The notes under the pieces were generated by a model. It was not told the DNA's origin. It did not search any database and saw only the letters and a list, made by a program, of their open reading frames with translations. Position numbers and translations under genes: made by a program. Below are positions 1-64,000 of a DNA stretch of 64,000 nucleotides, one piece after another; within the stretch, counting starts at the first letter, position 1; every line of letters starts with the position of its first letter. Source of the DNA: Amycolatopsis thermoflava N1165 (lineage in GTDB: Bacteria; Actinomycetota; Actinomycetes; Mycobacteriales; Pseudonocardiaceae); assembly GCF_000473265.1 (NCBI RefSeq), contig NZ_KI421511.1:4191560-4255559 (forward strand), written 5' to 3'.

Positions 1-157
1 GCGCCGGGTCGGTGTACCGGGCTTCCGGCACGTCGTAGAGGGCGTCGAGCGACGCGCGCTGCCCCGCGTAGGCCGGGACGTAGGCGGCCAGTTCCGCCTC
101 GCTCGCCGTGATCCCGGCCGCGTCGAGCAGGCCGCGCACCATCGTCAGGTCGTCCAT
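1..157 (-). CDS. AtzG/GatC-like small protein (partial, 3' end outside window)
   Basis: Fifty-two N-terminal codons are visible, beginning MDDLTMVRGLLDAAGITASE, with an AGGAG-type ribosome site about 5 nt before the ATG. It starts 11 nt after the amidase stop, so it is the last visible gene of the operon. Small acidic helical proteins directly behind an amidase are typical of the AtzG/DUF4089 group, GatC-like partners of amidases such as AtzE. That assignment rests on position, size and general composition, not a diagnostic motif. Confidence 0.5.
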   Translation of the reverse strand, partial: MDDLTMVRGLLDAAGITASEAELAAYVPAYAGQRASLDALYDVPEARYTDPA

Positions 158-168
158 CGTCTCTCCTT

Positions 169-1578
169 TCAGGCGGCGGCCACGCCGGCCGGCCGCGGCA
201 CCCGCAGGTGCCAGTCGGTGCTCTGCTGGAACGCGTCGCCCGCGCGCAGGATCGCCGCTTCGCCGAAGGCGGGACCGGCCAGCTGCAGGGACAACGGCAT
301 CCCGTCCGCGGTGAAACCCATCGGCACGGCCAGCACCGGGTTGCCGACGCTGTCCCAGTACGGCGTGAAGATCAGCGAGAACAGCTCGCTCACGTCGACT
401 CCCCCGCCGGGTGTGGTGATGCTGTCGAAGGTCGGGGCGCCGACCGCGGCCGTCGGCGCGGCGATCACGTCGACCGTCTCGAACAACCGGGCCAGCGCGT
501 CCTGCGCCACCCGGCGCACCCGCTGGGCCTGCACGTAGTCCGCGCCGGACGCCATCGCCCCGGTCACCAGCATCGCGCGCGTGGCCGCGTAGTAGTCGCC
601 CCAGCGGCCGGCGAGGTCGTTACGGTGGTAGGCCAGCGCCTCGCAACCCATGGTCACCATGTCCGCGGTGATCATCTCGTGCCAGTACGGCAGCGTGACC
701 TCGACGACCGTCGCGCCCTGCTCGGCGAGCACCGCGACGGCCGCGTCGAACGCGCCGGTCAGCGCGGGATCCGCGTGGTCCGGGAAGTGCCCCTCGCGCA
801 CCACGCCGACGCGCAGGCCGGACAGGTCGCCGTCGAAGGCGGGCGCGCTGAACGGCGCGTCCACGCAGTCCGGGTCGCTGGTGTCCAGACCGGCCAGCAC
901 CTCCAGCACCGCGGCGCAGTCCCGCGCGGAGCGCGCCAGCGGTCCGATGTGGTCGAGGCTGTAGCCCAGCGGCACGCACCCGGACTTCGGCACCCGGCCG
1001 AACGTCGGCATCAGGCCGCTGACCCCGCAGAACGCGGCCGGGATGCGGATGCTGCCCGCGGTGTCGGTGCCCAGCCCGGCCAGGAACATCCCGGCCGCGA
1101 CCCCGCTGCCGGTGCCGGAGCTGGACCCGCCGGGCCAGGTGTCCGGGTTCCACGGGTTGCGCGGCACGGGGAACGGCTTGGTGTCGTCCGGCATCCCGCA
1201 GGCGAACTCCATCGTCGAGGTCTTGCCCGTGATGACCGCGCCCGCGGCCTTGAGCCGGGCGACGACGGGCGCGTCCCGGCCCGCGCCCCACGCCGGGTCG
1301 AGCACCAGGCTTTGCGCGGTCGTCGGGCCCTCGGCCATCGCGATGATGTCCTTCACGCCGAACGGGATCCCGTGCAGCGGGCCGCGGTCCACACCGCGGG
1401 CCAGTTCGGCGTCGGCCTCAGCGGCGCGCTCGAGCGCGTAGTCGTCGAGCCGGTGCAGGTAGGTGCCGATCTCCGCGTCGTGGCGGTCGGCGGCCGCGAT
1501 GGCCGCTTCGGTGAGCGCGACGGACGTGGTGGCGCCGGCCCGCAGCGCGGCGGCGGCGTCGGTGACGGTGTGGATCAT
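169..1578 (-). CDS. Amidase-signature hydrolase
   Basis: This 469-residue enzyme has the amidase-signature Ser-cisSer-Lys triad: Lys76 in GVKDIIA, the Gly/Ser-rich segment GGSSSGTGSG at 150-159, and nucleophile Ser176 in TDTAGS. The family hydrolyses amides to acid plus ammonia; the substrate cannot be read from sequence. Its ATG overlaps the stop of the upstream GntR gene (ATGA), so translation is probably coupled. With an NCS1 permease and an isochorismatase-fold hydrolase in the same operon, a nitrogen-rich small molecule (biuret, carboxybiuret, ureide or hydantoin-like) is a reasonable guess. A small AtzG-like gene follows. Confidence 0.9.
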   Translation of the reverse strand: MIHTVTDAAAALRAGATTSVALTEAAIAAADRHDAEIGTYLHRLDDYALERAAEADAELARGVDRGPLHGIPFGVKDIIAMAEGPTTAQSLVLDPAWGAGRDAPVVARLKAAGAVITGKTSTMEFACGMPDDTKPFPVPRNPWNPDTWPGGSSSGTGSGVAAGMFLAGLGTDTAGSIRIPAAFCGVSGLMPTFGRVPKSGCVPLGYSLDHIGPLARSARDCAAVLEVLAGLDTSDPDCVDAPFSAPAFDGDLSGLRVGVVREGHFPDHADPALTGAFDAAVAVLAEQGATVVEVTLPYWHEMITADMVTMGCEALAYHRNDLAGRWGDYYAATRAMLVTGAMASGADYVQAQRVRRVAQDALARLFETVDVIAAPTAAVGAPTFDSITTPGGGVDVSELFSLIFTPYWDSVGNPVLAVPMGFTADGMPLSLQLAGPAFGEAAILRAGDAFQQSTDWHLRVPRPAGVAAA

Positions 1579-2315
1579 GCTTCCCTCCCGGGGACTCGGG
1601 TGCCGCGCGAGACGAACCGGAACCGGTCGGCGCGGGTGTGGATGAAGGCCAGGTCGAACAGGCGCCCGGCGGGGTCGGCGATGGTCTGCTCGGTGACCAG
1701 GACGGGCGCGCCGGGCGCGATGCCGAGCACGGCGGCGACGAGCGGGTCGGCGGGCTCGGCGCCGATGATGAACTCGGACTGTCCGAACTCGACACCGGCG
1801 TCGGCCATGAGCGCGTACCAGTCGGTGACGAACGGGCAGTCCCGCAACCGCGCGGCCTCCGGGAAGAGGGCGTAGTTGGTGGCGAGCCAGACCGGCTCCT
1901 CCTGGTGCAGTGCGACGTACTCCAGGCGCAGGCACGGGGTCCCGGCAAGCACGCCGAGCCGGTCGGCGACCACGGCGGGCGCGGCGATCTCGGAGCGGTC
2001 GAGCAGCCGGGGCCGGGTGCGGCGGTTGAGCAGGCTGTGCTGGTCCGGGCGGATCACGCCGTGGGCTTCGACGAGCCGCTCGTCGGCGGGCCGGACGACT
2101 GCGTGCGTGCCGATGCCCTGGACGCGCTCGATCAGCCCCTCCGCGCGCAGCAGGGAAAGCGCTTCCCGGACGGTGGCGCGGGACGCGCGGTGCGCCGCCA
2201 TCAGCTCGGCCTCGCCAGGCAGCTGCCCGTCGGGGTAGCGGCCACCCTGGACGGCCGCGCGGAGCATGTCCCGCAACCGGCGCACCTCGTGACCCCGCTG
2301 TGCCGCACTCCTCAT
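1575..2315 (-). CDS. GntR-family regulator with UTRA domain (HutC type)
   Basis: The protein has an N-terminal winged helix (core GEAELMAAHRASRATVREAL, about residues 30-75) and a C-terminal UTRA ligand-binding domain, the HutC arrangement. It probably senses the substrate of the surrounding catabolic operon and represses it. I chose the ATG at 2315 (246 residues), which places a normal short tail before the first helix; an in-frame ATG at 2363 would add 16 residues and cannot be excluded. It sits inside the operon, 68 nt after the isochorismatase gene, and its stop overlaps the amidase start. Confidence 0.85.
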   Translation of the reverse strand: MRSAAQRGHEVRRLRDMLRAAVQGGRYPDGQLPGEAELMAAHRASRATVREALSLLRAEGLIERVQGIGTHAVVRPADERLVEAHGVIRPDQHSLLNRRTRPRLLDRSEIAAPAVVADRLGVLAGTPCLRLEYVALHQEEPVWLATNYALFPEAARLRDCPFVTDWYALMADAGVEFGQSEFIIGAEPADPLVAAVLGIAPGAPVLVTEQTIADPAGRLFDLAFIHTRADRFRFVSRGTRVPGREA

Positions 2316-2383
2316 TCCCGGGGACGCTAAGGAGCGTCGTTTGCCGCTCGGTCTCCACGGCATCACCGCCGTGTTACCGCTGC

Positions 2384-2989
2384 TCACGCGGCCTCCGGGA
2401 GAGCACCGAAGGTGAAGCCGCCGCCGATCGAGGCGATCGCGGCGAACCCGATGTCGCGCATGATCTCGACGCCGATCTCGTGCTGCCGCCGGGTCATCGC
2501 CGCGCAGCAGTCCTCGAGCAGCGTGACGCGGTAGTCCCGCATGAAGGCCGCGCGCACGGTGGACTCGACGCAGATGTTGGTCACCACGCCGCAGACCACC
2601 AGTCCGGTCACGCCGAGCCCCTGGAGCAGCGGATCCAGCGAGGTCCACAGGAACGCGTCGAACCGGGCCTTGTCGACCACCAGGTCCGCGGCCGTGCAGC
2701 CGAGTTCGTCGACCACGTCCGCGTCCCAGGTGCCCACCTCCAGGCCGTGCAGCTCGGCCAGCCCGCCGGACAGCTCGGCCAGCCGGGGACCCTCGTCCAC
2801 GCGACCGGGCCGGTAGACGTGCCGGGTGAAGACCACCGGCACGCCCGCCTCCCTGGCCCGCGCCACCGCGGCCGCGGTGTTCGCCACCGCCGCCGCCGCG
2901 CCGTCCAGTTCCCGGCCCAGCCGCGGCAGCGAGCCGTCCGGGTGGCAGAACCCGTTCTGCACATCCACCACCAGCAGTGCGGTGCTCAT
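2384..2989 (-). CDS. Isochorismatase-family cysteine hydrolase
   Basis: A 201-residue protein with the isochorismatase-like triad: Asp9 in VVDVQNGF, Lys107 in VVDKARFDAF and Cys140 in VVTNICVEST, preceded by the usual V-T cis-peptide region. Members with this Cys include biuret hydrolase, ureidoacrylate amidohydrolase and nicotinamidase-like enzymes; all cleave C-N amide bonds. The ATG shares one base with the permease stop (TGATG), so it is co-transcribed with uptake. Together with the amidase it suggests a two-step deamidation pathway, but substrate assignment is inference. Confidence 0.88.
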   Translation of the reverse strand: MSTALLVVDVQNGFCHPDGSLPRLGRELDGAAAAVANTAAAVARAREAGVPVVFTRHVYRPGRVDEGPRLAELSGGLAELHGLEVGTWDADVVDELGCTAADLVVDKARFDAFLWTSLDPLLQGLGVTGLVVCGVVTNICVESTVRAAFMRDYRVTLLEDCCAAMTRRQHEIGVEIMRDIGFAAIASIGGGFTFGALPEAA

Positions 2990-4632
2990 CAGGCGACCTC
3001 CAGTTCCTTGTCGGGGGCGAACTTCGGCATGCCGAGCGGCACGGAACCCTTGGGCGGCCGCCACGCGCTGGGCTTGCAGGCGTCCCGGCAGGCGGCCTCG
3101 GTCGAGCAGCACAGGGAGCAGATCGTGCCGCCGTGGAAGGGGCAGGTCGCCATGTCCGCGCGGTCGTAGCTGCCCGCGCACACCGAGCACGGCAGCTCGT
3201 CTCCGGCGGGCAGCACCGACTCGCGGGCGACGTACCAGCGTCCGCGGGTGGCGGCGGCCACGACCGGCGGCAGGACCACCGCGACGCCCAGCGCGATGAA
3301 CGGCGACAACGCGGCCGCTGTCGGGCCGAACGCGCCGTAGTAGGCGACCATCGACACGGCGCCGGCGACGATCATCGACCCGAACCCGACGGGGTTGACG
3401 TGGTAGAGGTGCGCGCGGTGGAACACCAGCTGCGGCGGGGCCAGCTTCAGCCACTTCTTGTTGATCACCAGGTCGGACACCATCGCCGCGATCCACGCGA
3501 CGCCGACGTTCGAGTACCAGGCGAGCACCTCGACGATGTGGCTGAAGATGTCGATCTCCATCAGCGCCAGGGACAGCCCGACCTGCAGGAACACCCACGC
3601 GGCGCGCCCGGGGTGGCGGTGCAGCAGCCGGGAGAAGAAGTTCGACCAGGACAGCGACCCCGAGTAGGTGTTCATGATGTTGATCTTGATCTGGGACAGC
3701 AGCACCAGTACCCCGGCGAGGACCAGCGCGACGGTGTGGTTCCCGGTCAGCCGCTCGTAGACGGCGGTGAACAGGTCCACCGGCACCCCGACGTGATCGG
3801 CGCCGATCTTCGTCGAGGCGTACCCGACCAGCAGCGTCGAGGCGAAGAAGATGCCCACCGCGAACAACGCGAAGCCGGGCCCGCCCATGATCACCGCGAG
3901 CCGCCACCGCCCCCGCCTGCCGGGTTCGGGGTCGGGCATCAGCCGCAGGTAGTCGCCCTGCTCCCCCACCTGGGTGGCCAGCGACAGCTGCGCGGCGGCG
4001 ATCGTGAACACCGCGAGCACGGTCATCCCGGCCAGACCGGACGGCGACACGGTCGCCGGGTGGACCATGTTGTGCCCGGCGTCCGGCGCGGTCGCCGCGG
4101 TGCCCAGCGCCAGCCCGATCAGCGCGATCCAGACCGGCCACGTCCAGGCCTGGAACTTCGCGCTGAACGTCATCCCGTACAGGGTCAGCGGGATCATCAC
4201 CGCGGACACCACGACGTAGGACAGGTGGATGTCCAGCCCGGTCAACGCGGTCACCGCCTGCGCCATGATCGCGCCCTCGTAGGCCAGGAAGATCAGCGTG
4301 TAGGTGGCGTAGACCAGCGAGGTCAGCGTGGATCCGAGGTAGCCGAAGCCGGAGCCGCGGGTCAGCAGGTCGATGTCCACGTGCCCGCGGGCGATCGCGA
4401 ACGCGATCACCAGGGTCAGCGGCAGCGTCACGGCCGCGGCGACCAGGAAGCCGGTGAGCGCGTTGGCGAAGCCGAACGCGTCGACGAACGCGGCGTCGAG
4501 CGCGTAGCCCGCCATCGCGGAGATGCCGACGAGGCAGGACAGGAACACCATCCACGGCGACCACTTCCGGAACGCCGCCGGGGTGTACCGCAGTGAGTAG
4601 TCTTCCATTTCCGGGTTGTCAGCGAGGCCCAT
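2989..4632 (-). CDS. NCS1-family purine/cytosine-type permease with Cys-rich tail
   Basis: A 547-residue membrane protein with about twelve hydrophobic segments and the NCS1 N-terminal pattern ([20 protein letters not shown]). NCS1 transporters import nucleobases, hydantoins, allantoin and similar compounds. The last ~75 residues are unusual: a soluble segment with CSVC, then [13 protein letters not shown] and further Cys, resembling a metal- or redox-binding knuckle. Start at 4632 is supported by GAAGGGATC about 6-9 nt upstream; an upstream in-frame start at 4701 has no good ribosome site. It heads the operon, which diverges from ilvD. Confidence 0.88.
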
Positions 4633-4845
4633 ATCCGATCCCTTCGCTCGGGTGCGGCGAAAGTTAGGAATCGCGTATTTCGGCCGCGTATCCGACGGCA
4701 TTGCGCCCGGTTACGCCGCTTCTCACTCTCCGGACACCGCGCTGACCTGCGGTTTTCGTCACGCGGGGAGGTGATGCGCCGAATTCGGTGTGGGATGGGC
4801 CGCCGGTTGATCGGGACGCGCGGGACCCGGCGTAATCTGGCTGGC
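4633..4845. promoter_or_regulatory. Divergent intergenic region, permease operon / ilvD
   Basis: This 213-bp gap separates the permease operon (minus) from ilvD (plus). The ilvD side ends in a TAATCT -10 box. On the permease side only the ribosome site is clear. I saw no strong palindrome attributable to the GntR regulator. Confidence 0.5.
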
Positions 4846-4848
4846 ATG
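4833..4848 (+). promoter_or_regulatory. Leaderless-type promoter of ilvD
   Basis: TAATCT at 4833-4838 is followed by 7 nt and the ATG, with no Shine-Dalgarno sequence between. The transcript is predicted to begin at or next to the start codon. Confidence 0.6.
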
Positions 4849-6690
4849 CCTGCTCTGCGCTCCCGAACAACCACCCATGGCCGCAACGCCGCGGGCGCCC
4901 GGTCCCTCTGGCGGGCCACCGGGCTGACCGACGGCGACTTCGGCAAGCCGATCGTCGCGATCGCCAACTCCTACACCCAGTTCGTGCCCGGGCACGTGCA
5001 CCTCAAGGACCTCGGTGACATCGTGGCCGGGGCGATCCGCGAGGCCGGTGGCGTGGCGCGCGAGTTCCACACGATCGCGGTGGACGACGGCATCGCCATG
5101 GGGCACAGCGGCATGCTCTACTCGCTGCCCTCGCGCGAGATCATCGCCGACTCGGTCGAGTACATGGTCAACGCGCACCAGGCCGACGCGCTGGTCTGCA
5201 TCTCCAACTGCGACAAGATCACCCCGGGCATGCTGAACGCCGCGATGCGGCTGAACATCCCGGTGGTGTTCGTGTCCGGCGGCCCGATGGAGGCCGGCAA
5301 GGCGGTGGTCGTGGACGGCGTCGCGCACGCGCCGACCGACCTGATCACCAGCATCTCCGCCTCGGCGAACCCCGCCATCGACGAGGACGGGCTGTCCATT
5401 GTGGAGCGGTCCGCGTGCCCGACGTGCGGGTCGTGCTCGGGCATGTTCACCGCGAACTCGATGAACTGCCTGACCGAGGCGCTGGGCCTGTCGCTGCCGG
5501 GCAACGGCTCGACGCTGGCCACGCACGCCGCGCGCCGCAAGCTGTTCGAGGACGCCGGCCGCACGGTCATGGAGCTGTGCAAGCGCTGGTACGGCGAGGA
5601 CGACGACAGCGTGCTGCCGCGCTCGATCGCCAACCGCAAGGCGTTCGAGAACGCGATGGCGCTGGACATGGCGATGGGCGGCTCGACCAACACGGTGCTG
5701 CACATCCTGGCCGCGGCGCAGGAGGGCGAGGTCGACTTCACGATCTCCGACATCGACGAGATCGGCCGCCGCGTGCCGTGCCTGTCGAAGGTCGCGCCGA
5801 ACTCCGACTACCACATGGAGGACGTGCACCGGGCCGGCGGCATCCCGGCGATCCTCGGCGAGCTGAACCGGGCCGGGCTGCTCAACCGGGATGTCACTGC
5901 TGTGCACTCCTCTTCGCTGGAGCAGTGGCTGTCCACGTGGGACATCCGCGGCGGGTCGCCGTCGCCGGAGGCGATCGAGCTGTTCCACGCCGCGCCGGGC
6001 GGGGTCCGCACCACGGAGGCGTTCTCGACGTCGAACCGGTGGACCGAGCTGGACACGGACGCGGCCAACGGCTGCATCCGCGACATCGAGCACGCCTACA
6101 CCAAGGACGGCGGGCTCGCGGTGCTGCGCGGCAACCTGGCCGAGAACGGCGCGGTGATCAAGTCCGCGGGCATCGACGAGGAGCTGTGGCGGTTCCAGGG
6201 CCCGGCGCGTGTGGTCGAGAGCCAGGAGGAGGCCGTCTCGGTCATCCTGAGCAAGAAGATTCAGCCGGGTGAGGTGCTCGTGGTCCGCTACGAGGGTCCG
6301 GCAGGCGGCCCTGGCATGCAGGAGATGCTGCACCCGACGGCGTTCCTCAAGGGCGCCGGGCTGGGCAAGAAGTGCGCGTTGATCACCGACGGCCGGTTCT
6401 CCGGCGGCTCGTCCGGGATCTCGGTCGGGCACATCTCGCCGGAGGCCGCGTCGGGCGGCACGATCGGCCTGGTCCAGGACGGCGACCAGATCCTGATCGA
6501 CGTACACGAGCGGAAGCTGGAGCTGCTGGTGGACGCCGACGTGCTGGCCGAGCGCCGGGCGAAGATGGAGGCCTCGGAGCGGCCGTGGCAGCCGGTGGAG
6601 CGCCAGCGGCCCGTGACCGCGGCCCTGCGCGCCTACGCGCGGATGGCCACCTCCGCCGACACGGGCGCGGTGCGCGACCCGAACAAGTAG
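4846..6690 (+). CDS. ilvD: Dihydroxy-acid dehydratase
   Basis: This enzyme dehydrates 2,3-dihydroxy-isovalerate and -methylvalerate to the 2-keto acids, the third common step of valine/isoleucine synthesis. At 614 residues it is the length of E. coli IlvD (616). The Fe-S ligands are present: Cys122 in [11 protein letters not shown] and the cluster [11 protein letters not shown] at 191-201. The ATG at 4846 is favoured over an earlier in-frame ATG because the -10 box lies just 7 nt upstream and homology begins there. It stands alone, followed by an excellent intrinsic terminator. Confidence 0.97.
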
Positions 6691-6701
6691 GCCTGACGAC
6701 G

Positions 6702-6736
6702 AAGGGCCCCGGCTGCGAGCAGCCGGGGCCCTTTTT
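6702..6736 (+). terminator. Rho-independent terminator of ilvD
   Basis: A perfect 14-bp stem (left arm AAGGGCCCCGGCTG, loop CGAG) runs into a T5 tract immediately after ilvD. In the opposite direction the T tract is short, so it works mainly for ilvD but may also shield the convergent doxX gene. Confidence 0.93.
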
Positions 6737-6742
6737 CGTTGT

Positions 6743-7363
6743 TCAGCGCGCCAGCACGATGACCACGACGGCCGCCGCGGCGGCGATCAGCAGGAAGAAC
6801 AACCCGAACGGCACCGGGCGGCGCCGCCACGGGGTGTTGACGTCCAGCGCGATCCGTCCGGAGCCGGTGAACAGCAGCGCGAACGCCACAGTCGCCAGCA
6901 GCAGCTCGAACTCGAACCCGTTCGGCTCGAAGAACCCGCCGCGCCACTGGACGTAGATCATGTTCACGGTGACGCCGAGGATCGCGGCGGCGCCGATCTG
7001 GGTGAACAGGCCCAGCACGACGAGCACCGCGCCGATCAGTTCGCTCAACCCGGTGACCCACGCGAGCAGCGTCGGCTGGGCCGTGTAGCCCATCGACTCC
7101 AGCATCCGCGCCGTGCCGTCGATGCCGGGGCCGCCGAACAGCCCGAACACCTTCTGCAACCCGTGCGCGCCGAGGATCGCCCCGAGCGCGAGCCGCAGCG
7201 CGAGCAGACCGAAGTCGATCCCGCCGTGGTAGCGGTTCACCGGCGGTGACGGCCGGTCCTCGACGTCGGAGAGCATGCTGGTGCTGCTGCTCTCGGTGGG
7301 CTGGTAGTACCCGGATTCCGTGAACAGGTTCTGGGTCTTCGACTCGTCCTGAGGGCTGGCCAC
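6743..7363 (-). CDS. DoxX-family membrane protein
   Basis: A 206-residue protein with a polar N-terminus of about 45 residues, then four to five transmembrane helices. The core LGAILGAHGLQKVFGLFGG is typical of DoxX/DoxD. In M. tuberculosis a DoxX protein (Rv3005c) next to LppZ takes part in a membrane oxidoreductase complex that counters thiol and oxidative stress; the same two genes are near each other here, so it is a plausible orthologue, though shorter. The GTG start has TAACCT 6 nt upstream (leaderless). Confidence 0.85.
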   Translation of the reverse strand: MASPQDESKTQNLFTESGYYQPTESSSTSMLSDVEDRPSPPVNRYHGGIDFGLLALRLALGAILGAHGLQKVFGLFGGPGIDGTARMLESMGYTAQPTLLAWVTGLSELIGAVLVVLGLFTQIGAAAILGVTVNMIYVQWRGGFFEPNGFEFELLLATVAFALLFTGSGRIALDVNTPWRRRPVPFGLFFLLIAAAAAVVVIVLAR

Positions 7364-7375
7364 CCGCGCAGGTTA
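7361..7375 (-). promoter_or_regulatory. Leaderless-type promoter of doxX
   Basis: On the minus strand TAACCT (7370-7375) is followed by 6 nt and the GTG start. No ribosome-binding sequence is present. Confidence 0.6.
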
Positions 7376-7424
7376 GGCCATCCGGGTCGGAAGCGCGACA
7401 GTTTCCGGGGCATCGAGCGGGTGC

Positions 7425-8501
7425 TCAGCTGCCGAACACCGACATGATGAGCGCGCCCAGCGCCGCGGGGAACACCTGTGCCGGGTCCGCCTCGCCGGTG
7501 GTCAGTGTCGCCGTCAGGGTCCGGCTGCCGTCCGGCGTGCTGATCATCAGGGCGCCGTAGCCGCCGGGGGCGCCGCCGTTGTGGTGCACGATCGTGCCCG
7601 CCGGGCCGAGGTCCTGCACCCACAGGCCCAGACCGAGGTTGAGCTCGCCGTGCGGGGTGAGCATCTCGGCCAGCAACGGGGCGGGCAGGAGCCGGCCGCC
7701 GAGCAACGCGGAGATGAAGGTGTTCAGGTCTTCGGCGGTCGAGATCAAGTCGCCCGCGCCGGCCAGCAGGGAGGGGTTCTGGCGGCTGACGTCGACGACG
7801 TGCCACTCGCCGCCGTCCTCGTAGCGGTAGTAGCCGTGGGCGTGCGGTCCGGGGAGGTCCGGCGAGGTCGCCGACACGACGGTGTCCGCCAGGCCGAGCG
7901 GCCCGAGGATGCGCCGCTGGGCCTCCTCGGCGAAGGTGTTGCCGGTGACGGCCTCGATCAGCAGCAGGGCGACGGTGTAGTTGGTGTTGGAGTAGCTCTG
8001 GCCCTCGCCCGGCTCGAACCGCGGCGGCCGCGACAGCGCGAACCGCACTAGCTCCTCGGGGCGGTAGGTGTGGAAGCGGTTGTCCACCCACGCCCGGCCC
8101 TGCGACGGAAGCCCCATCACGAAGGTGCCGTCGGCGTCGGGCTCGCCGGTGTAGTTGTAGAGGCCGCTGGTGTGCTGCAACAGCATCCGAACGGTGATCC
8201 GCTCGTCGAACCCGAACCCGGGCAGGTGACCGGCGACCGGGCCGTCCAGCTCGATCCGGCCCTCGTCCACCAGCTGGAGCACCAGCGTCGCGGTGAAGGT
8301 CTTCATGACGCTGCCCGCCCAGCCCTGCGCGCCCGCGGGCGGCTCGGCGGTCCCACCCAGCTCGCTCACGCCGGCCCGGCCGGTCCAGCGGCCGCGGTCG
8401 TCGCGGACGCACAACTCGGCGGCGGCGAACCCGGCGTCGACGAGGGCCTGGACGGCCTGCTGCAACTCGGGGCGGTGCGTGATGGTGGCGGTGTTCTGCA
8501 T
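7425..8501 (-). CDS. Serine hydrolase, beta-lactamase/DD-peptidase family
   Basis: A 358-residue class C beta-lactamase-fold protein with all three catalytic motifs: S64-V-M-K67 (SxxK), YSN in SYSNTNY, and H-N-G in HHNGGAPGG. No signal peptide is visible, so it may be a cytoplasmic esterase or peptidase rather than a secreted penicillin-binding enzyme. The ATG at 8501 follows AGGAGCGCACG with normal spacing; longer in-frame starts are unsupported. It is transcribed alone. Confidence 0.87.
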   Translation of the reverse strand: MQNTATITHRPELQQAVQALVDAGFAAAELCVRDDRGRWTGRAGVSELGGTAEPPAGAQGWAGSVMKTFTATLVLQLVDEGRIELDGPVAGHLPGFGFDERITVRMLLQHTSGLYNYTGEPDADGTFVMGLPSQGRAWVDNRFHTYRPEELVRFALSRPPRFEPGEGQSYSNTNYTVALLLIEAVTGNTFAEEAQRRILGPLGLADTVVSATSPDLPGPHAHGYYRYEDGGEWHVVDVSRQNPSLLAGAGDLISTAEDLNTFISALLGGRLLPAPLLAEMLTPHGELNLGLGLWVQDLGPAGTIVHHNGGAPGGYGALMISTPDGSRTLTATLTTGEADPAQVFPAALGALIMSVFGS

Positions 8502-8553
8502 CGTGCGCTCCTGTGTTCGGTCCGGCTTGATGCGACTACGTTCGCCCGCCGGC

Positions 8554-8613
8554 CTGACACCGCACCGCCTCCGCGCTGACACGGCGCCTGACACGCCCCG
8601 GTGGGTGTGTCAG
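8554..8613. repeat. Three CTGACAC direct repeats plus one inverted copy
   Basis: CTGACAC occurs at 8554-8560, 8576-8582 and 8588-8594, and its reverse complement GTGTCAG at 8607-8613. They lie upstream of the serine hydrolase and reach the end of the VOC gene. Four copies of a 7-mer in 60 bp suggest a regulator-binding cluster, but spacing is irregular. Confidence 0.4.
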
Positions 8614-8987
8614 ATGGTTTGGCGCTCGCCCACGCTGCGCTCGATGCAGAACTCATTGCCTTCGGGATCGAGCAGCGTGACCCAGCCGAGCCCGTCGGGG
8701 GTCCGGTGGTCCTCGTGCAGCGTCGCGCCGAGGGTGACGACCCGCGCCACCTCCTCGTCGCGGGTCCGGTCCTCCGGCATCCAGTCGAAGTGGACGCGGT
8801 TCTTCACCGTCTTGCCCTCGGGAACCCGGATGAACAGCAGGCCGGGCACCGGCGCGGGCGCCTCGACCAGCACCTCGGCGTCGCCAGGCGAGTCCTCGCC
8901 GGAGACCGGCCACCCGGTCACCTGGCTCCAGAACCGGGCCAGCTCGTAGGGTTCGGCGCAGTCGATCGTCACGTGGCGCAGGATCAT
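8610..8987 (-). CDS. VOC-superfamily (glyoxalase-like) protein
   Basis: A 125-residue single vicinal-oxygen-chelate domain, beginning MILRHVTIDCAEPYELARFW and ending in LLDPEGNEFCIE, the typical metal-ligand Glu region. This subfamily (glyoxalase-like, one betaalpha-betabetabeta pair) has no assigned substrate. Its start lies 2 nt after the stop of the 2-hydroxyacid dehydrogenase, so the two form an operon. Confidence 0.87.
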   Translation of the reverse strand: MILRHVTIDCAEPYELARFWSQVTGWPVSGEDSPGDAEVLVEAPAPVPGLLFIRVPEGKTVKNRVHFDWMPEDRTRDEEVARVVTLGATLHEDHRTPDGLGWVTLLDPEGNEFCIERSVGERQTI

Positions 8988-8989
8988 CG

Positions 8990-9904
8990 CTAGTACTCCC
9001 CGTGCACGAGGTTCTGCGGCAGCTCCCCGCCGGCGTAGCGGGCGATCTCCGCGGCGACCACGGCGTACGAGCGCCGCTTGCTGCCCGTCACCGAGCCGGC
9101 CACGTGCGGCGTCAGCAGCACGTTCGGCGCCGTCCACAGTGGATGGTCCGCGGGCAGCGGCTCGGGGTCGGTGACGTCCAGCGCGGCCCGCAGGCGGCCG
9201 GCGGTCAGCTCGGCCACCAGCGCGTCCGTATCGACCACCGGTCCGCGCGCGGCGTTGACGAGGATCGCGCCGTCGGGCATCGCGGCGAGGAACTTCCCGT
9301 CCACCATCCCGCGGGTGCGGGAGGTCAGTGGCACCATCAGCGCGACGACGTCGTGCGCGCCCAGCAGCGCGGGCAGCTCGTCGACCGAGTGGACGCCCTC
9401 ACGCGCGCTGACGCCGACCATCGTGACCCGCGCGTCGAAGGCGGCCAGGCGGCGCTTGAGCTGCCGCCCCAGGTCACCGGCCCCGACGACGAGCACCCGC
9501 TTGTCCTGAAGCGTGTCGGTGGCGTGCAGGTTCCAGCGGTGCGCGGCCTGATCGGCGGCGAACCCGGGCAGCTCCCGGTAGATCGACAGCAGCACCGCGA
9601 CGACCCATTCGGCCGTGCTGCCGCCGTGCGCGCCGCGGCAGGTGGACAGCAGCACACCGTCCGGCACGGAGCCGATCCAGTTCTCCGCGCCCGCCGACAG
9701 CAGCTGGATCAACTTCAGGTTCGGCAGCGCGCCGAGCACCGCGTCGCGTTCCTCGGGCCGGTGCGCGCCGGGGACGAGGACCTCGGCGTCGGCGGCCTCG
9801 GGCGGCAGCGGCTCGCGCCAGCTGTAGCGGACGGGCCGCACCCCGGCCAGCTCGCCGAGCGCGTGCAGGCCGTCTTCGTCGGGGACCAGAACCGTGACGG
9901 ACAT
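8990..9904 (-). CDS. D-isomer-specific 2-hydroxyacid dehydrogenase
   Basis: A 304-residue NAD(P)-dependent oxidoreductase. The Rossmann motif is VVGAGDLGRQL, the catalytic Arg lies in NAARGPVVD and the catalytic His in LLTPHVAGS. The family interconverts 2-keto acids and D-2-hydroxy acids (phosphoglycerate, glyoxylate, hydroxypyruvate); the exact substrate is unknown. I used the ATG at 9904 because TACCGT sits 7 nt upstream (leaderless). It heads an operon with the VOC gene and diverges from the LppZ-like gene. Confidence 0.87.
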   Translation of the reverse strand: MSVTVLVPDEDGLHALGELAGVRPVRYSWREPLPPEAADAEVLVPGAHRPEERDAVLGALPNLKLIQLLSAGAENWIGSVPDGVLLSTCRGAHGGSTAEWVVAVLLSIYRELPGFAADQAAHRWNLHATDTLQDKRVLVVGAGDLGRQLKRRLAAFDARVTMVGVSAREGVHSVDELPALLGAHDVVALMVPLTSRTRGMVDGKFLAAMPDGAILVNAARGPVVDTDALVAELTAGRLRAALDVTDPEPLPADHPLWTAPNVLLTPHVAGSVTGSKRRSYAVVAAEIARYAGGELPQNLVHGEY

Positions 9905-9917
9905 GATCGCCACGGTA
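9902..9917 (-). promoter_or_regulatory. Leaderless-type promoter of the 2-hydroxyacid dehydrogenase
   Basis: Minus-strand TACCGT (9912-9917), then 7 nt, then ATG. It lies back to back with the plus-strand promoter at 9945. Confidence 0.55.
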
Positions 9918-9944
9918 CTTACCCGTCGTTCACCCACCGCCACC

Positions 9945-9959
9945 TAGGCTGGGAGCGTG
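9945..9959 (+). promoter_or_regulatory. Leaderless-type promoter of the LppZ-like gene
   Basis: TAGGCT (9945-9950), 6 nt, then the GTG start. The GGGAG in between is too close to the start to act as a normal ribosome site. Confidence 0.55.
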
Positions 9960-11147
9960 CGTGTCGGGAACGGGAAGGCGCCGTGGCTGCTGGTGGCGGC
10001 CTGCGGGCTGCTGCTGACCGGCTGCGCCCGGTTCGACGACCGGGCCGCGAACCAGACGTTCGAACCCGCCCCGGAGCTGACCGCCCCGGCCGGTCCGCAG
10101 CCCGAGCTGCCCGAGGTCGACGGCGGTGACGACGAGTCGCGGCCCAGCGCCCCGCAGACGTCGATCCCGCCGCCGCAGGGCTGCACCGACTACGACCAGT
10201 CCGTGATTGCGACGTGCCTGGACACGGTGTCCGCGCTCGCCGCGTTGCCGGACACCGGCGCCGCGCCGAGCGCGCTCGCCGCGGAACGCAAGACAGGCCG
10301 CGTGCTGCAGGTGTCGAGCGGTCAGGCGCCGGCCGAGGTCATCCGCCTGGACGTGCAGGCGACCGGTGACGGCGGCCTGACCGGGCTCGCGCTGTCCCCG
10401 ACGTTCGCCGAGGACCAGCTGGTGTTCGCCTACGTCACGACGGCCACCGACAACCGGGTGGTCCGCTTCACGCGCGGCCAGCAGCCGAAGGCGCTGCTGA
10501 CGGGCATCCCGAAGGGCGCGACGGGCAACCGGGGCGCGATCATGACCGACGGCAAGGGCGCGCTGCTGGTCGCGACGGGCGACGCGGGCAACCCGTCGGC
10601 GGCCGCGGACCCGAACTCGCTGGCCGGGAAGGTCCTGCGCATCGACACGGCGGGCAACGCGGCGCAGGGCAACCCGACGCCCGGCTCGCGGGTGTACGCG
10701 AGCGGCGTGCACTCCCCCGGCGGCCTCTGCAAGGCGACGGACGGTTCCCGGATGTGGATCACGGACCGGGGCTCCTCCGTGGACGCGCTGTACCCGATCA
10801 CGCCGGGCGCGTCGCTCGCGGTGCCGACGTGGACGTGGCCGGAGAAGCCGGCGCTGGCGGGCTGCGCGGACAGCGGCTCGGCGGTCGTCATCGCCACCTC
10901 GGTGGGCGCCAACGTGCAGGAACTGCCCATCACGCTGGACGGTTCGGTGGGCGGCAAGCCGAAGACGCTGATGGACGGCAAGAACGGCACCGCGTACGGC
11001 CGCTACGGAGGGCTGGACCAGATCGACAGCCAGTTCGCGCTCGTGGGCACCGTCAACAAGGACGGCGGCCAGCCGATTTCCAGCGACGACCGGGTCGTGC
11101 TGATCTCGCTGCAGGCCACCCCGAGCGGCGGCAGCGGCAAGGACTAG
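9957..11147 (+). CDS. lppZ: Lipoprotein with PQQ-type sugar dehydrogenase domain (LppZ-like)
   Basis: A 396-residue exported lipoprotein: positively charged N-terminus, hydrophobic stretch and lipobox LLLTGC, then a Pro/acidic linker and a beta-propeller of the glucose/sorbosone dehydrogenase type (GGLTGLALSPTFAEDQLVF; GNRGAIMTDGKGALLVATGD; LAGKVLRIDTAGN). Position between doxX and gatB matches LppZ (Rv3006) in mycobacteria. Enzymatic activity and PQQ use are unproven for LppZ, so a structural or ligand-binding role is equally possible. Confidence 0.85.
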   Translation: MRVGNGKAPWLLVAACGLLLTGCARFDDRAANQTFEPAPELTAPAGPQPELPEVDGGDDESRPSAPQTSIPPPQGCTDYDQSVIATCLDTVSALAALPDTGAAPSALAAERKTGRVLQVSSGQAPAEVIRLDVQATGDGGLTGLALSPTFAEDQLVFAYVTTATDNRVVRFTRGQQPKALLTGIPKGATGNRGAIMTDGKGALLVATGDAGNPSAAADPNSLAGKVLRIDTAGNAAQGNPTPGSRVYASGVHSPGGLCKATDGSRMWITDRGSSVDALYPITPGASLAVPTWTWPEKPALAGCADSGSAVVIATSVGANVQELPITLDGSVGGKPKTLMDGKNGTAYGRYGGLDQIDSQFALVGTVNKDGGQPISSDDRVVLISLQATPSGGSGKD

Positions 11148-11181
11148 CACCGCAGACCTCACGGCCGGGAACCGGCGAACC

Positions 11182-11700
11182 TCAGGACCGGCGCCGCAGC
11201 GCCCGAACATCCAGCACGGCCGCCACCAGCGACGCCAGCGCGCCGAGCGTCCCCAGGTACCGGCCGATCCCGGCGTACAGCCCGATGCCGCCCTCGTCGA
11301 GCAGCCCGCGGGTGTCCTCGTCGAACTGCCAGCCCATCGCGAACCAGCCGAGGACCATCAGCAGCAGCGCCACTCCGGCGAAGATCAGCCACAGGTGCGG
11401 CAGCCCGGCGACGCGCACCTTGCGGAACTGTCCGAACGCGACCACCGCGACACCGGCGAGGAGCAGCAGCAACGGCCCGCACCAGGCGAGGAACCCGGTG
11501 GTCCAGGCGTCCCGCGCGACGTCGGAGGACGGCAGTTCCCGCAGGGCCTCGTCGACGACCTGGTTCGTCGCGGACAGGTTCGTCCACGGCAGGAACAGGG
11601 CGAGCGTGGCGACCACGCCCGCCCCGAACGCCGTCCACTCGCGCCAGCTGACGCGGGCGAGCGAGAACCGCTCGGGCTCGGCGGACACCTTCGACGGCAT
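11182..11700 (-). CDS. Four-helix membrane protein of unknown function
   Basis: A 172-residue protein with four clear hydrophobic segments (FGAGVVATLALFLPW; FLAWCGPLLLLLAGVAVVAF; LWLIFAGVALLLMVLGWF; LYAGIGRYLGTLGALASLVA) and a short basic C-terminus. I do not recognise a family. It starts 2 nt after the gatB stop and is probably the last gene of the gatCAB operon. Confidence 0.75.
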   Translation of the reverse strand: MPSKVSAEPERFSLARVSWREWTAFGAGVVATLALFLPWTNLSATNQVVDEALRELPSSDVARDAWTTGFLAWCGPLLLLLAGVAVVAFGQFRKVRVAGLPHLWLIFAGVALLLMVLGWFAMGWQFDEDTRGLLDEGGIGLYAGIGRYLGTLGALASLVAAVLDVRALRRRS

Positions 11701-11702
11701 CC

Positions 11703-13208
11703 TCAGGCGCCCACCCGCTCGATGATGAGTTCGCGGACGCGCTTGGCGTCGGCCTGGCCCTTGGTCGCCTTCATGACCGCGCCGACGATCGCGCCCGCCG
11801 CCTGGACCTTGCCGCCGCGGATCTTGTCCGCGATGTCCGGCTGCGCGGCCAGCGCCGCGTCCACCGCGGCCAGCAGCGCCGAGTCGTCCGAGACGACCTT
11901 CAGGCCGCGCTTCTCCACGACCTCGTCCGGCTCGCCCTCGCCGGCCAGCACGCCCTTGACGACCTCACGCGCGAGCTTGTTGGTCAGCTCGCCGGAGTCG
12001 ACCAGCGCGGCCACCCTGGCGACCTGCGCCGGGGTGATCGGCAGCGCGGCGATCTCGGTCTCGCGGGCGTTGGCTTCCTGCGCCAGGAAGTTCACCCACC
12101 AGCTGCGGGCGTCGTTCGGCTTCGCGCCCTCGGCGACCGTCGCCTCGACCAGCTCGACCGCGCCCGAGTTGAACAGGTCGCGCAGCTCCTCGGCGGACAG
12201 GTTCCACTCGGTCTGGATCCGCTTGCGGCGCGCGGCCGGCATCTCCGGCAGCGTCCCGCGCAGCTCCTCGACCCATTCGCGCGACGGCGCGATCGGGACC
12301 AGGTCGGGCTCCGGGAAGTACCGGTAGTCCTCGGCGGTCTCCTTGGTGCGGCCCGGCGAGGTGGTGCCGTCGGACTCCTGGAAGTGCCGGGTCTCCTGGG
12401 TGACCGTGCCGCCCGCGACCAGCACCGCGGCCTGCCGCGTCATCTCGTACCGCACGGCGCGCTCGACACTGCGGAAGGAGTTGACGTTCTTGGTCTCGGT
12501 GCGGGTGCCGAACTCGGTGGCGCCCTTCGGCATCAGCGACACGTTCGCGTCGCAGCGCAGCGAGCCCTGGTCCATGCGCACGTCGGAGACGTCCAGCGCC
12601 AGCAGCAGGTCCCGCAGCGCGGTCACGTAGGCGCGGGCGACCTCGGGAGCCCGCTCGCCCATGCCGACGATCGGCTTGGTGACGATCTCGATGAGCGGCA
12701 CGCCGGCCCGGTTGTAGTCCAGCAGCGAGTGCTCCGCGCCGTGAATGCGACCGGTGGCGCCGCCGACGTGCAGCGACTTGCCGGTGTCCTCCTCCATGTG
12801 CGCGCGCTCGATCTCCACGCGCACGACCTCGCCGTCGTCCAGCGTCACGTCCAGGTAGCCGTTGAACGCGATCGGCTCGTCGTACTGCGAGGTCTGGAAG
12901 TTCTTCGGCATGTCCGGGTAGAAGTAGTTCTTCCGGGCGAACCGGCACCACTCGGCGATCTCGCAGTTCAGCGCGAGGCCGATGCGGATCGCACCCTCGA
13001 CGCCCTTGCCGTTGAGCACCGGCAGCGCGCCGGGCAGGCCGAGGCAGGTCGGGCACACGTGGGTGTTGGGCTCGCCGCCGAACTCGTTGGCGCAGCCGCA
13101 GAACATCTTCGTCTTGGTGTTCAGCTCGACGTGGACCTCGAGCCCGAGCACCGGGTCGAACCGCTCGACGACCTCGGCGTAGTCCATCACTTCGGCAACG
13201 GCGGTCAC
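11703..13208 (-). CDS. gatB: Asp-tRNA(Asn)/Glu-tRNA(Gln) amidotransferase subunit B
   Basis: A 501-residue GatB: N-terminal cradle domain ([36 protein letters not shown]) with its zinc-binding cysteines, and C-terminal GatB/YqeY tail domain. It phosphorylates the misacylated tRNA and receives ammonia from GatA. The GTG start overlaps the gatA stop (GTGA). The phosphofructokinase gene that separates gatA and gatB in M. tuberculosis is absent here. Confidence 0.97.
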
Positions 13209-14710
13209 GCCGAGACTCCCTTCAGCTCCGGAACCCGGTCGATGATCGACCCGCGCGCGACCTCGTAGGCGGCGCCGACCCGGTAGAGCCGGTCGTCGGC
13301 GAGCGCCGGGGCCATGATCTGCAGGCCGACCGGCAGCCCGTCCTCATCGGACAGTCCACTGGGCACGCTCATGGCGGCGTTGCCCGCCAGGTTGGCCGGG
13401 ATCGTGCACAGGTCGGCCAGGTACATGGCCATCGGGTCGTCGACCCGCTCGCCGATCTTGAACGCGGTGGTCGGGGTGGTCGGCGAGACCAGCACGTCCA
13501 CCTTCTCGAACGCGGCCGCGAAGTCGCGGGAGATCAGCGTGCGCACCTTCTGCGCCGAGCCGTAGTACGCGTCGTAGTAGCCGGAGGAGAGCGCGTACGT
13601 GCCGAGCATGATGCGGCGCTTGACCTCGGGGCCGAACCCGGCCTCGCGCGTGGCCGACATGACCTCTTCGGCGCTGTGCGAACCGTCGTCGGCGACCCGC
13701 AGGCCGTAGCGCATGGCGTCGAACCGGGCCAGGTTCGACGACGCCTCGCTCGGCGCGATCAGGTAGTACGCGGGCAGCGCGTAGACGAAGTTCGGGCAGG
13801 ACACCTCGACGACCTCGGCGCCGAGCGCCGTGAGCTGCTCGACCGCGCCCTCGAACGAGCGCTGGACACCGGCCTGGTAGCCCTCGCCGCTGAACTCCTT
13901 GACCACGCCGACCTTGATGCCCTTGAGGTCGCCGCGCAGGCCCTCGCGGGCGGCGGCGACGACCGGCGGCACCGGCGCGTTGATGGAGGTCGAGTCGAGC
14001 GGGTCCCAGCCGCCGATGACCTCGTGCAGCAGCGCGGCGTCGAGCACGGTGCGGGCGCACGGCCCGGCCTGGTCGAGCGAGGACGAGAACGCCACCAGCC
14101 CGTAGCGGGACACCCCGCCGTACGTCGGCTTCACGCCGACCGTGCCGGTGACCGCGCCCGGCTGGCGGATCGAGCCGCCGGTGTCGGTGCCGATCGCCAG
14201 CGGCGCCTCGAAGGCGGCGAGCGACGCGGCCGACCCACCGCCGGAGCCGCCCGGGATGCGGCCGTGGTCCCACGGGTTGTGCGTCGGGCCGAACGCCGAG
14301 TTCTCGGTGGAGGAGCCCATCGCGAACTCGTCCATGTTGGTCTTGCCCAGGATCGGCACGCCCGCCTCGCGCAGCTTGCGCGTGACCGTCGAGTCGTACG
14401 GCGGGATCCAGTTCTCCAGGGTCTTCGAACCGCAGGTGGTGGGCAGGCCCTGGGTGGTCAGCACGTCCTTGAGGGCGAGCGGGACACCGGCGATCGGCGA
14501 GGCCGGGGCCTGGCCGTCGGCCAGCGCGGCGTCGACCTCACGGGCGGCCGCGAGCGCGCCGTCGGCGTCGACGTTGAGGAACGCGTGGACGTGGTCGTCG
14601 ACCTCGCCGATGCGGTCCAGGTGCGCCTGCGTGACCTCCGCGGCGGACACCTCACGCGCGTGGATCTTCTCGGCCAGCTCGGCGGCCGACAGCCGTGTTA
14701 GGTCGGTCAC
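13205..14710 (-). CDS. gatA: Asp-tRNA(Asn)/Glu-tRNA(Gln) amidotransferase subunit A
   Basis: A 501-residue glutaminase subunit of the amidase-signature family with triad Lys81 (ALKDVLTT), cis-Ser156 ([10 protein letters not shown]) and nucleophile Ser180 ([11 protein letters not shown]). It frees ammonia from glutamine and channels it to GatB. The GTG start overlaps the gatC stop by 4 nt. It is only distantly related to the catabolic amidase at 169-1578. Confidence 0.97.
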
Positions 14711-15006
14711 TGTTCCTCCCCCAGGATCCGCGGCACCCGGAAGCGGCCCTCTTCGGCGGCCGGCGCACCGGCCAGCGCCTGCTGCTGGGTCAGCCCGGGC
14801 CGGACCACGTCCTCGCGGAAGACGTTCGTGAGCGGCACGGCGTGCGAGGTCGGCGGCACGTCGTCGGCTGCGACTTCGCTGACCTTGGCAACCGCGTCCA
14901 GGATCTGGTCGAGCTGACCTGCGAAAACGTTCAGCTCGTCGTCGGTGACCGCGAGCCTGGCGAGCTTGGCCAGGTGCGCGACCTCGTCGCGGGAAATGTT
15001 GGGCAC
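14707..15006 (-). CDS. gatC: Asp-tRNA(Asn)/Glu-tRNA(Gln) amidotransferase subunit C
   Basis: Ninety-nine residues from a GTG start ([19 protein letters not shown]), the usual GatC size; it wraps around GatA and stabilises GatAB. The start is chosen from homology and a GGGAG about 8 nt upstream; an upstream extension would add a non-homologous basic tail. A minus-strand TAGACT at 15053-15058 gives a leader of roughly 40 nt and is the likely operon promoter. Confidence 0.95.
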
Positions 15007-15221
15007 GCGGGTGACTCCCGGGGTGTGCGGATCGGCGTTTCGGTAAGTCACAAGTCTATGGCGGCGGGCCTTGCGACCTCGACCGGGTTGTGCACGGCGG
15101 GCTCGCAATCCGGTCTCGGTACTCAGACGATGGCTCCCCGTGACGGCCTTCGTCTGTCACAATCAGCGGCCGGTTGCGCTCCCCGGCAAGGCGGGAGCGC
15201 CGGACCCGAGAGGGGTTCACG

Positions 15222-15875
15222 TTGTCCTTCCTGATCCGGGTGCAGCTCCCGGACACGCCAGGAACCCTCGGAGCGGTCGCGACGGCTCTCGGCATGATCG
15301 GGGCGGACATCCTCTCGGTGGACGTGGTCGAGCGCGGCGGTGGTGTCGCGATCGACGACATGGTCGTCGAACTGCCCTCCGGCAGGCTGCCGGACGCCGT
15401 GATCACCGCGGCGGAGAGCGTGGAGGGCGTCGAGGTCGACGCGGTGCGGCCGTACGCCGGTGTGCTGGACACCCACCGCGAGCTGGAACTGGTCGAGGAG
15501 ATCGCCGCGCAGCCGGCGTCCGGGCTGTCGGTCCTGGTCGAGGGCGTGCCGCGGATCATCCGCGCGGGCTGGGCGATCGTGGTGTCGGTCAGCGAGCCGG
15601 GTGTGGACCGCCTGGCCTCCTCCAGCGCGGCGCCCGAGGCGCCGATCACCGACCTGCCGTGGCTGCCGCTGGAGCGCGCGACCATCCTCGACTCGGAGGA
15701 CTCCTGGGTGCCGGAAACCTGGCAGGAGCTGGGCACCGAACTGGCCGCGACGCCGCTGGGCAAGCCGGACAAGGCGCTGCTCGTGGGCCGTCCCGGCGGC
15801 CCGATGTTCCGGGCCGCCGAGGTCGCGCGCCTCGCGCACCTGGCCGGGATCGTCGCCGTCGTGCTCGACGGCTGA
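15222..15875 (+). CDS. ACT-domain amino-acid-binding protein (Rv3013-like)
   Basis: The N-terminal ACT domain is clear (FLIRVQLPDTPGTLGAVATA, then GADILSVDVVERGGGVAIDD); the second half is a predicted alpha/beta region without catalytic motifs. I placed the start at TTG 15222 (217 residues) because GAGAGGGG lies 6 nt upstream; an earlier TTG at 15174 lacks a ribosome site. A gene of about this length sits between gatC and ligA in M. tuberculosis (Rv3013). Function unknown; ACT domains usually sense amino acids. Confidence 0.85.
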   Translation: MSFLIRVQLPDTPGTLGAVATALGMIGADILSVDVVERGGGVAIDDMVVELPSGRLPDAVITAAESVEGVEVDAVRPYAGVLDTHRELELVEEIAAQPASGLSVLVEGVPRIIRAGWAIVVSVSEPGVDRLASSSAAPEAPITDLPWLPLERATILDSEDSWVPETWQELGTELAATPLGKPDKALLVGRPGGPMFRAAEVARLAHLAGIVAVVLDG

Positions 15876-17891
15876 TCACGGCACCTTCGACGGCCACCAG
15901 ATCCGCCGTCCGACGTCCAGCGTCAGGGCGGGCACCAGCAGCGACCGCACGATCAGGGTGTCGAGCAGGACGCCGAACGCGACGATGAACGCGATCTGGG
16001 CCAGGAACAGGATCGGGATGACCGCCAGCGCCGCGAAGGTGGCGGCGAGCACCACCCCGGCCGAGGTGATCACGCCGCCGGTGAGTGTGAGACCGCGCAG
16101 CGTGCCGTCGTGCGTGTTCGTCCGGACGGCCTCCTCGCGCACCCGGGTCATCAGGAAGATGTTGTAGTCGATCCCGAGCGCCACCAGGAAGACGAACCCG
16201 AACAGCGGCACCGCCGGGTCCGCGCCGGGGAAGTCCAGCAGGTGGTTGAACACGAGCGCGGACACGCCCATGGTGGCGGCGAAGGACAGCACGACGGTCG
16301 CGATCAGCAGCAGCGGCGCGAGCAGGGCGCGCAGCAGCAACGCGAGCACCACGAAGATCACCACGAGGACGATCGGGATGATCACCGCCCGGTCCCGCTC
16401 GGAGGTCTCCTGCGTGTCCAGCTGGATGGCGGTCGTGCCGCCGACGACGGCGTCCGCGCCGGGCACCGCGTGCACGGCCTGCCGGACGCGGCCGACGGTG
16501 TCGAGCGCGGCTTCGGAGTCGGCGGCGTCAGTGAGGATCGCGATGACCTGGACCCGGCCGTTGACCACGTTCGGCGCCGCCGCGACCTGGGCCACGCCGT
16601 CCACCCTGGCGGCCTGGGTCACCGCCTTGGCCTGGGATTCGTTGGTGATGATCGTGGTCGGCGAGCCGGACCCGCCGGGGAAGTGCCTGGCCAGTACCTC
16701 CTGGCCGGCGACCGAGTCGACCGGCGTGAGGAACAGGTCGGACTGCGCGACACCGCCCGCCTTGAGCTGCGGGACGAACGCGGCGCCGACCAGCAGCAGG
16801 ACGGTGGTGCCGATCCAGATCGCACGCGGTTTGGCCGCGACGGCGTTGGCGATCCGGCCCCAGATGCCGCGCGACTCCGGGTGCGGCGAGCCGAGCTTGG
16901 GCCGGACCGGCCAGAACGCGGCGCGGCCGAGCAGGGCGAGCGCGGCCGGCAGGAACGTGACGGACGCGAGGAACGCGGCGGCGATGCCGATCGCGGCGAC
17001 CGGACCGAGGCCGCGGTTGGACTGCAGGTCGGAGAACAGCAGGCAGAGCACGCCGAGCACGACGGTTCCGGCCGACGCGGCGATCGGCGGCAGGGTGGCG
17101 CGCCAGGCGAGTTCGACCGCTTCGTGCCGGCTCTCGGTGTCGCGCAGCTGCTCGCGGAACCGGGAGACCAGGAGGAGCGCGTAGTCGGTGGCCGCGCCGA
17201 AGACGAGGATGAACAGGATGCCCTGGCTCTGGCCGTTGAGGGTGAGGACGTCGTGGTCGGCGAGCAGGTAGACGACCAGGCTGGCCAGCCCGAGCGCGAA
17301 GACGGCGGAGAGCAGCACGACGACGGGCAGCAGCGGGCTGCGGTAGACCACGACCAGGATCAGCGCCACGACGAGCCCGGCGACCAGCAGGAGGAGGCCG
17401 TCGATGCCGCCGAAAGCGGTGACCAGGTCCGCGATCTGCGCGGCCGGTCCGGCGACGAGGACGGTCAGCCCCGGCGGCGCCTGGCGGAGTTCGGCGCGGA
17501 TCTGCTCGACGACCTCGCCGGGTTCGCCGCCGACGAGGACGGAGACGGTGAGTTCGAGGGCCTGGCCGTCCTGCGACGGCCGCGGGCTCGCGACCTGCGT
17601 GACTCCGGGGATGGCCTGGATGCGGGCCGCGGCGTCGGTGAGGAACGCGTTGTCCTGGGGCGCGACGCCGCTCGTCCGCTCGGCGACGACGATCGCCGGG
17701 AGCGTCTGGTCGGTGCTGAACGTGCGCTGCTCGTCGAGGGCGCGGGTGGATTCGGCGGACGCCGGGAGGAAGGCGGAGTTGTCGTTGGTGGCGACGTCGC
17801 TCAGCTTGCCGGCGTAGGGGCCGCCGAAGCCCCCGAGCGCCAGCCAGGCGACGACGAGCAGGGCGGGGACGAGCCGGCGTGCGGTCCTCAT
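15876..17891 (-). CDS. MMPL-family RND exporter
   Basis: A 671-residue RND-superfamily transporter with the MMPL architecture: TM1, a periplasmic domain (about 25-170), TM2-6, a second periplasmic domain and TM7-12. The functional TM4 region contains FGAATDYALLLVSRFREQL and the TM10 counterpart LGIDYNIFLMTRVREE, whose Asp/Tyr pairs carry the proton relay. MMPL proteins export lipids or drugs. It diverges from a MarR gene with a shared operator. Its stop abuts the ACT gene (0 nt gap, convergent). Confidence 0.9.
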   Translation of the reverse strand: MRTARRLVPALLVVAWLALGGFGGPYAGKLSDVATNDNSAFLPASAESTRALDEQRTFSTDQTLPAIVVAERTSGVAPQDNAFLTDAAARIQAIPGVTQVASPRPSQDGQALELTVSVLVGGEPGEVVEQIRAELRQAPPGLTVLVAGPAAQIADLVTAFGGIDGLLLLVAGLVVALILVVVYRSPLLPVVVLLSAVFALGLASLVVYLLADHDVLTLNGQSQGILFILVFGAATDYALLLVSRFREQLRDTESRHEAVELAWRATLPPIAASAGTVVLGVLCLLFSDLQSNRGLGPVAAIGIAAAFLASVTFLPAALALLGRAAFWPVRPKLGSPHPESRGIWGRIANAVAAKPRAIWIGTTVLLLVGAAFVPQLKAGGVAQSDLFLTPVDSVAGQEVLARHFPGGSGSPTTIITNESQAKAVTQAARVDGVAQVAAAPNVVNGRVQVIAILTDAADSEAALDTVGRVRQAVHAVPGADAVVGGTTAIQLDTQETSERDRAVIIPIVLVVIFVVLALLLRALLAPLLLIATVVLSFAATMGVSALVFNHLLDFPGADPAVPLFGFVFLVALGIDYNIFLMTRVREEAVRTNTHDGTLRGLTLTGGVITSAGVVLAATFAALAVIPILFLAQIAFIVAFGVLLDTLIVRSLLVPALTLDVGRRIWWPSKVP

Positions 17892-17921
17892 GGGCTAATA
17901 CAGTCCTAGGGATCGGAGAGT

Positions 17922-17937
17922 TGTTCAGCAGGCTGAA
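17922..17937. promoter_or_regulatory. MarR-type operator
   Basis: GTTCAGC-AG-GCTGAAC, a near-perfect 16-bp inverted repeat in the 64-bp gap between the MMPL exporter and marR genes. Length and symmetry fit a MarR dimer site, so the regulator probably represses both itself and the exporter. Confidence 0.75.
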
Positions 17938-17955
17938 CATTACCGGGAGGTGCGG

Positions 17956-18420
17956 TTGCCCGCAGAGGAAGGCCCGGCAAATCGGACATCTGCCGAGGCT
18001 GCGGAAGGGATGGCGTCCTGGCCGACCGGGCGACTGCTGTCCGCCGCGGCGCGGCTGGTCGAGCAGCGGTGGACGGCGCGGCTGGAGACGCTCGGGCTGT
18101 CGCACGCCGGGCTGATCGCGTTGCACACCCTGCGCGGCGGGCCGTTGTCGCAGCGCGCGCTGGCCCGCCGGTGCCAGGTGACGGACCAGACGATGAGCCG
18201 CACCCTGGACCGGCTGTCCAGGTCCGGCTACGTCACGCGCGTGCCCGATCCACTCGACGGCCGCCGCTCCCTGGCACGGCTCACCCCGGCGGGCGAAGAG
18301 GTGCTGGCCACCTCCGAGCAGATCGCGCGGGAGGACTCGTCGGTGATCGGCGCACTCGGCGACGACGCGGCCTTCCGGCGGCAGCTGATCGAGCTGATCG
18401 GGCACCTGACCGGACCATGA
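17956..18420 (+). CDS. MarR-family transcriptional regulator
   Basis: A 154-residue winged-helix dimer protein; the wing helix-turn-helix is LSQRALARRCQVTDQTMSR followed by the basic wing DPLDGRRS. The TTG at 17956 lies 5 nt after GGGAGG and is the best start; a GTG at 17950 overlaps that ribosome site. Divergent from the MMPL exporter with an operator between them, it is the likely local efflux regulator. A ligand is not predictable. Confidence 0.88.
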   Translation: MPAEEGPANRTSAEAAEGMASWPTGRLLSAAARLVEQRWTARLETLGLSHAGLIALHTLRGGPLSQRALARRCQVTDQTMSRTLDRLSRSGYVTRVPDPLDGRRSLARLTPAGEEVLATSEQIAREDSSVIGALGDDAAFRRQLIELIGHLTGP

Positions 18421-18455
18421 CAACTGTCATAGTCGCGCGCTAGTGTGCTGACATG
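18418..18455 (+). promoter_or_regulatory. Promoter of the beta-hydroxyacid dehydrogenase
   Basis: TGACAA (-35), 17-bp spacer, TAGTGT (-10), then 6 nt to the ATG. The -35 box overlaps the marR stop, and TGACA-AC-TGTCA forms a small dyad there. Confidence 0.6.
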
Positions 18456-19379
18456 GAGCTGGGTTTCCTGGGGCTGGGCACGATGGGCACGCCGATGGCG
18501 CTGAACCTCGTCCGCGCGGGCGCGCCGCTCGTGGTGTGGAACCGGACCGCCGCGAAGGCCGAGGTGCTGCGCGCGGCGGGGGCGGCGGTCGCCGGGAGCG
18601 CGGCGGAGGTGTGCCGCCGGGCGGACGTGGTGTTCCTGATGCTCGCCGACGGCGTGGCGGTGGATACCGCGCTGGGCCGCGGCGGGAGCGGGTTCGCGGC
18701 GAACGTCGGCGGGCGGACCGTCGTGCACATGGGGACGACGTCGCCGGAGTATTCGCGCGGGCTGGCGGCCGATGTCGCCGCGGCGGGTGGCCGGTACGTC
18801 GAGGCGCCGGTGTCGGGGTCGCGGAAGCCGGCCGAGGCGGGGCAGCTGGTGGCGATGCTGGCGGGCGAGCCGGGGGCGGTGGCCGAGGTGGGGCCGTTGC
18901 TGGCGCCGGTGTGCCGTCAGGTGGTGGAGTGCGGGCCGGTGCCGGGCGCGTTGCTGATGAAGCTCGCGGTGAACCTGTACCTGATCACGATGGTGACGGG
19001 CCTGGCCGAGGCGACGCACTTCGCGGAGCGGCAGGGCCTGGACTTGGCGCGGTTCGTGGAGGTGCTGGACGCGGGCCCGATGGCGAGTGACGTGTCCCGG
19101 GTGAAGGTGGCGAAGCTGGTGGCGCGGGATTTCGGGGTGCAGGCGGCGATCGCGGACGTGCTGAAGAACAACCAGCTGGTCGCGGAGGCTGCTCGCGGGG
19201 CGGGGCTGGCGTCCCCGCTGCTGGACGTGTGCCACGAGCTGTACGGGGAGACGCTCCGGTTGGGCCACGCCGCGGAGGACATGGCGGCGGTGGTGCATGC
19301 GATCGAGCAGCGGACCGCCGCGATTGCTGCTGAAGATGCGGCCCCGGCCGGGGTGGCAGCTCCCGAGCCCGCCGGCTGA
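18453..19379 (+). CDS. NAD(P)-dependent beta-hydroxyacid dehydrogenase (HIBADH family)
   Basis: A 308-residue member of the 3-hydroxyisobutyrate dehydrogenase / tartronate semialdehyde reductase family. The nucleotide-binding loop is [15 protein letters not shown], the substrate loop is [16 protein letters not shown], the catalytic Lys lies in [12 protein letters not shown] and KNNQLV is conserved. The last ~12 codons ([12 protein letters not shown]) coincide with a degenerate antisense copy of the neighbouring GNAT gene, so the C-terminus appears to have been altered by that duplication. Substrate unknown. Confidence 0.88.
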
Positions 19380-19412
19380 CCCGAGCCGGGTGTAGAGGCG
19401 ATGCGGCGGGCT
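19359..19412 (-). pseudogene. Degenerate fragment of GNAT gene (motif HRLYTRLG), copy 2
   Basis: The minus strand here matches the GNAT gene around 19625-19690, including a 20-nt identical stretch encoding HRLYTRLG. It overlaps the end of the dehydrogenase gene; the dehydrogenase TGA falls within the copied sequence. It has no intact reading frame. Confidence 0.65.
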
Positions 19413-19426
19413 GGCGCCTCGGCGCC

Positions 19427-19510
19427 GGGACAGGCTCCGCGTCAGGCCTCACAGATGCAACCGGAGAGCCCGCAACCATGAGCCCGGCAACGGTTCCCGA
19501 ACCTGCCGCC
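19427..19510 (-). pseudogene. Degenerate 3' end of GNAT gene, copy 1
   Basis: In frame on the minus strand this reads EPLPGSWLRALRLHL then stop at 19449, against EPLPGLWLRAFRLPL then stop in the intact gene (stop 19582). Sequence after the stop is also similar. The copy has lost everything upstream. It is a decayed tandem duplicate of the gene's 3' end. Confidence 0.75.
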
Positions 19511-19581
19511 GGCGAAACCCACCCGCTCCTCGAGGCGGCCTGACCAGCGCCACGGACCGGCACCGGCTCCGCGTCAGCGCC

Positions 19582-20073
19582 TCACAGAGGCAGCCGGAAA
19601 GCCCGCAGCCACAAGCCCGGCAACGGCTCCCAATCCCGCTCCGGCAGGCGGCTGAAACCGAGCCGGGTGTAGAGGCGGTGGGCGGTCTGCATGGCGTCCA
19701 GACTGGACATCACCACGGCGCGGGCGCCGATGGCACGCGCCCGGTCGAGCACCGCTCGCGTGAGGGCCTCGCCGACGCCGCGGCCCCGGGCGGCCGGTGC
19801 GGTGGCCAGCATCCGGAACTCCAGCTCACCGTCGCGGGCGATTTCGGAGTAGTGCGTTCCCGGGTGGACGATCGTGACCGAGCCGAGCAGGCCGTCGTCG
19901 TCGGTGGCGACCAGGAGTTCGGCATGCTGGGCGCGGTGGGCGGCGTCGGTCAGTTCACGCACGTAGTCGTCGTCCGCGGTGATCAGGCCGTCCGCGAGGT
20001 AGGCGGACGCGGTCAAGGTGCCGACGGCCGCATACTCCTCGGGGCGCGCCGGTCTTACGGACACCTCGCTCAC
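19582..20073 (-). CDS. GNAT-family N-acetyltransferase
   Basis: A 163-residue single GNAT domain. Motif A is RMLATAPAARGRGVGEALT (the R-x2-G-x-G/A acetyl-CoA loop) and motif B ends in AHRLYTRLGFSRLP. The acceptor is unknown. GTG start at 20073 is preceded by GGAGG at 6 nt. Two degenerate copies of its 3' end lie just downstream. Confidence 0.88.
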   Translation of the reverse strand: MSEVSVRPARPEEYAAVGTLTASAYLADGLITADDDYVRELTDAAHRAQHAELLVATDDDGLLGSVTIVHPGTHYSEIARDGELEFRMLATAPAARGRGVGEALTRAVLDRARAIGARAVVMSSLDAMQTAHRLYTRLGFSRLPERDWEPLPGLWLRAFRLPL

Positions 20074-20136
20074 CGGCCACCTCCGGCTGAGATCACGACG
20101 GACACAACGGCCGGCCCTACCGCTCTGGCGTGCGCC

Positions 20137-22268
<2,132 letters not shown>

Positions 22269-22271
<3 letters not shown>

Positions 22272-22973
22272 GTCAGCACCACCGACAGTTTCCGGGCGTT
22301 CCTCGTCCAGACCACGGACCAGGTCACGCAGTTCGAGGAGCGTGATGGCACCGGCGGGCTCGGTCTCGGCCGTCTCCACCCTGCGTAACCGTTCCGCCGC
22401 GAGGCGTTCGCCGAGCGTGGCGTCCAGCGGCAGGAACGTCATCGCCGACCGCGCGGCCGCGTCGAGTTCACCCAGCAGCGGGTGGTGGACCGCGACGTCG
22501 ACCACCCCCTCGGCCTCGTCCACCTGCGCCGCGACCCGGACGTCGGCCAGCGCGACCGAGCGCGTCCCGAGGTTCACCGTCACGCCCGTCGGATCGGGCA
22601 CCGGCGGCACCGAATCGTGGTACTCCCAGATCGCGTCCTCGGGCGGCGCGGCGGCCTTCCACGCGTCGGTGAACGGCCGCAGCGCCGGGTCCTCCTGCCC
22701 GCTCACCACGAGGGCGTAGATGGCCCGCTGCCCTCGTTCGAGTGACACGTGCAGGTGCGGGTGCAGCTCGGCGACGGCCGCGGCCAGCTCGCCCTCGACG
22801 CGCTGCGGCTCGCGGTCGCCCAGGGCCGCGCTGATCCCCGGCAGCATCTCCGCCCAGCGGCGCCAGAAGCGTTCCGCGGCCGCCACCGGGTCGTCCGGCA
22901 CCGCCTGCTCCGGCCACGCCGTGCGCGGGTCGGGCAGCTCGTCCTCCGGGCGCCGTCGTCGAAACCATCGCAT
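22269..22973 (-). CDS. Conserved hypothetical protein
   Basis: A 234-residue soluble, acidic protein beginning MRWFRRRRPEDELPDPRTAW. It has no signal peptide, no transmembrane segment and no motif I recognise. A basic N-terminal stretch precedes an alpha/beta region. It lies between the MetE-like gene (10 nt upstream) and ligA, so it is probably co-transcribed with the former. A perfect GGTAGG-T-CCTACC palindrome overlaps the MetE-like stop and its own 5' leader at 22975-22987. Confidence 0.75.
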
Positions 22974-22983
22974 CGGGTAGGTC

Positions 22984-24006
22984 CTACCAGCCTTCCGGCG
23001 GCTCCACGAACGCTTTGCCCAGATCCGTGGTCAGCTTCAGCGCGCGGCGCACCCAGTCCGCGGTCGCCCCGGCGAAGCCGCACGTCGGCGTCGGCACCGC
23101 GCGGTCGGCCAGCGTCGAGCGGTTGAACCCGAGCCGGTCGGCCAGTGCCAGCGCGGGCTGTGCCAGCTCCCGCAACGCGGGCCGCCTGGCCGGCTCCAGC
23201 GCCGGCACCAGGCCGAGGAACAGCACGGTCCCGCTGTCCCAGGCCTCCCCCAGCTCGTCGAGCAGCGTCGAGGGCGCTCCGCCGAGCAGCGTCGCGTCGA
23301 TCGCCAGCGCCCCCGCGCCCGCGGCGTGCAGGAGTCCGACCGGCGGACGCGCGGCGCAGCAGTGCACGACGACCGGCTGCCCGGTCAGCTCGCCCGCCCG
23401 CTCGATCACGCGGCTCAGCAGTTCCCGCGCCTCCTGCTCGGGGACCGCCGGGACGGTGCCGTATCCCGACGGCGTCGGCAGCGAACCGGCGAGCACGGCC
23501 GGCAGGGTCGGCTCGTCGAACTGGACCACGACCTCCGCGCCGGTGCGCGCCTTGAGCTCCCCGACGTGGGCGGCGAGCCCCTCCAGCGCCGATTCGGCGA
23601 ACTCCCGCACCGCGCCGCGGTCGGTGAGCACGCGGTGCCCGCGCGGCAACTCGATCCCGGCGGCCAGCGTCCACGGCCCGGCCAGCTGCGTCTTGATCAC
23701 GGGCGCGGCACCCGCCTCGGTGACCGCGTCGAGGTCCCAGCGCAGCAGGTCGACCGCGCGCCGGTGGTCGCGCCCCGGCCGCGCCGCGACCCGGTAGCCG
23801 CTGGGCACGACCTCGATCGCGAGGTCCACCAGCATCGCGGCGGTGCGGCCGATCAGGTCCGCGCCGACGCCCCGGGCAGGCAGTTCCGGCAGGTGCGGGA
23901 AGTCGGGCAGCTCGCCGAAGACGACGGCGGCCGCCTCCGCGGGGTCGGCGCCGGGCATCGATCCCACCGCGGTGGCCGCACCGGGTGGCCAGACGTGTTC
24001 GCTCAC
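22984..24006 (-). CDS. MetE/UROD-like protein (Rv3015c-like)
   Basis: A 340-residue protein related to the C-terminal catalytic barrel of cobalamin-independent methionine synthase: VVQFDEPTLP, then VVVHCCAARPPVG supplying a His-x-Cys zinc pair, and a late Cys in PTPTCGFAGATADWVRR. The length fits a stand-alone barrel (Rv3015c in M. tuberculosis), not full MetE (~750 residues), so a methyltransferase with another acceptor is likely. The GTG at 24006 has GGAG 9 nt upstream and is preferred to a TTG 15 nt earlier. Confidence 0.82.
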   Translation of the reverse strand: MSEHVWPPGAATAVGSMPGADPAEAAAVVFGELPDFPHLPELPARGVGADLIGRTAAMLVDLAIEVVPSGYRVAARPGRDHRRAVDLLRWDLDAVTEAGAAPVIKTQLAGPWTLAAGIELPRGHRVLTDRGAVREFAESALEGLAAHVGELKARTGAEVVVQFDEPTLPAVLAGSLPTPSGYGTVPAVPEQEARELLSRVIERAGELTGQPVVVHCCAARPPVGLLHAAGAGALAIDATLLGGAPSTLLDELGEAWDSGTVLFLGLVPALEPARRPALRELAQPALALADRLGFNRSTLADRAVPTPTCGFAGATADWVRRALKLTTDLGKAFVEPPEGW

Positions 24007-24172
24007 ACCCCGATTCTCCAAGGCCGCCCCGCCGGTCGCGCCGCGGCCCCGCGCGCGGCCCGGAAAATGGCGCCGGGAGAAATAGCGGAAAGGCGCCGAT
24101 GTCGGTAAATCCGGTCAACCGGACATTTCTCCGCAATTCCCCGGTCGTCTCCCGTTCTTGATTTCCGCTGGC

Positions 24173-24189
24173 TAACCTTGACGGGCATG
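24173..24189 (+). promoter_or_regulatory. Leaderless-type promoter of the scramblase-like gene
   Basis: TAACCT (24173-24178), 8 nt, ATG; no ribosome-binding sequence. Confidence 0.6.
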
Positions 24190-24732
24190 ACGAGCGGTTC
24201 GCGGCACGCGGGCGGTGGCACCCTGTTCACCGAGCCCTTCCTGGTGGTCAGCCACCGTGCCGGGGCGGCCGGACCCGGCGTGCGGGACCAGCACGGACGG
24301 CCGCTGGGAAGTGTCGCGGAAGCCGATCACGGCACGTTCCGGAAAGCGTTGTGGGCGCTCACCGGATCCGCCCGCTTCCGCCCGAACTGTTTCGCCGTGC
24401 GCGACTCCGGCGGAAGTGTCGTGCTGAAAGTGCGGGCGCACGACTCGCGCTTTCTGGTGACGCGCGCGGACGGCACGCCGATCGGCGGAATCGAGCCCGA
24501 CGGGCCGGACCGGTTCACCCTGTCGGCCCACGGCCGCGCGGCGGGGGTGCTGGAGCACCGGCGGGCGCGGGAGTTCAGCATCACCGACGCCTCCGGGCGG
24601 GAAGTGGCGCGCGCGGCGGACGGGGACGGCCGCGACTACGTCGTGGAGGTGTTCGCGCAGCTCACTGATCCGCTGGCGAGCCTGGTGCTCGCCGCGGCGC
24701 TGACCGTGGACACCGCGCTGCGGCCGGGGTGA
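24187..24732 (+). CDS. LURP-one/phospholipid-scramblase-like protein
   Basis: A 181-residue protein made of repeated beta strands, with the N-terminal signature GTLFTEPFLVVSHRAG and the C-terminal signature DPLASLVLAAALTVDTAL found in actinobacterial scramblase-related (LURP-one superfamily) proteins. These have a Tubby-like beta-barrel, probably a lipid- or membrane-binding fold; scramblase activity is unproven in bacteria. The ATG at 24187 directly follows a leaderless promoter. Confidence 0.8.
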   Translation: MTSGSRHAGGGTLFTEPFLVVSHRAGAAGPGVRDQHGRPLGSVAEADHGTFRKALWALTGSARFRPNCFAVRDSGGSVVLKVRAHDSRFLVTRADGTPIGGIEPDGPDRFTLSAHGRAAGVLEHRRAREFSITDASGREVARAADGDGRDYVVEVFAQLTDPLASLVLAAALTVDTALRPG

Positions 24733-24764
24733 CACGGGTCTCAACCACGGCAGGTGGACATTCC

Positions 24765-24797
24765 ACCCGGGAAGTTCCAAAGTGAAATTTCCCGGGT
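24765..24797. promoter_or_regulatory. Inverted repeat upstream of the MBL hydrolase
   Basis: Perfect 9-bp arms ACCCGGGAA (24765-24773) and TTCCCGGGT (24789-24797) separated by 15 bp, between the scramblase-like stop and the MBL start. It could be an operator or a weak stem-loop; there is no T tract. Confidence 0.5.
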
Positions 24798-24818
24798 CGG
24801 AAAGGACGATGAGGTCTC

Positions 24819-25859
24819 GTGGAAGCAACTCCGGAAGGCAGCGCCGAGTGGAGCGAGCCCGGCCTGTACACCGTGGCGCCGGGCGTGCACCGGATCCCGT
24901 TGCCGCTGCCGAACGACGGGCTGCGGGCCGTCAACGTCTACGCCCTCACCGAGGGGTCGGACCTGGTCCTCATCGATTCGGGGTGGGCGCTGGACGAGGC
25001 GCGCGAGCAGCTCGCCGCCGCGCTCAAGGGGCTGGGCGCGGAACTCGGTGACGTGAGCCAGTTCCTGGTCACCCACGTGCACCGCGACCACTACACGCAG
25101 GCGGTCGCGCTGCGGCGGGAGTTCGGCGGACGGATCGCGCTGGGCGCGCTGGAGGAACCGTCGCTGCGCATGACGGCGGACCCGGACGTGGTGCCGCTCA
25201 TCGGGCAGATCCGGTCGCTGCGCATGTGCGGCGCGGATCCGGTGGCCGACGAACTGGTGCGGGTGTTCGAGATCCACGGCCGCAACACGGAGGCGTCGAT
25301 CTGGGAGCGGCCCGACGAGTGGCTCACGCCGGGCCGCCGGTCCGTGCTGCCCAGCAGGCAGCTCGACGTCGTGCACACGCCGGGGCACACGGCCGGGCAC
25401 GTCGTGTTCGACGACGGCGCGGCGGGGCTGATGTTCACCGGCGACCACGTGCTGCCGCACATCACGCCGTCGATCGGTTTCCAGCCCGCGGTGGCGGAGA
25501 TGCCGCTGCGCGACTTCCTGGACTCGCTGCGCCTGGTGCGGGGCATGCCGGACCGGCGGATGCTGCCCGCGCACGGCCCGGTGGCCGACAGCGTGCACGC
25601 CAGGGTCGACGAGCTGCTGGACCACCACGCCCAGCGGCTCGACGTCATCGGGACGACCATTGTGGACGGTGCCGCGACCGCGTACGAGTCCGCGCTGCGG
25701 CTGGGTTGGACGCGACGGCAGCGCAAGCTGGGCGAGCTGGACGTGTTCAACCAGATGCTGGCCGTCCTGGAGACCGCGGCGCACCTCGACCTGCTGGTGC
25801 ACCAGGGCAAGCTGGCGCTGCTCGTCGAGGACGGGGTGCGGCGCTACTCGGTGGCCTGA
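24819..25859 (+). CDS. MBL-fold metallo-hydrolase
   Basis: A 346-residue metallo-beta-lactamase-fold hydrolase with the metal motif THVHRDH, the second His in HTPGHTAGH, Asp in FTGDHVLPH and the last His in LPAHGP. The C-terminal ~100 residues form a helical extension common to LACTB2/GloB-like hydrolases of aromatic and lipid pathways. The reaction is not predictable. GTG start with GAGG a few nucleotides upstream; 86 nt after the scramblase-like gene. Confidence 0.88.
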   Translation: MEATPEGSAEWSEPGLYTVAPGVHRIPLPLPNDGLRAVNVYALTEGSDLVLIDSGWALDEAREQLAAALKGLGAELGDVSQFLVTHVHRDHYTQAVALRREFGGRIALGALEEPSLRMTADPDVVPLIGQIRSLRMCGADPVADELVRVFEIHGRNTEASIWERPDEWLTPGRRSVLPSRQLDVVHTPGHTAGHVVFDDGAAGLMFTGDHVLPHITPSIGFQPAVAEMPLRDFLDSLRLVRGMPDRRMLPAHGPVADSVHARVDELLDHHAQRLDVIGTTIVDGAATAYESALRLGWTRRQRKLGELDVFNQMLAVLETAAHLDLLVHQGKLALLVEDGVRRYSVA

Positions 25860-26096
25860 GCGGGCGGCGAGGACGGCCGGACGCGACTTCGCGTAGGGTG
25901 GGTGCCGGCGGGCGGGTTCGGTCGCCGTCGACGCCGGTTGCGAGGAGCACCGGAACGGTGAACCTGCTGCGATGCTGATGCTCGCCCCCCGCTGCCATCG
26001 ACTCCGCCGGTCACGGGCTGTTCCCCGGGCCGGCCGTCCTCACCACTTGGCTGCCGCGCCGGACGGCGCCGGCCACCCCTCCAGGAGCTCACCTTG
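25860..26096. other. Intergenic leader before the desaturase unit
   Basis: A 237-bp gap. TAGGGT at about 25892-25897 is a candidate -10, giving a transcript leader of roughly 190 nt before the small ORF at 26097. A six-codon GTG ORF (MNLLRC) behind GAGGAG is present but unconvincing. No known riboswitch was recognised. Confidence 0.35.
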
Positions 26097-26261
26097 ATGC
26101 AGACCACCCGTCACACCCGTACCCCGGACGCGGCCGCGCCCGTCCTGTTCAGCCACCCCCTGGTCGAGGAGCCCGCGCGGACCGCGGGCGAGGTGGACGT
26201 CACCCCCGCGCGGCACGTCCGCTTCGCGGCGCCGACGTCCGCCCCGACCCGCCGCCGGTGA
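26097..26261 (+). CDS. Small ORF translationally coupled to the desaturase
   Basis: A 54-codon ORF beginning MQTTRHTRTPDAAAPVLFSH, with an AGGAG ribosome site 8-9 nt before the ATG. Its TGA overlaps the GTG of the desaturase (GTGA), the arrangement used for coupling throughout this window. The protein is Pro/Arg/Thr-rich with no transmembrane segment and no recognised family. It may be a real small protein or simply a coupling leader that sets desaturase translation. Confidence 0.55.
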   Translation: MQTTRHTRTPDAAAPVLFSHPLVEEPARTAGEVDVTPARHVRFAAPTSAPTRRR

Positions 26262-27277
26262 CCGGCGCCACGGCGCCCACGTCGTCCAAGACCGGCAGCG
26301 ACTACGCCGCCCTGTCACGCGAGATCCGCGCCGCGGGGCTGCTGCGGCGACGCCACGGCTACTACGCCCGCCGGATTGCGACCACGCTCCTCGTCTTCGC
26401 CGGCGCCTGGACGGCCTTCGCCTTCCTCGGCGACAGCTGGTGGCAGTTGCTGATCGCCGCGCTGCTCGCCGTGGTCTCGGCACAGCTGGCGTTCCTCGGG
26501 CACGACGCCGGGCACAAGCAGATCTTCCGGACGCGCCGCCCCAACGACGCGCTCGGGACTCTGCACGGCGGCCTGATCGGCATGAGCTACCAGTCGTGGA
26601 TCTCCGGGCACAACCGGCACCACGCGAACCCCAACCACGAGGAACACGACCCGGACCTGGACATCGCTGCGCTGGCCTTCACCCGCAGGCAGGCGAGCCG
26701 CAAACAGGGTTTCCTCCGCTGGATGGCCAAGCACCAGGCGGTGTTGTTCTTCCCGCTGCTCACGCTGGAGGGGCTGAGCCTGCACGCCTCCGGCATCCGT
26801 TCGGTGTGGCGGGGCGAGACCAGGGCCCGGCGCCTCGAAGGCGCGCTGCTGGTCGCCCACACCGTGGGGTACCTCGCCGCCGTGTTCCTCGTCCTGTCGC
26901 CCGGCGTCGCCGTGTTGTTCGTCGTGGTGCACCAGGCGCTCTGGGGTGTCTACATGGGATGCTCGTTCGCCCCGAACCACAAGGGCATGCCGACGGTGAC
27001 CGGCGAGTCACCGGACTTCCTGCGCAAGCAGGTGCTGACGTCGCGCAACATCCGCGGCGGCCGGTTCACCGACTTCCTGCTCGGCGGGCTGAATTACCAG
27101 ATCGAGCACCACCTGTTCCCCAGCATGCCCCGGCCGCACCTGCGGCACGCGCAGCCCATCGTGCGGCGGTTCTGCGCCGCGCACGGGATCTCCTACCGCG
27201 AGACCGGCCTGGTGCAGTCCTACCGCGAAGTGTTGCGGCACCTGCACGAAACGGGCGCACCGCTGCGGACCGTGTAG
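26258..27277 (+). CDS. Membrane fatty acid desaturase
   Basis: A 339-residue integral membrane di-iron desaturase with the three His boxes HDAGH, HNRHH and QIEHH, and two pairs of transmembrane helices around them. It introduces a double bond into acyl-CoA or phospholipid-bound acyl chains; regioselectivity is uncertain. The GTG start overlaps the stop of a 54-residue ORF. An acyl-CoA ligase gene lies close downstream on the other strand. Confidence 0.92.
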   Translation: MTGATAPTSSKTGSDYAALSREIRAAGLLRRRHGYYARRIATTLLVFAGAWTAFAFLGDSWWQLLIAALLAVVSAQLAFLGHDAGHKQIFRTRRPNDALGTLHGGLIGMSYQSWISGHNRHHANPNHEEHDPDLDIAALAFTRRQASRKQGFLRWMAKHQAVLFFPLLTLEGLSLHASGIRSVWRGETRARRLEGALLVAHTVGYLAAVFLVLSPGVAVLFVVVHQALWGVYMGCSFAPNHKGMPTVTGESPDFLRKQVLTSRNIRGGRFTDFLLGGLNYQIEHHLFPSMPRPHLRHAQPIVRRFCAAHGISYRETGLVQSYREVLRHLHETGAPLRTV

Positions 27278-27345
27278 TGTTCGTGGTGCCGGGACTTTCC
27301 GGCACCACACCGGCCGTTCTTCCGGCCGGGGACGGGAGCGCCGGC

Positions 27346-27822
27346 ATGACGTCGGGTTCACCCGAATCCACCACTTCCACGGCCGCCGGGCAGCCCGGGC
27401 CGAGTCTGCGCATGACGCTGAAGCCGGAGGCGGCCACCACCGGGCAGGTCGACGGCGCGTGGTGGCCCAGGTCCCGGGACCTGTCCGCCGAATTGCCCGC
27501 GCTGCTCGCGGCGCTGGCGACCCGGCTGGGCGCCGTCGAGCGGTCGACCTACCACCTGGACGGCTGGGACTCCGCAGGCACCAAGCTCGCCACCGGCGGG
27601 CGCACGGTGCGGCTGGACGGGTTCCGGTCGCAGCGCCCCGGCACCGTCACGCTGGTCGGCACGGGCATGCGCCGCCTGACGCTGCTGGTCGTGCCGCCGG
27701 ACACCAACGACGCCGCCGCGGCGAAGGCGATGCGTGACGCGTCCCGGCCGGGCGGCGACGACACTGTGGACAGCCTGATCGGCGACGAGCTCAGGAGAAC
27801 TGCTCCCGCAGCTCGCGCTTGA
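27346..27822 (+). CDS. DUF5994 family protein
   Basis: A 158-residue protein with the DUF5994 pattern: LRMTLKPEA, then DGAWWPRSRDLSAELPALLA, and the tail PPDTNDAAAAKAM. These actinobacterial proteins have no assigned function. ATG with GGAG 7-8 nt upstream. The gene lies 68 nt after the desaturase and its last 32 nt overlap the convergent acyl-CoA ligase. Confidence 0.85.
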   Translation: MTSGSPESTTSTAAGQPGPSLRMTLKPEAATTGQVDGAWWPRSRDLSAELPALLAALATRLGAVERSTYHLDGWDSAGTKLATGGRTVRLDGFRSQRPGTVTLVGTGMRRLTLLVVPPDTNDAAAAKAMRDASRPGGDDTVDSLIGDELRRTAPAARA

Positions 27823-29281
27823 GGATCTTGCCCGAGGCGTTGCGCGGCAGGTCCGGGACGAACCGGACCGCCTTCGGCACCTTGAACGCGGACAGCCGTG
27901 CCCGGACGTGCGCGATCAGCTCCTCCGGCGCGACGTCCTCTTTGGACACCACGACCGCGGTGATCGCTTCGATCCACTTCTCGTCCGGGACGCCGATCAC
28001 CGCGGCTTCGGCGACCGCCGGGTGCGTGTAGAGCGCGTCCTCGACCTCGCGGGACGCCACCAGCACGCCGCCGGTGTTGATCACGTCCTTGATGCGGTCG
28101 ACGACGTAGATGTAGCCCTCTTCGTCGATCCGCACCAGATCGCCGGAGTGGAACCAGCCTCCATGGAAGGCTTCCGCCGTCTCGTCTGGCTTGTCCCAGT
28201 ACCCCTCGCACAGCTGGGGGCTCCGGTAGACGCATTCGCCGGACTCGCCCGGCGCCACGTCGTTGCCCTCGGCGTCCACCACCCGCAGCTCCACGAACAG
28301 CGCCGGACGGCCCGCCGAGTCGGGGCGCTCGGCGTGGTCCTCCGGGCGCAGGATCGTCGCCAGCGGGCCGATTTCGGACTGCCCGAAGCAGTTGTAGAAA
28401 CCGAGCTCCGGCATGGCCTGGCGGAGGCGGTCGAGCACCGGCCCCGGCATGATCGACGCGCCGTAGTACGCCTTGCGCAGCGCGCTCAGGTCCCGCGAGC
28501 CGAAGTCGGGGTGGTTGGCCAGCGCGACCCACAGCGTCGGCGCGGCGAAGAACGCGCCGTGCCGGTCCTCGGCGAGCCTGCGCAGGATGTCCGTCGGATC
28601 CGGGGTTTCCAGCAGGGTGTTCGTCGCGCCGACGGCCAGCCACGGCACGAGGAACACGTGCATCTGCGCCGAGTGGTAGAGCGGCATGACGTGCAGCGGG
28701 TCGTCGTCCGCGGTGAGGTCGAGGCCGGTGATGCACGAGAGGTACTCGTGCACCAGCGCGCGGTGGGTCATCATCGCGCCCTTGGGGCGGGACGTCGTGC
28801 CGGAGGTGTACAGCAGCTGCACGAGGTCGCCGTCGGCCACGTCGACGTCCAGCGCGGGCGCCTCACCGGACAGCGCGACCAGCGCGCCCTCGGCGTCGCG
28901 CAGCGGCACCACCTGCTCCAGCGGCGGCAGGTTGCCCGCCAGTGCGGGGTCGGCGAGCGCGACTCGGCTGCCGGACTGCTCCACCAGGTAGGCCAGCTCG
29001 TCGCCGGTCAGGTTGTAGTTGACGGGCACGTGCACGAGCCCGGCGCGGGCGCAGGCGAGGAAGCCGATCAGGTAGGCGTCGGAGTTCTTGCCGTACGCGG
29101 CGACCCGGTCGCCCTTGGCCAGTCCCAGGCCGAGCAGGTGCGCGGCGGCGCGGGTGACGGCCGCGTCGAGTTCGGCGTAGGTCCAGGCCCGGTCGGCGAA
29201 CTTCAGCGCGACACGGGCAGGCCAGCGCGCGGCGCTGCGCCGGAGGATGTCCGCGACGGTGCTGGAGCGGAGCGTGGTCAA
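27791..29281 (-). CDS. Fatty-acyl-CoA/AMP-dependent ligase
   Basis: A 496-residue ANL-superfamily ligase. The P-loop-like A3 motif is LLYTSGTTSRPKGAMMTH, A5 is FGQSE, A7/A8 GWFHSGDLVRIDEEGYIYVV followed by DRIKD, and the catalytic A10 Lys lies in NASGKILKREL. It activates a carboxylic acid, probably a fatty acid, to its CoA thioester. I place the start at TTG 29281 because AAGGAGGAG ends 6 nt upstream; the earlier ATG at 29311 lies upstream of that ribosome site. Divergent from a GNAT gene. Confidence 0.9.
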   Translation of the reverse strand: MTTLRSSTVADILRRSAARWPARVALKFADRAWTYAELDAAVTRAAAHLLGLGLAKGDRVAAYGKNSDAYLIGFLACARAGLVHVPVNYNLTGDELAYLVEQSGSRVALADPALAGNLPPLEQVVPLRDAEGALVALSGEAPALDVDVADGDLVQLLYTSGTTSRPKGAMMTHRALVHEYLSCITGLDLTADDDPLHVMPLYHSAQMHVFLVPWLAVGATNTLLETPDPTDILRRLAEDRHGAFFAAPTLWVALANHPDFGSRDLSALRKAYYGASIMPGPVLDRLRQAMPELGFYNCFGQSEIGPLATILRPEDHAERPDSAGRPALFVELRVVDAEGNDVAPGESGECVYRSPQLCEGYWDKPDETAEAFHGGWFHSGDLVRIDEEGYIYVVDRIKDVINTGGVLVASREVEDALYTHPAVAEAAVIGVPDEKWIEAITAVVVSKEDVAPEELIAHVRARLSAFKVPKAVRFVPDLPRNASGKILKRELREQFS

Positions 29282-29308
29282 GGGGGACTCCTCCTTCGGC
29301 GCCGGTGC

Positions 29309-29325
29309 CATACTCGACTGTCGTG
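29309..29325 (+). promoter_or_regulatory. Leaderless-type promoter of the 29.3-kb GNAT gene
   Basis: CATACT (29309-29314), 8 nt, GTG. The first position deviates from TANNNT, so this is a weaker example. Confidence 0.4.
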
Positions 29326-29772
29326 AGTGAGATCCACATTAGACGTGCTCGGCGCTCCGATGTCGAGGAGATCGTGGCGATGCTGGCCGACGACGACCTC
29401 GGCGCGCAGCGGGAAGCGCCCGGCGACCCGGCCTACCTGCGGGCGTTCGAGGCGATCGACGCCGATCCCGGCCAGCTGCTGGTGGTCGCGGAGCGGGACG
29501 GCGAGGTGGTGGGCACGCTGCAGCTGACGTTCATCCCGGGCCTGTCCCGCCGCGGCGCGACGCGGGCGCTGGTCGAGGGCGTGCGGGTGCGGTCCGACCA
29601 GCGCGGCGGCGGGCTCGGGGCGGCGCTGATGGAGTGGGCGGTCGAGGAGTCCCGGCGGCGGGGCTGCGCGCTGGTGCAGTTCACCTCCGACGCCTCCCGC
29701 ACCCGCGCGCACCGCTTCTACGAGCGGCTCGGCTTCGAGGCCACCCACCTGGGCTTCAAGCTGCCGCTGTAG
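29323..29772 (+). CDS. GNAT-family N-acetyltransferase
   Basis: A 149-residue GNAT domain: motif A is GVRVRSDQRGGGLGAALME and motif B ends in AHRFYERLGFEATHLGFK, a subgroup often acting on small amines or antibiotics. The GTG at 29323 follows a near-leaderless promoter; an in-frame ATG at 29305 lies upstream of the predicted transcript start. Its 3' end overlaps the convergent ArsR gene by 17 nt. Confidence 0.87.
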   Translation: MSEIHIRRARRSDVEEIVAMLADDDLGAQREAPGDPAYLRAFEAIDADPGQLLVVAERDGEVVGTLQLTFIPGLSRRGATRALVEGVRVRSDQRGGGLGAALMEWAVEESRRRGCALVQFTSDASRTRAHRFYERLGFEATHLGFKLPL

Positions 29773-30088
29773 GCGGCTCCCAGTTCCGCACCAGGTCGAG
29801 CAAGCCCGGGAACCGCGCGTCGAGGTCGGCGACGCGCACCTCGCTGCGGCGCTCCAGGCCGTACTGCCGCTGGGTCGTCACGCCGGCCTCGCGCAGCAGC
29901 TTGAAGTGGTGGGTCAGCGTCGACTTCGGGCGGTCGATCCCGAACCAGCCGCACGAGCGCGGCACGCCCGGCGACTCCAGCAGCAACTTCCGCACCATCC
30001 CGAGCCGCAGGGGGTCGCTCAGCGCGGACAGCACCACCTCTAGGCGCAGGTCCTCCCGGGCCGGCTGCGGCAACGTCTCCTCCGTCAC
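29756..30088 (-). CDS. ArsR-type winged-helix regulator
   Basis: A 110-residue winged-helix protein: LEVVLSALSDPLRLGMVRKL, then recognition region RPKSTLTHHFKLLREAGV, as in ArsR/SmtB proteins. Metal-binding Cys of classical ArsR are missing, so it probably senses something other than a metal. The GTG start abuts a perfect palindromic operator whose centre holds its -10 box. It diverges from an MFS exporter that it presumably represses. Confidence 0.85.
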   Translation of the reverse strand: MTEETLPQPAREDLRLEVVLSALSDPLRLGMVRKLLLESPGVPRSCGWFGIDRPKSTLTHHFKLLREAGVTTQRQYGLERRSEVRVADLDARFPGLLDLVRNWEPPTAAA

Positions 30089-30108
30089 AGTACGAATAAT
30101 ATCGTACT
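30089..30108. promoter_or_regulatory. ArsR operator O1, overlapping the arsR -10 box
   Basis: Perfect inverted repeat AGTACGA-ATAATA-TCGTACT. On the minus strand the spacer reads TATTAT, 7 nt before the GTG, so the operator encloses the leaderless -10 box of the regulator gene. Confidence 0.8.
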
Positions 30109-30133
30109 AAGGGCCAGTTCGACTATCTTCCAA

Positions 30134-30157
30134 CTAGTACGACAAAACTCGAACTAG
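30134..30157. promoter_or_regulatory. ArsR operator O2 before the MFS gene
   Basis: CTAGTACGA-CAAAAC-TCGAACTAG, an 8/9 inverted repeat with the same half-site as O1 and the same 6-bp spacer. It overlaps the ribosome-site region of the MFS gene. A further half-site (AGTTCGA) lies at about 30116-30122. Confidence 0.7.
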
Positions 30158-30166
30158 GAGGAGATC

Positions 30167-31372
30167 GTGAAACGCACCGCCTGGCTCGCCGCCTGGCCGG
30201 TCCTCGCCGTGTTCGTCCTGTCCAACGCCCCGACCCCGGTCTACGTGCTGTGGCAACGCGAACTCGGCTTCTCCGCCGGCGTCCTGACATTCGTCTTCGC
30301 GTGCTACATCGCGGGCCTGCTCGCCGCGCTCCTGGTCGCGGGCGTGCTCTCGGACCGGATCGGGCGCAAACCGGTCCTGCTGCCCGCGCTCGCGCTGGGC
30401 ATCATGGCGTGCGTCCTCTTCGCGACGGCAGGTTCGGTGCTCGTGCTCGCGGTCGCGCGGTTCCTCACCGGGCTCGCGGTGGGCGCCGCCGTCTCCGCGG
30501 GCATGGCCGCGGTGAACGACGTCGCCCCGGGAAAGGGCAAGACCGCGGCGCTGGCGTCGTCGACCGCGATGGTCCTCGGCGCCGGTCTCGGGCCGCTGCT
30601 GGCTGGTGTCGCGTCGGAAACCCTGCCGGGGCCGACGGTGACGATCTTCCTCGCCGAGATCGTCCTGCTCGTCTCCGCCGGGATCGTCGTCGCCCGGCTG
30701 CCGCTGCCCCGCCCGGTGGGCACCACCCGCGCCTGGATCCGGATCCCGCAGGTCCACCCCGCCGGCCGCAGCGCGGTCCTGCGCGGCGTCGCCGTGTTCG
30801 CGCCGGGCATCACGGCCACTTCGTTCGTGCTCTCGCTCGGCCCGTCCGTCCTCACCGAACTGCTGGACACCACCAACCGGATCGTCGCCGGGGCACTCGC
30901 GTTCGTCATGTTCCTCGGCGCGACGGGCGTTCAGTTCGCGGTGCGCGGCCTGCCGGTGCGGGCGATCCTGCTCGCCGGCGCCGCCTCGACCACGGCCGGC
31001 ATGGTCGCGCTGGTCGTCTCCCTGCAGACCGCGTCGCCGGCCCTGCTGGCGGTCGCCGCGGTGCTCGCCGGGACCGGTCAGGGCATGGGCCAGTTCGGCG
31101 GCCTCACCCTGATCAACGCGAGCGTCCCGGCGAACCGGCTCGCCGAGGCGACCGCCGCGCAGAACGTCGGCGGCTACGTGCCCGCCGCGGTCCTGCCGCT
31201 CGCCGCCGGGTTCCTCAGCGACGCCGCCGGCCTCGCGACCGGCGCGACCGCGTTCGGCGCCGTCGTGATCGCCGCGGCCTTGGCGGGCAGCCTCGTCGCG
31301 GGACGAGGCCGCCCTGCCCGTCAGGTCGCCGCCTCCACCGGGCTGCGGAACTGCGCCGAGTACAGCCGGTAG
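30167..31372 (+). CDS. MFS exporter
   Basis: A 401-residue major facilitator with twelve hydrophobic segments and the loop 2-3 signature GVLSDRIGRKPVLLP. Probable drug or metabolite efflux pump. GTG start behind AGGAGGAG. Its last 52 nt are antisense to the end of the convergent ABC transporter gene, so the C-terminal ~17 residues are constrained by both frames. Regulated by the divergent ArsR protein through O1/O2. Confidence 0.9.
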   Translation: MKRTAWLAAWPVLAVFVLSNAPTPVYVLWQRELGFSAGVLTFVFACYIAGLLAALLVAGVLSDRIGRKPVLLPALALGIMACVLFATAGSVLVLAVARFLTGLAVGAAVSAGMAAVNDVAPGKGKTAALASSTAMVLGAGLGPLLAGVASETLPGPTVTIFLAEIVLLVSAGIVVARLPLPRPVGTTRAWIRIPQVHPAGRSAVLRGVAVFAPGITATSFVLSLGPSVLTELLDTTNRIVAGALAFVMFLGATGVQFAVRGLPVRAILLAGAASTTAGMVALVVSLQTASPALLAVAAVLAGTGQGMGQFGGLTLINASVPANRLAEATAAQNVGGYVPAAVLPLAAGFLSDAAGLATGATAFGAVVIAAALAGSLVAGRGRPARQVAASTGLRNCAEYSR

Positions 31373-33243
31373 TAGGCGCCGCCCGCGGCGAGCAGCTCCT
31401 CGTGCGTGCCCTGCTCCACGATCCGCCCCGACTCCATCACCAGGATGAGGTCGGCGTCGCGGATCGTGGACAGGCGGTGCGCGATCACGAACGACGTGCG
31501 GTCGGTGCGCAGCGCCGCCATCGCCTGCTGCAGCAGCGCCTCGGTGCGGGTGTCGACCGAGCTGGTGGCCTCGTCGAGGATCAGCAGCGACGGATCGGCG
31601 AGGAACGCCCGCGCGATCGTCACCAGCTGCTTCTCCCCCGCGCTGAGGTTGGTGCCCTCGTCGTCGATCACCGTGTCGTAGCCGTCGGGCAGGCTGCGCA
31701 CGAACCGGTCCACGAACGTGGCCCGCGCGGCCGCCTCCACCTGCTCCGGCGTCGCCGACGGGTTGCCGTAGGCGATGTTGTCCCGGATCGTGCCGTTGAA
31801 CAGCCAGGTGTCCTGCAGCACCATCCCGGTCTGGCCGCGCAGGTCGTCGCGGGTCATCGCGGTGATGTCCACGCCGTCGAGCGTGATCCGCCCGGCGTCC
31901 AGCTCGTAGAACCGCATGATCAGGTTCACCAGCGTGGTCTTGCCCGCCCCGGTCGGCCCGACGATCGCCACCGTCTGCCCCGGCTCGGCGACCAGCGACA
32001 GGTCCTCGATGAGCGGCCGCTGCGGGTCGTAGGAGAAGTCCACGTGCTCGAACTCCACCCGGCCGCGGCGCCGCTCCGGCAGGACCGGGGACGCGGTGTC
32101 CGGCTTCTGCTCCGCCGCGTCGAGCAGCTCGAAGACCCGCTCGGCGGAGGCGACGCCGGACTGCAGCAGGTTCGCCAGCGACGCCGCCTGGGTCAGCGGC
32201 TGCGTGAACTGGCGCGAGTACTGCAGGAACGCCTGCACGTCGCCGAGCGTCATCGTCCCCGTCGCGACCCGCAGCCCGCCGACGACCGCCAGCACGACGT
32301 AGCTGAGGTTCGACAGGAACATCATCGCCGGCATGATGATCCCGGAGATGAACTGCGCGCCCATGCCGGCCCGGTAGAGGTCGGCGTTGCGGCGCCCGAA
32401 CTCCTGCTCCACCTCGCGGCGCCGGCCGAACACCGTGACCAGCTCGTGCCCGCTGAACGCCTCCTCGATGTGCGCGTTGAGGGCGCCGGTGTGCTTCCAC
32501 TGGGCCACGAACAGCTTCTGCGAACGCTTCCCGATCACCCTGGTCAGCACGATCGACGCGGGCACCACCAGCAACGCGATCACGGCGAGCAGCGGCGACA
32601 CCACGAACATCATCACCAGCACGCCGATCAGCGACAGCAGCGACGTGAGCAGCTGGCTCAGGGTCTGCTGCAGCGTCAGCGCGATGTTGTCGATGTCGTT
32701 GGTGACGCGGGACAGCAGTTCCCCGCGCGGCTGCCCGTCGAAGTACCGCAACGGCAACCGGTGCAGCTTCGCCTCGACGTCCTCGCGCAGCCGGTACACC
32801 ACGCGCTGCACGGCGCCGTTGAGCAGGTAGCCCTGCAGCCAGCCGAACACCGACGCCGCCACATACAGCACCAGCACCCAGGACAGCACCCGGCCGAGGG
32901 CGGCGAAGTCGATGCCCGCGCCCGGCACCACGTCCATCCTCGCGAGCATGTCGGCGAGGTTGGTGTTGCCCTCGGCACGCGCCGCCGCGATCGCCTGCTC
33001 GGTGGTGGTGCCCGCGGGCAGGCGGCTGGAGACGAACCCGCCGAAGATGATGTCGGTGGCGTGACCGAGGATCTTCGGCCCCACCACGGTGAACGCGACG
33101 CTCGCGACGCCGAGCGCGACCACGAACACGAGCGTGAGCCGCTCCGGGCGCAGCCTGCCCATCAGGCGGCGGGCGCCCTCGCCGAAGCTCTTCGGCTTCT
33201 GCACCGGCCCGGCGGGAGCGCCGGGAAAACCTGGTCTGGTCAC
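31321..33243 (-). CDS. ABC exporter, heterodimer half with canonical ATPase site
   Basis: A 640-residue transmembrane-domain plus ATPase half-transporter. Six membrane helices span about 30-350 with an unusually long first external loop (about 60-110). The ATPase has Walker A GPTGAGKTTLV, signature NLSAGEKQ (LSAGE, not LSGGQ), Walker B LLILDEATSSVD with the catalytic Glu, and H-loop IAHRLSTI. Its GTG overlaps the stop of the upstream ABC gene (GTGA), indicating a heterodimer. Controlled with its partner by the divergent TetR. Confidence 0.92.
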   Translation of the reverse strand: MTRPGFPGAPAGPVQKPKSFGEGARRLMGRLRPERLTLVFVVALGVASVAFTVVGPKILGHATDIIFGGFVSSRLPAGTTTEQAIAAARAEGNTNLADMLARMDVVPGAGIDFAALGRVLSWVLVLYVAASVFGWLQGYLLNGAVQRVVYRLREDVEAKLHRLPLRYFDGQPRGELLSRVTNDIDNIALTLQQTLSQLLTSLLSLIGVLVMMFVVSPLLAVIALLVVPASIVLTRVIGKRSQKLFVAQWKHTGALNAHIEEAFSGHELVTVFGRRREVEQEFGRRNADLYRAGMGAQFISGIIMPAMMFLSNLSYVVLAVVGGLRVATGTMTLGDVQAFLQYSRQFTQPLTQAASLANLLQSGVASAERVFELLDAAEQKPDTASPVLPERRRGRVEFEHVDFSYDPQRPLIEDLSLVAEPGQTVAIVGPTGAGKTTLVNLIMRFYELDAGRITLDGVDITAMTRDDLRGQTGMVLQDTWLFNGTIRDNIAYGNPSATPEQVEAAARATFVDRFVRSLPDGYDTVIDDEGTNLSAGEKQLVTIARAFLADPSLLILDEATSSVDTRTEALLQQAMAALRTDRTSFVIAHRLSTIRDADLILVMESGRIVEQGTHEELLAAGGAYYRLYSAQFRSPVEAAT

Positions 33244-34973
33244 GCCGCTTCCTCCGCGGTGAGCTGGGACTCCACGATTTCGAGGTAGGTGGGGCAGTCA
33301 CGCAGCAGCTCCGCGTGCGTGCCCAGCCCGACGATCTCCCCGTTCTCCAGCACGACGATCTGGTCGGCGCCGACGATCGTGGAAACCCGTTGCGCCACCA
33401 CGATCACCGCCGCATCCGCGGTGTGCGGGGCCAGCGCGGCGCGCAGCCGGGCGTCGGTGGCCAGGTCGAGCGCCGAGAACGAGTCGTCGAACAGGTACAC
33501 CTCCGGTTTGCGCACCAGCGCCCGCGCGATCGCGAGCCGCTGCCGCTGCCCGCCGGAGACGTTCGTGCCGCCCTGCGCGATCGGGGCGTCCAGGCCGCCG
33601 GGCATCTCCGCCACGAACTCCCGCGCCTGCGCGATCTCCAGCGCCTGCCACAGTTCTTCGTCGGTGGCGTCCGGTTTCCCGTAGCGCAGGTTGCTCGCCA
33701 CGGTGCCGGTGAACAGGTACGGCCGCTGCGGCACCAGCCCGATCCGGCTCCACAGCACGTCCGGGTCGAGTTCCCGCACGTCGACGCCGTCGACCAGGAC
33801 GCGGCCTGCCGTCGCGTCGAACAACCGCGGCACCAGCGACAGCAGCGTGGTCTTGCCCGCGCCGGTGCTGCCGATGATCGCGGTGGTCTTCCCGGCCTCC
33901 GCGCGGAAACCGATGTCCCGCAGCACCGGTGCGTCCGCGCCCGGGTAGCGGAATTCGACCCCCTGGAACTCGACGGCGCCGTGTTCGGCGACCTCCCGCA
34001 CCGGGCGCAACGGCGGCCGCACCGACGACTCGGTGTCCAGCACCTCGGCGATGCGCTCGGCGCAGACGGACGCGCGCGGGATCATCGTCGCGATGAAGGT
34101 GGCCATGGTGACCGACATGAGGATCTGGATCAGGTAGTTCAGGAACGCCGTGAGCGCCCCGATCTGCATCTCGCCGCCGGCCACCCGGTGCGCGCCGAAC
34201 CACAGCACGGCGACGCTGCTGGCGTTCATCACCAGCAGCACCGTCGGGAAGATGACCGCCTGCAGGCGGCCGACGCGCAGCGCGGTGACGGTCAGCTCGT
34301 CGTTCGCGACGGCGAACCGGCGCACCTCGTCCCGCTCGCGCACGAACGCCCGCACCACGCGGATGCCCGACAGCTGTTCCCGCAGCACGCGGTTGACGCG
34401 GTCGATGCGGGTCTGCATCAGCCGGAACTGCGGCACCATGCGCGACACCACGAGCCCGATGGCCGCCAGCAGCACCGGCACCGCGACCAGCAGCAGCCAG
34501 GACAGCCCGACGTCCTGGCGCAGCGCGAGCACGATGCCGCCGACGCACATGATCGGCGCCACGATCAGGATCGTGCAGCCCATCACCACGATCAGCTGCA
34601 CCTGCTGCACGTCGTTGGTGGTGCGGGTGATCAGCGACGGCGCCCCGAACTGCGCCACCTCGCGCGCGGAGAACCCGCCGACCCGGTGGAAGACGGCGGC
34701 CCGCACGTCGCGCCCGAAACCGGCCGCGCTGCGCGCGCCGAAGTACACCGCCGCGACGGAACAGGCGATCTGCAGCACCGTCACGGCCAGCATCCAGCCG
34801 CCCGCCGAGAGGATGTAACCGGTGTCGCCGGTGGCGACGCCGTGGTCGATGATGTCGGCGTTGAGGCTCGGCAGGTACAGCGACGCGATGGTGCCCGCGA
34901 GCTGCAGCACCACCACCGCGGCGAGCGCTCGCCAGTACGGACGTAGGAATGTCCGCAATATCCGGTTGAGCAC
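33240..34973 (-). CDS. ABC exporter, heterodimer half with degenerate ATPase site
   Basis: A 577-residue partner of the downstream ABC half. Walker A GSTGAGKTTLL and signature NVSGGQRQ are normal, but Walker B is VYLFDDSFSALD with Asp replacing the catalytic Glu, and the H-loop is VAQRVSTI with Gln replacing His. This is the hallmark of the non-hydrolytic site in asymmetric heterodimers such as TM287/288. The GTG at 34973 follows AGGGGGAATT; an in-frame extension to 35063 would cross the regulatory region and is rejected. Confidence 0.92.
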   Translation of the reverse strand: MLNRILRTFLRPYWRALAAVVVLQLAGTIASLYLPSLNADIIDHGVATGDTGYILSAGGWMLAVTVLQIACSVAAVYFGARSAAGFGRDVRAAVFHRVGGFSAREVAQFGAPSLITRTTNDVQQVQLIVVMGCTILIVAPIMCVGGIVLALRQDVGLSWLLLVAVPVLLAAIGLVVSRMVPQFRLMQTRIDRVNRVLREQLSGIRVVRAFVRERDEVRRFAVANDELTVTALRVGRLQAVIFPTVLLVMNASSVAVLWFGAHRVAGGEMQIGALTAFLNYLIQILMSVTMATFIATMIPRASVCAERIAEVLDTESSVRPPLRPVREVAEHGAVEFQGVEFRYPGADAPVLRDIGFRAEAGKTTAIIGSTGAGKTTLLSLVPRLFDATAGRVLVDGVDVRELDPDVLWSRIGLVPQRPYLFTGTVASNLRYGKPDATDEELWQALEIAQAREFVAEMPGGLDAPIAQGGTNVSGGQRQRLAIARALVRKPEVYLFDDSFSALDLATDARLRAALAPHTADAAVIVVAQRVSTIVGADQIVVLENGEIVGLGTHAELLRDCPTYLEIVESQLTAEEAA

Positions 34974-35006
34974 AATTCCCCCTAGGAACGGTCGGTATCC
35001 ACTGTG

Positions 35007-35036
35007 TAGGCTACGCCCGTAAGAAACGCAACGTTT
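35007..35036. promoter_or_regulatory. TetR operator and -10 box between ABC operon and tetR
   Basis: TAGGCT at 35007-35012 is a plausible plus-strand -10. The inverted repeat AAACG-CAA-CGTTT at 35024-35036, extended by A/T-rich flanks, lies in the early transcribed region of tetR and near the ABC start. Confidence 0.6.
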
Positions 35037-35049
35037 TTTAGGAGGGTGG

Positions 35050-35661
35050 GTGCCGGAGCCCAAGTCGAGGCGTCACGGGGCCGAACTGGAGGCCGCGATC
35101 CTGGACGCGGCGTGGGCCGAACTCGTCGAGGTCGGGTACGCGAGACTGACCATGGAAGGCGTCGCGGCCCGCGCGGGCACCAGCAAACCGGTGGTCTACC
35201 GGCGCTGGCCCGGACGCCCCGAACTGGTCCTCGCCGCGTGGCGCCGTCGCATCCCGGACGCCGACAACCCGCCCGACCTCGGTGACCTCCGCTCGGATTT
35301 GCTGGCATTCCTGCATCGATTGGTGCACCGGTTTCACGACACGCCCCGCGATGTGCTGGCCGGACTGATGAGCGAAACGTTCCGGGACCCGGAGGTTTTC
35401 GCTTTGCTGCTGAAGCAGATAGCGGCCGCGAAACACCGCCCCACCTTCGAAACCATCGTGCGCAGAGCCGTGGCACGCGGCGAACTCCCGCCCGTCGAGA
35501 TCACCCCGCGCGTCGCACGCGTCCCCCTTGACCTCGTCCGTGCCGAAGCAATCTTCCACCACGGGGAAATCGACGAGAAAACGATTACCGAGATTGTCGA
35601 CGAAGTCTTCCTCCCCCTGTTGCGCGGATTGGCGCACAAGGAGTTCGATGGGGAGGAATGA
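35050..35661 (+). CDS. TetR-family regulator of the ABC exporter
   Basis: A 203-residue TetR protein: N-terminal HTH LTMEGVAARAGTSKPVVYRR, then a TetR_C-type ligand domain. The divergent ABC exporter, with a dyad in the shared promoter, points to local repression and drug-induced export. GTG at 35050, 4 nt after AGGAGG. Confidence 0.9.
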   Translation: MPEPKSRRHGAELEAAILDAAWAELVEVGYARLTMEGVAARAGTSKPVVYRRWPGRPELVLAAWRRRIPDADNPPDLGDLRSDLLAFLHRLVHRFHDTPRDVLAGLMSETFRDPEVFALLLKQIAAAKHRPTFETIVRRAVARGELPPVEITPRVARVPLDLVRAEAIFHHGEIDEKTITEIVDEVFLPLLRGLAHKEFDGEE

Positions 35662-35730
35662 CCGGCCCTCCGGCGGGGTAACCACCCCGCTGACACGACC
35701 GACGAGAAGTGTGGAGGCGGTGTCGGGAAA

Positions 35731-36498
35731 ATGAGCACCGCTGGACGGGTCCTGATCCGGCAACGGGAAGTCGCCGGGTGCACCGTCGTCGACCTCGCCG
35801 GCCGGCTGAACGCCCGGACCTACGGGGAACTCCGGGACAACCTGATCAAGCTCACGCTGGACCAGCCGCGGGCGTTGATCGCACAGGTCGACGACCTCGA
35901 CATCGCCGGGGAGCCCGCGCTGGCGGTCTTCTCCGCCGTCCGGATGCGCACCGACGAGTGGCCGTCCGTGCCGGTGCTGCTCGTCGCGCACGACCCGGAG
36001 CGGCACCGGATGATCGCAGGCAGCGCCATCCGCCGGTTCGTCCCGGTCCACACCTCCCTCAACGCGGCGATCGAGGCAGTGGCGGAGCCGCCGCCCCGGC
36101 GACGGCGGAATGCCGTCTTCCTCCCGCTCCCCAGCAGTTCGCACGGCGCGCGGGCGTTCGTCCAGGAGACCTGTCGCGACTGGAACATCCGGCACCGGCT
36201 GGAGGACGCGCTCGGCATCGCCACCGAACTGGTCGAGAACGCGATCACGCACGCGGGCACGGCGCTGGAGGTCCGGCTCGAGCTGCGCACGGGTTACCTG
36301 ACCATCGCCGTCCGGGACGAGGACCCGCACCCGGCCGTCCTGCGCCAGCGGCCGAGCGGCCGGCTGCAGGGCTACGGCCTGCAGGTCATCGCCGCCCTGT
36401 CCCGGGCCTGGGGCTGCTCCCCCGCCCAGGACGGCGGGAAGATCGTCTGGGCCGTGCTCAGCGTCGGTCCCCGTCGCCTCGCGCCGTTCCCTGTTTGA
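35731..36498 (+). CDS. STAS-HATPase fusion (antagonist plus RsbW-like kinase)
   Basis: A 255-residue fusion: residues 5-115 form a STAS domain, 130-245 an RsbW/SpoIIAB-type ATPase with N-box ELVENAITHAG, G1 VRDEDPHPAV and G2 GRLQGYGLQVIAAL. STAS and kinase are usually separate partner-switching proteins. The STAS core reads LDIAGEPALAVF, where canonical antagonists have DSSG, so the phosphorylatable Ser is missing. Probably a signalling component for the adjacent CheR/CheB genes. Its last 41 nt overlap the convergent cheR. No good ribosome site was found (GGAGG is 13 nt away). Confidence 0.85.
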   Translation: MSTAGRVLIRQREVAGCTVVDLAGRLNARTYGELRDNLIKLTLDQPRALIAQVDDLDIAGEPALAVFSAVRMRTDEWPSVPVLLVAHDPERHRMIAGSAIRRFVPVHTSLNAAIEAVAEPPPRRRRNAVFLPLPSSSHGARAFVQETCRDWNIRHRLEDALGIATELVENAITHAGTALEVRLELRTGYLTIAVRDEDPHPAVLRQRPSGRLQGYGLQVIAALSRAWGCSPAQDGGKIVWAVLSVGPRRLAPFPV

Positions 36499-38371
36499 CC
36501 TCCGGCAGCGCGTCCGAAATCCCGTCGAGGGTTTCCATCACCAGGATCGCGCCCGCCGACTCACCGCGGCGGTTGCGCAACGCGCCGCAGGCGATCCGGA
36601 CGGTGACCGAACGGCCGCGCCGGTTGACCGCCTCGAGCACGACCTGCTCGGTGAAGGACGCGTCGGCGAGGGCGGGCCGCACGACCGGGCGCAGCTCCGC
36701 CACCGGCAGCCCGATGTCGAGGTTCAGCAGGTGCTCGCCCTCGGCCTCCTCCGAGCGCAGTCCCCACAGGTCCTCCGCGCCCGCGTTCCAGGCGACCACG
36801 CGCATCTGCTGGTCCACCACCACGACGCCGGCCTGCAGCGAGGTCAGTACCGACTCCAGGAACTCGTTGACGTCGTCCAGTTCGCTGGTGCGGTCCCGCA
36901 ACGTGTTGTTGATCGTCTGCAGCTCGTCGTTGGTGGACTGGAGTTCCTCGTTGGTGGTCTCCAGTTCCTCGTTGGTCGACTGGAGTTCCTCGTTCGTCGT
37001 CTCCAGCTCCTCGACCGTCGACTGCAGTTCCTCGTTCGTCGTCTCCAGTTCCTCCGTCGTGGACTGCAGCTCCTCGTAGGCGTTCTCGCGCTGCCGGTTC
37101 GCGCTCGCCAGCTCGGCCAGCAGGCGGTGGTTCGTGGTGACGTCGTGGAACACCACCGACACGCCGACGATGTCGTCGGTCAGCGAGACCAGTGGGCTGA
37201 TGTGCAGTTCCAGCGCCAGCACCTCCCCCGGCCCGCGCTGCCACTCCACGTCCTTGACCCGCACGGCGCGCCGGTCCACGCGCACCTGTTCGATGTAGGA
37301 CCGCAGTTCGACCGGCCGGTAGGAGATCTCCAGGTCCCGCAGCGGGCGGCCGATGTCGCGGTCGGTCAGGCCGAACACCTGCTGCGCCTGCTGGTTGGCC
37401 AGCGCGACGACGTCGTCGGCCGTCACCACGACCTGCGCGAGCGGGTTCGAGTCGAACGTCAGCGCACGCAGCTCGTCGATCTGGTCCAGTGAGCTCCGGC
37501 GCTCCGGGATCAGGGGGTGGCCGAACGGCGAGGCGCCCGCGATCGCCGTCGGCACCTTGCGGAAGATCCGGTAGCGCAGGTTCACCGGGTCGAAGATGCG
37601 GCTGTGCGACAGCAGCATTTCGGCCTTGCCCATGAACAGCACCCCGCGCGGCACGAGCGCGAAGTGCAGTTTCCGCAGGATGTTCGTCTGGGTGTCGGCG
37701 GTGAAGTACATCAGGGTGTTGCGGCAGACGAGCAGGTCGATGCGGGAGATGGGCGCGTCCTGGACCAGGTCGTTGCGGCCGAAGATCACCGACCGCCGCA
37801 GGTCCTTGTGGAAGACGTACCGGCCCGCGGTGCGCTCGAAGTAGCGCTGCACGTACTCCGACGGGAGGTCTTCCACGTCCTTCGCGGTGTAGGCGGCCTG
37901 CCGGGCCTGGGCCAGCGCCTCCTCGTCGACGTCGGTCGCGTAGATCTTGACCCGCTGCCGGAACTGCTCCAGTCCCAGCACCTCGGCCAGCACGATGGCC
38001 AGGCTGTAGGCCTCCTCGCCGGAGGCGCAGCCCGCGCTCCACACCCGGATCTGGTCGTCGGGCGAGCGCTCGGCGAGGATCATCGGCACGATGTCCGACT
38101 GCAGGTAGTCCCACGCGTCGGGGTCGCGGAAGAAGTTCGTGACGTTGATCAGGATCGTGTTGAACAGCGCGCCGAACTCGTCGCTGTTGGCCTGCAGGTG
38201 ATCGAGGTAGTCTCCGTAGTCCTCGCAGCTGATGACGCTCATCCGGCGTCCGACGCGGCGCATGAGGCTACTGCGCTTGTACCCGGTGAAGTCGAATCCG
38301 CGCGTTTCCTTCAGGTATTCGAGGATGGCCTCGAAACCCTCGTCCGTCGCAGGCTCGATCTGCTCGTTCAC
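36458..38371 (-). CDS. cheR: CheR-type methyltransferase with PAS domains and coiled coil
   Basis: A 637-residue protein: CheR N-terminal helices and SAM-dependent methyltransferase (1-270; VWSAGCASGEEAYSLAIVLA at 110-129), PAS 1 (305-415), a coiled coil (418-500) of near-identical repeats such as EELETTNEELQST, and PAS 2 (500-615). In chemotaxis CheR methylates glutamates on receptors, but no receptor is encoded here, so the target is unknown. The coiled coil probably transmits PAS signals. The GTG has TAAGGT 7 nt upstream, within a palindrome. cheB follows on the same strand. Confidence 0.92.
   Translation of the reverse strand: MNEQIEPATDEGFEAILEYLKETRGFDFTGYKRSSLMRRVGRRMSVISCEDYGDYLDHLQANSDEFGALFNTILINVTNFFRDPDAWDYLQSDIVPMILAERSPDDQIRVWSAGCASGEEAYSLAIVLAEVLGLEQFRQRVKIYATDVDEEALAQARQAAYTAKDVEDLPSEYVQRYFERTAGRYVFHKDLRRSVIFGRNDLVQDAPISRIDLLVCRNTLMYFTADTQTNILRKLHFALVPRGVLFMGKAEMLLSHSRIFDPVNLRYRIFRKVPTAIAGASPFGHPLIPERRSSLDQIDELRALTFDSNPLAQVVVTADDVVALANQQAQQVFGLTDRDIGRPLRDLEISYRPVELRSYIEQVRVDRRAVRVKDVEWQRGPGEVLALELHISPLVSLTDDIVGVSVVFHDVTTNHRLLAELASANRQRENAYEELQSTTEELETTNEELQSTVEELETTNEELQSTNEELETTNEELQSTNDELQTINNTLRDRTSELDDVNEFLESVLTSLQAGVVVVDQQMRVVAWNAGAEDLWGLRSEEAEGEHLLNLDIGLPVAELRPVVRPALADASFTEQVVLEAVNRRGRSVTVRIACGALRNRRGESAGAILVMETLDGISDALPEVKQGTARGDGDRR
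36890..37085 (-). repeat. 42-bp-period repeats encoding the CheR coiled coil
   Basis: Near-identical DNA blocks encode successive 14-residue double heptads of ELQST-NEE-LETTN type (residues about 430-490). They are in frame and coding, and could vary in number by slippage, changing coiled-coil length. Confidence 0.7.
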
Positions 38372-38391
38372 GTTGCGGACCTTACAAGGTC
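38369..38391 (-). promoter_or_regulatory. cheR promoter with 14-bp palindrome over the -10 box
   Basis: Minus-strand TAAGGT (38379-38384), 7 nt, GTG: leaderless type. The -10 lies inside the palindrome GACCTT-AC-AAGGTC (38378-38391), which touches the cheB stop. It may be an operator of an unknown regulator. Confidence 0.5.
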
Positions 38392-39433
38392 AGGCTGTTT
38401 CGTCCGAGGCGCCGTCCGGCAGGTCCGTCACGGTGGGCAGCCCCTCGAACAGGAACTTCCGCAGCACCGTCGCCGCGTGGCCCGCTTCGTCGCGGTGCCG
38501 GGAGTAACGCCCGGCGACCAGGGGGTAACCGCGGTGTTCGGCGTCCTGCGTCATCCGGCCCGCCAGGTCCCGCTTCTCCTCGAGCGCGCGCAGAGCCGCC
38601 CACAGCGCCTGCTCGATGTCGCGGGACTGCTGCTGGAAGAGGGCTTTCGCCGTCCAGGCATGGCCGACGCGGCAGCGGTACCGGGTGCCCTCCTTGTCGA
38701 GTGAGAACAGCACGCCCTGACAGTCCGGGCACCCCAGGCCCGATGGCTCGGTCACGTCGAGCACCTCCAGCGAGACCGCGTTGCCCGGACCGTCGGACCG
38801 GGCGATGCGTGCTTCGATCTCCTCGATCAGGGGCACGGGTTCGTCGTCGCGCACCTCGACCGGCTCCCGCACCCGACCGGCCAGCACGCGGCCGATCTCC
38901 ACGGCGGGAACCACATGGTCCGGGGCCACCCTGGCCATCGCGTTCTCCGGCATCGCCGGGTAGATGGCGTCCTCCGGGTCCTGCACGATCGCGAGCCCGC
39001 CGCGGGACTTGATCGTGTCCAGCCCGGTCGAACCGTCGTCGAGCGAGCCGGAGAGCACCACGCCGATCACCGCGGGACCGTGCGAGAGGGCCGCGGACCG
39101 GAACAACGCGTCGACCGCGGGCCGGTACCCGTTCTCGGTGGGACCGCGCGAGAGCCGGCACACACCGTCCTCGACGAGCAGGTGGTGGTCCGGCGGGGCG
39201 ACGTAGATCCGCCCGTGCCGCAACGGCTCGCCGGAGCTGGCCGCCACCGCGGGCAGCGAGCCGGACCGGCTCAGGATCGCAGGCAGCGCGCTGGCGCCGC
39301 CGGGGGGCAGGTGCAGCACGACCAGGACCGCGGCGGGCAGGTCCCCGGGGAGACCACCGGCGAAACTGCGCAGCGCCTCGACTCCGCCGGCCGAAGCGCC
39401 GACGACGACGATGTCCCTGAACCGTTCGGCCAC
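38390..39433 (-). CDS. cheB: CheB-type methylesterase with C-terminal zinc-ribbon-like tail
   Basis: A 347-residue CheB catalytic domain without the usual response-regulator domain. Triad: Ser14 in VGASAGG, His41 in VVLHLPPGG and Asp133 in SLDDGSTG. The C-terminal part has CPDCQGVLFS and YRCRVGHAW, a zinc-ribbon-like module seen in actinobacterial CheB homologues. It would remove the methyl groups added by CheR. The GTG at 39433 has GGAAGG 9 nt upstream; an alternative GTG is at 39469. It lies upstream of cheR on the same strand, but cheR has its own promoter. Confidence 0.9.
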   Translation of the reverse strand: MAERFRDIVVVGASAGGVEALRSFAGGLPGDLPAAVLVVLHLPPGGASALPAILSRSGSLPAVAASSGEPLRHGRIYVAPPDHHLLVEDGVCRLSRGPTENGYRPAVDALFRSAALSHGPAVIGVVLSGSLDDGSTGLDTIKSRGGLAIVQDPEDAIYPAMPENAMARVAPDHVVPAVEIGRVLAGRVREPVEVRDDEPVPLIEEIEARIARSDGPGNAVSLEVLDVTEPSGLGCPDCQGVLFSLDKEGTRYRCRVGHAWTAKALFQQQSRDIEQALWAALRALEEKRDLAGRMTQDAEHRGYPLVAGRYSRHRDEAGHAATVLRKFLFEGLPTVTDLPDGASDETA

Positions 39434-39504
39434 CAGAATGCGCCTTCCGCGAGGGTCCCGAGTCCGCACCTCCGACGGTAGCCCCTTTCGCGGTGGTCAG
39501 CAGA

Positions 39505-39852
39505 TCATGGAGCCACGGCCTCGCACACGGACTCGTAGCGCGGCAGGATCGAGGTCAGGCCGGTGAGGTCGAGGACGCGGTCCGCGCGGCAGCTGCGCGG
39601 CGCGACCAGACGCAGCTCCCGCCCACGTCCGCACACCTCGAGCATGGCCTGCACACCGGCGGCGCTGAGGAACGCGACCCGGGTCAGGTCGAGCACGACG
39701 GTCCCGGGTTGTTCGGCGAGTGCCTCGGCGAGCCGCGGCGCGGTGGACAGGTCGATCTCGCCGGTCGCGTGGACGACGGACATCCCGGACCGGTACTCGA
39801 CGGCAAGGTCCAGCAGACGCTCGGTGAGCGGCGTGCGCGGCTCGTCGGACAC
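39505..39852 (-). CDS. Stand-alone STAS-domain protein
   Basis: A 115-residue STAS domain (anti-sigma-factor antagonist fold): SVVHATGEIDLSTAPRLAEA, then VVLDLTRVAFLSAAGVQAML. The canonical D-S-S-G phosphorylation site reads S-A-A-G, so phosphorylation by an RsbW-like kinase is not expected. The GTG at 39852 follows GAGGGGGCG and lies downstream of the likely transcript start (TAGCAT at 39906-39911). It is the last member of the STAS/CheR/CheB island. Confidence 0.85.
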   Translation of the reverse strand: MSDEPRTPLTERLLDLAVEYRSGMSVVHATGEIDLSTAPRLAEALAEQPGTVVLDLTRVAFLSAAGVQAMLEVCGRGRELRLVAPRSCRADRVLDLTGLTSILPRYESVCEAVAP

Positions 39853-39903
39853 CAGGTTCGCCCCCTCGGCACGTGGTCGCGTCTCCGGCCGGAACCGGAC
39901 CAC

Positions 39904-39930
39904 GATGCTAGCGCCACCGGGCTAAACCGA
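39904..39930 (-). promoter_or_regulatory. Promoter of the stand-alone STAS gene
   Basis: Minus-strand TAGCAT (39906-39911) is preceded by a 17-bp spacer and a weak TGTTCG -35 box. The predicted transcript start lies downstream of an in-frame GTG at 39903, supporting the later start at 39852. Confidence 0.4.
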
Positions 39931-39958
39931 ACAGCCACCCAGTTCACCGGATCGGGCG

Positions 39959-41047
39959 TTACCCGTCGGTTGCCGCGATCTTCGCGCTGCCCAGCACGAC
40001 GTCGCCTGCCGCGTCCGGCCGGTAGAGCACGGCGACCTGACCGGGCGCGACGCCGGTGAGCGGTTCACGCAACTGGATCCGCACCTGGTCGCCGTCCACC
40101 TCGGCGACGGCCTCGCCGAGACCGCCGTGCGCCCGGACCTGGACGACGCACTCGGTCGGGCCGTCGAGCGGCCCCGCCGGCCACACCGGGCGGTCAGCGC
40201 GGATCTCGCGGACGGTGAGCGCGTCGGCCGAACCGACCTTGACCGTGCCGGAGACCGGCTCCAGCGCCAGCACGTACCGCGGCTTGCCGTCCAGCACCGA
40301 GCGGTCGATGCCGAGGCCCTTGCGCTGCCCGATGGTGAAGCCGTGCACGCCGGTGTGGCGGCCGAGCACGGCGCCGGTCTCGGCGTCCACCAGGTCGCCG
40401 GGCCGCTGGCCGAGGCGCTTCTCCAGGAACTTCTTCGTGTCGCCGTCCGGGATGAAGCAGATGTCGTGGCTGTCCGGCTTGCGGGCGACGGCGAGGCCGC
40501 GCCGCTCGGCTTCCGCGCGGATGTCCGGCTTGCGGGTGTCGCCGACCGGGAACATCGAGTGGCGCAGCTGCTCGGGCGTCAGCGAGGCCAGCACGTAGGA
40601 CTGGTCCTTGTCCGGGTCGACCGCCCTGCGCAGCTCCGGAACACCGTCCACAACGGACAGCCGGGCATAGTGGCCGGTGGCGACGGCGTCGAAGCCGAGC
40701 GCGATGGCCTTCTCCAGCAGCGCCTCGAACTTGATCTTCTCGTTGCAGGTGACGCACGGGTTGGGGGTGCGGCCGGCGGCGTACTCGCCGACGAAGGTCT
40801 CGATGACCTCCTCGGTGAACCGCTCGGCGAAGTCCCAGACGTAGAACGGGATGCCGAGGATGTCCGCGGCGCGGCGCGCGTCGTGCGAGTCCTCGATCGT
40901 GCAGCACCCGCGCGAACCGGTGCGCAGGGTGCCCGGCTTGGCCGACAGCGCCAGGTGCACGCCGACCACGTCGTGCCCGGCCTCCACCGCGCGGGCCGCC
41001 GCCACGGCCGAGTCCACTCCCCCGCTCATCGCGGCCAGTACCCGCAT
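39959..41047 (-). CDS. mnmA: tRNA 2-thiouridylase
   Basis: A 362-residue MnmA/TrmU that thiolates U34 of Lys, Glu and Gln tRNAs. The PP-loop is MSGGVDS at the N-terminus; the two catalytic cysteines are in [15 protein letters not shown] and [12 protein letters not shown]; a C-terminal beta-barrel binds tRNA. The ATG shares one base with the stop of the cysteine desulfurase gene (TGATG), linking sulfur donor and acceptor. Same order in M. tuberculosis (Rv3025c-Rv3024c). Confidence 0.97.
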
Positions 41048-42243
41048 CACACCTCCTGCTTGTTCTTGCGCAGCCCGGACAGCCCGGCCTGCCGCGCCCG
41101 CGCGACCACGGCCGCGATCTCCCGCGCCACCGCGTCCACGTCGTCCGGAGTGGACGTGTGGCCGAGCGAGAACCGCAGCGAGCCGCGGGCCGACGCGGCG
41201 TCGGCGCCCATCGCCAGCAGCACGTGGCTGGGCTGGGCGACCCCCGCGGTGCACGCCGAGCCGGTCGAGCACTCGATGCCCTTGGCGTCCAGCAGCATCA
41301 GCAGGCTGTCGCCCGCACAGCCGGGGAACGTGAAGTGCGCGATGCCGGGCAGCCTGCCCTCGCCCGTCGGCATGCCGTTGAGGATCACGTCCGGCACCTC
41401 GCGCCGGACGGCCTCGATGAGCGCGTCCCGCAGGCCGCCGACCCGCTCGGCGTAGCGGGGCTGCTCGCGCACCGCCTCCTCGACGGCCGTCGCGAAGGCG
41501 CGGATGGCGGGCACGTCGAGCGTGCCGGAGCGGACGTCGCGCTCCTGGCCGCCGCCGTGCAGCAGTGGCACGCACTCGGTGTCGCGGGACAGCACGAGCG
41601 CCCCGACGCCGTAGGGCCCGCCGAGCTTGTGCCCGGTGAGGGTGAGCGCGCTGACGCCGCTGTCCGCGAAGTGCACCGGGACGCCGCCGACGGCCTGCAC
41701 GGCGTCGGTGTGCAGCGGGATGTCGTGCTCCGCGCAGATCGCCGCGAGCTCGGCCATCGGGTTGACCGTGCCGACCTCGTTGTTCGCCCACATGACGGTG
41801 ACCAGGGCCACGTCGTCCGGGTCGGCCTCGATGGCCTTGCGCAGGGTCTCCGGCAGCACGCGGCCGTGCTCGTCCACGTCGAGCCAGGTGACCTCGGCCT
41901 GTGCGTGGTCGGCCAGCCACTGCACCGCGTCCAGCACGGCGTGGTGCTCGACCGCGCTCGCCAGCACGCGGCGGCGCTTCGGGTCGGCGGCCTGGCGCGC
42001 CCAGAAGATGCCCTTGACCGCGAGGTTGTCGCTCTCCGTGCCGCCCGCGGTGAAGATCACTTCGGACGGACGGGCGCCCAGCGCCTCGCCGATGACCTCC
42101 CGCGCCTCCTCGACGGCCCGCCGCGCGCGGCGGCCGGAGGAATGCAGCGAGCTGGCGTTGCCCACCGTGGACAGCGCCTCGCTCATCGCCGCAATGGCGG
42201 ACGGCGACATCGGGGTGGTCGCCGCGTGGTCGAGATAGGTCAT
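41047..42243 (-). CDS. iscS: Cysteine desulfurase (IscS/NifS type)
   Basis: A 398-residue PLP enzyme that supplies persulfide sulfur for thiouridine and Fe-S synthesis. PLP Lys is in [16 protein letters not shown]; the active-site loop Cys is in [14 protein letters not shown]-terminal [13 protein letters not shown] is typical. First gene of the mnmA operon. TACCCT lies 9 nt before the ATG, a near-leaderless promoter. Confidence 0.95.
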
Positions 42244-42270
42244 CGCACTACCAGGGTAGACCGTGCGGTA

Positions 42271-43623
42271 TCACTCGCGTGTGGGCCACCGCCGGGTGAT
42301 GACGACGCCCACCACGGCGAGCGCGGCGAGCGTGAGCGCGAGCACACCCAGGGCCGGGGCGGGTTCGGCCGCCGAGGCGAGCAGGCCGAGCAGGACCCCG
42401 CCGAAGCCGACGGTGAGCGCCGAGGTGACCCAGTCGCCCAGCTGCATGGCCGAGGTGTTGAACCCGCGCTCGTGCTCGGGTGAGAACCGCAGCAACAGCA
42501 GGGAGATCGACGGGTAGGCGATGCCCATGCCCGCCCCGCCGACCAGGCACGCGACGAACGCGAGCCAGCCGGGGAACCACGGCTGCGCGACGAACCCGAA
42601 CAGCAGCACGGCCACGGCGACCATCCCGAACCCGGCGCGCAGCAGCTTCTCGCGGGACCAGTCCGGGTGTCGGCCCTGCACGGCGGAGGCCGCGGACCAG
42701 GTGAGCGCGGAGGCGGTCAGCGGGAGCCCGGCCAGCACCGGGTTGTAGCCGTGGACGGTGGCCATGGCCAGCGGGAGGTAGGCCTCCATCCCGGCGAAGG
42801 CGCCGCCGAGCAGCGCGCGGGAGGCGACGACCGTCGGCAGGCCGGGCCGCGCGGTGACCGTCCCCGGCGGCACGAGGCGGCGGACGGCGACGGCGAGCGC
42901 GAGGAGACCGGCCGCGCCGTAGCCGAGCGCGGCCGGGCTGGGGTGCTGGGCGGCCCAGGTCAACGCGGCGACCCCGGCCGCGGCGGCGAGGGCCACCACG
43001 ATCCCGGCGCGACGTTGCTGGGCGCCCGCGGTGTGGGTGAGCCGTCGCGCGACCGGGATGAGCATCAGCAGGCCGGCCAGCGCCAGCGGCACGAGACCGA
43101 GGAACACCCAGCGCCAGCCGAGGTGCTCGGTGATGAGGCCGGCGACGGTCGGCCCGACGACGGCCGGCAGCACCCAGGCCGCCGCGTTGGCCGCATACAT
43201 GACCGGTCGTTCCCGGTCGGTGTAGACGAGCGCGATCAGCAGCGAGACGGCGACCAGCACGGTGCCCGAGCCGAGCCCCTGGAGGACTCGGCCGGCGAGC
43301 AGGAAGCCCATGTCCGTGGCGGTTCCGGCGACGACCAGGCCGGCGAGGAACAGTGCGGGCCCGGCGACCATCGGGACGGCGGGCCCGCGGCGGTCGCAGA
43401 CCCGCCCGGACAACACGGTCGCGACGACGCTGGCCACCAGGAACGCGGTGAACGGCCAGGAGTAGAGGCGCTGCCCCGCCAGGTCGGCGACCATGGTGGG
43501 CATCGCGGTGGCGACGCCCATGCTCTCGAACGCGATCAGGGTGACGACGAGCAGGCTGGCCACGGTGGTCGTCCGGTGCTCGGCCGTCCACAACACGCCC
43601 CGAGCCCGGGCTTCGACGATCAT
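42271..43623 (-). CDS. MFS multidrug exporter
   Basis: A 450-residue major facilitator with twelve to fourteen hydrophobic segments; the loop 2-3 signature is degenerate (SGRVCDRRGPAVPM) and motif C-like GRVLQGLGSGTVLVAV is present, as in DHA1/DHA2 drug exporters. The ATG at 43623 lies 6 nt after a -10 box whose spacer holds a MerR-type dyad. No merR gene is nearby, so regulation would be from elsewhere. Confidence 0.88.
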   Translation of the reverse strand: MIVEARARGVLWTAEHRTTTVASLLVVTLIAFESMGVATAMPTMVADLAGQRLYSWPFTAFLVASVVATVLSGRVCDRRGPAVPMVAGPALFLAGLVVAGTATDMGFLLAGRVLQGLGSGTVLVAVSLLIALVYTDRERPVMYAANAAAWVLPAVVGPTVAGLITEHLGWRWVFLGLVPLALAGLLMLIPVARRLTHTAGAQQRRAGIVVALAAAAGVAALTWAAQHPSPAALGYGAAGLLALAVAVRRLVPPGTVTARPGLPTVVASRALLGGAFAGMEAYLPLAMATVHGYNPVLAGLPLTASALTWSAASAVQGRHPDWSREKLLRAGFGMVAVAVLLFGFVAQPWFPGWLAFVACLVGGAGMGIAYPSISLLLLRFSPEHERGFNTSAMQLGDWVTSALTVGFGGVLLGLLASAAEPAPALGVLALTLAALAVVGVVITRRWPTRE

Positions 43624-43629
43624 GAATTC

Positions 43630-43660
43630 AGGCTGACACCTCCACCACACTGGAGGTCAA
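43630..43660 (-). promoter_or_regulatory. MerR-type promoter of the MFS exporter
   Basis: Minus strand: TTGACC (-35, 43655-43660), a 19-bp spacer and CAGCCT (-10, 43630-43635), then 6 nt to the ATG. The spacer region contains the dyad ACCTCCA-GTGTGG-TGGAGGT. A stretched 19-bp spacer with a centred dyad is characteristic of MerR/SoxR-activated promoters. Confidence 0.7.
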
Positions 43661-43745
43661 GAAAGAAGCCACAAACCGCCACCCGGCAACGAAAGCCCGA
43701 AACCCCACGAACCACTCCCCTCCCGCAACCCGATCCCCAGCCAAA

Positions 43746-43809
43746 TCGGTTGCCGAGCCACCGGGTCAAGGCACGCTTTCCCGCCTTGACCCGGTGTCTC
43801 GGCAACCGA
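43746..43809. terminator. Long 27-bp stem-loop
   Basis: Left arm 43746-43772 and right arm 43783-43809 pair over 27 bp with a single C/T mismatch; the loop is 10 nt (ACGCTTTCCC). It lies between the PlsC-like stop and the MFS promoter. No T tract follows, so it could be a factor-assisted terminator, an RNA-processing element or a residual repeat. Confidence 0.65.
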
Positions 43810-43875
43810 ACAATTCAAGATCGGGTTCGGAAGGGCACTTCTCATCCGGGCGTAGCGAAGCGAAGCCGGCGCTCC

Positions 43876-44727
43876 TCAGACACGCGCGTAGCGCCTCGCC
43901 CCAACCGCCCGCTGCGAAGGCAAGGCCACATTCCCCAAAGCAGCCTGCACCGAAGCCTCCGCCAGCGCAGCCAGCTCCCGCCGATCCCCCGCACGCCCCG
44001 GGGCGATCTCCCCGCACACGGTCACCTCGAGCACGAGCCCGCGCAACGCCGCGACCCGTTTCAGCGAGTCGACGAGCGACTCCGGCCCGATGAACGCGGG
44101 CTGCGTCGTCTCGCGGCCGTCGGCCATCCGGTAGCGCAGCGCCAGCGGCCGCACCGGGACGCCGGCGTCGATCGCGGCCTGGAAGGTCGCCGGGCGGAAC
44201 CGGCCGGACGCCAGCCCGCACCAGGTCGTGCCTTCGGGCGTGACGTTCACCAGGGAACCGGCCCGCAGGGCGGCGGCGAGTTCGTCGATCGTGGACGGCA
44301 GCGTCGACAGCCGTTCGCGGTCCAGGAAGATGCTGCCGCCGCGCGCGACGAGCGTGCCCAGCACCGGCCAGCCCGCGATCTCCCGCTTCGCCAGCGCGCG
44401 CATCGGGCGCACCGCGTTGACCGCCACGATGTCCAGCCACGAGATGTGGTTGTTCACCACCAGCGCTCCGCGGCCGCCGCCGTCCAGCGGCTCGCCCCGG
44501 ACCACCAGCCGCACCCCGAACGCCCGCAGCACACCGCGGAACACCAGGCGCACCACCGAATCCCGGCACCGCGGCACGAACATCGCCGGCAGGGCGCCGA
44601 AAGCCAGCAGCACCACGCCGACAGCGGCGGTGAACCGCAGCGCCCGCCGCACCCCGCCGACCGACGGCGCGCCCGGCGTCAGGCACCCGTCGCCGCACGG
44701 CGAAGCGGGCATCCAGGGGTGGCTCAT
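43876..44727 (-). CDS. PlsC-type 1-acylglycerol-3-phosphate/lysolipid acyltransferase
   Basis: A 283-residue membrane-associated acyltransferase with one N-terminal transmembrane segment and the PlsC motifs NNHISWLD (H-x4-D), SIFLDRER and VTPEGTTW. It acylates a lysolipid hydroxyl. The ATG overlaps the stop of the upstream GNAT-type acyltransferase (ATGA); this pairing fits OlsA with OlsB, which make ornithine lipids, and matches Rv3026c-Rv3027c in position. The lipid product is inference. Confidence 0.88.
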   Translation of the reverse strand: MSHPWMPASPCGDGCLTPGAPSVGGVRRALRFTAAVGVVLLAFGALPAMFVPRCRDSVVRLVFRGVLRAFGVRLVVRGEPLDGGGRGALVVNNHISWLDIVAVNAVRPMRALAKREIAGWPVLGTLVARGGSIFLDRERLSTLPSTIDELAAALRAGSLVNVTPEGTTWCGLASGRFRPATFQAAIDAGVPVRPLALRYRMADGRETTQPAFIGPESLVDSLKRVAALRGLVLEVTVCGEIAPGRAGDRRELAALAEASVQAALGNVALPSQRAVGARRYARV

Positions 44728-45503
44728 GCCTGGTTCCCGAGGAAGAACTTGAGGTAGCGCTCGTCCATCTGCTGCAGGTCGAGCAGGGTGAAGAAGTCGG
44801 CGACGGCGAAGTCCGGGTCGTGCGCGGGCGGGCCGCACACCTTCGCGCCGAGGCGGGTGTAGCCCTTGATCAGCGGCGGCAGCAACGCGCGAGCCGGGCG
44901 GGCGATGTCCGCGTCCTGCCACGGGTTCAGCGGCCTCACGCGCTGCGACTCGGGCGCGTAGTGCTTGGCGCGGAGGAGGTCCCACACGCCCGCGGCGTAC
45001 GAACCGCCGTCGGTGAGCGGGACCGAAGCGCAACCGCCGAGGAAGCGGTGGCCGGAGAGCAGCATGTACCGCCCGATCCCGGCCCACACCAGGCTCACCA
45101 CGGCGCCGGTGCGGTGGTCGGGGTGCACGCAGGAGCGGCCGGTCTCGACCAGGGAGCCACGCAGTCCGGCAAGGTTCGACAGGTCGAACTCGGTTTCCGA
45201 GTACAGGCCGCCGGCCCGCTCGGCGCGTCCCGGCGGGAGCATCCGGTAGGTGCCGACGATCTCGCCGGTGTTGTCGTCGCGCACCACGAGGTGGTCGCAG
45301 AACTCGTCGAACCGGTCGGCGTCCACGCCGGGCGCGGAGTGCAGGGTGGCCCCCATCTCCTCGGCGAAGACCTGGTAGCGGAGCCGTTGGGCGGCAACCA
45401 CTTCGTCGTTGTCGTAGGCGACGAGGAGGGAGTAGCGGGCAGCGCCATCGGGCAGCTGGCCGTCCTGGCTGTCGGTGCTGACGAGCAACTGGGACCGCGT
45501 CAT
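44724..45503 (-). CDS. OlsB-like N-acyltransferase (GNAT/hemolysin-like fold)
   Basis: A 259-residue protein of the ornithine N-acyltransferase/PEP-CTERM GNAT group: RLRYQVFAEEMGA, FDEFCDHLVVRD, GTYRMLPP and VETGRSCVHPDHR are the recurring motifs. OlsB forms the 3-hydroxyacyl-ornithine precursor that OlsA then acylates. Here it precedes a PlsC-type gene with stop/start overlap. Mycobacterial counterparts are annotated only as GNAT proteins, so I keep the substrate open. Confidence 0.82.
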   Translation of the reverse strand: MTRSQLLVSTDSQDGQLPDGAARYSLLVAYDNDEVVAAQRLRYQVFAEEMGATLHSAPGVDADRFDEFCDHLVVRDDNTGEIVGTYRMLPPGRAERAGGLYSETEFDLSNLAGLRGSLVETGRSCVHPDHRTGAVVSLVWAGIGRYMLLSGHRFLGGCASVPLTDGGSYAAGVWDLLRAKHYAPESQRVRPLNPWQDADIARPARALLPPLIKGYTRLGAKVCGPPAHDPDFAVADFFTLLDLQQMDERYLKFFLGNQA

Positions 45504-45691
45504 GCCTGTAGGTGTACCGGCGGGAAGGAAACCGCCAGGAGGTTCATCGCGTGACCACCTCGTGCACGTTGGATGAACCGCGGGTTCTCAGGGTTCTCTC
45601 AGGAAGCCGCGCGTGATCGGGCTCAAGTCATGAGATCGACACGATTGGGGTATGGCCCCACGGAACGTGGTGCCGACCGGAAGTGAGAGGG

Positions 45692-46840
45692 ATGTCCGGC
45701 AGCTGGTTGCGGATCGTGGTGGCGCTCGGCGTGGCGGCGGTGGTGTTCGGCCTGTTCCTGGCCGTGGAGTACGTGCTGCGGCGGGTCCTGCGACGGCTCG
45801 GTCAGCGCGCGACCGTGCTCGGCGAGCTCGCCGAGCACATCCACGCGCCGCTGCGGTGGTTCGGCGCGATGGTGGTCCTGCGCATCACCGTGCTCGTCGC
45901 GTTGCCCACCGGGTCCTGGCGCAACGCCACCTCGCACGTGCTGACGCTGGCATTGATCGGCACCGGCGCGTGGCTGCTGGCCGGCGTGCTGACCGCGGTC
46001 GAGCAGACGATGCTCGGCCGGTGGCGCGTCGACGTCGCCGACAACCGGCACGCGCGGCGCATGCAGACGCAGATCCGGCTGGTGCGGCGGGTGATCGTCG
46101 CCGCGATCGCGGTGATCGCGCTCGGCGCGATGCTGATGACGTTCCCCGGCCTGCGCACGGCGGGCACCAGCCTGCTGGCCTCCGCCGGGGTCATCGGCGC
46201 GATCGCCGCGCTGGCCGCGCAGTCACTGCTGGGCAACGTGTTCGCCGGACTGCAGATCGCGTTCAGCGACGCCATCCGGCTGGACGACGTCGTGATCGTG
46301 GAGAACGAGTGGGGCCGCGTCGAGGACATCACGCTGACCTACCTGGTGGTGCACCTGTGGGACGACCGGCGGCTGGTCATCCCGACCGCGCAGTTCATGT
46401 CGCAGCCCTTCGAGAACTGGACCCGCCGTGACGCCGCGCTGCTCGGGACGGTGGAGCTGGACGTCGACTGGACGATGCCGGTCGACGAGATGCGCGACGA
46501 GCTGCGACGGATCCTGGAGTCGACCGACCTGTGGGACGGCCGGGTGAGCGTGCTGCAGGTGACCGACGCGACGCACACCCTGGTGCGCGTGCGGGCGCTG
46601 GTGAGCGCGGTGGACGCCGGCACGCTGTGGGACCTGCGCTGCCTGGTCCGGGAGCAGCTGGTGCAGTGGGTCCGCGGTAAGCACCCCTACGCCGTGCCGC
46701 GACTGCGCGCCGAGCAGGTGCCGAGCACTCCCGCGAGGCGTGTGGAGGACAGCGCGCCCGACCACGACGCCCGCGTCTTCGGCGACAGCGTGGACGGCCT
46801 GGTGCGGGAGCACGCGTTCAACGGCCCGGGGAAGGCTTGA
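45692..46840 (+). CDS. MscS-type mechanosensitive channel
   Basis: A 382-residue small-conductance channel: four N-terminal transmembrane helices, the pore helix region LLASAGVIGAIAALAAQSLLGN followed by FAGLQIAFSDAIRLDDVVIV, and the cytoplasmic beta domain. It releases solutes on hypo-osmotic shock. Start uncertain: ATG at 45692 or an in-frame GTG 9 nt earlier; the GAGAGGG between them sits awkwardly for both. The C-terminus overlaps the convergent methyltransferase by 23 nt. Confidence 0.88.
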   Translation: MSGSWLRIVVALGVAAVVFGLFLAVEYVLRRVLRRLGQRATVLGELAEHIHAPLRWFGAMVVLRITVLVALPTGSWRNATSHVLTLALIGTGAWLLAGVLTAVEQTMLGRWRVDVADNRHARRMQTQIRLVRRVIVAAIAVIALGAMLMTFPGLRTAGTSLLASAGVIGAIAALAAQSLLGNVFAGLQIAFSDAIRLDDVVIVENEWGRVEDITLTYLVVHLWDDRRLVIPTAQFMSQPFENWTRRDAALLGTVELDVDWTMPVDEMRDELRRILESTDLWDGRVSVLQVTDATHTLVRVRALVSAVDAGTLWDLRCLVREQLVQWVRGKHPYAVPRLRAEQVPSTPARRVEDSAPDHDARVFGDSVDGLVREHAFNGPGKA

Positions 46841-47582
46841 CGCCACGCACCATCCAGGCGCGCGCGGTGAGTCCGGTGCCGGTCAGGCGTTCGCGGAGCA
46901 GATCGCGGAGGGCGTCGCGCCGCTGGTCGTCCAGCGTGGCCACGTAGCCAGGGGCCGGTCCCTGGCCGCTCAGGAACGGGGTCCAGTAGTCGTCGAAGTC
47001 CGCGAACGTGGTGTCCACGTCGACGGCGGCGACGGTCACCTCGTGCAGGCCGGCCCACAGCCGCGCAAGGACCTCCGGATGGCACAACGGGAAGCGGCGA
47101 CCCTCGTCGAGCTCGGCGGCGGCCGGGTTCAGCTCGACGGCCGCGTCCCAGAAGGTCCGCAGCATCCCCATGCCGTCCGCGTAGTCCCAGACGTAGGCGG
47201 CGACGGTGGCGCCGGGCGCCGCGGCCCGCTCGAATTCGGCGATCGCGGCCGCGGGGCCGGGCACGAAGTTGAGCGCGAGCCCGCTGACGACCGCGTCGAA
47301 ACTGTTGTCCCGCACCGGAAGCGCCCGTGCGTCACCCCGGACGAACACACCCGCGCGACGCGCTCGCGCGGCGGACAGGAACCCCGCCGACGGATCGATC
47401 CCGACCACGAGCCGCGGCCGCCTCTTCTGGATGGCATCGGTAAGCACCCCGGTCCCGCAGCCGACGTCCAGCCACCGCTTCCCGCCCGGCACGGCGAGGC
47501 GGCGCAGGAACTGCTCCGCCACGAGCGCGCTCCAGCGGCCCATGTACGTCTCGTACGCGCCGCCGGCGGTCCAGGCGTCCAC
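46818..47582 (-). CDS. SAM-dependent methyltransferase (class I)
   Basis: A 254-residue class I methyltransferase: motif I is WLDVGCGTGVLTDAI, the acidic motif VVGIDPSAGFL, then motif FDAVVSGLALNFVP. No transmembrane segments; substrate unknown. I placed the start at GTG 47582 because TACCGT lies 6 nt upstream; an earlier in-frame GTG at 47618 is inside the terminator hairpin of the etf operon. Confidence 0.83.
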   Translation of the reverse strand: MDAWTAGGAYETYMGRWSALVAEQFLRRLAVPGGKRWLDVGCGTGVLTDAIQKRRPRLVVGIDPSAGFLSAARARRAGVFVRGDARALPVRDNSFDAVVSGLALNFVPGPAAAIAEFERAAAPGATVAAYVWDYADGMGMLRTFWDAAVELNPAAAELDEGRRFPLCHPEVLARLWAGLHEVTVAAVDVDTTFADFDDYWTPFLSGQGPAPGYVATLDDQRRDALRDLLRERLTGTGLTARAWMVRGVKPSPGR

Positions 47583-47594
47583 GGGGGAACGGTA
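47580..47594 (-). promoter_or_regulatory. Leaderless-type promoter of the methyltransferase
   Basis: Minus-strand TACCGT (47589-47594), 6 nt, GTG at 47582. The -35 region is weak. Confidence 0.5.
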
Positions 47595-47609
47595 GGCCCG
47601 GAAACGCCG

Positions 47610-47645
47610 ACGGGCCACCGCCGGGAACTTCCGGCGGTGGCCCGT
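47610..47645 (-). terminator. Stem-loop terminator of the etfBA operon
   Basis: Perfect 15-bp stem (ACGGGCCACCGCCGG and its complement) with a 6-nt loop, 19 nt after the etfA stop. Only a short T run follows on the minus strand. Confidence 0.75.
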
Positions 47646-47663
47646 GAGGCATCAGGCGAACCC

Positions 47664-48620
47664 TCAGCCCTTGCGCTTGGTGACCTCTTCGGTCAGCTGC
47701 GGCGCGACGTTGAACAGGTCGCCGACCACACCGAAGTCGGCGATCTCGAAGATCGGCGCCTCCGGGTCCTTGTTGACCGCGACGATGGTCTTCGAGGTCT
47801 GCATGCCGGCCCGGTGCTGGATCGCACCGGAAATGCCGAGCGCGACGTACAGCTGCGGCGACACGGTCTTGCCGGTCTGCCCGACCTGGAACTGCGCCGG
47901 GTAGTAGCCGGAGTCGACCGCGGCACGCGACGCGCCGACGGCCGCGCCGAGCGAGTCGGCCAGCTTCTCCACGACCTCGAACTTCTCGGCCGAACCGACA
48001 CCGCGGCCACCGGACACCACGATCGTGGCCTCGGTCAGCTCGGGGCGGTCACCGCCGACGACCGGCTCGACGCCGGTGATCTTCGCGGACTTGGCGGCGT
48101 CCACCGCGGGCAGCTCGACGGCCTCCTCGGCCGCCGCGCCCTCGGCCTGCGAAGCCTCGACCGCACCGGGGCGCACCGAGATGATCGGCAGGCCCTGGGC
48201 CTTGGACTTCACCGAGTACGCGCCACCGAAGATGGACTGCTCCACGGTGCCGTCGGAGTTGACACCCACGGCGTCGTAGATCAGGCCGCCGCCGACGCGG
48301 ATCGCCAGACGGCCCGATACCTCCTTGCCCTCGGCGGACGCGGTGACGATCACCGCCGCCGGGGAGGCCTGCTCGACCAGCTTGGCCAGCGCGTCGACCT
48401 TCGGGGTCACCAGGTAGTTCGCGGCGTCCTCGGACTCGGCCACGTACACCTTCTGCGCGCCGTAGGCGCCCAGCTGCTCCTTGAACTTGCCCGCGGTGCC
48501 CGGGGCGCCGACGACGACGGCCGACGGCTCGCCCAGCTCGCGGGCGGCGGTCAGCGCTTCGAACGTGGTCTTCTTCAGCTCGCCGTTGAGGTGGTCGACG
48601 AGAACCAGAACTTCAGCCAT
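47664..48620 (-). CDS. etfA: Electron transfer flavoprotein alpha subunit
   Basis: A 318-residue ETF alpha/FixB. The C-terminal FAD domain carries [50 protein letters not shown] and GAIQHRAGM. With EtfB it carries electrons from acyl-CoA dehydrogenases to the respiratory chain. Second gene of the operon, 18 nt after etfB; corresponds to Rv3028c. Confidence 0.96.
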
Positions 48621-48638
48621 TGCTCCGTTGCTCCTGCC

Positions 48639-49424
48639 TCAGATGATCTTCTGGCCGACCAGGTACTCGGCGATCTTGCTGCCGCCGTCACCCTCGTCCT
48701 CGACGCGCTCACCCGCGGTGCGCGGGGGCTTCGGGGCCGCTTCGACCACAGTGGACAGCGCGCTGCCGAGGCCGACGGCGCCCGCGTCGACGCCGAGGTC
48801 GGCGATCGTGAGGGTCTCCACCGGCTTCTTCTTCGCGGCCATGATGCCCTTGAAGGACGGGTAACGCGGCTCGTTGATCTTCTCGGTGACGCTCACCAGC
48901 GCGGGCAGGCTCGCCTCGAGGTGGGTCAGGCCGTCGTCGGTCTCCCGGTCGGCCTTGACGGTGGTGCCCTCGACGGTCAGCGACCGGACCTGGGTCAGCT
49001 GCGGCAGCCCGAGCAGCTCGGCCAGCATCGCGGGAACGGCGCCGGCGCGGCCGTCCGAGGCCTCGTTGCCCGCGATGACCAGGTCGAAGCCCTCGACCTT
49101 GCCGACGGCGGCGGCGAGCACCTTGGCGGTGGCCACGGCGTCGGAGCCGTGCAGGGCCTCGTCCGAGACGTGGATGGCCTTGTCGGCGCCCATCGAGAGG
49201 GCCTTGCGGATGGCGTCGGTCGCGCGGTCCGGGCCCACCGAGATCACGGTGACCTCGCCCTCGCCGGCTTCCTTGATCTTCAGCGCTTCTTCGACCGCCT
49301 TCTCGTTGATCTCGTCGAGAACGGCGTCGGCGGACTCGCGGTCGAGCGTGTGGTCACCGTCGGAGAGCTTGCGCTCCGAATAGGTGTCCGGCACCTGCTT
49401 GACCAGGACAACAATGTTCGTCAT
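48639..49424 (-). CDS. etfB: Electron transfer flavoprotein beta subunit
   Basis: A 261-residue ETF beta/FixA: MTNIVVLVKQVPDTYSERKL at the N-terminus, AMP-binding region VISVGPDRATDAIRKALSMG and the recognition loop LTHLEASLPALVSVTEKINE. ATG at 49424 with AAGGGGACCA upstream; a longer in-frame start is rejected. First gene of the operon. CTTACTGGTCGGTAG upstream (about 49453-49467) resembles TetR-type operators of fatty-acid genes. Confidence 0.96.
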   Translation of the reverse strand: MTNIVVLVKQVPDTYSERKLSDGDHTLDRESADAVLDEINEKAVEEALKIKEAGEGEVTVISVGPDRATDAIRKALSMGADKAIHVSDEALHGSDAVATAKVLAAAVGKVEGFDLVIAGNEASDGRAGAVPAMLAELLGLPQLTQVRSLTVEGTTVKADRETDDGLTHLEASLPALVSVTEKINEPRYPSFKGIMAAKKKPVETLTIADLGVDAGAVGLGSALSTVVEAAPKPPRTAGERVEDEGDGGSKIAEYLVGQKII

Positions 49425-49637
49425 TGGTCCCCTTCGACCTCCCTGAACCAGCCTTACTGGTCGGTAGCGTAGGGAGATTTCAGCCCCGACGCGCCCCGAG
49501 GTGACGGCATTCACCCGGAATCCCGATTTATCGGGACGATCGTTCAGCTTTATCTCCGATGCGCCCAGGCTACTCCGAGTGGACGCTTGCGCGGATGGGT
49601 TACCCCGGATGGTGCGTTCGGTCTAACCTGACTTCCC
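49425..49637. promoter_or_regulatory. etfB / degV divergent region
   Basis: A 213-bp gap. On the minus side TACGCT and the partial dyad CTTACTGGTCGGTAG near 49453-49467 are candidate etfB promoter and operator elements. On the plus side the degV promoter (TAACCT at 49624) closes the region. Confidence 0.4.
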
Positions 49638-49640
49638 GTG
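49624..49640 (+). promoter_or_regulatory. Leaderless-type promoter of degV
   Basis: TAACCT (49624-49629), 8 nt, GTG; no ribosome-binding sequence. Confidence 0.6.
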
Positions 49641-50480
49641 CCCAACCACGTCGCCGTTGTGACCGACTCGACCGCCTCCCTGCCGGAGCAGCTGCGCAGG
49701 CAGTGGGACATCACGGTCATCCAGCTGCAGCTACAGGTGGGCGACCAGGTCGACGAGGAGAACCGGTTCGACCGCGGCGAGCTGACCGAGGCGCTGAAGT
49801 CCGGGCAGCGGGTGAGCACGAACCCGCCGGATCCCGGCGCCTTCTTCTGGGCCTACCAGGACGCCGCCGCCGCAGGCGCGAGCGCGATCGTCAGCCTGCA
49901 CATCTCCGAGCGCATGTCGGCGACGCTGGCGTCCGCGCGCGAGGCGGCACGACAGGTGCAGATCCCGGTGTACCCGCTGGACAGCGGCACGACCGGGATG
50001 AGCCTCGGCTTCGCCGTGCTGTCCGCGGCCAGGGCCGCCGCGGCGGGCGGACGAGTCGAGCGCGTGATCGAGGCGGCGCAGCGGCGGTTCGCCACCAGCA
50101 GCGAACTGCTCTACGTGGACACGCTGGAGTACCTGCGCCGCGGCGGCCGGATCGGCAGCGCGACCGCGCTGCTCGGCACCGCGCTGTCGATCAAGCCGCT
50201 GCTCACCGTGCGTGACGGCGAGGTGGCCCCGCTCACGCGGGCCGCCGGCAGCAGGCGGGCGCTGGCGAAGCTCGTCGACCTGGCCGCGGAACGGGCCGGC
50301 AACCTGCCCACCGACCTGGCGATCTCCTACTTCCGTCCCAGCGAGCGCGAGCTGATGCTGGTGCAGCAGCTGCGCGACCGGATCCCGAACGTGACCGAGC
50401 TGAGCATCGTCGAGGCCAGCACGGTGATCGGCGCGCACGTCGGCCCCGGTGCGCTGAGCATCACGGTCTCGCCAGGGTAG
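49638..50480 (+). CDS. DegV-family fatty-acid-binding protein
   Basis: A 280-residue DegV/FakB-type protein: VAVVTDSTASLPEQL at the N-terminus, VSTNPPDPGAFF (the T-S/T-P loop), then LDSGTTGMSLGFAV and YLRRGGRIGS. In Firmicutes FakB binds fatty acids and presents them to the kinase FakA; actinobacterial members also bind fatty acids. No fakA gene is nearby. Leaderless GTG start. Confidence 0.9.
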   Translation: MPNHVAVVTDSTASLPEQLRRQWDITVIQLQLQVGDQVDEENRFDRGELTEALKSGQRVSTNPPDPGAFFWAYQDAAAAGASAIVSLHISERMSATLASAREAARQVQIPVYPLDSGTTGMSLGFAVLSAARAAAAGGRVERVIEAAQRRFATSSELLYVDTLEYLRRGGRIGSATALLGTALSIKPLLTVRDGEVAPLTRAAGSRRALAKLVDLAAERAGNLPTDLAISYFRPSERELMLVQQLRDRIPNVTELSIVEASTVIGAHVGPGALSITVSPG

Positions 50481-50551
50481 CCGTGGAACCAGCGGGGTAA
50501 CCCGTCCGTTGATCCGGTGACGAAACCGGCACACCGCCCCGGAGGACGGAC

Positions 50552-50722
50552 ATGGCTTCGCTGTTCAACAAGATCGCCCGATTCGCCAACTCCCCGCAGG
50601 GCAAGCGCGCCATCCGGCAGGCGCAGCAGTTCGCCAACGACCCCCGCCGCCGCGCGCAGGCCAAGTCGGCCATCGCCAAGCTCAAGGCACGCGTGAGCGG
50701 GCACGGTCGCCGGCCGTACTGA
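50552..50722 (+). CDS. Small basic conserved-type protein (56 residues)
   Basis: The ORF begins MASLFNKIARFANSPQGKRA and ends VSGHGRRPY, is strongly basic and helical, and has GGAGG 6-10 nt before the ATG. Codon usage is that of its neighbours. It may bind nucleic acid or membrane; I do not recognise the family with certainty. Its 3' end overlaps the convergent membrane-protein gene by 41 nt. Confidence 0.7.
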   Translation: MASLFNKIARFANSPQGKRAIRQAQQFANDPRRRAQAKSAIAKLKARVSGHGRRPY

Positions 50723-51110
50723 CCTTCCCCGGCCACACCACGACCGCCAGCGCCAGCAGGGCCAGCCCGGGCAGCGCGACCGCGTTGATCACCTGGTCCA
50801 GCGGCTGGAACACGTGCAGGTGCATCAGGTGGTAGATCGCGTGCGGCACCGAGAAGACCAGCCACGCGACACCGGCCAGGCGCGCGGCGGTCGTGGTCCG
50901 CACGACGATCGCCCCGATCGTCACCGCGCCGAGCGCCAGGAACATCGAGCCGACGTCGCGGATCAGGTGCTCGTTGTAGGGGCCGTCCAGCGAGACCCAG
51001 CTCGGCCGGATCACCGGGAAGTCGCCGTAGAAGCTCTCCGGCAGGACCGCTGCCCAGAAGCCCACCACGAGGCCGGTCAGCGCGAGCAGTGTGAGAATTC
51101 CGAGTCGCAT
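50682..51110 (-). CDS. Small four-helix membrane protein
   Basis: A 142-residue protein with four predicted transmembrane helices (ILTLLALTGLVVGFWAAVLP; FLALGAVTIGAIVV; LAGVAWLVFSVPHAIYHLMH; VALPGLALLALAVVVWP). The His-rich HAIYHLMHLH stretch in helix 3 and a conserved PESFYGDFP loop suggest a defined family, but no function is known to me. Confidence 0.75.
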   Translation of the reverse strand: MRLGILTLLALTGLVVGFWAAVLPESFYGDFPVIRPSWVSLDGPYNEHLIRDVGSMFLALGAVTIGAIVVRTTTAARLAGVAWLVFSVPHAIYHLMHLHVFQPLDQVINAVALPGLALLALAVVVWPGKVSTAGDRARSRVP

Positions 51111-51252
51111 GCCATGAGGACTGCGCAGCCGTCCGGAACGTGACAGCCGGAAGTTGTTGGATCGTTTCCACCGGAACCGTAACGGAGTAGCTTGCTCACC
51201 CGATAGGGTTACGCCTCAGCTCGCACTGCTGCTACTGAGGGGAGCCGTCACG

Positions 51253-52062
51253 GTGCACACGGCTACGAGCGTCCGGGACGACCAGCACATCCAGCCCGAC
51301 CTCCGCCGCTTCGCCGCGGCGCCCTTCGACAGCAGACCGGTGGCGACCGCGACCGAGGCCGACCTGGACGTGCGCCTGTTCCGCACCACCTACCTGCCGT
51401 CGTTCGTAGCCAGCGAGGCGCTGGAGGAAAATTCCCGTCCGGTCGAGAAGGACCTGGCGTGGCTGCGGCTCACGACGCCGGGCGGGGTGCCGACCGCGCT
51501 CGGCGTGCTGACGATCGGGCGCGACCCGAGCGCGCACGTGCCCGGCGCGTACGTCCAGTTCGTCCGCTACCAGGGCCTGGACCCGGACGCGCCGGTCGCC
51601 GACCAGCAGGAGCTGCGCGGCAACCTGGTGGAGACCGCGGTTCGGTTGAGCGCGCTGCTCAGCGGCCACCTGCGGACGCGGCTGGCCGACGGCGAGGGCT
51701 TCCGCGAGGAGCAGCTGCCGGACTACCCGCTGGAGGCGCTGCGGGAGACGTGCATGAACGCGGTGATGCACCGCAACTACGAGACCTCGCACGCGCCGGT
51801 GCGGATCAGCTGGTTCGACGACCGCATCGAGGTGACCAACCCGGGCGGCCCGTACGGGCAGGTCCGGCCGGACAACTTCGACCGCGTGCACGACTACCGC
51901 AACCCCAACCTGGCGCGTGCGATGAAGGCGCTGGGGTACGTCAACCGCTTCGGCCGCGGCATCTTCCGGATCCGCTCGGCGATGGCGAAGGCGGGCAACC
52001 CGGTGCCCGAGTTCCGCGTCGACGCCTCGTCGTGGTCGGTCGTGCTGCGGAAGTGGCCCTGA
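51253..52062 (+). CDS. HATPase_c_4 (RecG-like) ATP-binding protein lacking the AlbA/Schlafen domain
   Basis: A 269-residue protein matching the middle and ATPase parts of AlbA_2-HATPase regulators: PDLRRFAAAPFDSRPVATAT, GVLTIGRDPSAHVPGAYVQF, N-box ALRETCMNAVMHRNYE and G1 DDRIEVTNPGGPYG. Family members normally begin with a ~100-residue DNA-binding AlbA_2/Schlafen domain, which is absent here and not found upstream in any frame. GTG at 51253 with GAGGGGAG about 9 nt upstream; TAGGGT at about 51203 is a plausible -10. Confidence 0.8.
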   Translation: MHTATSVRDDQHIQPDLRRFAAAPFDSRPVATATEADLDVRLFRTTYLPSFVASEALEENSRPVEKDLAWLRLTTPGGVPTALGVLTIGRDPSAHVPGAYVQFVRYQGLDPDAPVADQQELRGNLVETAVRLSALLSGHLRTRLADGEGFREEQLPDYPLEALRETCMNAVMHRNYETSHAPVRISWFDDRIEVTNPGGPYGQVRPDNFDRVHDYRNPNLARAMKALGYVNRFGRGIFRIRSAMAKAGNPVPEFRVDASSWSVVLRKWP

Positions 52063-52071
52063 CTCACCCAG

Positions 52072-52087
52072 TAGTGTCGCCGGGGTG
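52072..52087 (+). promoter_or_regulatory. Leaderless-type promoter of the glucan methyltransferase operon
   Basis: TAGTGT (52072-52077), 7 nt, GTG. Confidence 0.6.
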
Positions 52088-52852
52088 AGTACGTCGCGCG
52101 CCGAAGCACTGCACCTGACCGGGGAACGCACGGTCCCGGGCATCGCCGAGGAGAATTATTGGTTCCGGCGGCACGAGGCGGCTTACCACGCGCTGCTGCC
52201 GTGGTGCGCCGGCGCCGTGGTGCTGGAGGCCGGCTGCGGTGAGGGCTACGGCGCCGGGCTGATCGCGTCGACGGCGAAAGCGGTGCTCGCGCTCGACTAC
52301 GACCAGCCGACCACCGAGCACGTCGCCCGGCGTTATCCCCAGGTGTGGACAGCCCGGGGGAACCTGGTGCGGCTGCCGCTGCGCGACGGGTCCGTCGACG
52401 TGGTCGCGAACTTCCAGGTGATCGAGCACCTGTGGGACCAGGGCGCGTTCCTGGCGGAGTGCCTGCGCGTGCTGCGGCCGGGCGGGCGGCTGCTCGTGAC
52501 GACACCGAACCGGATCACGTTCACCCCGGACAGCGACACGCCCCTGAACCCGTTCCACACCAGGGAACTCGCGGCGGACGAGCTGGATTCGTTGTTGCGC
52601 GAGGCGGGTTTCGCGGTCGAGCTGATGCACGGCCTGCACCACGGGCCGGGCGTGCGGGAGCTGGACGCGCGGTACGGCGGGTCGATCATCGACGCGCAGC
52701 TGGAGGTCGTGATGGGACACCTGCCGGGGCAGGCGCCGTGGCCACCGGAGCTGCTGGCGGACGTCGCGGCGATCCGCGCGTCGGACTTCGAGATCCACGG
52801 CGAGCGCGTGGACGAGAGCCTGGATCTGGTCGCGGTGGCGGTGCGGCCGTGA
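52085..52852 (+). CDS. Class I methyltransferase (Rv3030-like)
   Basis: A 255-residue SAM-dependent methyltransferase: motif I is VLEAGCGEGYGAGLI, then LALDYDQPT, VANFQVIEHLWDQ and LRPGGRLLVTTPN. It overlaps the GH57 branching enzyme by 4 nt (GTGA). In M. tuberculosis the equivalent Rv3030-Rv3031-Rv3032 cluster makes methylglucose lipopolysaccharide, for which Rv3030 is a proposed methyltransferase. Product assignment here is by synteny. Confidence 0.88.
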   Translation: MSTSRAEALHLTGERTVPGIAEENYWFRRHEAAYHALLPWCAGAVVLEAGCGEGYGAGLIASTAKAVLALDYDQPTTEHVARRYPQVWTARGNLVRLPLRDGSVDVVANFQVIEHLWDQGAFLAECLRVLRPGGRLLVTTPNRITFTPDSDTPLNPFHTRELAADELDSLLREAGFAVELMHGLHHGPGVRELDARYGGSIIDAQLEVVMGHLPGQAPWPPELLADVAAIRASDFEIHGERVDESLDLVAVAVRP

Positions 52853-54330
52853 CCGGGGAGGGGACGTTCTGCCTGGTGCTGCACAGCCACCTGCCGTGGC
52901 TGCCGCACCACGGGTCGTGGCCGGTCGGCGAGGAGTGGCTGTACCAGGCGTGGGCGCACTCGTACCTGCCGGTGGTGGACCTGCTGCGGCGGTTCGCGGC
53001 GGAGGGCAGGCGGGACGTGCTGACGCTGGGGGTGACGCCGGTGCTCGCGGCCCAGCTGGACGACCCGTACGCGTTGCGGGCGTTCCACGAATGGCTCGGG
53101 CACTGGCAGTTGCGGACGGTGCAGGCCGGGACGCTGTGGCGGGAGGTCCCGTTGCTGCGGGAGCTGGCCGCGGCGGAGTACCGCACGGCGACGCGGTCGC
53201 TGGAGGACTTCGAAACGCGGTGGCGGCACGGGTTTTCGCCGGTGCTGCGGTCCCTTGTGGACTCGGGCGTGGTGGAGTTGCTCGGCGGCCCGTACGCGCA
53301 CCCGTTCCAGCCGTTGCTCCAGCCGCGGGTCCGGTCGTTCATGTTGCGTGGTGGTCTGGCGGACACCGAGTTGCGGATCGGGCACCGGCCGGCGGGCATC
53401 TGGGCGCCGGAGTGCGGTTACGCGCCGGGCATGGAGGAGGACTACGCGGCGGCCGGTGTGCGGCGGTTCCTGGTGGACGGCCCGTCGCTGCACGGGGACA
53501 CGGCGTTCGCGCGGCCGGTGGGTTCGACGGACGTGTTGTGCTTCGGGCGGGATCTGGAGGTCACGTACCGGGTGTGGTCCCCGCGGGCGGGTTATCCGGG
53601 GCACGCGAACTACCGGGATTTCCACACGTGGGCGCACGAGGTGGGGTTGAAGCCGTCGCGGGTGACGGGCAAGCAGGTGGAGCCCGCGGACAAGGCGCCG
53701 TACGACCCGGCGCTGGCGGCGGACACCCTGCGGGCGCACGTGAAGGACTTCGTGGAGACGGTGGTGTCGCGGCTGCGTGAGTTGCGTTCTTTGCACGGCC
53801 GGGAAGCGCTGGTCGTGGCGGCGTATGACACCGAGTTGTTCGGTCATTGGTGGCACGAGGGCCCGGCGTGGCTGGAGGGCGTGCTGCGGGCGCTGCCGGA
53901 GGCGGGCGTGCGGGTGACGACCCTGCAGGGCGCGGTTTCCGCGGGGCTCGTCGGTGCGCCCGTGGAGTTGCCCGCGTCGTCGTGGGGTTCGGGCAAGGAC
54001 TGGCGCGTCTGGGACGGCGAGCAGGTGGCCGACATGGTGGCGGACAACGCGGCGCTGCAGCAGCGGTTGCTGGCCCTCCCCCGCGCCGAGACGCGCGACC
54101 GGGTGGCGGACTGGGCAGTCGGCGAGGCGACGATGGCCCTGTCGAGCGACTGGGCGTTCATGGTGACGAAGGACTCGGCGGCGGACTACGCCCGCCGGCG
54201 GGCGGCCGTGCACACCGCGCGTTTCGACGAACTGGCAAGCCTGATCGGCCGCGGCCCGCTCCCGCCGTCGGTGGAGCGCTGGGCGCGGGAGGACAACCCC
54301 TTCGGGCAACTGGATGCGCGGCAGCTCTGA
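52849..54330 (+). CDS. GH57 1,4-alpha-glucan branching enzyme (Rv3031-like)
   Basis: A 493-residue GH57 protein with the family's conserved regions: HSHLPW near the N-terminus, WAPECGYAPG carrying the nucleophile Glu188, and AYDTELFGHWWHEG carrying the acid Asp327. GH57 branching enzymes add alpha-1,6 branches to alpha-1,4-glucans. The GTG overlaps the methyltransferase stop, and a GT4 glucosyltransferase follows after a minisatellite, giving the glucan/MGLP set. Confidence 0.92.
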   Translation: MTGEGTFCLVLHSHLPWLPHHGSWPVGEEWLYQAWAHSYLPVVDLLRRFAAEGRRDVLTLGVTPVLAAQLDDPYALRAFHEWLGHWQLRTVQAGTLWREVPLLRELAAAEYRTATRSLEDFETRWRHGFSPVLRSLVDSGVVELLGGPYAHPFQPLLQPRVRSFMLRGGLADTELRIGHRPAGIWAPECGYAPGMEEDYAAAGVRRFLVDGPSLHGDTAFARPVGSTDVLCFGRDLEVTYRVWSPRAGYPGHANYRDFHTWAHEVGLKPSRVTGKQVEPADKAPYDPALAADTLRAHVKDFVETVVSRLRELRSLHGREALVVAAYDTELFGHWWHEGPAWLEGVLRALPEAGVRVTTLQGAVSAGLVGAPVELPASSWGSGKDWRVWDGEQVADMVADNAALQQRLLALPRAETRDRVADWAVGEATMALSSDWAFMVTKDSAADYARRRAAVHTARFDELASLIGRGPLPPSVERWAREDNPFGQLDARQL

Positions 54331-54404
54331 GGCCTCGCCAACCGGACAACCTGAACCGTCGCCGGCTGGTATCGACTCCCCGCTGCCCGATAGCACCACT
54401 CGCC

Positions 54405-54935
54405 GCCCCGGCCCGGCCCCCAGCCACTCCCCCTGCCCGCCGGGCCACGCGGCAACCTGCCCCACGACCCGAACCACTCACCACCCCAACCCGGCCACCC
54501 CACCACTCCCCTCGCCCGCCCAGCCACGCCGCAACCTGCGCCACAACCCAAATCACTCACCACCCCAACCCAGCCACCCCACCACTCCCCTGCCCGCCGG
54601 GCCACGCGGCAACCTGCACGCCAACCCAAACCACTCACCACCCCAACCCGGCCACCCCACCACTCCCCCTGCCCGCCCAGCCACGCGGCAACCTGCCCCA
54701 CAACCCAAACCAACCACCACCCCAACCCGGTTACCCCGCCACTCCCCTCGCCCGCCCGGCCACGCGGCAACCTGCCCGCCAACCCGAACCACTCACCACC
54801 CCGGCCCGGCCACTCCACCACTCCCCTGCCCGCCCAGCCACGCGGCAACCTGCGCCACAACCCAAACCACTCACCACCCCAACCCAGCCACCCCACCACT
54901 CCCCAGCCCGCCCGATCACGCGGCAATCCCCCAAC
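54405..54935. repeat. Tandem minisatellite, ~78-bp unit, about six copies
   Basis: The motif GCCACGCGGCAACCTGC begins at 54444, 54523, 54601, 54680, 54759 and 54837, with a seventh partial copy (GATCACGCGG) at 54914: spacing 77-79 bp. Each unit continues with a C-rich segment (ACCACTCACCACCCC type, then CCACCACTCCCC). The plus strand is extremely C-rich. Period is not a multiple of three, so it is non-coding despite open frames on the minus strand. Confidence 0.92.
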
Positions 54936-54957
54936 ACCACCGCGTCCTCACCCGCCA

Positions 54958-54973
54958 TGTGATCGACATCACC
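54958..54973. promoter_or_regulatory. CRP/GlxR-like site upstream of the GT4 gene
   Basis: TGTGA-TCGACA-TCACC, one mismatch from the CRP-family consensus TGTGA-N6-TCACA. Its centre is about 70 bp upstream of the predicted GT4 transcript start, a normal activator distance. Confidence 0.6.
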
Positions 54974-55023
54974 CACCGGCATCGCGTGTCGTCGGGCGGT
55001 TCAGTTCTTAGTTGACCAGTGAG

Positions 55024-55038
55024 TAACCTCCTGTCATG
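55024..55038 (+). promoter_or_regulatory. Leaderless-type promoter of the GT4 gene
   Basis: TAACCT (55024-55029), 6 nt, ATG. TTCAGT 18 bp upstream may serve as the -35 box. It shows the GT4 gene can be transcribed independently of the GH57 gene. Confidence 0.6.
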
Positions 55039-56364
55039 CGCGTGCTGATGCTGTCCTGGGAGTACCCGCCCGTCGTGGTCGGTGGGCTGGCCCGCCACGT
55101 GCACGCGCTGGCCCGGCACCTCGCCCAGGACGGGCACGACGTCGTGGTCCTCTCCCGGCACCCGGCCGGCACCGACGCCCACACGCATCCGACGACGGAC
55201 CTGGTGGTCGAGGGTGTGCGCGTCATCCGCGTCGCCGAGGACCCGATGCACGTGACGTTCGAGCGGGACCTCGTGGCGTGGACGCTCGCGATGGGCCACG
55301 GCATGGTGCGCGCGGGTCTGGAGCTGGCCCGGTCGTGGCAGCCGGACGTCGTCCACGCCCACGACTGGCTGGTGGCGCACCCGGCGATCAGCCTGGCCGG
55401 CGCGCTGCGGCGCCCGCTGGTCGGGACGATCCACGCGACCGAGGCCGGCCGGCATTCGGGGTGGTTGTCGCAGCCGCTGAATCAGCAGGTGCACTCCGTG
55501 GAGTGGTGGCTGGCGAACCGGTCGGACGCGCTGATCACGTGTTCGCAGGCGATGCGCGCCGAGGTCGCGAAGCTGTTCGAGGTGTCGGCGGACGACATCA
55601 CGGTCATCCACAACGGCATCGAGGAGCGCGGCTGGCAGGTCGCGGCGGACGAGGTCGCGCGGGCGCGGGAGAAGTACGCGCCGGGTGGTGAGCCGTTGCT
55701 GTTGTTCTTCGGGCGCCTGGAGTGGGAGAAGGGCGTCCAGGACCTGGTGTCGGCGCTGCCGAAGATCCGGCGGGCGCACCGCGGCACGCGCCTGGTCGTC
55801 GCCGGGCGGGGGCGGCACCTGGACGAGCTGGTCAAGCAGGCGCGGCGGATGCGGATGCAGCACGCGGTCGAGTTCGCCGGGCACCTGCGGGACCGGGAGC
55901 TGCGGGCGGTGCTGGCGGCGGCGGACGCGGTGGTGCTGCCGAGCCGGTACGAGCCGTTCGGAATCGTCGCCCTGGAAGCGGCGGCCGCGCGGGCGCCGCT
56001 GGTGGCTTCGACGGCCGGTGGGCTGGGCGAGGTCGTCGTCGACGGGGTCACCGGGTTGTCCTTCGCGCCCGGGGATGTGCCCGCGCTGACGGCGGCGGTG
56101 AACTCGGTGCTGCGGGACCGCGCCGCCGCGGAGAGCCGCGCCCGCACCGCGCAGGCCCGCCTCGCCGACGACTTCGACTGGGCCCGCATCGCGGCGACCA
56201 CCGCGGAGGTCTACCGCAAGGCCCGCGTCCGCGAGCACGGCGAGCTTGGACGCCCCAAGATCCCGACGGGCAACGTGCTCAACCCCGAGCCGCCGCCGGT
56301 GGTCGTCGAGCGGAAGACCACCGCCGCGGCGCGGAAAAGCGGGCCGAGGAAGCCGGCGCGCTGA
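55036..56364 (+). CDS. GT4 alpha-1,4-glucosyltransferase (Rv3032-like)
   Basis: A 442-residue GT-B glycosyltransferase of family 4: N-terminal WEYPPVVVGGLARHVHALAR, acceptor loop VHAHDWLVAHPA, and donor site FFGRLEWEKGVQDLV and YEPFGIVALEAAAA (the E-x7-E motif). Rv3032 elongates alpha-1,4-glucan for methylglucose lipopolysaccharide and contributes to glycogen. A basic C-terminal tail of ~45 residues follows the catalytic fold. Confidence 0.93.
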   Translation: MRVLMLSWEYPPVVVGGLARHVHALARHLAQDGHDVVVLSRHPAGTDAHTHPTTDLVVEGVRVIRVAEDPMHVTFERDLVAWTLAMGHGMVRAGLELARSWQPDVVHAHDWLVAHPAISLAGALRRPLVGTIHATEAGRHSGWLSQPLNQQVHSVEWWLANRSDALITCSQAMRAEVAKLFEVSADDITVIHNGIEERGWQVAADEVARAREKYAPGGEPLLLFFGRLEWEKGVQDLVSALPKIRRAHRGTRLVVAGRGRHLDELVKQARRMRMQHAVEFAGHLRDRELRAVLAAADAVVLPSRYEPFGIVALEAAAARAPLVASTAGGLGEVVVDGVTGLSFAPGDVPALTAAVNSVLRDRAAAESRARTAQARLADDFDWARIAATTAEVYRKARVREHGELGRPKIPTGNVLNPEPPPVVVERKTTAAARKSGPRKPAR

Positions 56365-56451
56365 AGCCGTCCTTCGCGCAGAGCTGAGAAGTGGCCCTAT
56401 GCACGCCCACGACCAGCCGCGGTCGGTCGCGTGACTGTGGTTGTCCCGCCA

Positions 56452-56943
56452 TCAGCGCACCACGCGCTCGAAAACCAGCCACGGCCCGTCAGGCAGTGGT
56501 GGTCCGTCCACCTCGGTGAATCCGCTCGTCGCAACCAGGCGCTGGGAGACGGTGTTGTGCGGCCGGATCACCGCGCGCACGACCCGGACCTCCGGTTCGC
56601 GCACGGCCCGCGCGACGAGTTCCGCCAGCGCGGCGCGGGCGAATCCGCGTCGGCGCCAAGCAGGTTCGATCTCGTAGGTCACCTCGACCACGCCCTGCTC
56701 GTCCGGCGGCCCGTGGTAGCCGGCGCGGCCGACCACGCCATCCGGCCCCGCAACGGCGCCGGCAAGCCACTCGGCGGCGCGCGGGTCGGCACGGACGCGG
56801 GTGCTCGCCCGGCGCCAGCCCGGTAGCCAGCGGGGGTTCACGAAGTACGGCGTCAGCTCAACCGGCGCGACACGGTTCGCCGCGGCGAGATCCCCTGCGG
56901 CGAGAGCGTGATAGGTGTCCGGGGGCAACGGAACGACGCGCAC
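56452..56943 (-). CDS. GNAT-family N-acetyltransferase
   Basis: A 163-residue RimJ/RimL-like GNAT: VTYEIEPAWRRRGFARAALA contains the acetyl-CoA loop, then RAVIRPHNTVSQRLVATSGF. I placed the start at GTG 56943 (RVVPLPPDTYHALAAGDLA); a longer frame up to 57054 would be encoded by the 193-bp repeat and is rejected. The acceptor is unknown. Confidence 0.82.
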   Translation of the reverse strand: MRVVPLPPDTYHALAAGDLAAANRVAPVELTPYFVNPRWLPGWRRASTRVRADPRAAEWLAGAVAGPDGVVGRAGYHGPPDEQGVVEVTYEIEPAWRRRGFARAALAELVARAVREPEVRVVRAVIRPHNTVSQRLVATSGFTEVDGPPLPDGPWLVFERVVR

Positions 56944-56971
56944 GCCCCTACCGTCGCAGCCCGGCCGCTCA

Positions 56972-57556
56972 CCTGTCGATCGAATTGCCACCGGGACACC
57001 TACCGCGCCCGGAGTCCGCCACGCTCGCCGCCGAGGCTCGGCAGGCTCCGACACAGCGCCGAAACCTCCGCTGCCGTTGGGTCCGTTCAGAACACCGGCA
57101 ACAGTTGCCCACGCTCAGACTCGAGGCGGGGACCGAAGATCCGGCGCTCGGCCTCCGTAATTGGCCTGTGGATCGAATTGCCACCCGGACACCTGCCGCG
57201 CCCGGAGTCCGCCACGCTCGCCGCTGAGGCTCGGCGGACTCCAGAACAGCGCCGGAACTTCCGCCGCCGTTGGGGGCGTTCAGAACACCGGCAACAGTTT
57301 CCCACGCTCAGACTCGAGGCGAGGACCGAAGATCCGGCGCTCGGCCTCCGTAATTGGCCTGCGGGTCGAATTGCCACCGGGACACCTGCCGCGCCCAGAG
57401 TCCGCCACGCTCGCCGTCGAGGCTCGGCAGACTCCAGCACAGCGCCGAAACCTCCGCCGCCGTTGGGGCCGTTCAGAACACCGGCAACAGTTGCCCACGC
57501 TCGGACTCGGGGCGGGGGCCAAAGATGCGACGCTCGGCCTCCGTGATGGGCCTGTC
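56972..57556. repeat. 193-bp tandem repeat, about three copies, carrying the DUF1348 3' end
   Basis: The block starting at GATCGAATTG recurs at 56978, 57171 and 57364, exactly 193 bp apart. Each unit contains, on the minus strand, the last ~29 codons of the DUF1348 gene ([12 protein letters not shown], then LLPVF and stop). Stops lie at 57087, 57280 and 57473, again 193 bp apart. Only the copy at 57473 is joined to the full gene; the other two are isolated tails. Identity between units is high, so the amplification is fairly recent. Confidence 0.93.
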
Positions 57557-57931
57557 GTTGATGCTCGCCTCGCGGCGGCGCATCAGGCCGTTCTCGGTGA
57601 ACTCCCAGAGCTCGTTGCCGTAGCTGCGCCACCACTGGCCCTCGGCGTCGTGGCATTCGTACTGGAAGCGCACGGCGATCCGGTTGCCGCGGAAGCCCCA
57701 CAGCTCCTTGCGCAACGCGTAGTCCAGCTCGCGTTCCCACTTGCGGCGCAGGAACTCGACGATCGCGTCGCGGCCGACGACGTGCTGGTCCCGGTTGCGC
57801 CAGACCGAGTCCGGCGTGTAGGCCAGCGCGACCTTCTCCGGATCCCTGGTGTTCCAGGCGTCCTCGGCGGCCTGGACCTTTTGCGCCGCGGTGGCCTCGT
57901 CGAACGGCGGGAACGGCGGACGGTCGGACAT
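57473..57931 (-). CDS. DUF1348 / SnoaL-like protein of the NTF2 fold
   Basis: A 152-residue DUF1348 protein: [57 protein letters not shown] and [20 protein letters not shown]. The NTF2-like cone usually binds a small hydrophobic ligand; no reaction is assigned. It diverges from a TetR gene, with two identical palindromes between them. Its C-terminal ~29 codons lie in the 193-bp tandem repeat. Confidence 0.88.
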
Positions 57932-57946
57932 GGGGCACCCCAATCT

Positions 57947-57964
57947 GGAGAACGCACGTTCTCC
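57947..57964. promoter_or_regulatory. TetR operator 1
   Basis: GGAGAACG-CA-CGTTCTCC, an 18-bp near-perfect palindrome. It lies 16 nt before the DUF1348 start and would block that promoter when bound. Confidence 0.8.
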
Positions 57965-57981
57965 ACTGGTGCGCTACGATA

Positions 57982-57997
57982 GAGAACGCACGTTCTC
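57982..57997. promoter_or_regulatory. TetR operator 2
   Basis: GAGAACG-CA-CGTTCTC, identical to operator 1 over the core. Centre-to-centre distance is 34 bp, about three helical turns, so both sites face the same side of the DNA. TACGAT at 57975-57980 is a likely tetR -10 box. Confidence 0.8.
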
Positions 57998-58018
57998 CAC
58001 GCAAGGGGCAGGACCGGG

Positions 58019-58564
58019 ATGGATCACGACGAGGCACGCGTGCGGCTGCTCGACACGGCCGAAGAGCTGTTCTACGCGCGCGGCATCCAGGCGGTGGGCA
58101 TGGATGCCATCCGCTCGGGTTCGGGCGTCTCGTTGAAGCGGCTGTACCAGTGCTTCCCGGCGAAGAGCGATCTCGTCGAGGCCTACCTGCGCCGCCGCGA
58201 CGAACGCTTGCGGCGGTCGCTGGCGGACTACGTGTCGGCACAGCCGCCGGAAGACGCTGTCCCGGCGGTGTTCGACTGGCTACGGCGGTGGTTCAGCGAG
58301 GACGACTTCCGGGGGTGCGCGTTCATCAACTCCTTCGGCGAACTGGGCGACGGGTCACCTCGTGTCGCGGCGGTGGTGCGCGAGCACAAGGACCTGGTGC
58401 GGGACTACTTGCGCGCCCTGGCTGGCTCGGACGAGCTGGGCGACCAGATTTTCGCGCTGGTCGAAGGCGCGACGGTGATCGCGGGCATCACGGGCGATCC
58501 GGGCGCGGCCGAGAGCGCCAAGACTGCGGCGGTGGCGCTGCTTCGGGCTTCCGCCGAGAGGTGA
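58019..58564 (+). CDS. TetR-family regulator
   Basis: A 181-residue TetR: HTH AVGMDAIRSGSGVSLKRLYQ followed by CFPAKSDLVEAYL; the ligand domain has FRGCAFINSFGELG, typical of the AcrR/TetR_C group common in actinobacteria. Two identical operators separate it from the divergent DUF1348 gene. ATG with AGGA 5 nt upstream. Confidence 0.9.
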   Translation: MDHDEARVRLLDTAEELFYARGIQAVGMDAIRSGSGVSLKRLYQCFPAKSDLVEAYLRRRDERLRRSLADYVSAQPPEDAVPAVFDWLRRWFSEDDFRGCAFINSFGELGDGSPRVAAVVREHKDLVRDYLRALAGSDELGDQIFALVEGATVIAGITGDPGAAESAKTAAVALLRASAER

Positions 58565-58650
58565 GGGCCTCGCCACCAGCACCGCACCTTGAGCGAAGTC
58601 GCCACCAGCTCCACACCCTGAGCGGAGTCGCCATCAGCTCCGCTCCTCCG
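58563..58650. repeat. Three ~29-bp direct repeats after tetR
   Basis: Units of the type GAGCGAAGTCGCCACCAGCT occur three times in a row, with drift, starting at the tetR stop. They appear non-coding and begin the repeat-rich zone. Confidence 0.65.
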
Positions 58651-59022
58651 GAAGAGTCATGCCCCCGGCACCGAATCTCAAGCCGCCTCGGTCATCGCGC
58701 CCAGGGGAGGCGGTGCCGATGACGCGATGGGGCGAGGCACCGCTGGTAGTACGGGAGGGTGCGGAGTCGGCGCCACCGCGCACCGCCCCTCCGCGGGGGC
58801 GTGCTGGCGGAGTCGGCGCCACCGGCACCGCCTCTCCGCGGGGGTCAGCCATCGCACGTCGGCAAGGCGAACACATCGCCCCGAGAGGCGGGGCCGGTGG
58901 CGTAAGGCCCCACGCGGAGGGCGCGTCCGCGTGCTTGTGGCACCCGGCCCCGCCTGCCCGCGGCGCTGGTGGAGCTGCGGGAGCGGGGCTGCCGGCTGTG
59001 CCGCACGCGGTGTCGCTGTTCC
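58651..59022. repeat. GC-rich spacer with a 46-bp direct duplication
   Basis: GCGGAGTCGGCGCCACCG, followed by CACCGCC and CTCCGCGGGGG, occurs at 58761 and again at 58807. The remainder is GC-rich without a convincing gene. Several frames are open in this stretch but none has a ribosome site and a recognisable product. Confidence 0.55.
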
Positions 59023-59856
59023 GGGCGGGGCGGTGCTGCTGGCGTGCCGGCATACCTGGGCGCGGCGAAGCCGCTGACATGCCGGCCTGCCTGGGCGCGC
59101 CCCCGAGGGGCGTGCAGGCGTGCGTGGCATGTGCCGGCGCATGCCGGCATGCCCGGGCGCGGCGAAGCCGCAGGCGTGCCGGCAAACCTGGGCGCGCCCC
59201 CCGAAAGGCGTGACAGGGGTGCGTGGCCGGTGCCAGCGCCCGCCAGCATGCATGGGCAGGACAGTGCCGCTGACGTGCCAACATACCTGGGCGCGGCGGA
59301 GCCGCTCACGTGCCTACATACCTGGGCGGGACAGTGCCGCTGTCGTGCCGGCCTGCCTGGGCGCGCCCCGCGAGGGGCGTGCAGGCGTGCGTGGCATGTG
59401 CCGGCGCACGCCGGCATGCCCGGGCGGGGCGAAGCCGCTGGCGTGCCGACATACCTGGGCGGGGCGGAGTCGCTGGCATGCCGGCATGCCCGGGCGGGGC
59501 TGAGCCGCTGATGTGCCGGCCTGCCTGGGCGCGCCCCCGAGGGGCGTGACAGGCGTGCGTGGCAGGTGCCGGCGCATGCCAGCAGGCCTGGGCGGGGCGG
59601 AGCCGCTGGCGGGGCGGCCTGCCTGGCCGCGCCCCCACGAGGGGCGTGACAGGCGTGCACGGCACGTGCCGGCGCACGCCGGCCTGCCTGAGCGCGGCGG
59701 AGCCGATGGCATGCCGGCATGCCTCGGCGGGGCGAAGCCGCTGGCGGGGCGGCATGCCTCGGCGGGGCGGAGCCGCTGGCGTGCCTGCAGGCCTGGGCGC
59801 GCCCCGCGAAGGGTGGGCGGGCGTGCGTGGCACGTGGCGGCGTGCGCCAACACTCG
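59023..59856. repeat. Two-module array: thirteen 35-bp and six 62-65-bp units
   Basis: Module A (35 bp every time; typical start GGGCGGGGCGGAGCCGCTGG, end TGCCGGCATACCT) and module B (62-65 bp; typical start GGGCGCGCCCCCGAGGGGCG, end CCGGCATGCC) alternate as A2-B-A1-B-A3-B-A3-B-A1-B-A3-B. The period is not a multiple of three. Both end in palindromic TGCCGGCA/GGCATGCC. The array fills the gap between tetR and the protease gene. Confidence 0.9.
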
Positions 59857-59888
59857 CGGGAGTGCACCGGCACTAGCGGAGGTCCGCG

Positions 59889-60680
59889 TCAGGGCAGTAC
59901 TTCCGCCGGGGTCAGCTGGGCTTGCAGCTCGTCGTGGTAGGAGCCGACCCGGGCGTAGACTCCGGGCTTTCCTGGCTCGGCACAGCCTTCGCCCCAGGAG
60001 ACGACTCCCACGACCCGTCCGGCGGCCACCAGTGGGCCTCCCGAGTCGCCCTGGCAGGTGTCCACCCCGCCCTCCGGGTAGCCGGCACAGACCATCGCCT
60101 CGGGGCTGTACTGCTGGGGGTACGCCTTCGTGCAGTAGTCGTCACTCGTGACGGGCACCGTCGCCTTCAGCAGGACGTCCGACGAATCGCCCATCGGCTC
60201 GGTGTTGCCCCAGCCCAGGATCGTCGCCTCGGTGCCGGCCTGGTAGCCGGGGTCGTCCTTCGTCGCCAGTGGCAACGGCTGCGCGGTCAACGGCTGTGTC
60301 AGGGTCAGCAGCGCCACGTCGTAGCCCTGCGTGGCGTCTTTGAACTGGGGATGCACCCACACGTGGGACACAGTGGACACCGTCCCGTCCCGGCCGCTCA
60401 GCTGCGTCCGTCCACTGACGACTCGCAGCGACGGCGGGCTCTCGCCCTGCGCGCAGTGCGCCGCTGTCAGCACTTTGTCCGCCGCGACCAGCGTCCCGCC
60501 GCAGAACTGGAGGCCGGTGGCATCGGTCAGCGCCACGGTGAACGGGTACTCCGCGATGTTCGCGGGCTTGCCACCGACGATGCCGGGCTCCGCGTGCGCG
60601 GCCGGCACGCACACACACGCGGCGACCAAACTCGCGAGAACCACGATCGAACGGGTGAAACGGCGGACTGCAGGGATCAT
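59889..60680 (-). CDS. Secreted trypsin-like serine protease
   Basis: A 263-residue S1 protease with a signal peptide (cleavage after AHA at residue 30), then EPG and the mature N-terminus IVGG (34-37). Triad: His75 in LTAAHC, Asp121 in YDVALL and Ser213 in CQGDSGGP. Asp207, six residues before the Ser, is the S1 pocket residue that selects Arg/Lys. The pro-segment is only three residues. ATG with GAAGGAGCTGGTA upstream. Confidence 0.93.
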   Translation of the reverse strand: MIPAVRRFTRSIVVLASLVAACVCVPAAHAEPGIVGGKPANIAEYPFTVALTDATGLQFCGGTLVAADKVLTAAHCAQGESPPSLRVVSGRTQLSGRDGTVSTVSHVWVHPQFKDATQGYDVALLTLTQPLTAQPLPLATKDDPGYQAGTEATILGWGNTEPMGDSSDVLLKATVPVTSDDYCTKAYPQQYSPEAMVCAGYPEGGVDTCQGDSGGPLVAAGRVVGVVSWGEGCAEPGKPGVYARVGSYHDELQAQLTPAEVLP

Positions 60681-60781
60681 TACCAGCTCCTTCGGCGCCC
60701 TGGTGAACGGTGTCGCAGTCCAGGATTGCGCGTCGGGAGGGTTCTACACATCTACCAAAAGACAGAAATTTCGCGGACAGG

Positions 60782-60818
60782 TCGGGCCCGGTAGGTGGAG
60801 CATACCTACCGGGCCCGA
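60782..60818. terminator. Stem-loop between the protease and aceB genes (a)
   Basis: Perfect 15-bp stem TCGGGCCCGGTAGGT with a 7-nt loop. No T tract follows in either direction. Confidence 0.65.
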
Positions 60819-60851
60819 GTGTCCGCGCTGTCCGGCCACAGCCAGCGCGAG

Positions 60852-60883
60852 CCGGTTTTCCCCGTCAGGAGAGGGAAAACCGG
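60852..60883. terminator. Stem-loop downstream of aceB (b)
   Basis: CCGGTTTTCCC / GGGAAAACCGG, 11-bp perfect stem, 25 nt after the aceB stop. Together with stem-loop (a) it probably terminates the aceA-aceB transcript. Confidence 0.65.
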
Positions 60884-60907
60884 GGTCCTCTCGACACAAA
60901 CAGAGCT

Positions 60908-62515
60908 CTAGACCAGATCCGTCAGGTAGCGCGCGTACGCGCCGGTGGTCAGGAAGTTCGGCAGCTTCTCGCCGAGCGCCGTCTCGACGAAGATCTCACG
61001 CGCATCGTCCAGTTTGGCCTCCGGGCCCAGGTCGGCCCGGATCGACGCGAGCTCCTCGTCCAGCATGGTCCGGACCAGCGAATCCGTCACCGCCGTGCCG
61101 TCGTCGAGCTTCGTGCCGTTGCGGATCCACTGCCACACCTGCGCCCTGGCGATCTCCGCGGTCGCCGCGTCCTCCATCAGGCCGAAGATCGCGGCGGCGC
61201 CGGTCCCTCGCAGCCACGAGTCCACATAGCGCAGAGCGACGTTGATGTTGGCCCGCACACCCTTTTCGGTGACTTCGCCGCCGGCGCTGGCCACGTTCAG
61301 CAGATCCTCGGCGGTCACCGAAACGTCCTCGCGGGTCCGGCCGAGCTGGTTCGGCCACCCGCCCAGCACGTCGTCGAAGACCTCGCGGCAGACCGGGACC
61401 AGGCCGGGGTGCGCGACCCACGAGCCATCGAAGCCGTCGCGCGCCTCGCGTTCCTTGTCCTGGCGGACCTTCTCGAACGCCAGCGCGTTCGCCTCCGGGT
61501 CCTTGCTCGGGATGAACGCCGCCATGCCGCCGATCGCGTGGGCGCCGCGCTTGTGGCAGGTCCGGACCAGCAGCTCGGTGTAGGCCCGCATGAACGGCGC
61601 GGTCATCGTGACCTCGGCGCGGTCGGGCAGCACGAAGTCCGCACCCGCGTCACCGAAGTTCTTGATGATCGAGAAGATGTAGTCCCACCGGCCCGCGTTC
61701 AGGCCTGCCGCGTGCTCACGCAGCTCGAACAGGATCTCGTCCATCTCGAACGCCGCGGTGATCGTCTCGATCAGGACGGTCGCCCGGATGGTCCCCTGCG
61801 GGATGCCCAGCTCCTGCTGCGCGAGGCGGAACACGTCGTTCCACAACCGCGCCTCGAGGTGGTTCTCCAGCTTCGGCAGGTAGAAGTACGGCCCGCTGCC
61901 CCGCGCCAGCAGCTGGCGCGCGTTGTGGAACAGGTACAGCCCGAAGTCCACCAGGCTCGCCGAAACCGGCCGCCCGTCGATGCGCAGGTGCTTCTCGACC
62001 AGGTGCCACCCACGCGGGCGAACGACGATCGTCGCGGGGTTGTCGCAGATCGTGTAGCGCTTGCCCGATTCGGTGGTGAAGTCGATGTCGCGCCGGATGG
62101 CGTCGAACAGGTTCAGCTGCCCGCCGACGATGTTCGACCAGGTCGGCGAGGTCGCGTCCTCGAAGTCGGCCAGCCACACCTTCGCGCCGGAGTTCAGCGC
62201 GTTCACGGTCATCTTGCGGTCGGTCGGGCCGGTGATCTCCACGCGCCGGTCCTCGAGGCCGGGCGCCGCGGGCGCCACCTGCCAGGAGTCGTCGTTGCGG
62301 ATCCAGCGGGTCTCCGGCCGGAAGTCGAGCACCTCCTCACCGCTGGCGAGCTTCTCCCGCCGCAGCCGCCGCTCGTCGAGCAGCTCGCGCCGCCGACCGG
62401 CGAACTCGTTGTCCAGCCGCGCGATGAAGGCCAGCGCCGCCGGGGTGAGGATCTCGTCGTACCGCTCGCCGGCCGGGCCGGCGACCTCGATCTGCGAGGT
62501 GAACCTGTGGGACAT
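60908..62515 (-). CDS. aceB: Malate synthase A
   Basis: A 535-residue malate synthase A (condenses glyoxylate with acetyl-CoA). Conserved stretches include [34 protein letters not shown] and [26 protein letters not shown] and [17 protein letters not shown] follow near the active site. The length fits MSA rather than the ~730-residue GlcB of mycobacteria. It follows aceA in the same direction, after a strong stem-loop; ribosome site CAGGAAGG before the ATG. Confidence 0.96.
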
Positions 62516-62536
62516 GGCAAGCCTTCCTGGAGGGGC

Positions 62537-62574
62537 CGCGAGCGGCCAGGGCGAGCGCGCCCTGGCCGCTCGCG
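62537..62574 (-). promoter_or_regulatory. Stem-loop between aceA and aceB
   Basis: Perfect 17-bp stem (CGCGAGCGGCCAGGGCG with a 4-nt loop AGCG), 7 nt after the aceA stop and 21 nt before the aceB start. No T tract. It probably stabilises or partly terminates the aceA message, giving more isocitrate lyase than malate synthase. Confidence 0.75.
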
Positions 62575-62581
62575 ACTTCTT

Positions 62582-63868
<1,287 letters not shown>

Positions 63869-63882
63869 GGGAGTTCTCCACC

Positions 63883-63975
63883 TTTGCGAACTTTGCGATG
63901 ACTCGCTTGCTTGGAACGACCATGACATGCGCTGCGCAAACACCGCCAGCGCTCCAATTTGCCAATTTCTGCAAA
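63883..63975. promoter_or_regulatory. RamB-like sites upstream of aceA
   Basis: TTTGCGA occurs at 63883-63889 and 63892-63898, the second within AACTTTGCGA. A dyad TTTGC-N8-GCAAA spans 63958-63975. RamB in corynebacteria and mycobacteria binds AACTTTGCAAA-like sites to control glyoxylate and acetate genes. The divergent gene that might encode such a regulator begins beyond the window. Confidence 0.55.
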
Positions 63976-64000
63976 TTTTGGCGTAGCATGTTGTGAAGGT

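Follow-up and report, generated by a model that had tools for sequence, protein, structure and literature searches.

A conserved CheR, CheB and STAS-HATPase gene cluster of Amycolatopsis and other genera that looks like a receptor-free stress sensor

In the 64,000-nucleotide stretch of Amycolatopsis thermoflava N1165 DNA analyzed here (contig NZ_KI421511.1; the window), four neighbouring genes were identified that encode a STAS-HATPase fusion, a CheR with a heptad coil between two PAS stretches, a CheB devoid of a receiver domain and a second, stand-alone STAS protein (Table 1). This island, which had been predicted from the DNA letters, was confirmed by Pfam matches, with the CheR methyltransferase and CheB methylesterase domains scoring above the Pfam cut-off.

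Table 1. Genes and features of the Amycolatopsis cluster, in window coordinates.
Feature	Position	Strand	Evidence or description
STAS-HATPase fusion, 255 aa (P0001)	35731..36498	+	anti-anti-sigma-like STAS half and SpoIIAB/RsbW-like ATPase half
CheR methyltransferase, PAS - heptad coil - PAS, 637 aa (P0002)	36458..38371	-	Pfam CheR 5.9e-53, CheR_N 1.7e-17, two PAS stretches; alignments
Coil of CheR with EE heptads (residues 432-484), a candidate methyl-accepting helix	36920..37078	-	column invariance
CheB methylesterase without receiver domain, 359 aa (P0003); cysteine-containing C-terminal part	38390..39469	-	Pfam 1.6e-53
Stand-alone STAS protein, 132 aa (P0004)	39505..39903	-	Pfam 4.2e-10

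The island had further been described as lacking receptors, CheA/CheW and flagellar genes. In agreement, profile searches of the window's own genome gave zero matches to MCP, zero to CheW and none to flagellin, and no second CheR or second CheB was detected in this genome. Receptor machinery was searched for with these three profiles, with CheA covered via the CheW profile only; CheA carries a CheW-like domain and should register in such a search. A full chemotaxis operon elsewhere, named in the original prediction as the finding that would speak against it, was absent here and, with only matches above the family cut-off counted, missing from 34 of the 36 genomes that carry the cassette; MCP exceeded this cut-off in two of the 36 and CheW in the same two. 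Weak MCP-profile matches that lie inside the CheR gene and span the coil were detected in 8 of the 36 genomes, consistent with receptor likeness; given that unrelated coiled-coil Pfam families match the coil too, they were not taken as proof.

The grouping is not due to chance. Among 144 loci with full-length CheR, a full-length STAS-HATPase was found within 2.2 kb of CheR in 126 and within 300 nt in 118; CheB was located within 2.5 kb in 120 of these 126 loci, and both STAS-HATPase and CheB were present in 73 of 80 named loci. This recurrence rules out a chance neighbourhood, and the co-occurrence across genomes on which the original prediction was to be judged was thus borne out. The grouping occurs in Pseudonocardiaceae, Mycobacterium, Nocardia, Actinoplanes and Dactylosporangium, with the same few gene orders recurring across many genera. 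Where CheB and STAS-HATPase stand in tandem, the two genes mostly overlap (33 of 40 cases, starts chosen by script). The lone STAS was the least constant part, detected in 35 of 80 loci with sigma-fused STAS domains included in the count. Locus L041 was suspected of a STAS-HATPase/CheR gene fusion and was found to have a stop codon separating the two. No two-domain STAS-HATPase was detected beside CheR in 20 of the 27 phylum-sample genomes with a CheR match at 1e-60, these 20 being more distant. STAS-HATPase was also found without CheR, and AraC or GAF-ANTAR regulators accompany CheB and CheR in other operons.

The most conserved part of the CheR protein was its coil (residues 432-484), in which 45 of 53 columns were invariant among 52 sequences and mean entropy was 0.05 bits versus 0.81 in the catalytic domain. 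This invariance is at the protein level, with ordinary synonymous variation; codon entropy was alike inside and outside the coil, which excludes DNA-level homogenisation as its source. Also invariant in the 52 sequences were G114-C115, G118, E120, C216-R217-N218 and Y222, which we take to be SAM-binding or catalytic. The window's coil had zero matches to the strict receptor methylation consensus; six of its heptads matched a relaxed form with one of six defined positions missing, as did, equally well, 6 of 60 within-heptad reorderings of the coil. EE-heptads were retained in CheB-CheR operons without STAS-HATPase and were also present in seven of the eight relatives that came from plasmid records (six from other phyla). 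In these plasmid-record relatives, CheB was fused or close in 7 of 8 and STAS-HATPase was detected in none of the 8 fetched stretches; thus, CheR and CheB are the shared partners. To our knowledge, Salmonella CheR has no comparable coil. The Salmonella enzyme was not automethylated (PMC8546571). Based on the resemblance of its EE heptads to the chemoreceptor methylation motif, CheR's own coil appears to be the likeliest methylation substrate.

Residues S26, H53 and D145 of CheB, presumably the catalytic triad, were invariant in 22 sequences. Whether coils differ in loci devoid of CheB was counted in the 130 loci where a full-length CheR was accompanied, at no distance limit, by a STAS-HATPase match of any kind within the stretch fetched. 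The starting set of 153 loci combined 112 family stretches with 41 of the 80 named loci; 9 without full-length CheR and 14 without STAS-HATPase were dropped. The remaining 39 named loci, members of the window's family or order, were left out, several being apparently the same assemblies as family stretches. Coil deviations numbered at least five in 2 of 6 loci without CheB versus 2 of 124 with CheB (Fisher p 0.01), in rows that are not phylogenetically independent, that include the loci which prompted the idea (L034 and L049) and in which CheB absence means absence within the fetched stretch. CheB loss is tied to coil erosion only weakly by these suggestive counts.

The HATPase half of the fusion has a predicted fold like those of SpoIIAB, UsfX and RsbW, among the folds listed in a structure comparison. 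N170, D196 and G216 were invariant in 72 STAS-HATPase sequences and ATP-site residues were kept; the glutamate that corresponds in the alignment to the kinase base of SpoIIAB was missing in 19 of the 72, and the loop of the phospho-serine motif was not conserved in the fused STAS. The lone STAS of the window, for which the closest solved structures were 4qtp and RsfB 8ih8, has A at the phospho-acceptor position, and several lone STAS proteins at other loci retain S; a STAS protein with the serine may also be encoded elsewhere in the genome. Of 194 loci, 14 had a sigma gene no more than 3.5 kb from CheR, with one assembly entering the count twice; none of them was in the window's own clade, where candidate SigF/SigB-type sigma genes lie at C1:2775162 and C1:5564187 of the genome. 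In 10 of these 14, a STAS match was found in the same reading frame as the sigma factor (seven Actinoplanes/Paractinoplanes and three Dactylosporangium; four confirmed with Pfam). The cassette of Actinoplanes and Dactylosporangium has this SigB/SigF-type sigma factor with its fused STAS domain as a direct neighbour. The sigma of locus L130 was nearest to 8x6g and to sigma-F 1l0o, and all ten sigma-fused STAS domains carry D-A-A at the usual phospho-serine motif.

On balance, we favor a mechanism in which PAS-controlled CheR, opposed by CheB, sets a level of glutamate methylation and thereby adjusts an anti-sigma partner switch, with the coil as likeliest substrate. The PAS domains on CheR would sense an intracellular cue (redox, ligand or light) and gate methylation by the CheR domain, which CheB would counteract; CheB has no receiver and is therefore not under CheA control. 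Methylation would fall on glutamate pairs, most likely those in the EE-heptad coil of CheR itself, whether in cis or within a dimer, and may alter coil state in the manner of chemoreceptor adaptation. That state would in turn control the STAS-HATPase, which would then hold or release a SigB/SigF-type sigma factor or its STAS partner. The analysis itself shows gene linkage, predicted folds, retained putative catalytic residues, the lack of receptor matches and sigma-STAS neighbours in other genera. The joining of PAS-sensed methylation to partner switching in the original prediction was strengthened by the sigma-STAS neighbours and the SpoIIAB/UsfX/RsbW-like fold. Enzyme activity, substrate, direction of effect, sigma binding and which sigma factor the window's own genome would use are inferred. 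Several observations weigh against the proposal: the window's coil has no strict consensus match, unrelated coiled-coil families match it too, CheB loss and coil erosion are only weakly linked, most loci have no sigma neighbour, more distant CheR relatives have no two-domain STAS-HATPase beside them, Salmonella CheR was not automethylated, the kinase-base glutamate is missing from some STAS-HATPases, and STAS-HATPase occurs apart from CheR. More tentatively, and as a possibility that we would not yet call probable, CheR-PAS may be receptor and methyltransferase in a single chain, with PAS sensing, a self-methylated EE-heptad helix and erasure by CheB providing a receptor-free memory with interchangeable outputs (anti-sigma switch, AraC or ANTAR).

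The same module could instead operate with the coil as a dimerising or docking signalling helix only, and CheR and CheB acting directly on the outputs (STAS-HATPase, lone STAS or sigma-STAS). A CheR is documented to methylate a non-receptor protein (PMC8546571), related CheB-CheR pairs have varied outputs (STAS-HATPase, AraC and GAF-ANTAR), and the D-A-A of the ten sigma-fused STAS domains means that another modification could replace serine phosphorylation. However, a substrate common to such different outputs is hard to see, near-total coil invariance would need another reason, and no invariant EE pair stood out in the STAS-HATPase alignments, and we consider direct output methylation unlikely. 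Less likely again is that CheR and CheB serve a receptor-like protein elsewhere in the genome which the MCP profile missed. Bacillus cereus RsbK is a methylated sensor kinase and not an MCP (PMC4574943), and the genome was searched with the MCP, CheW and flagellin profiles only; yet no such gene was seen recurring beside the cassette. Beyond CheR, CheB, STAS-HATPase and STAS, no neighbour family was present in more than 6 of 36 stretches or in more than 20 of 80 loci, with genes predicted by a composition script that overlooks a few; the recurrent families scanned include AraC, GAF-ANTAR, sigma and STAS.

Two further readings dispense with methylation signalling. CheR and CheB could have become non-catalytic, PAS-gated scaffolds that pass a signal by protein binding only, for which an invariant coil would be a suitable structural platform and to which the decayed copies at loci L061-L064 would conform. 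This we regard as very unlikely given the invariance of the CheB and putative CheR catalytic residues described above and the retention of both enzymes together, which argues for chemistry. The genes could also be the ordinary remnant of a lost chemotaxis operon, given that both enzymes belong to the chemotaxis core and that no chemotaxis system was seen in the genome. This is the least credible account, contradicted by the recurrent linkage, by the shared gene orders in many genera and by the special PAS-coil-PAS build of CheR; loci L065-L067, which resemble ordinary chemotaxis or flagellar loci, carry a CheR only about 30% identical.

Methylation that feeds a partner switch, as favored here, has its closest precedent in the RsbK-RsbM-RsbY/SigB pathway, where RsbM methylates the S-helix of RsbK and so controls SigB in B. 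cereus, without a cognate methylesterase according to the authors (PMC4574943). A protein methyltransferase that acts on a coiled signalling helix, and thereby on a SigB partner switch, is common to that pathway and to the one proposed here. In RsbK-RsbM, the helix belongs to a different protein, a hybrid histidine kinase that acts via the RsbY phosphatase (PMC4574943), whereas here the coil and PAS domains are on CheR itself, a CheB gene adjoins and the STAS-HATPase replaces the kinase-phosphatase chain; no RsbK-type hybrid kinase or RsbY phosphatase was detected among the four genes, a TetR neighbour and eight flanking genes scanned. Chemotaxis adaptation shares the two enzyme families and EE pairs on a heptad helix with small flanking residues (consensus in PMC6829392), but the cassette differs in its genome free of MCP and CheW matches, its receiver-less CheB and a coil missing one small consensus residue. 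The predicted folds of both STAS-HATPase halves resemble the SpoIIAA/SpoIIAB-SigF, RsbV/RsbW-SigB and mycobacterial UsfX/RsfB-SigF switches (PMC10950880), as does the presence of a SigB/SigF-type sigma beside cassette relatives in other genera; unlike these switches, both halves are in one chain and the fused STAS does not keep the phospho-serine motif. The CheB-CheR-PAS proteins of Proteobacteria, Cyanobacteria and Deinococcus (L150-L155) likewise have CheR followed by an EE-heptad coil, with a CheB match preceding CheR and often a further CheB alongside, but form one long chain and had no STAS-HATPase match in the fetched 8-9 kb. The claim of an undescribed system goes too far as a principle, since methylation feeding a sigma-B partner switch is published (PMC4574943); the four-gene architecture, with its own CheB and a coil on the methyltransferase, was not found in literature searches that cover open-access text.

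Taken together, the four genes resemble a self-contained sensor of stress: methylation enzymes of the chemotaxis type appear to be wired, without a receptor, to a sigma-releasing switch. CheR and CheB in receptor-less bacteria are an unexplained annotation, and the cassette offers them a conserved, testable job, namely to form a memory that is based on methylation and governs the stress sigma factors of Amycolatopsis, Actinoplanes and mycobacteria. If true, the cassette would supply the methylesterase that the B. cereus RsbM system reportedly lacks and would suggest a substrate for other CheR-PAS proteins. Were the single-chain reading to hold as well, the presence of EE-heptad coils in CheR-PAS proteins from several phyla would point to a general, unrecognised signalling principle.

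Gene and domain analysis bore out the four-gene make-up originally predicted for the cassette, which comprises a STAS-HATPase, a CheR with a heptad coil between two PAS domains, a receiver-less CheB and a lone STAS protein.

Layout of the cassette genes (window coordinates).
Gene	Position	Strand	Arrangement
Lone STAS	39505-39903	minus	first of three minus-strand genes
CheB	38390-39469	minus	35 nt gap after STAS
CheR-PAS-coil-PAS	36458-38371	minus	18 nt gap after CheB
STAS-HATPase	35731-36498	plus	convergent with CheR, 41 nt overlap at the CheR end

The C-terminal ~160 residues of CheB (window 38390-38872) carry the pattern CPDC...CRVGHAW outside the cover of any Pfam family and, judged from these residues, likely bind metal. 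This cysteine-containing part was found in the STAS-HATPase and AraC variants of the cassette, and the GAF-ANTAR variant has a short CheB without it. The eight flanking genes scanned encode two MFS transporters, two ABC exporter proteins, an acetyltransferase, a mechanosensitive-channel protein, a tRNA-modification protein and a class-V aminotransferase. The two ABC exporter genes are adjacent on the minus strand beside a plus-strand TetR gene (35050-35661; the three span 31321-35661) that ends 69 nt before the STAS-HATPase gene; a TetR gene is likewise upstream of STAS-HATPase in locus L034 of another genome.

The 8.69 Mb host genome was found by genome-wide search to encode a single CheR and a single CheB; among the matches listed, the closest named CheR was that of Amycolatopsis tucumanensis (94% identity). 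Profile searches of the whole genome gave zero matches to the MCP signalling domain, CheW or flagellin; the same profiles were positive in 7, 7 and 4 of 14 control genomes, respectively. Among 36 carrier genomes, MCP domains exceeded the family cut-off in two, the same two that had CheW. Eight further MCP-profile matches, all under the cut-off, were within the CheR gene and spanned the coil; since unrelated coiled-coil families match the coil as well, we give these matches no more weight than a hint.

Linkage of the genes was examined across genomes. The CheR query matched 46 of 120 family genomes at E 1e-3, in 29 of which (host included) one match extended over ~600 residues. In the 20 loci closest to the window, STAS-HATPase adjoined CheR in all and CheB did so in 18, one of these CheB genes being in pieces. 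Of the best 80 among at least 575 named relatives, 76 had STAS-HATPase no more than 2.2 kb from CheR, 77 had CheB no more than 2.5 kb away and 73 had both; these are the nearest to the window and thus a biased sample. A larger search of the family, covering 390 genomes, detected CheR in 144 at E 1e-60, and 80 more stretches were chosen from its list. The resulting set held 153 loci (112 from the family and 41 named from other families), with full-length CheR in 144. The co-occurrence anticipated in the original prediction was recovered: full-length STAS-HATPase was within 300 nt of CheR in 118 of the 144 loci and within 2.2 kb in 126, of which 120 had CheB within 2.5 kb. The commonest order was CheB, STAS-HATPase, CheR on one strand; of 40 tandem cases, 33 showed an overlap of CheB with STAS-HATPase when start codons were assigned by script. 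The convergent layout of the window recurred in other Amycolatopsis, Nocardia and Actinokineospora. Our confidence is high that a single signalling module is made up of CheR, CheB and STAS-HATPase.

This linkage has limits. Among 396 genomes sampled across the phylum, CheR matched at 1e-60 in 27; a two-domain STAS-HATPase was directly beside it in the host and six order-level relatives and was not seen there in the other 20, which are more distant. Eight relatives on plasmid records, picked among 60 listed of 405, had no STAS-HATPase match within the fetched stretches. STAS-HATPase was also found without CheR. Four order-level relatives (L164, L167, L168 and L169) had STAS-HATPase relatives, and neither CheB nor CheR was recognised in the 14 kb of sequence retrieved there. 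In L165 (about 3560-8122), from another family, STAS-HATPase lies close to a gene similar to the sigma cluster (62% identity), in a genome where no CheR match at 1e-60 was found. The CheR copies of L061-L064 are broken or decayed, which suggests ongoing decay of the cassette in some Pseudonocardiaceae, unless the breaks are sequencing errors.

In fourteen full-length CheR loci the stretch gave no match to STAS-HATPase; CheB was present in 13 of them. An AraC-type gene follows CheR in place of STAS-HATPase in L053-L056, and GAF-ANTAR genes, with domain scores partly under Pfam cut-offs, replace it in L057-L060 and L062. Genes of both types, AraC and GAF-ANTAR, are also found close to some cassettes with STAS-HATPase, such as AraC in Mycobacterium. 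Since related CheB-CheR pairs have differing, apparently interchangeable outputs, these results point to a methylation substrate within the input itself.

One candidate is the CheR coil (residues 432-484), in which 45 of 53 columns were invariant among 52 sequences. Entropy was 0.05 bits in the coil compared to 0.81 in the catalytic domain and 1.1-1.4 in the PAS domains; synonymous variation was similar to that of the rest of the gene, and selection is therefore on the protein. The repeat unit, EEL[QE][ST]T[NTV], is similar to the methylation motif of receptors, [ASTG][ASTG]XX[EQ][EQ]XX[ASTG][ASTG] (PMC6829392). Six heptads fit the motif at five of the six positions it defines, and the background frequency of this pattern is 0.19 per 1000 residues, measured over 324,009 residues from neighbouring reading frames; the strict motif was not found in the window coil, and 6 of 60 within-heptad reorderings fit equally well. 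EE-heptads were present in seven of the eight plasmid-record relatives (Nonomuraea, Rhizobium, Paraburkholderia, Methylocystis, Acidiphilium, Calothrix and Deinococcus); the remaining one, from Kovacikia, has a reading frame that ends soon after CheR. The coil is eroded in the CheB-less loci L034 and L049, almost intact in four other CheB-less loci (deviations 0, 0, 1 and 0), and also eroded in two loci with CheB. We rate the chances of the coil being the methyl acceptor as evenly balanced at best.

Precedents exist for such a system. RsbM of Bacillus cereus methylates the signalling helix of RsbK, leading to SigB repression, and is described by its authors as without a cognate methylesterase (PMC4574943); PMC12848376 credits de Been et al. 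with the genomic association of RsbK and CheR. A non-receptor protein is methylated by CheR in the account of PMC8546571, where CheR itself is described as not automethylated. Based on these precedents, we propose that the cassette may act as RsbM-RsbK folded into one chain, plus its own eraser, a component in which it differs from RsbM as reported. RsbK and RsbY were not found beside the cassette, which is therefore not a member of that family, and a full-text search of mostly open-access literature found no publication on the four-gene cassette. There is good reason to place a SigB/SigF-type sigma factor at the end of the module in Actinoplanes and Dactylosporangium, and we infer the same end point in Amycolatopsis.
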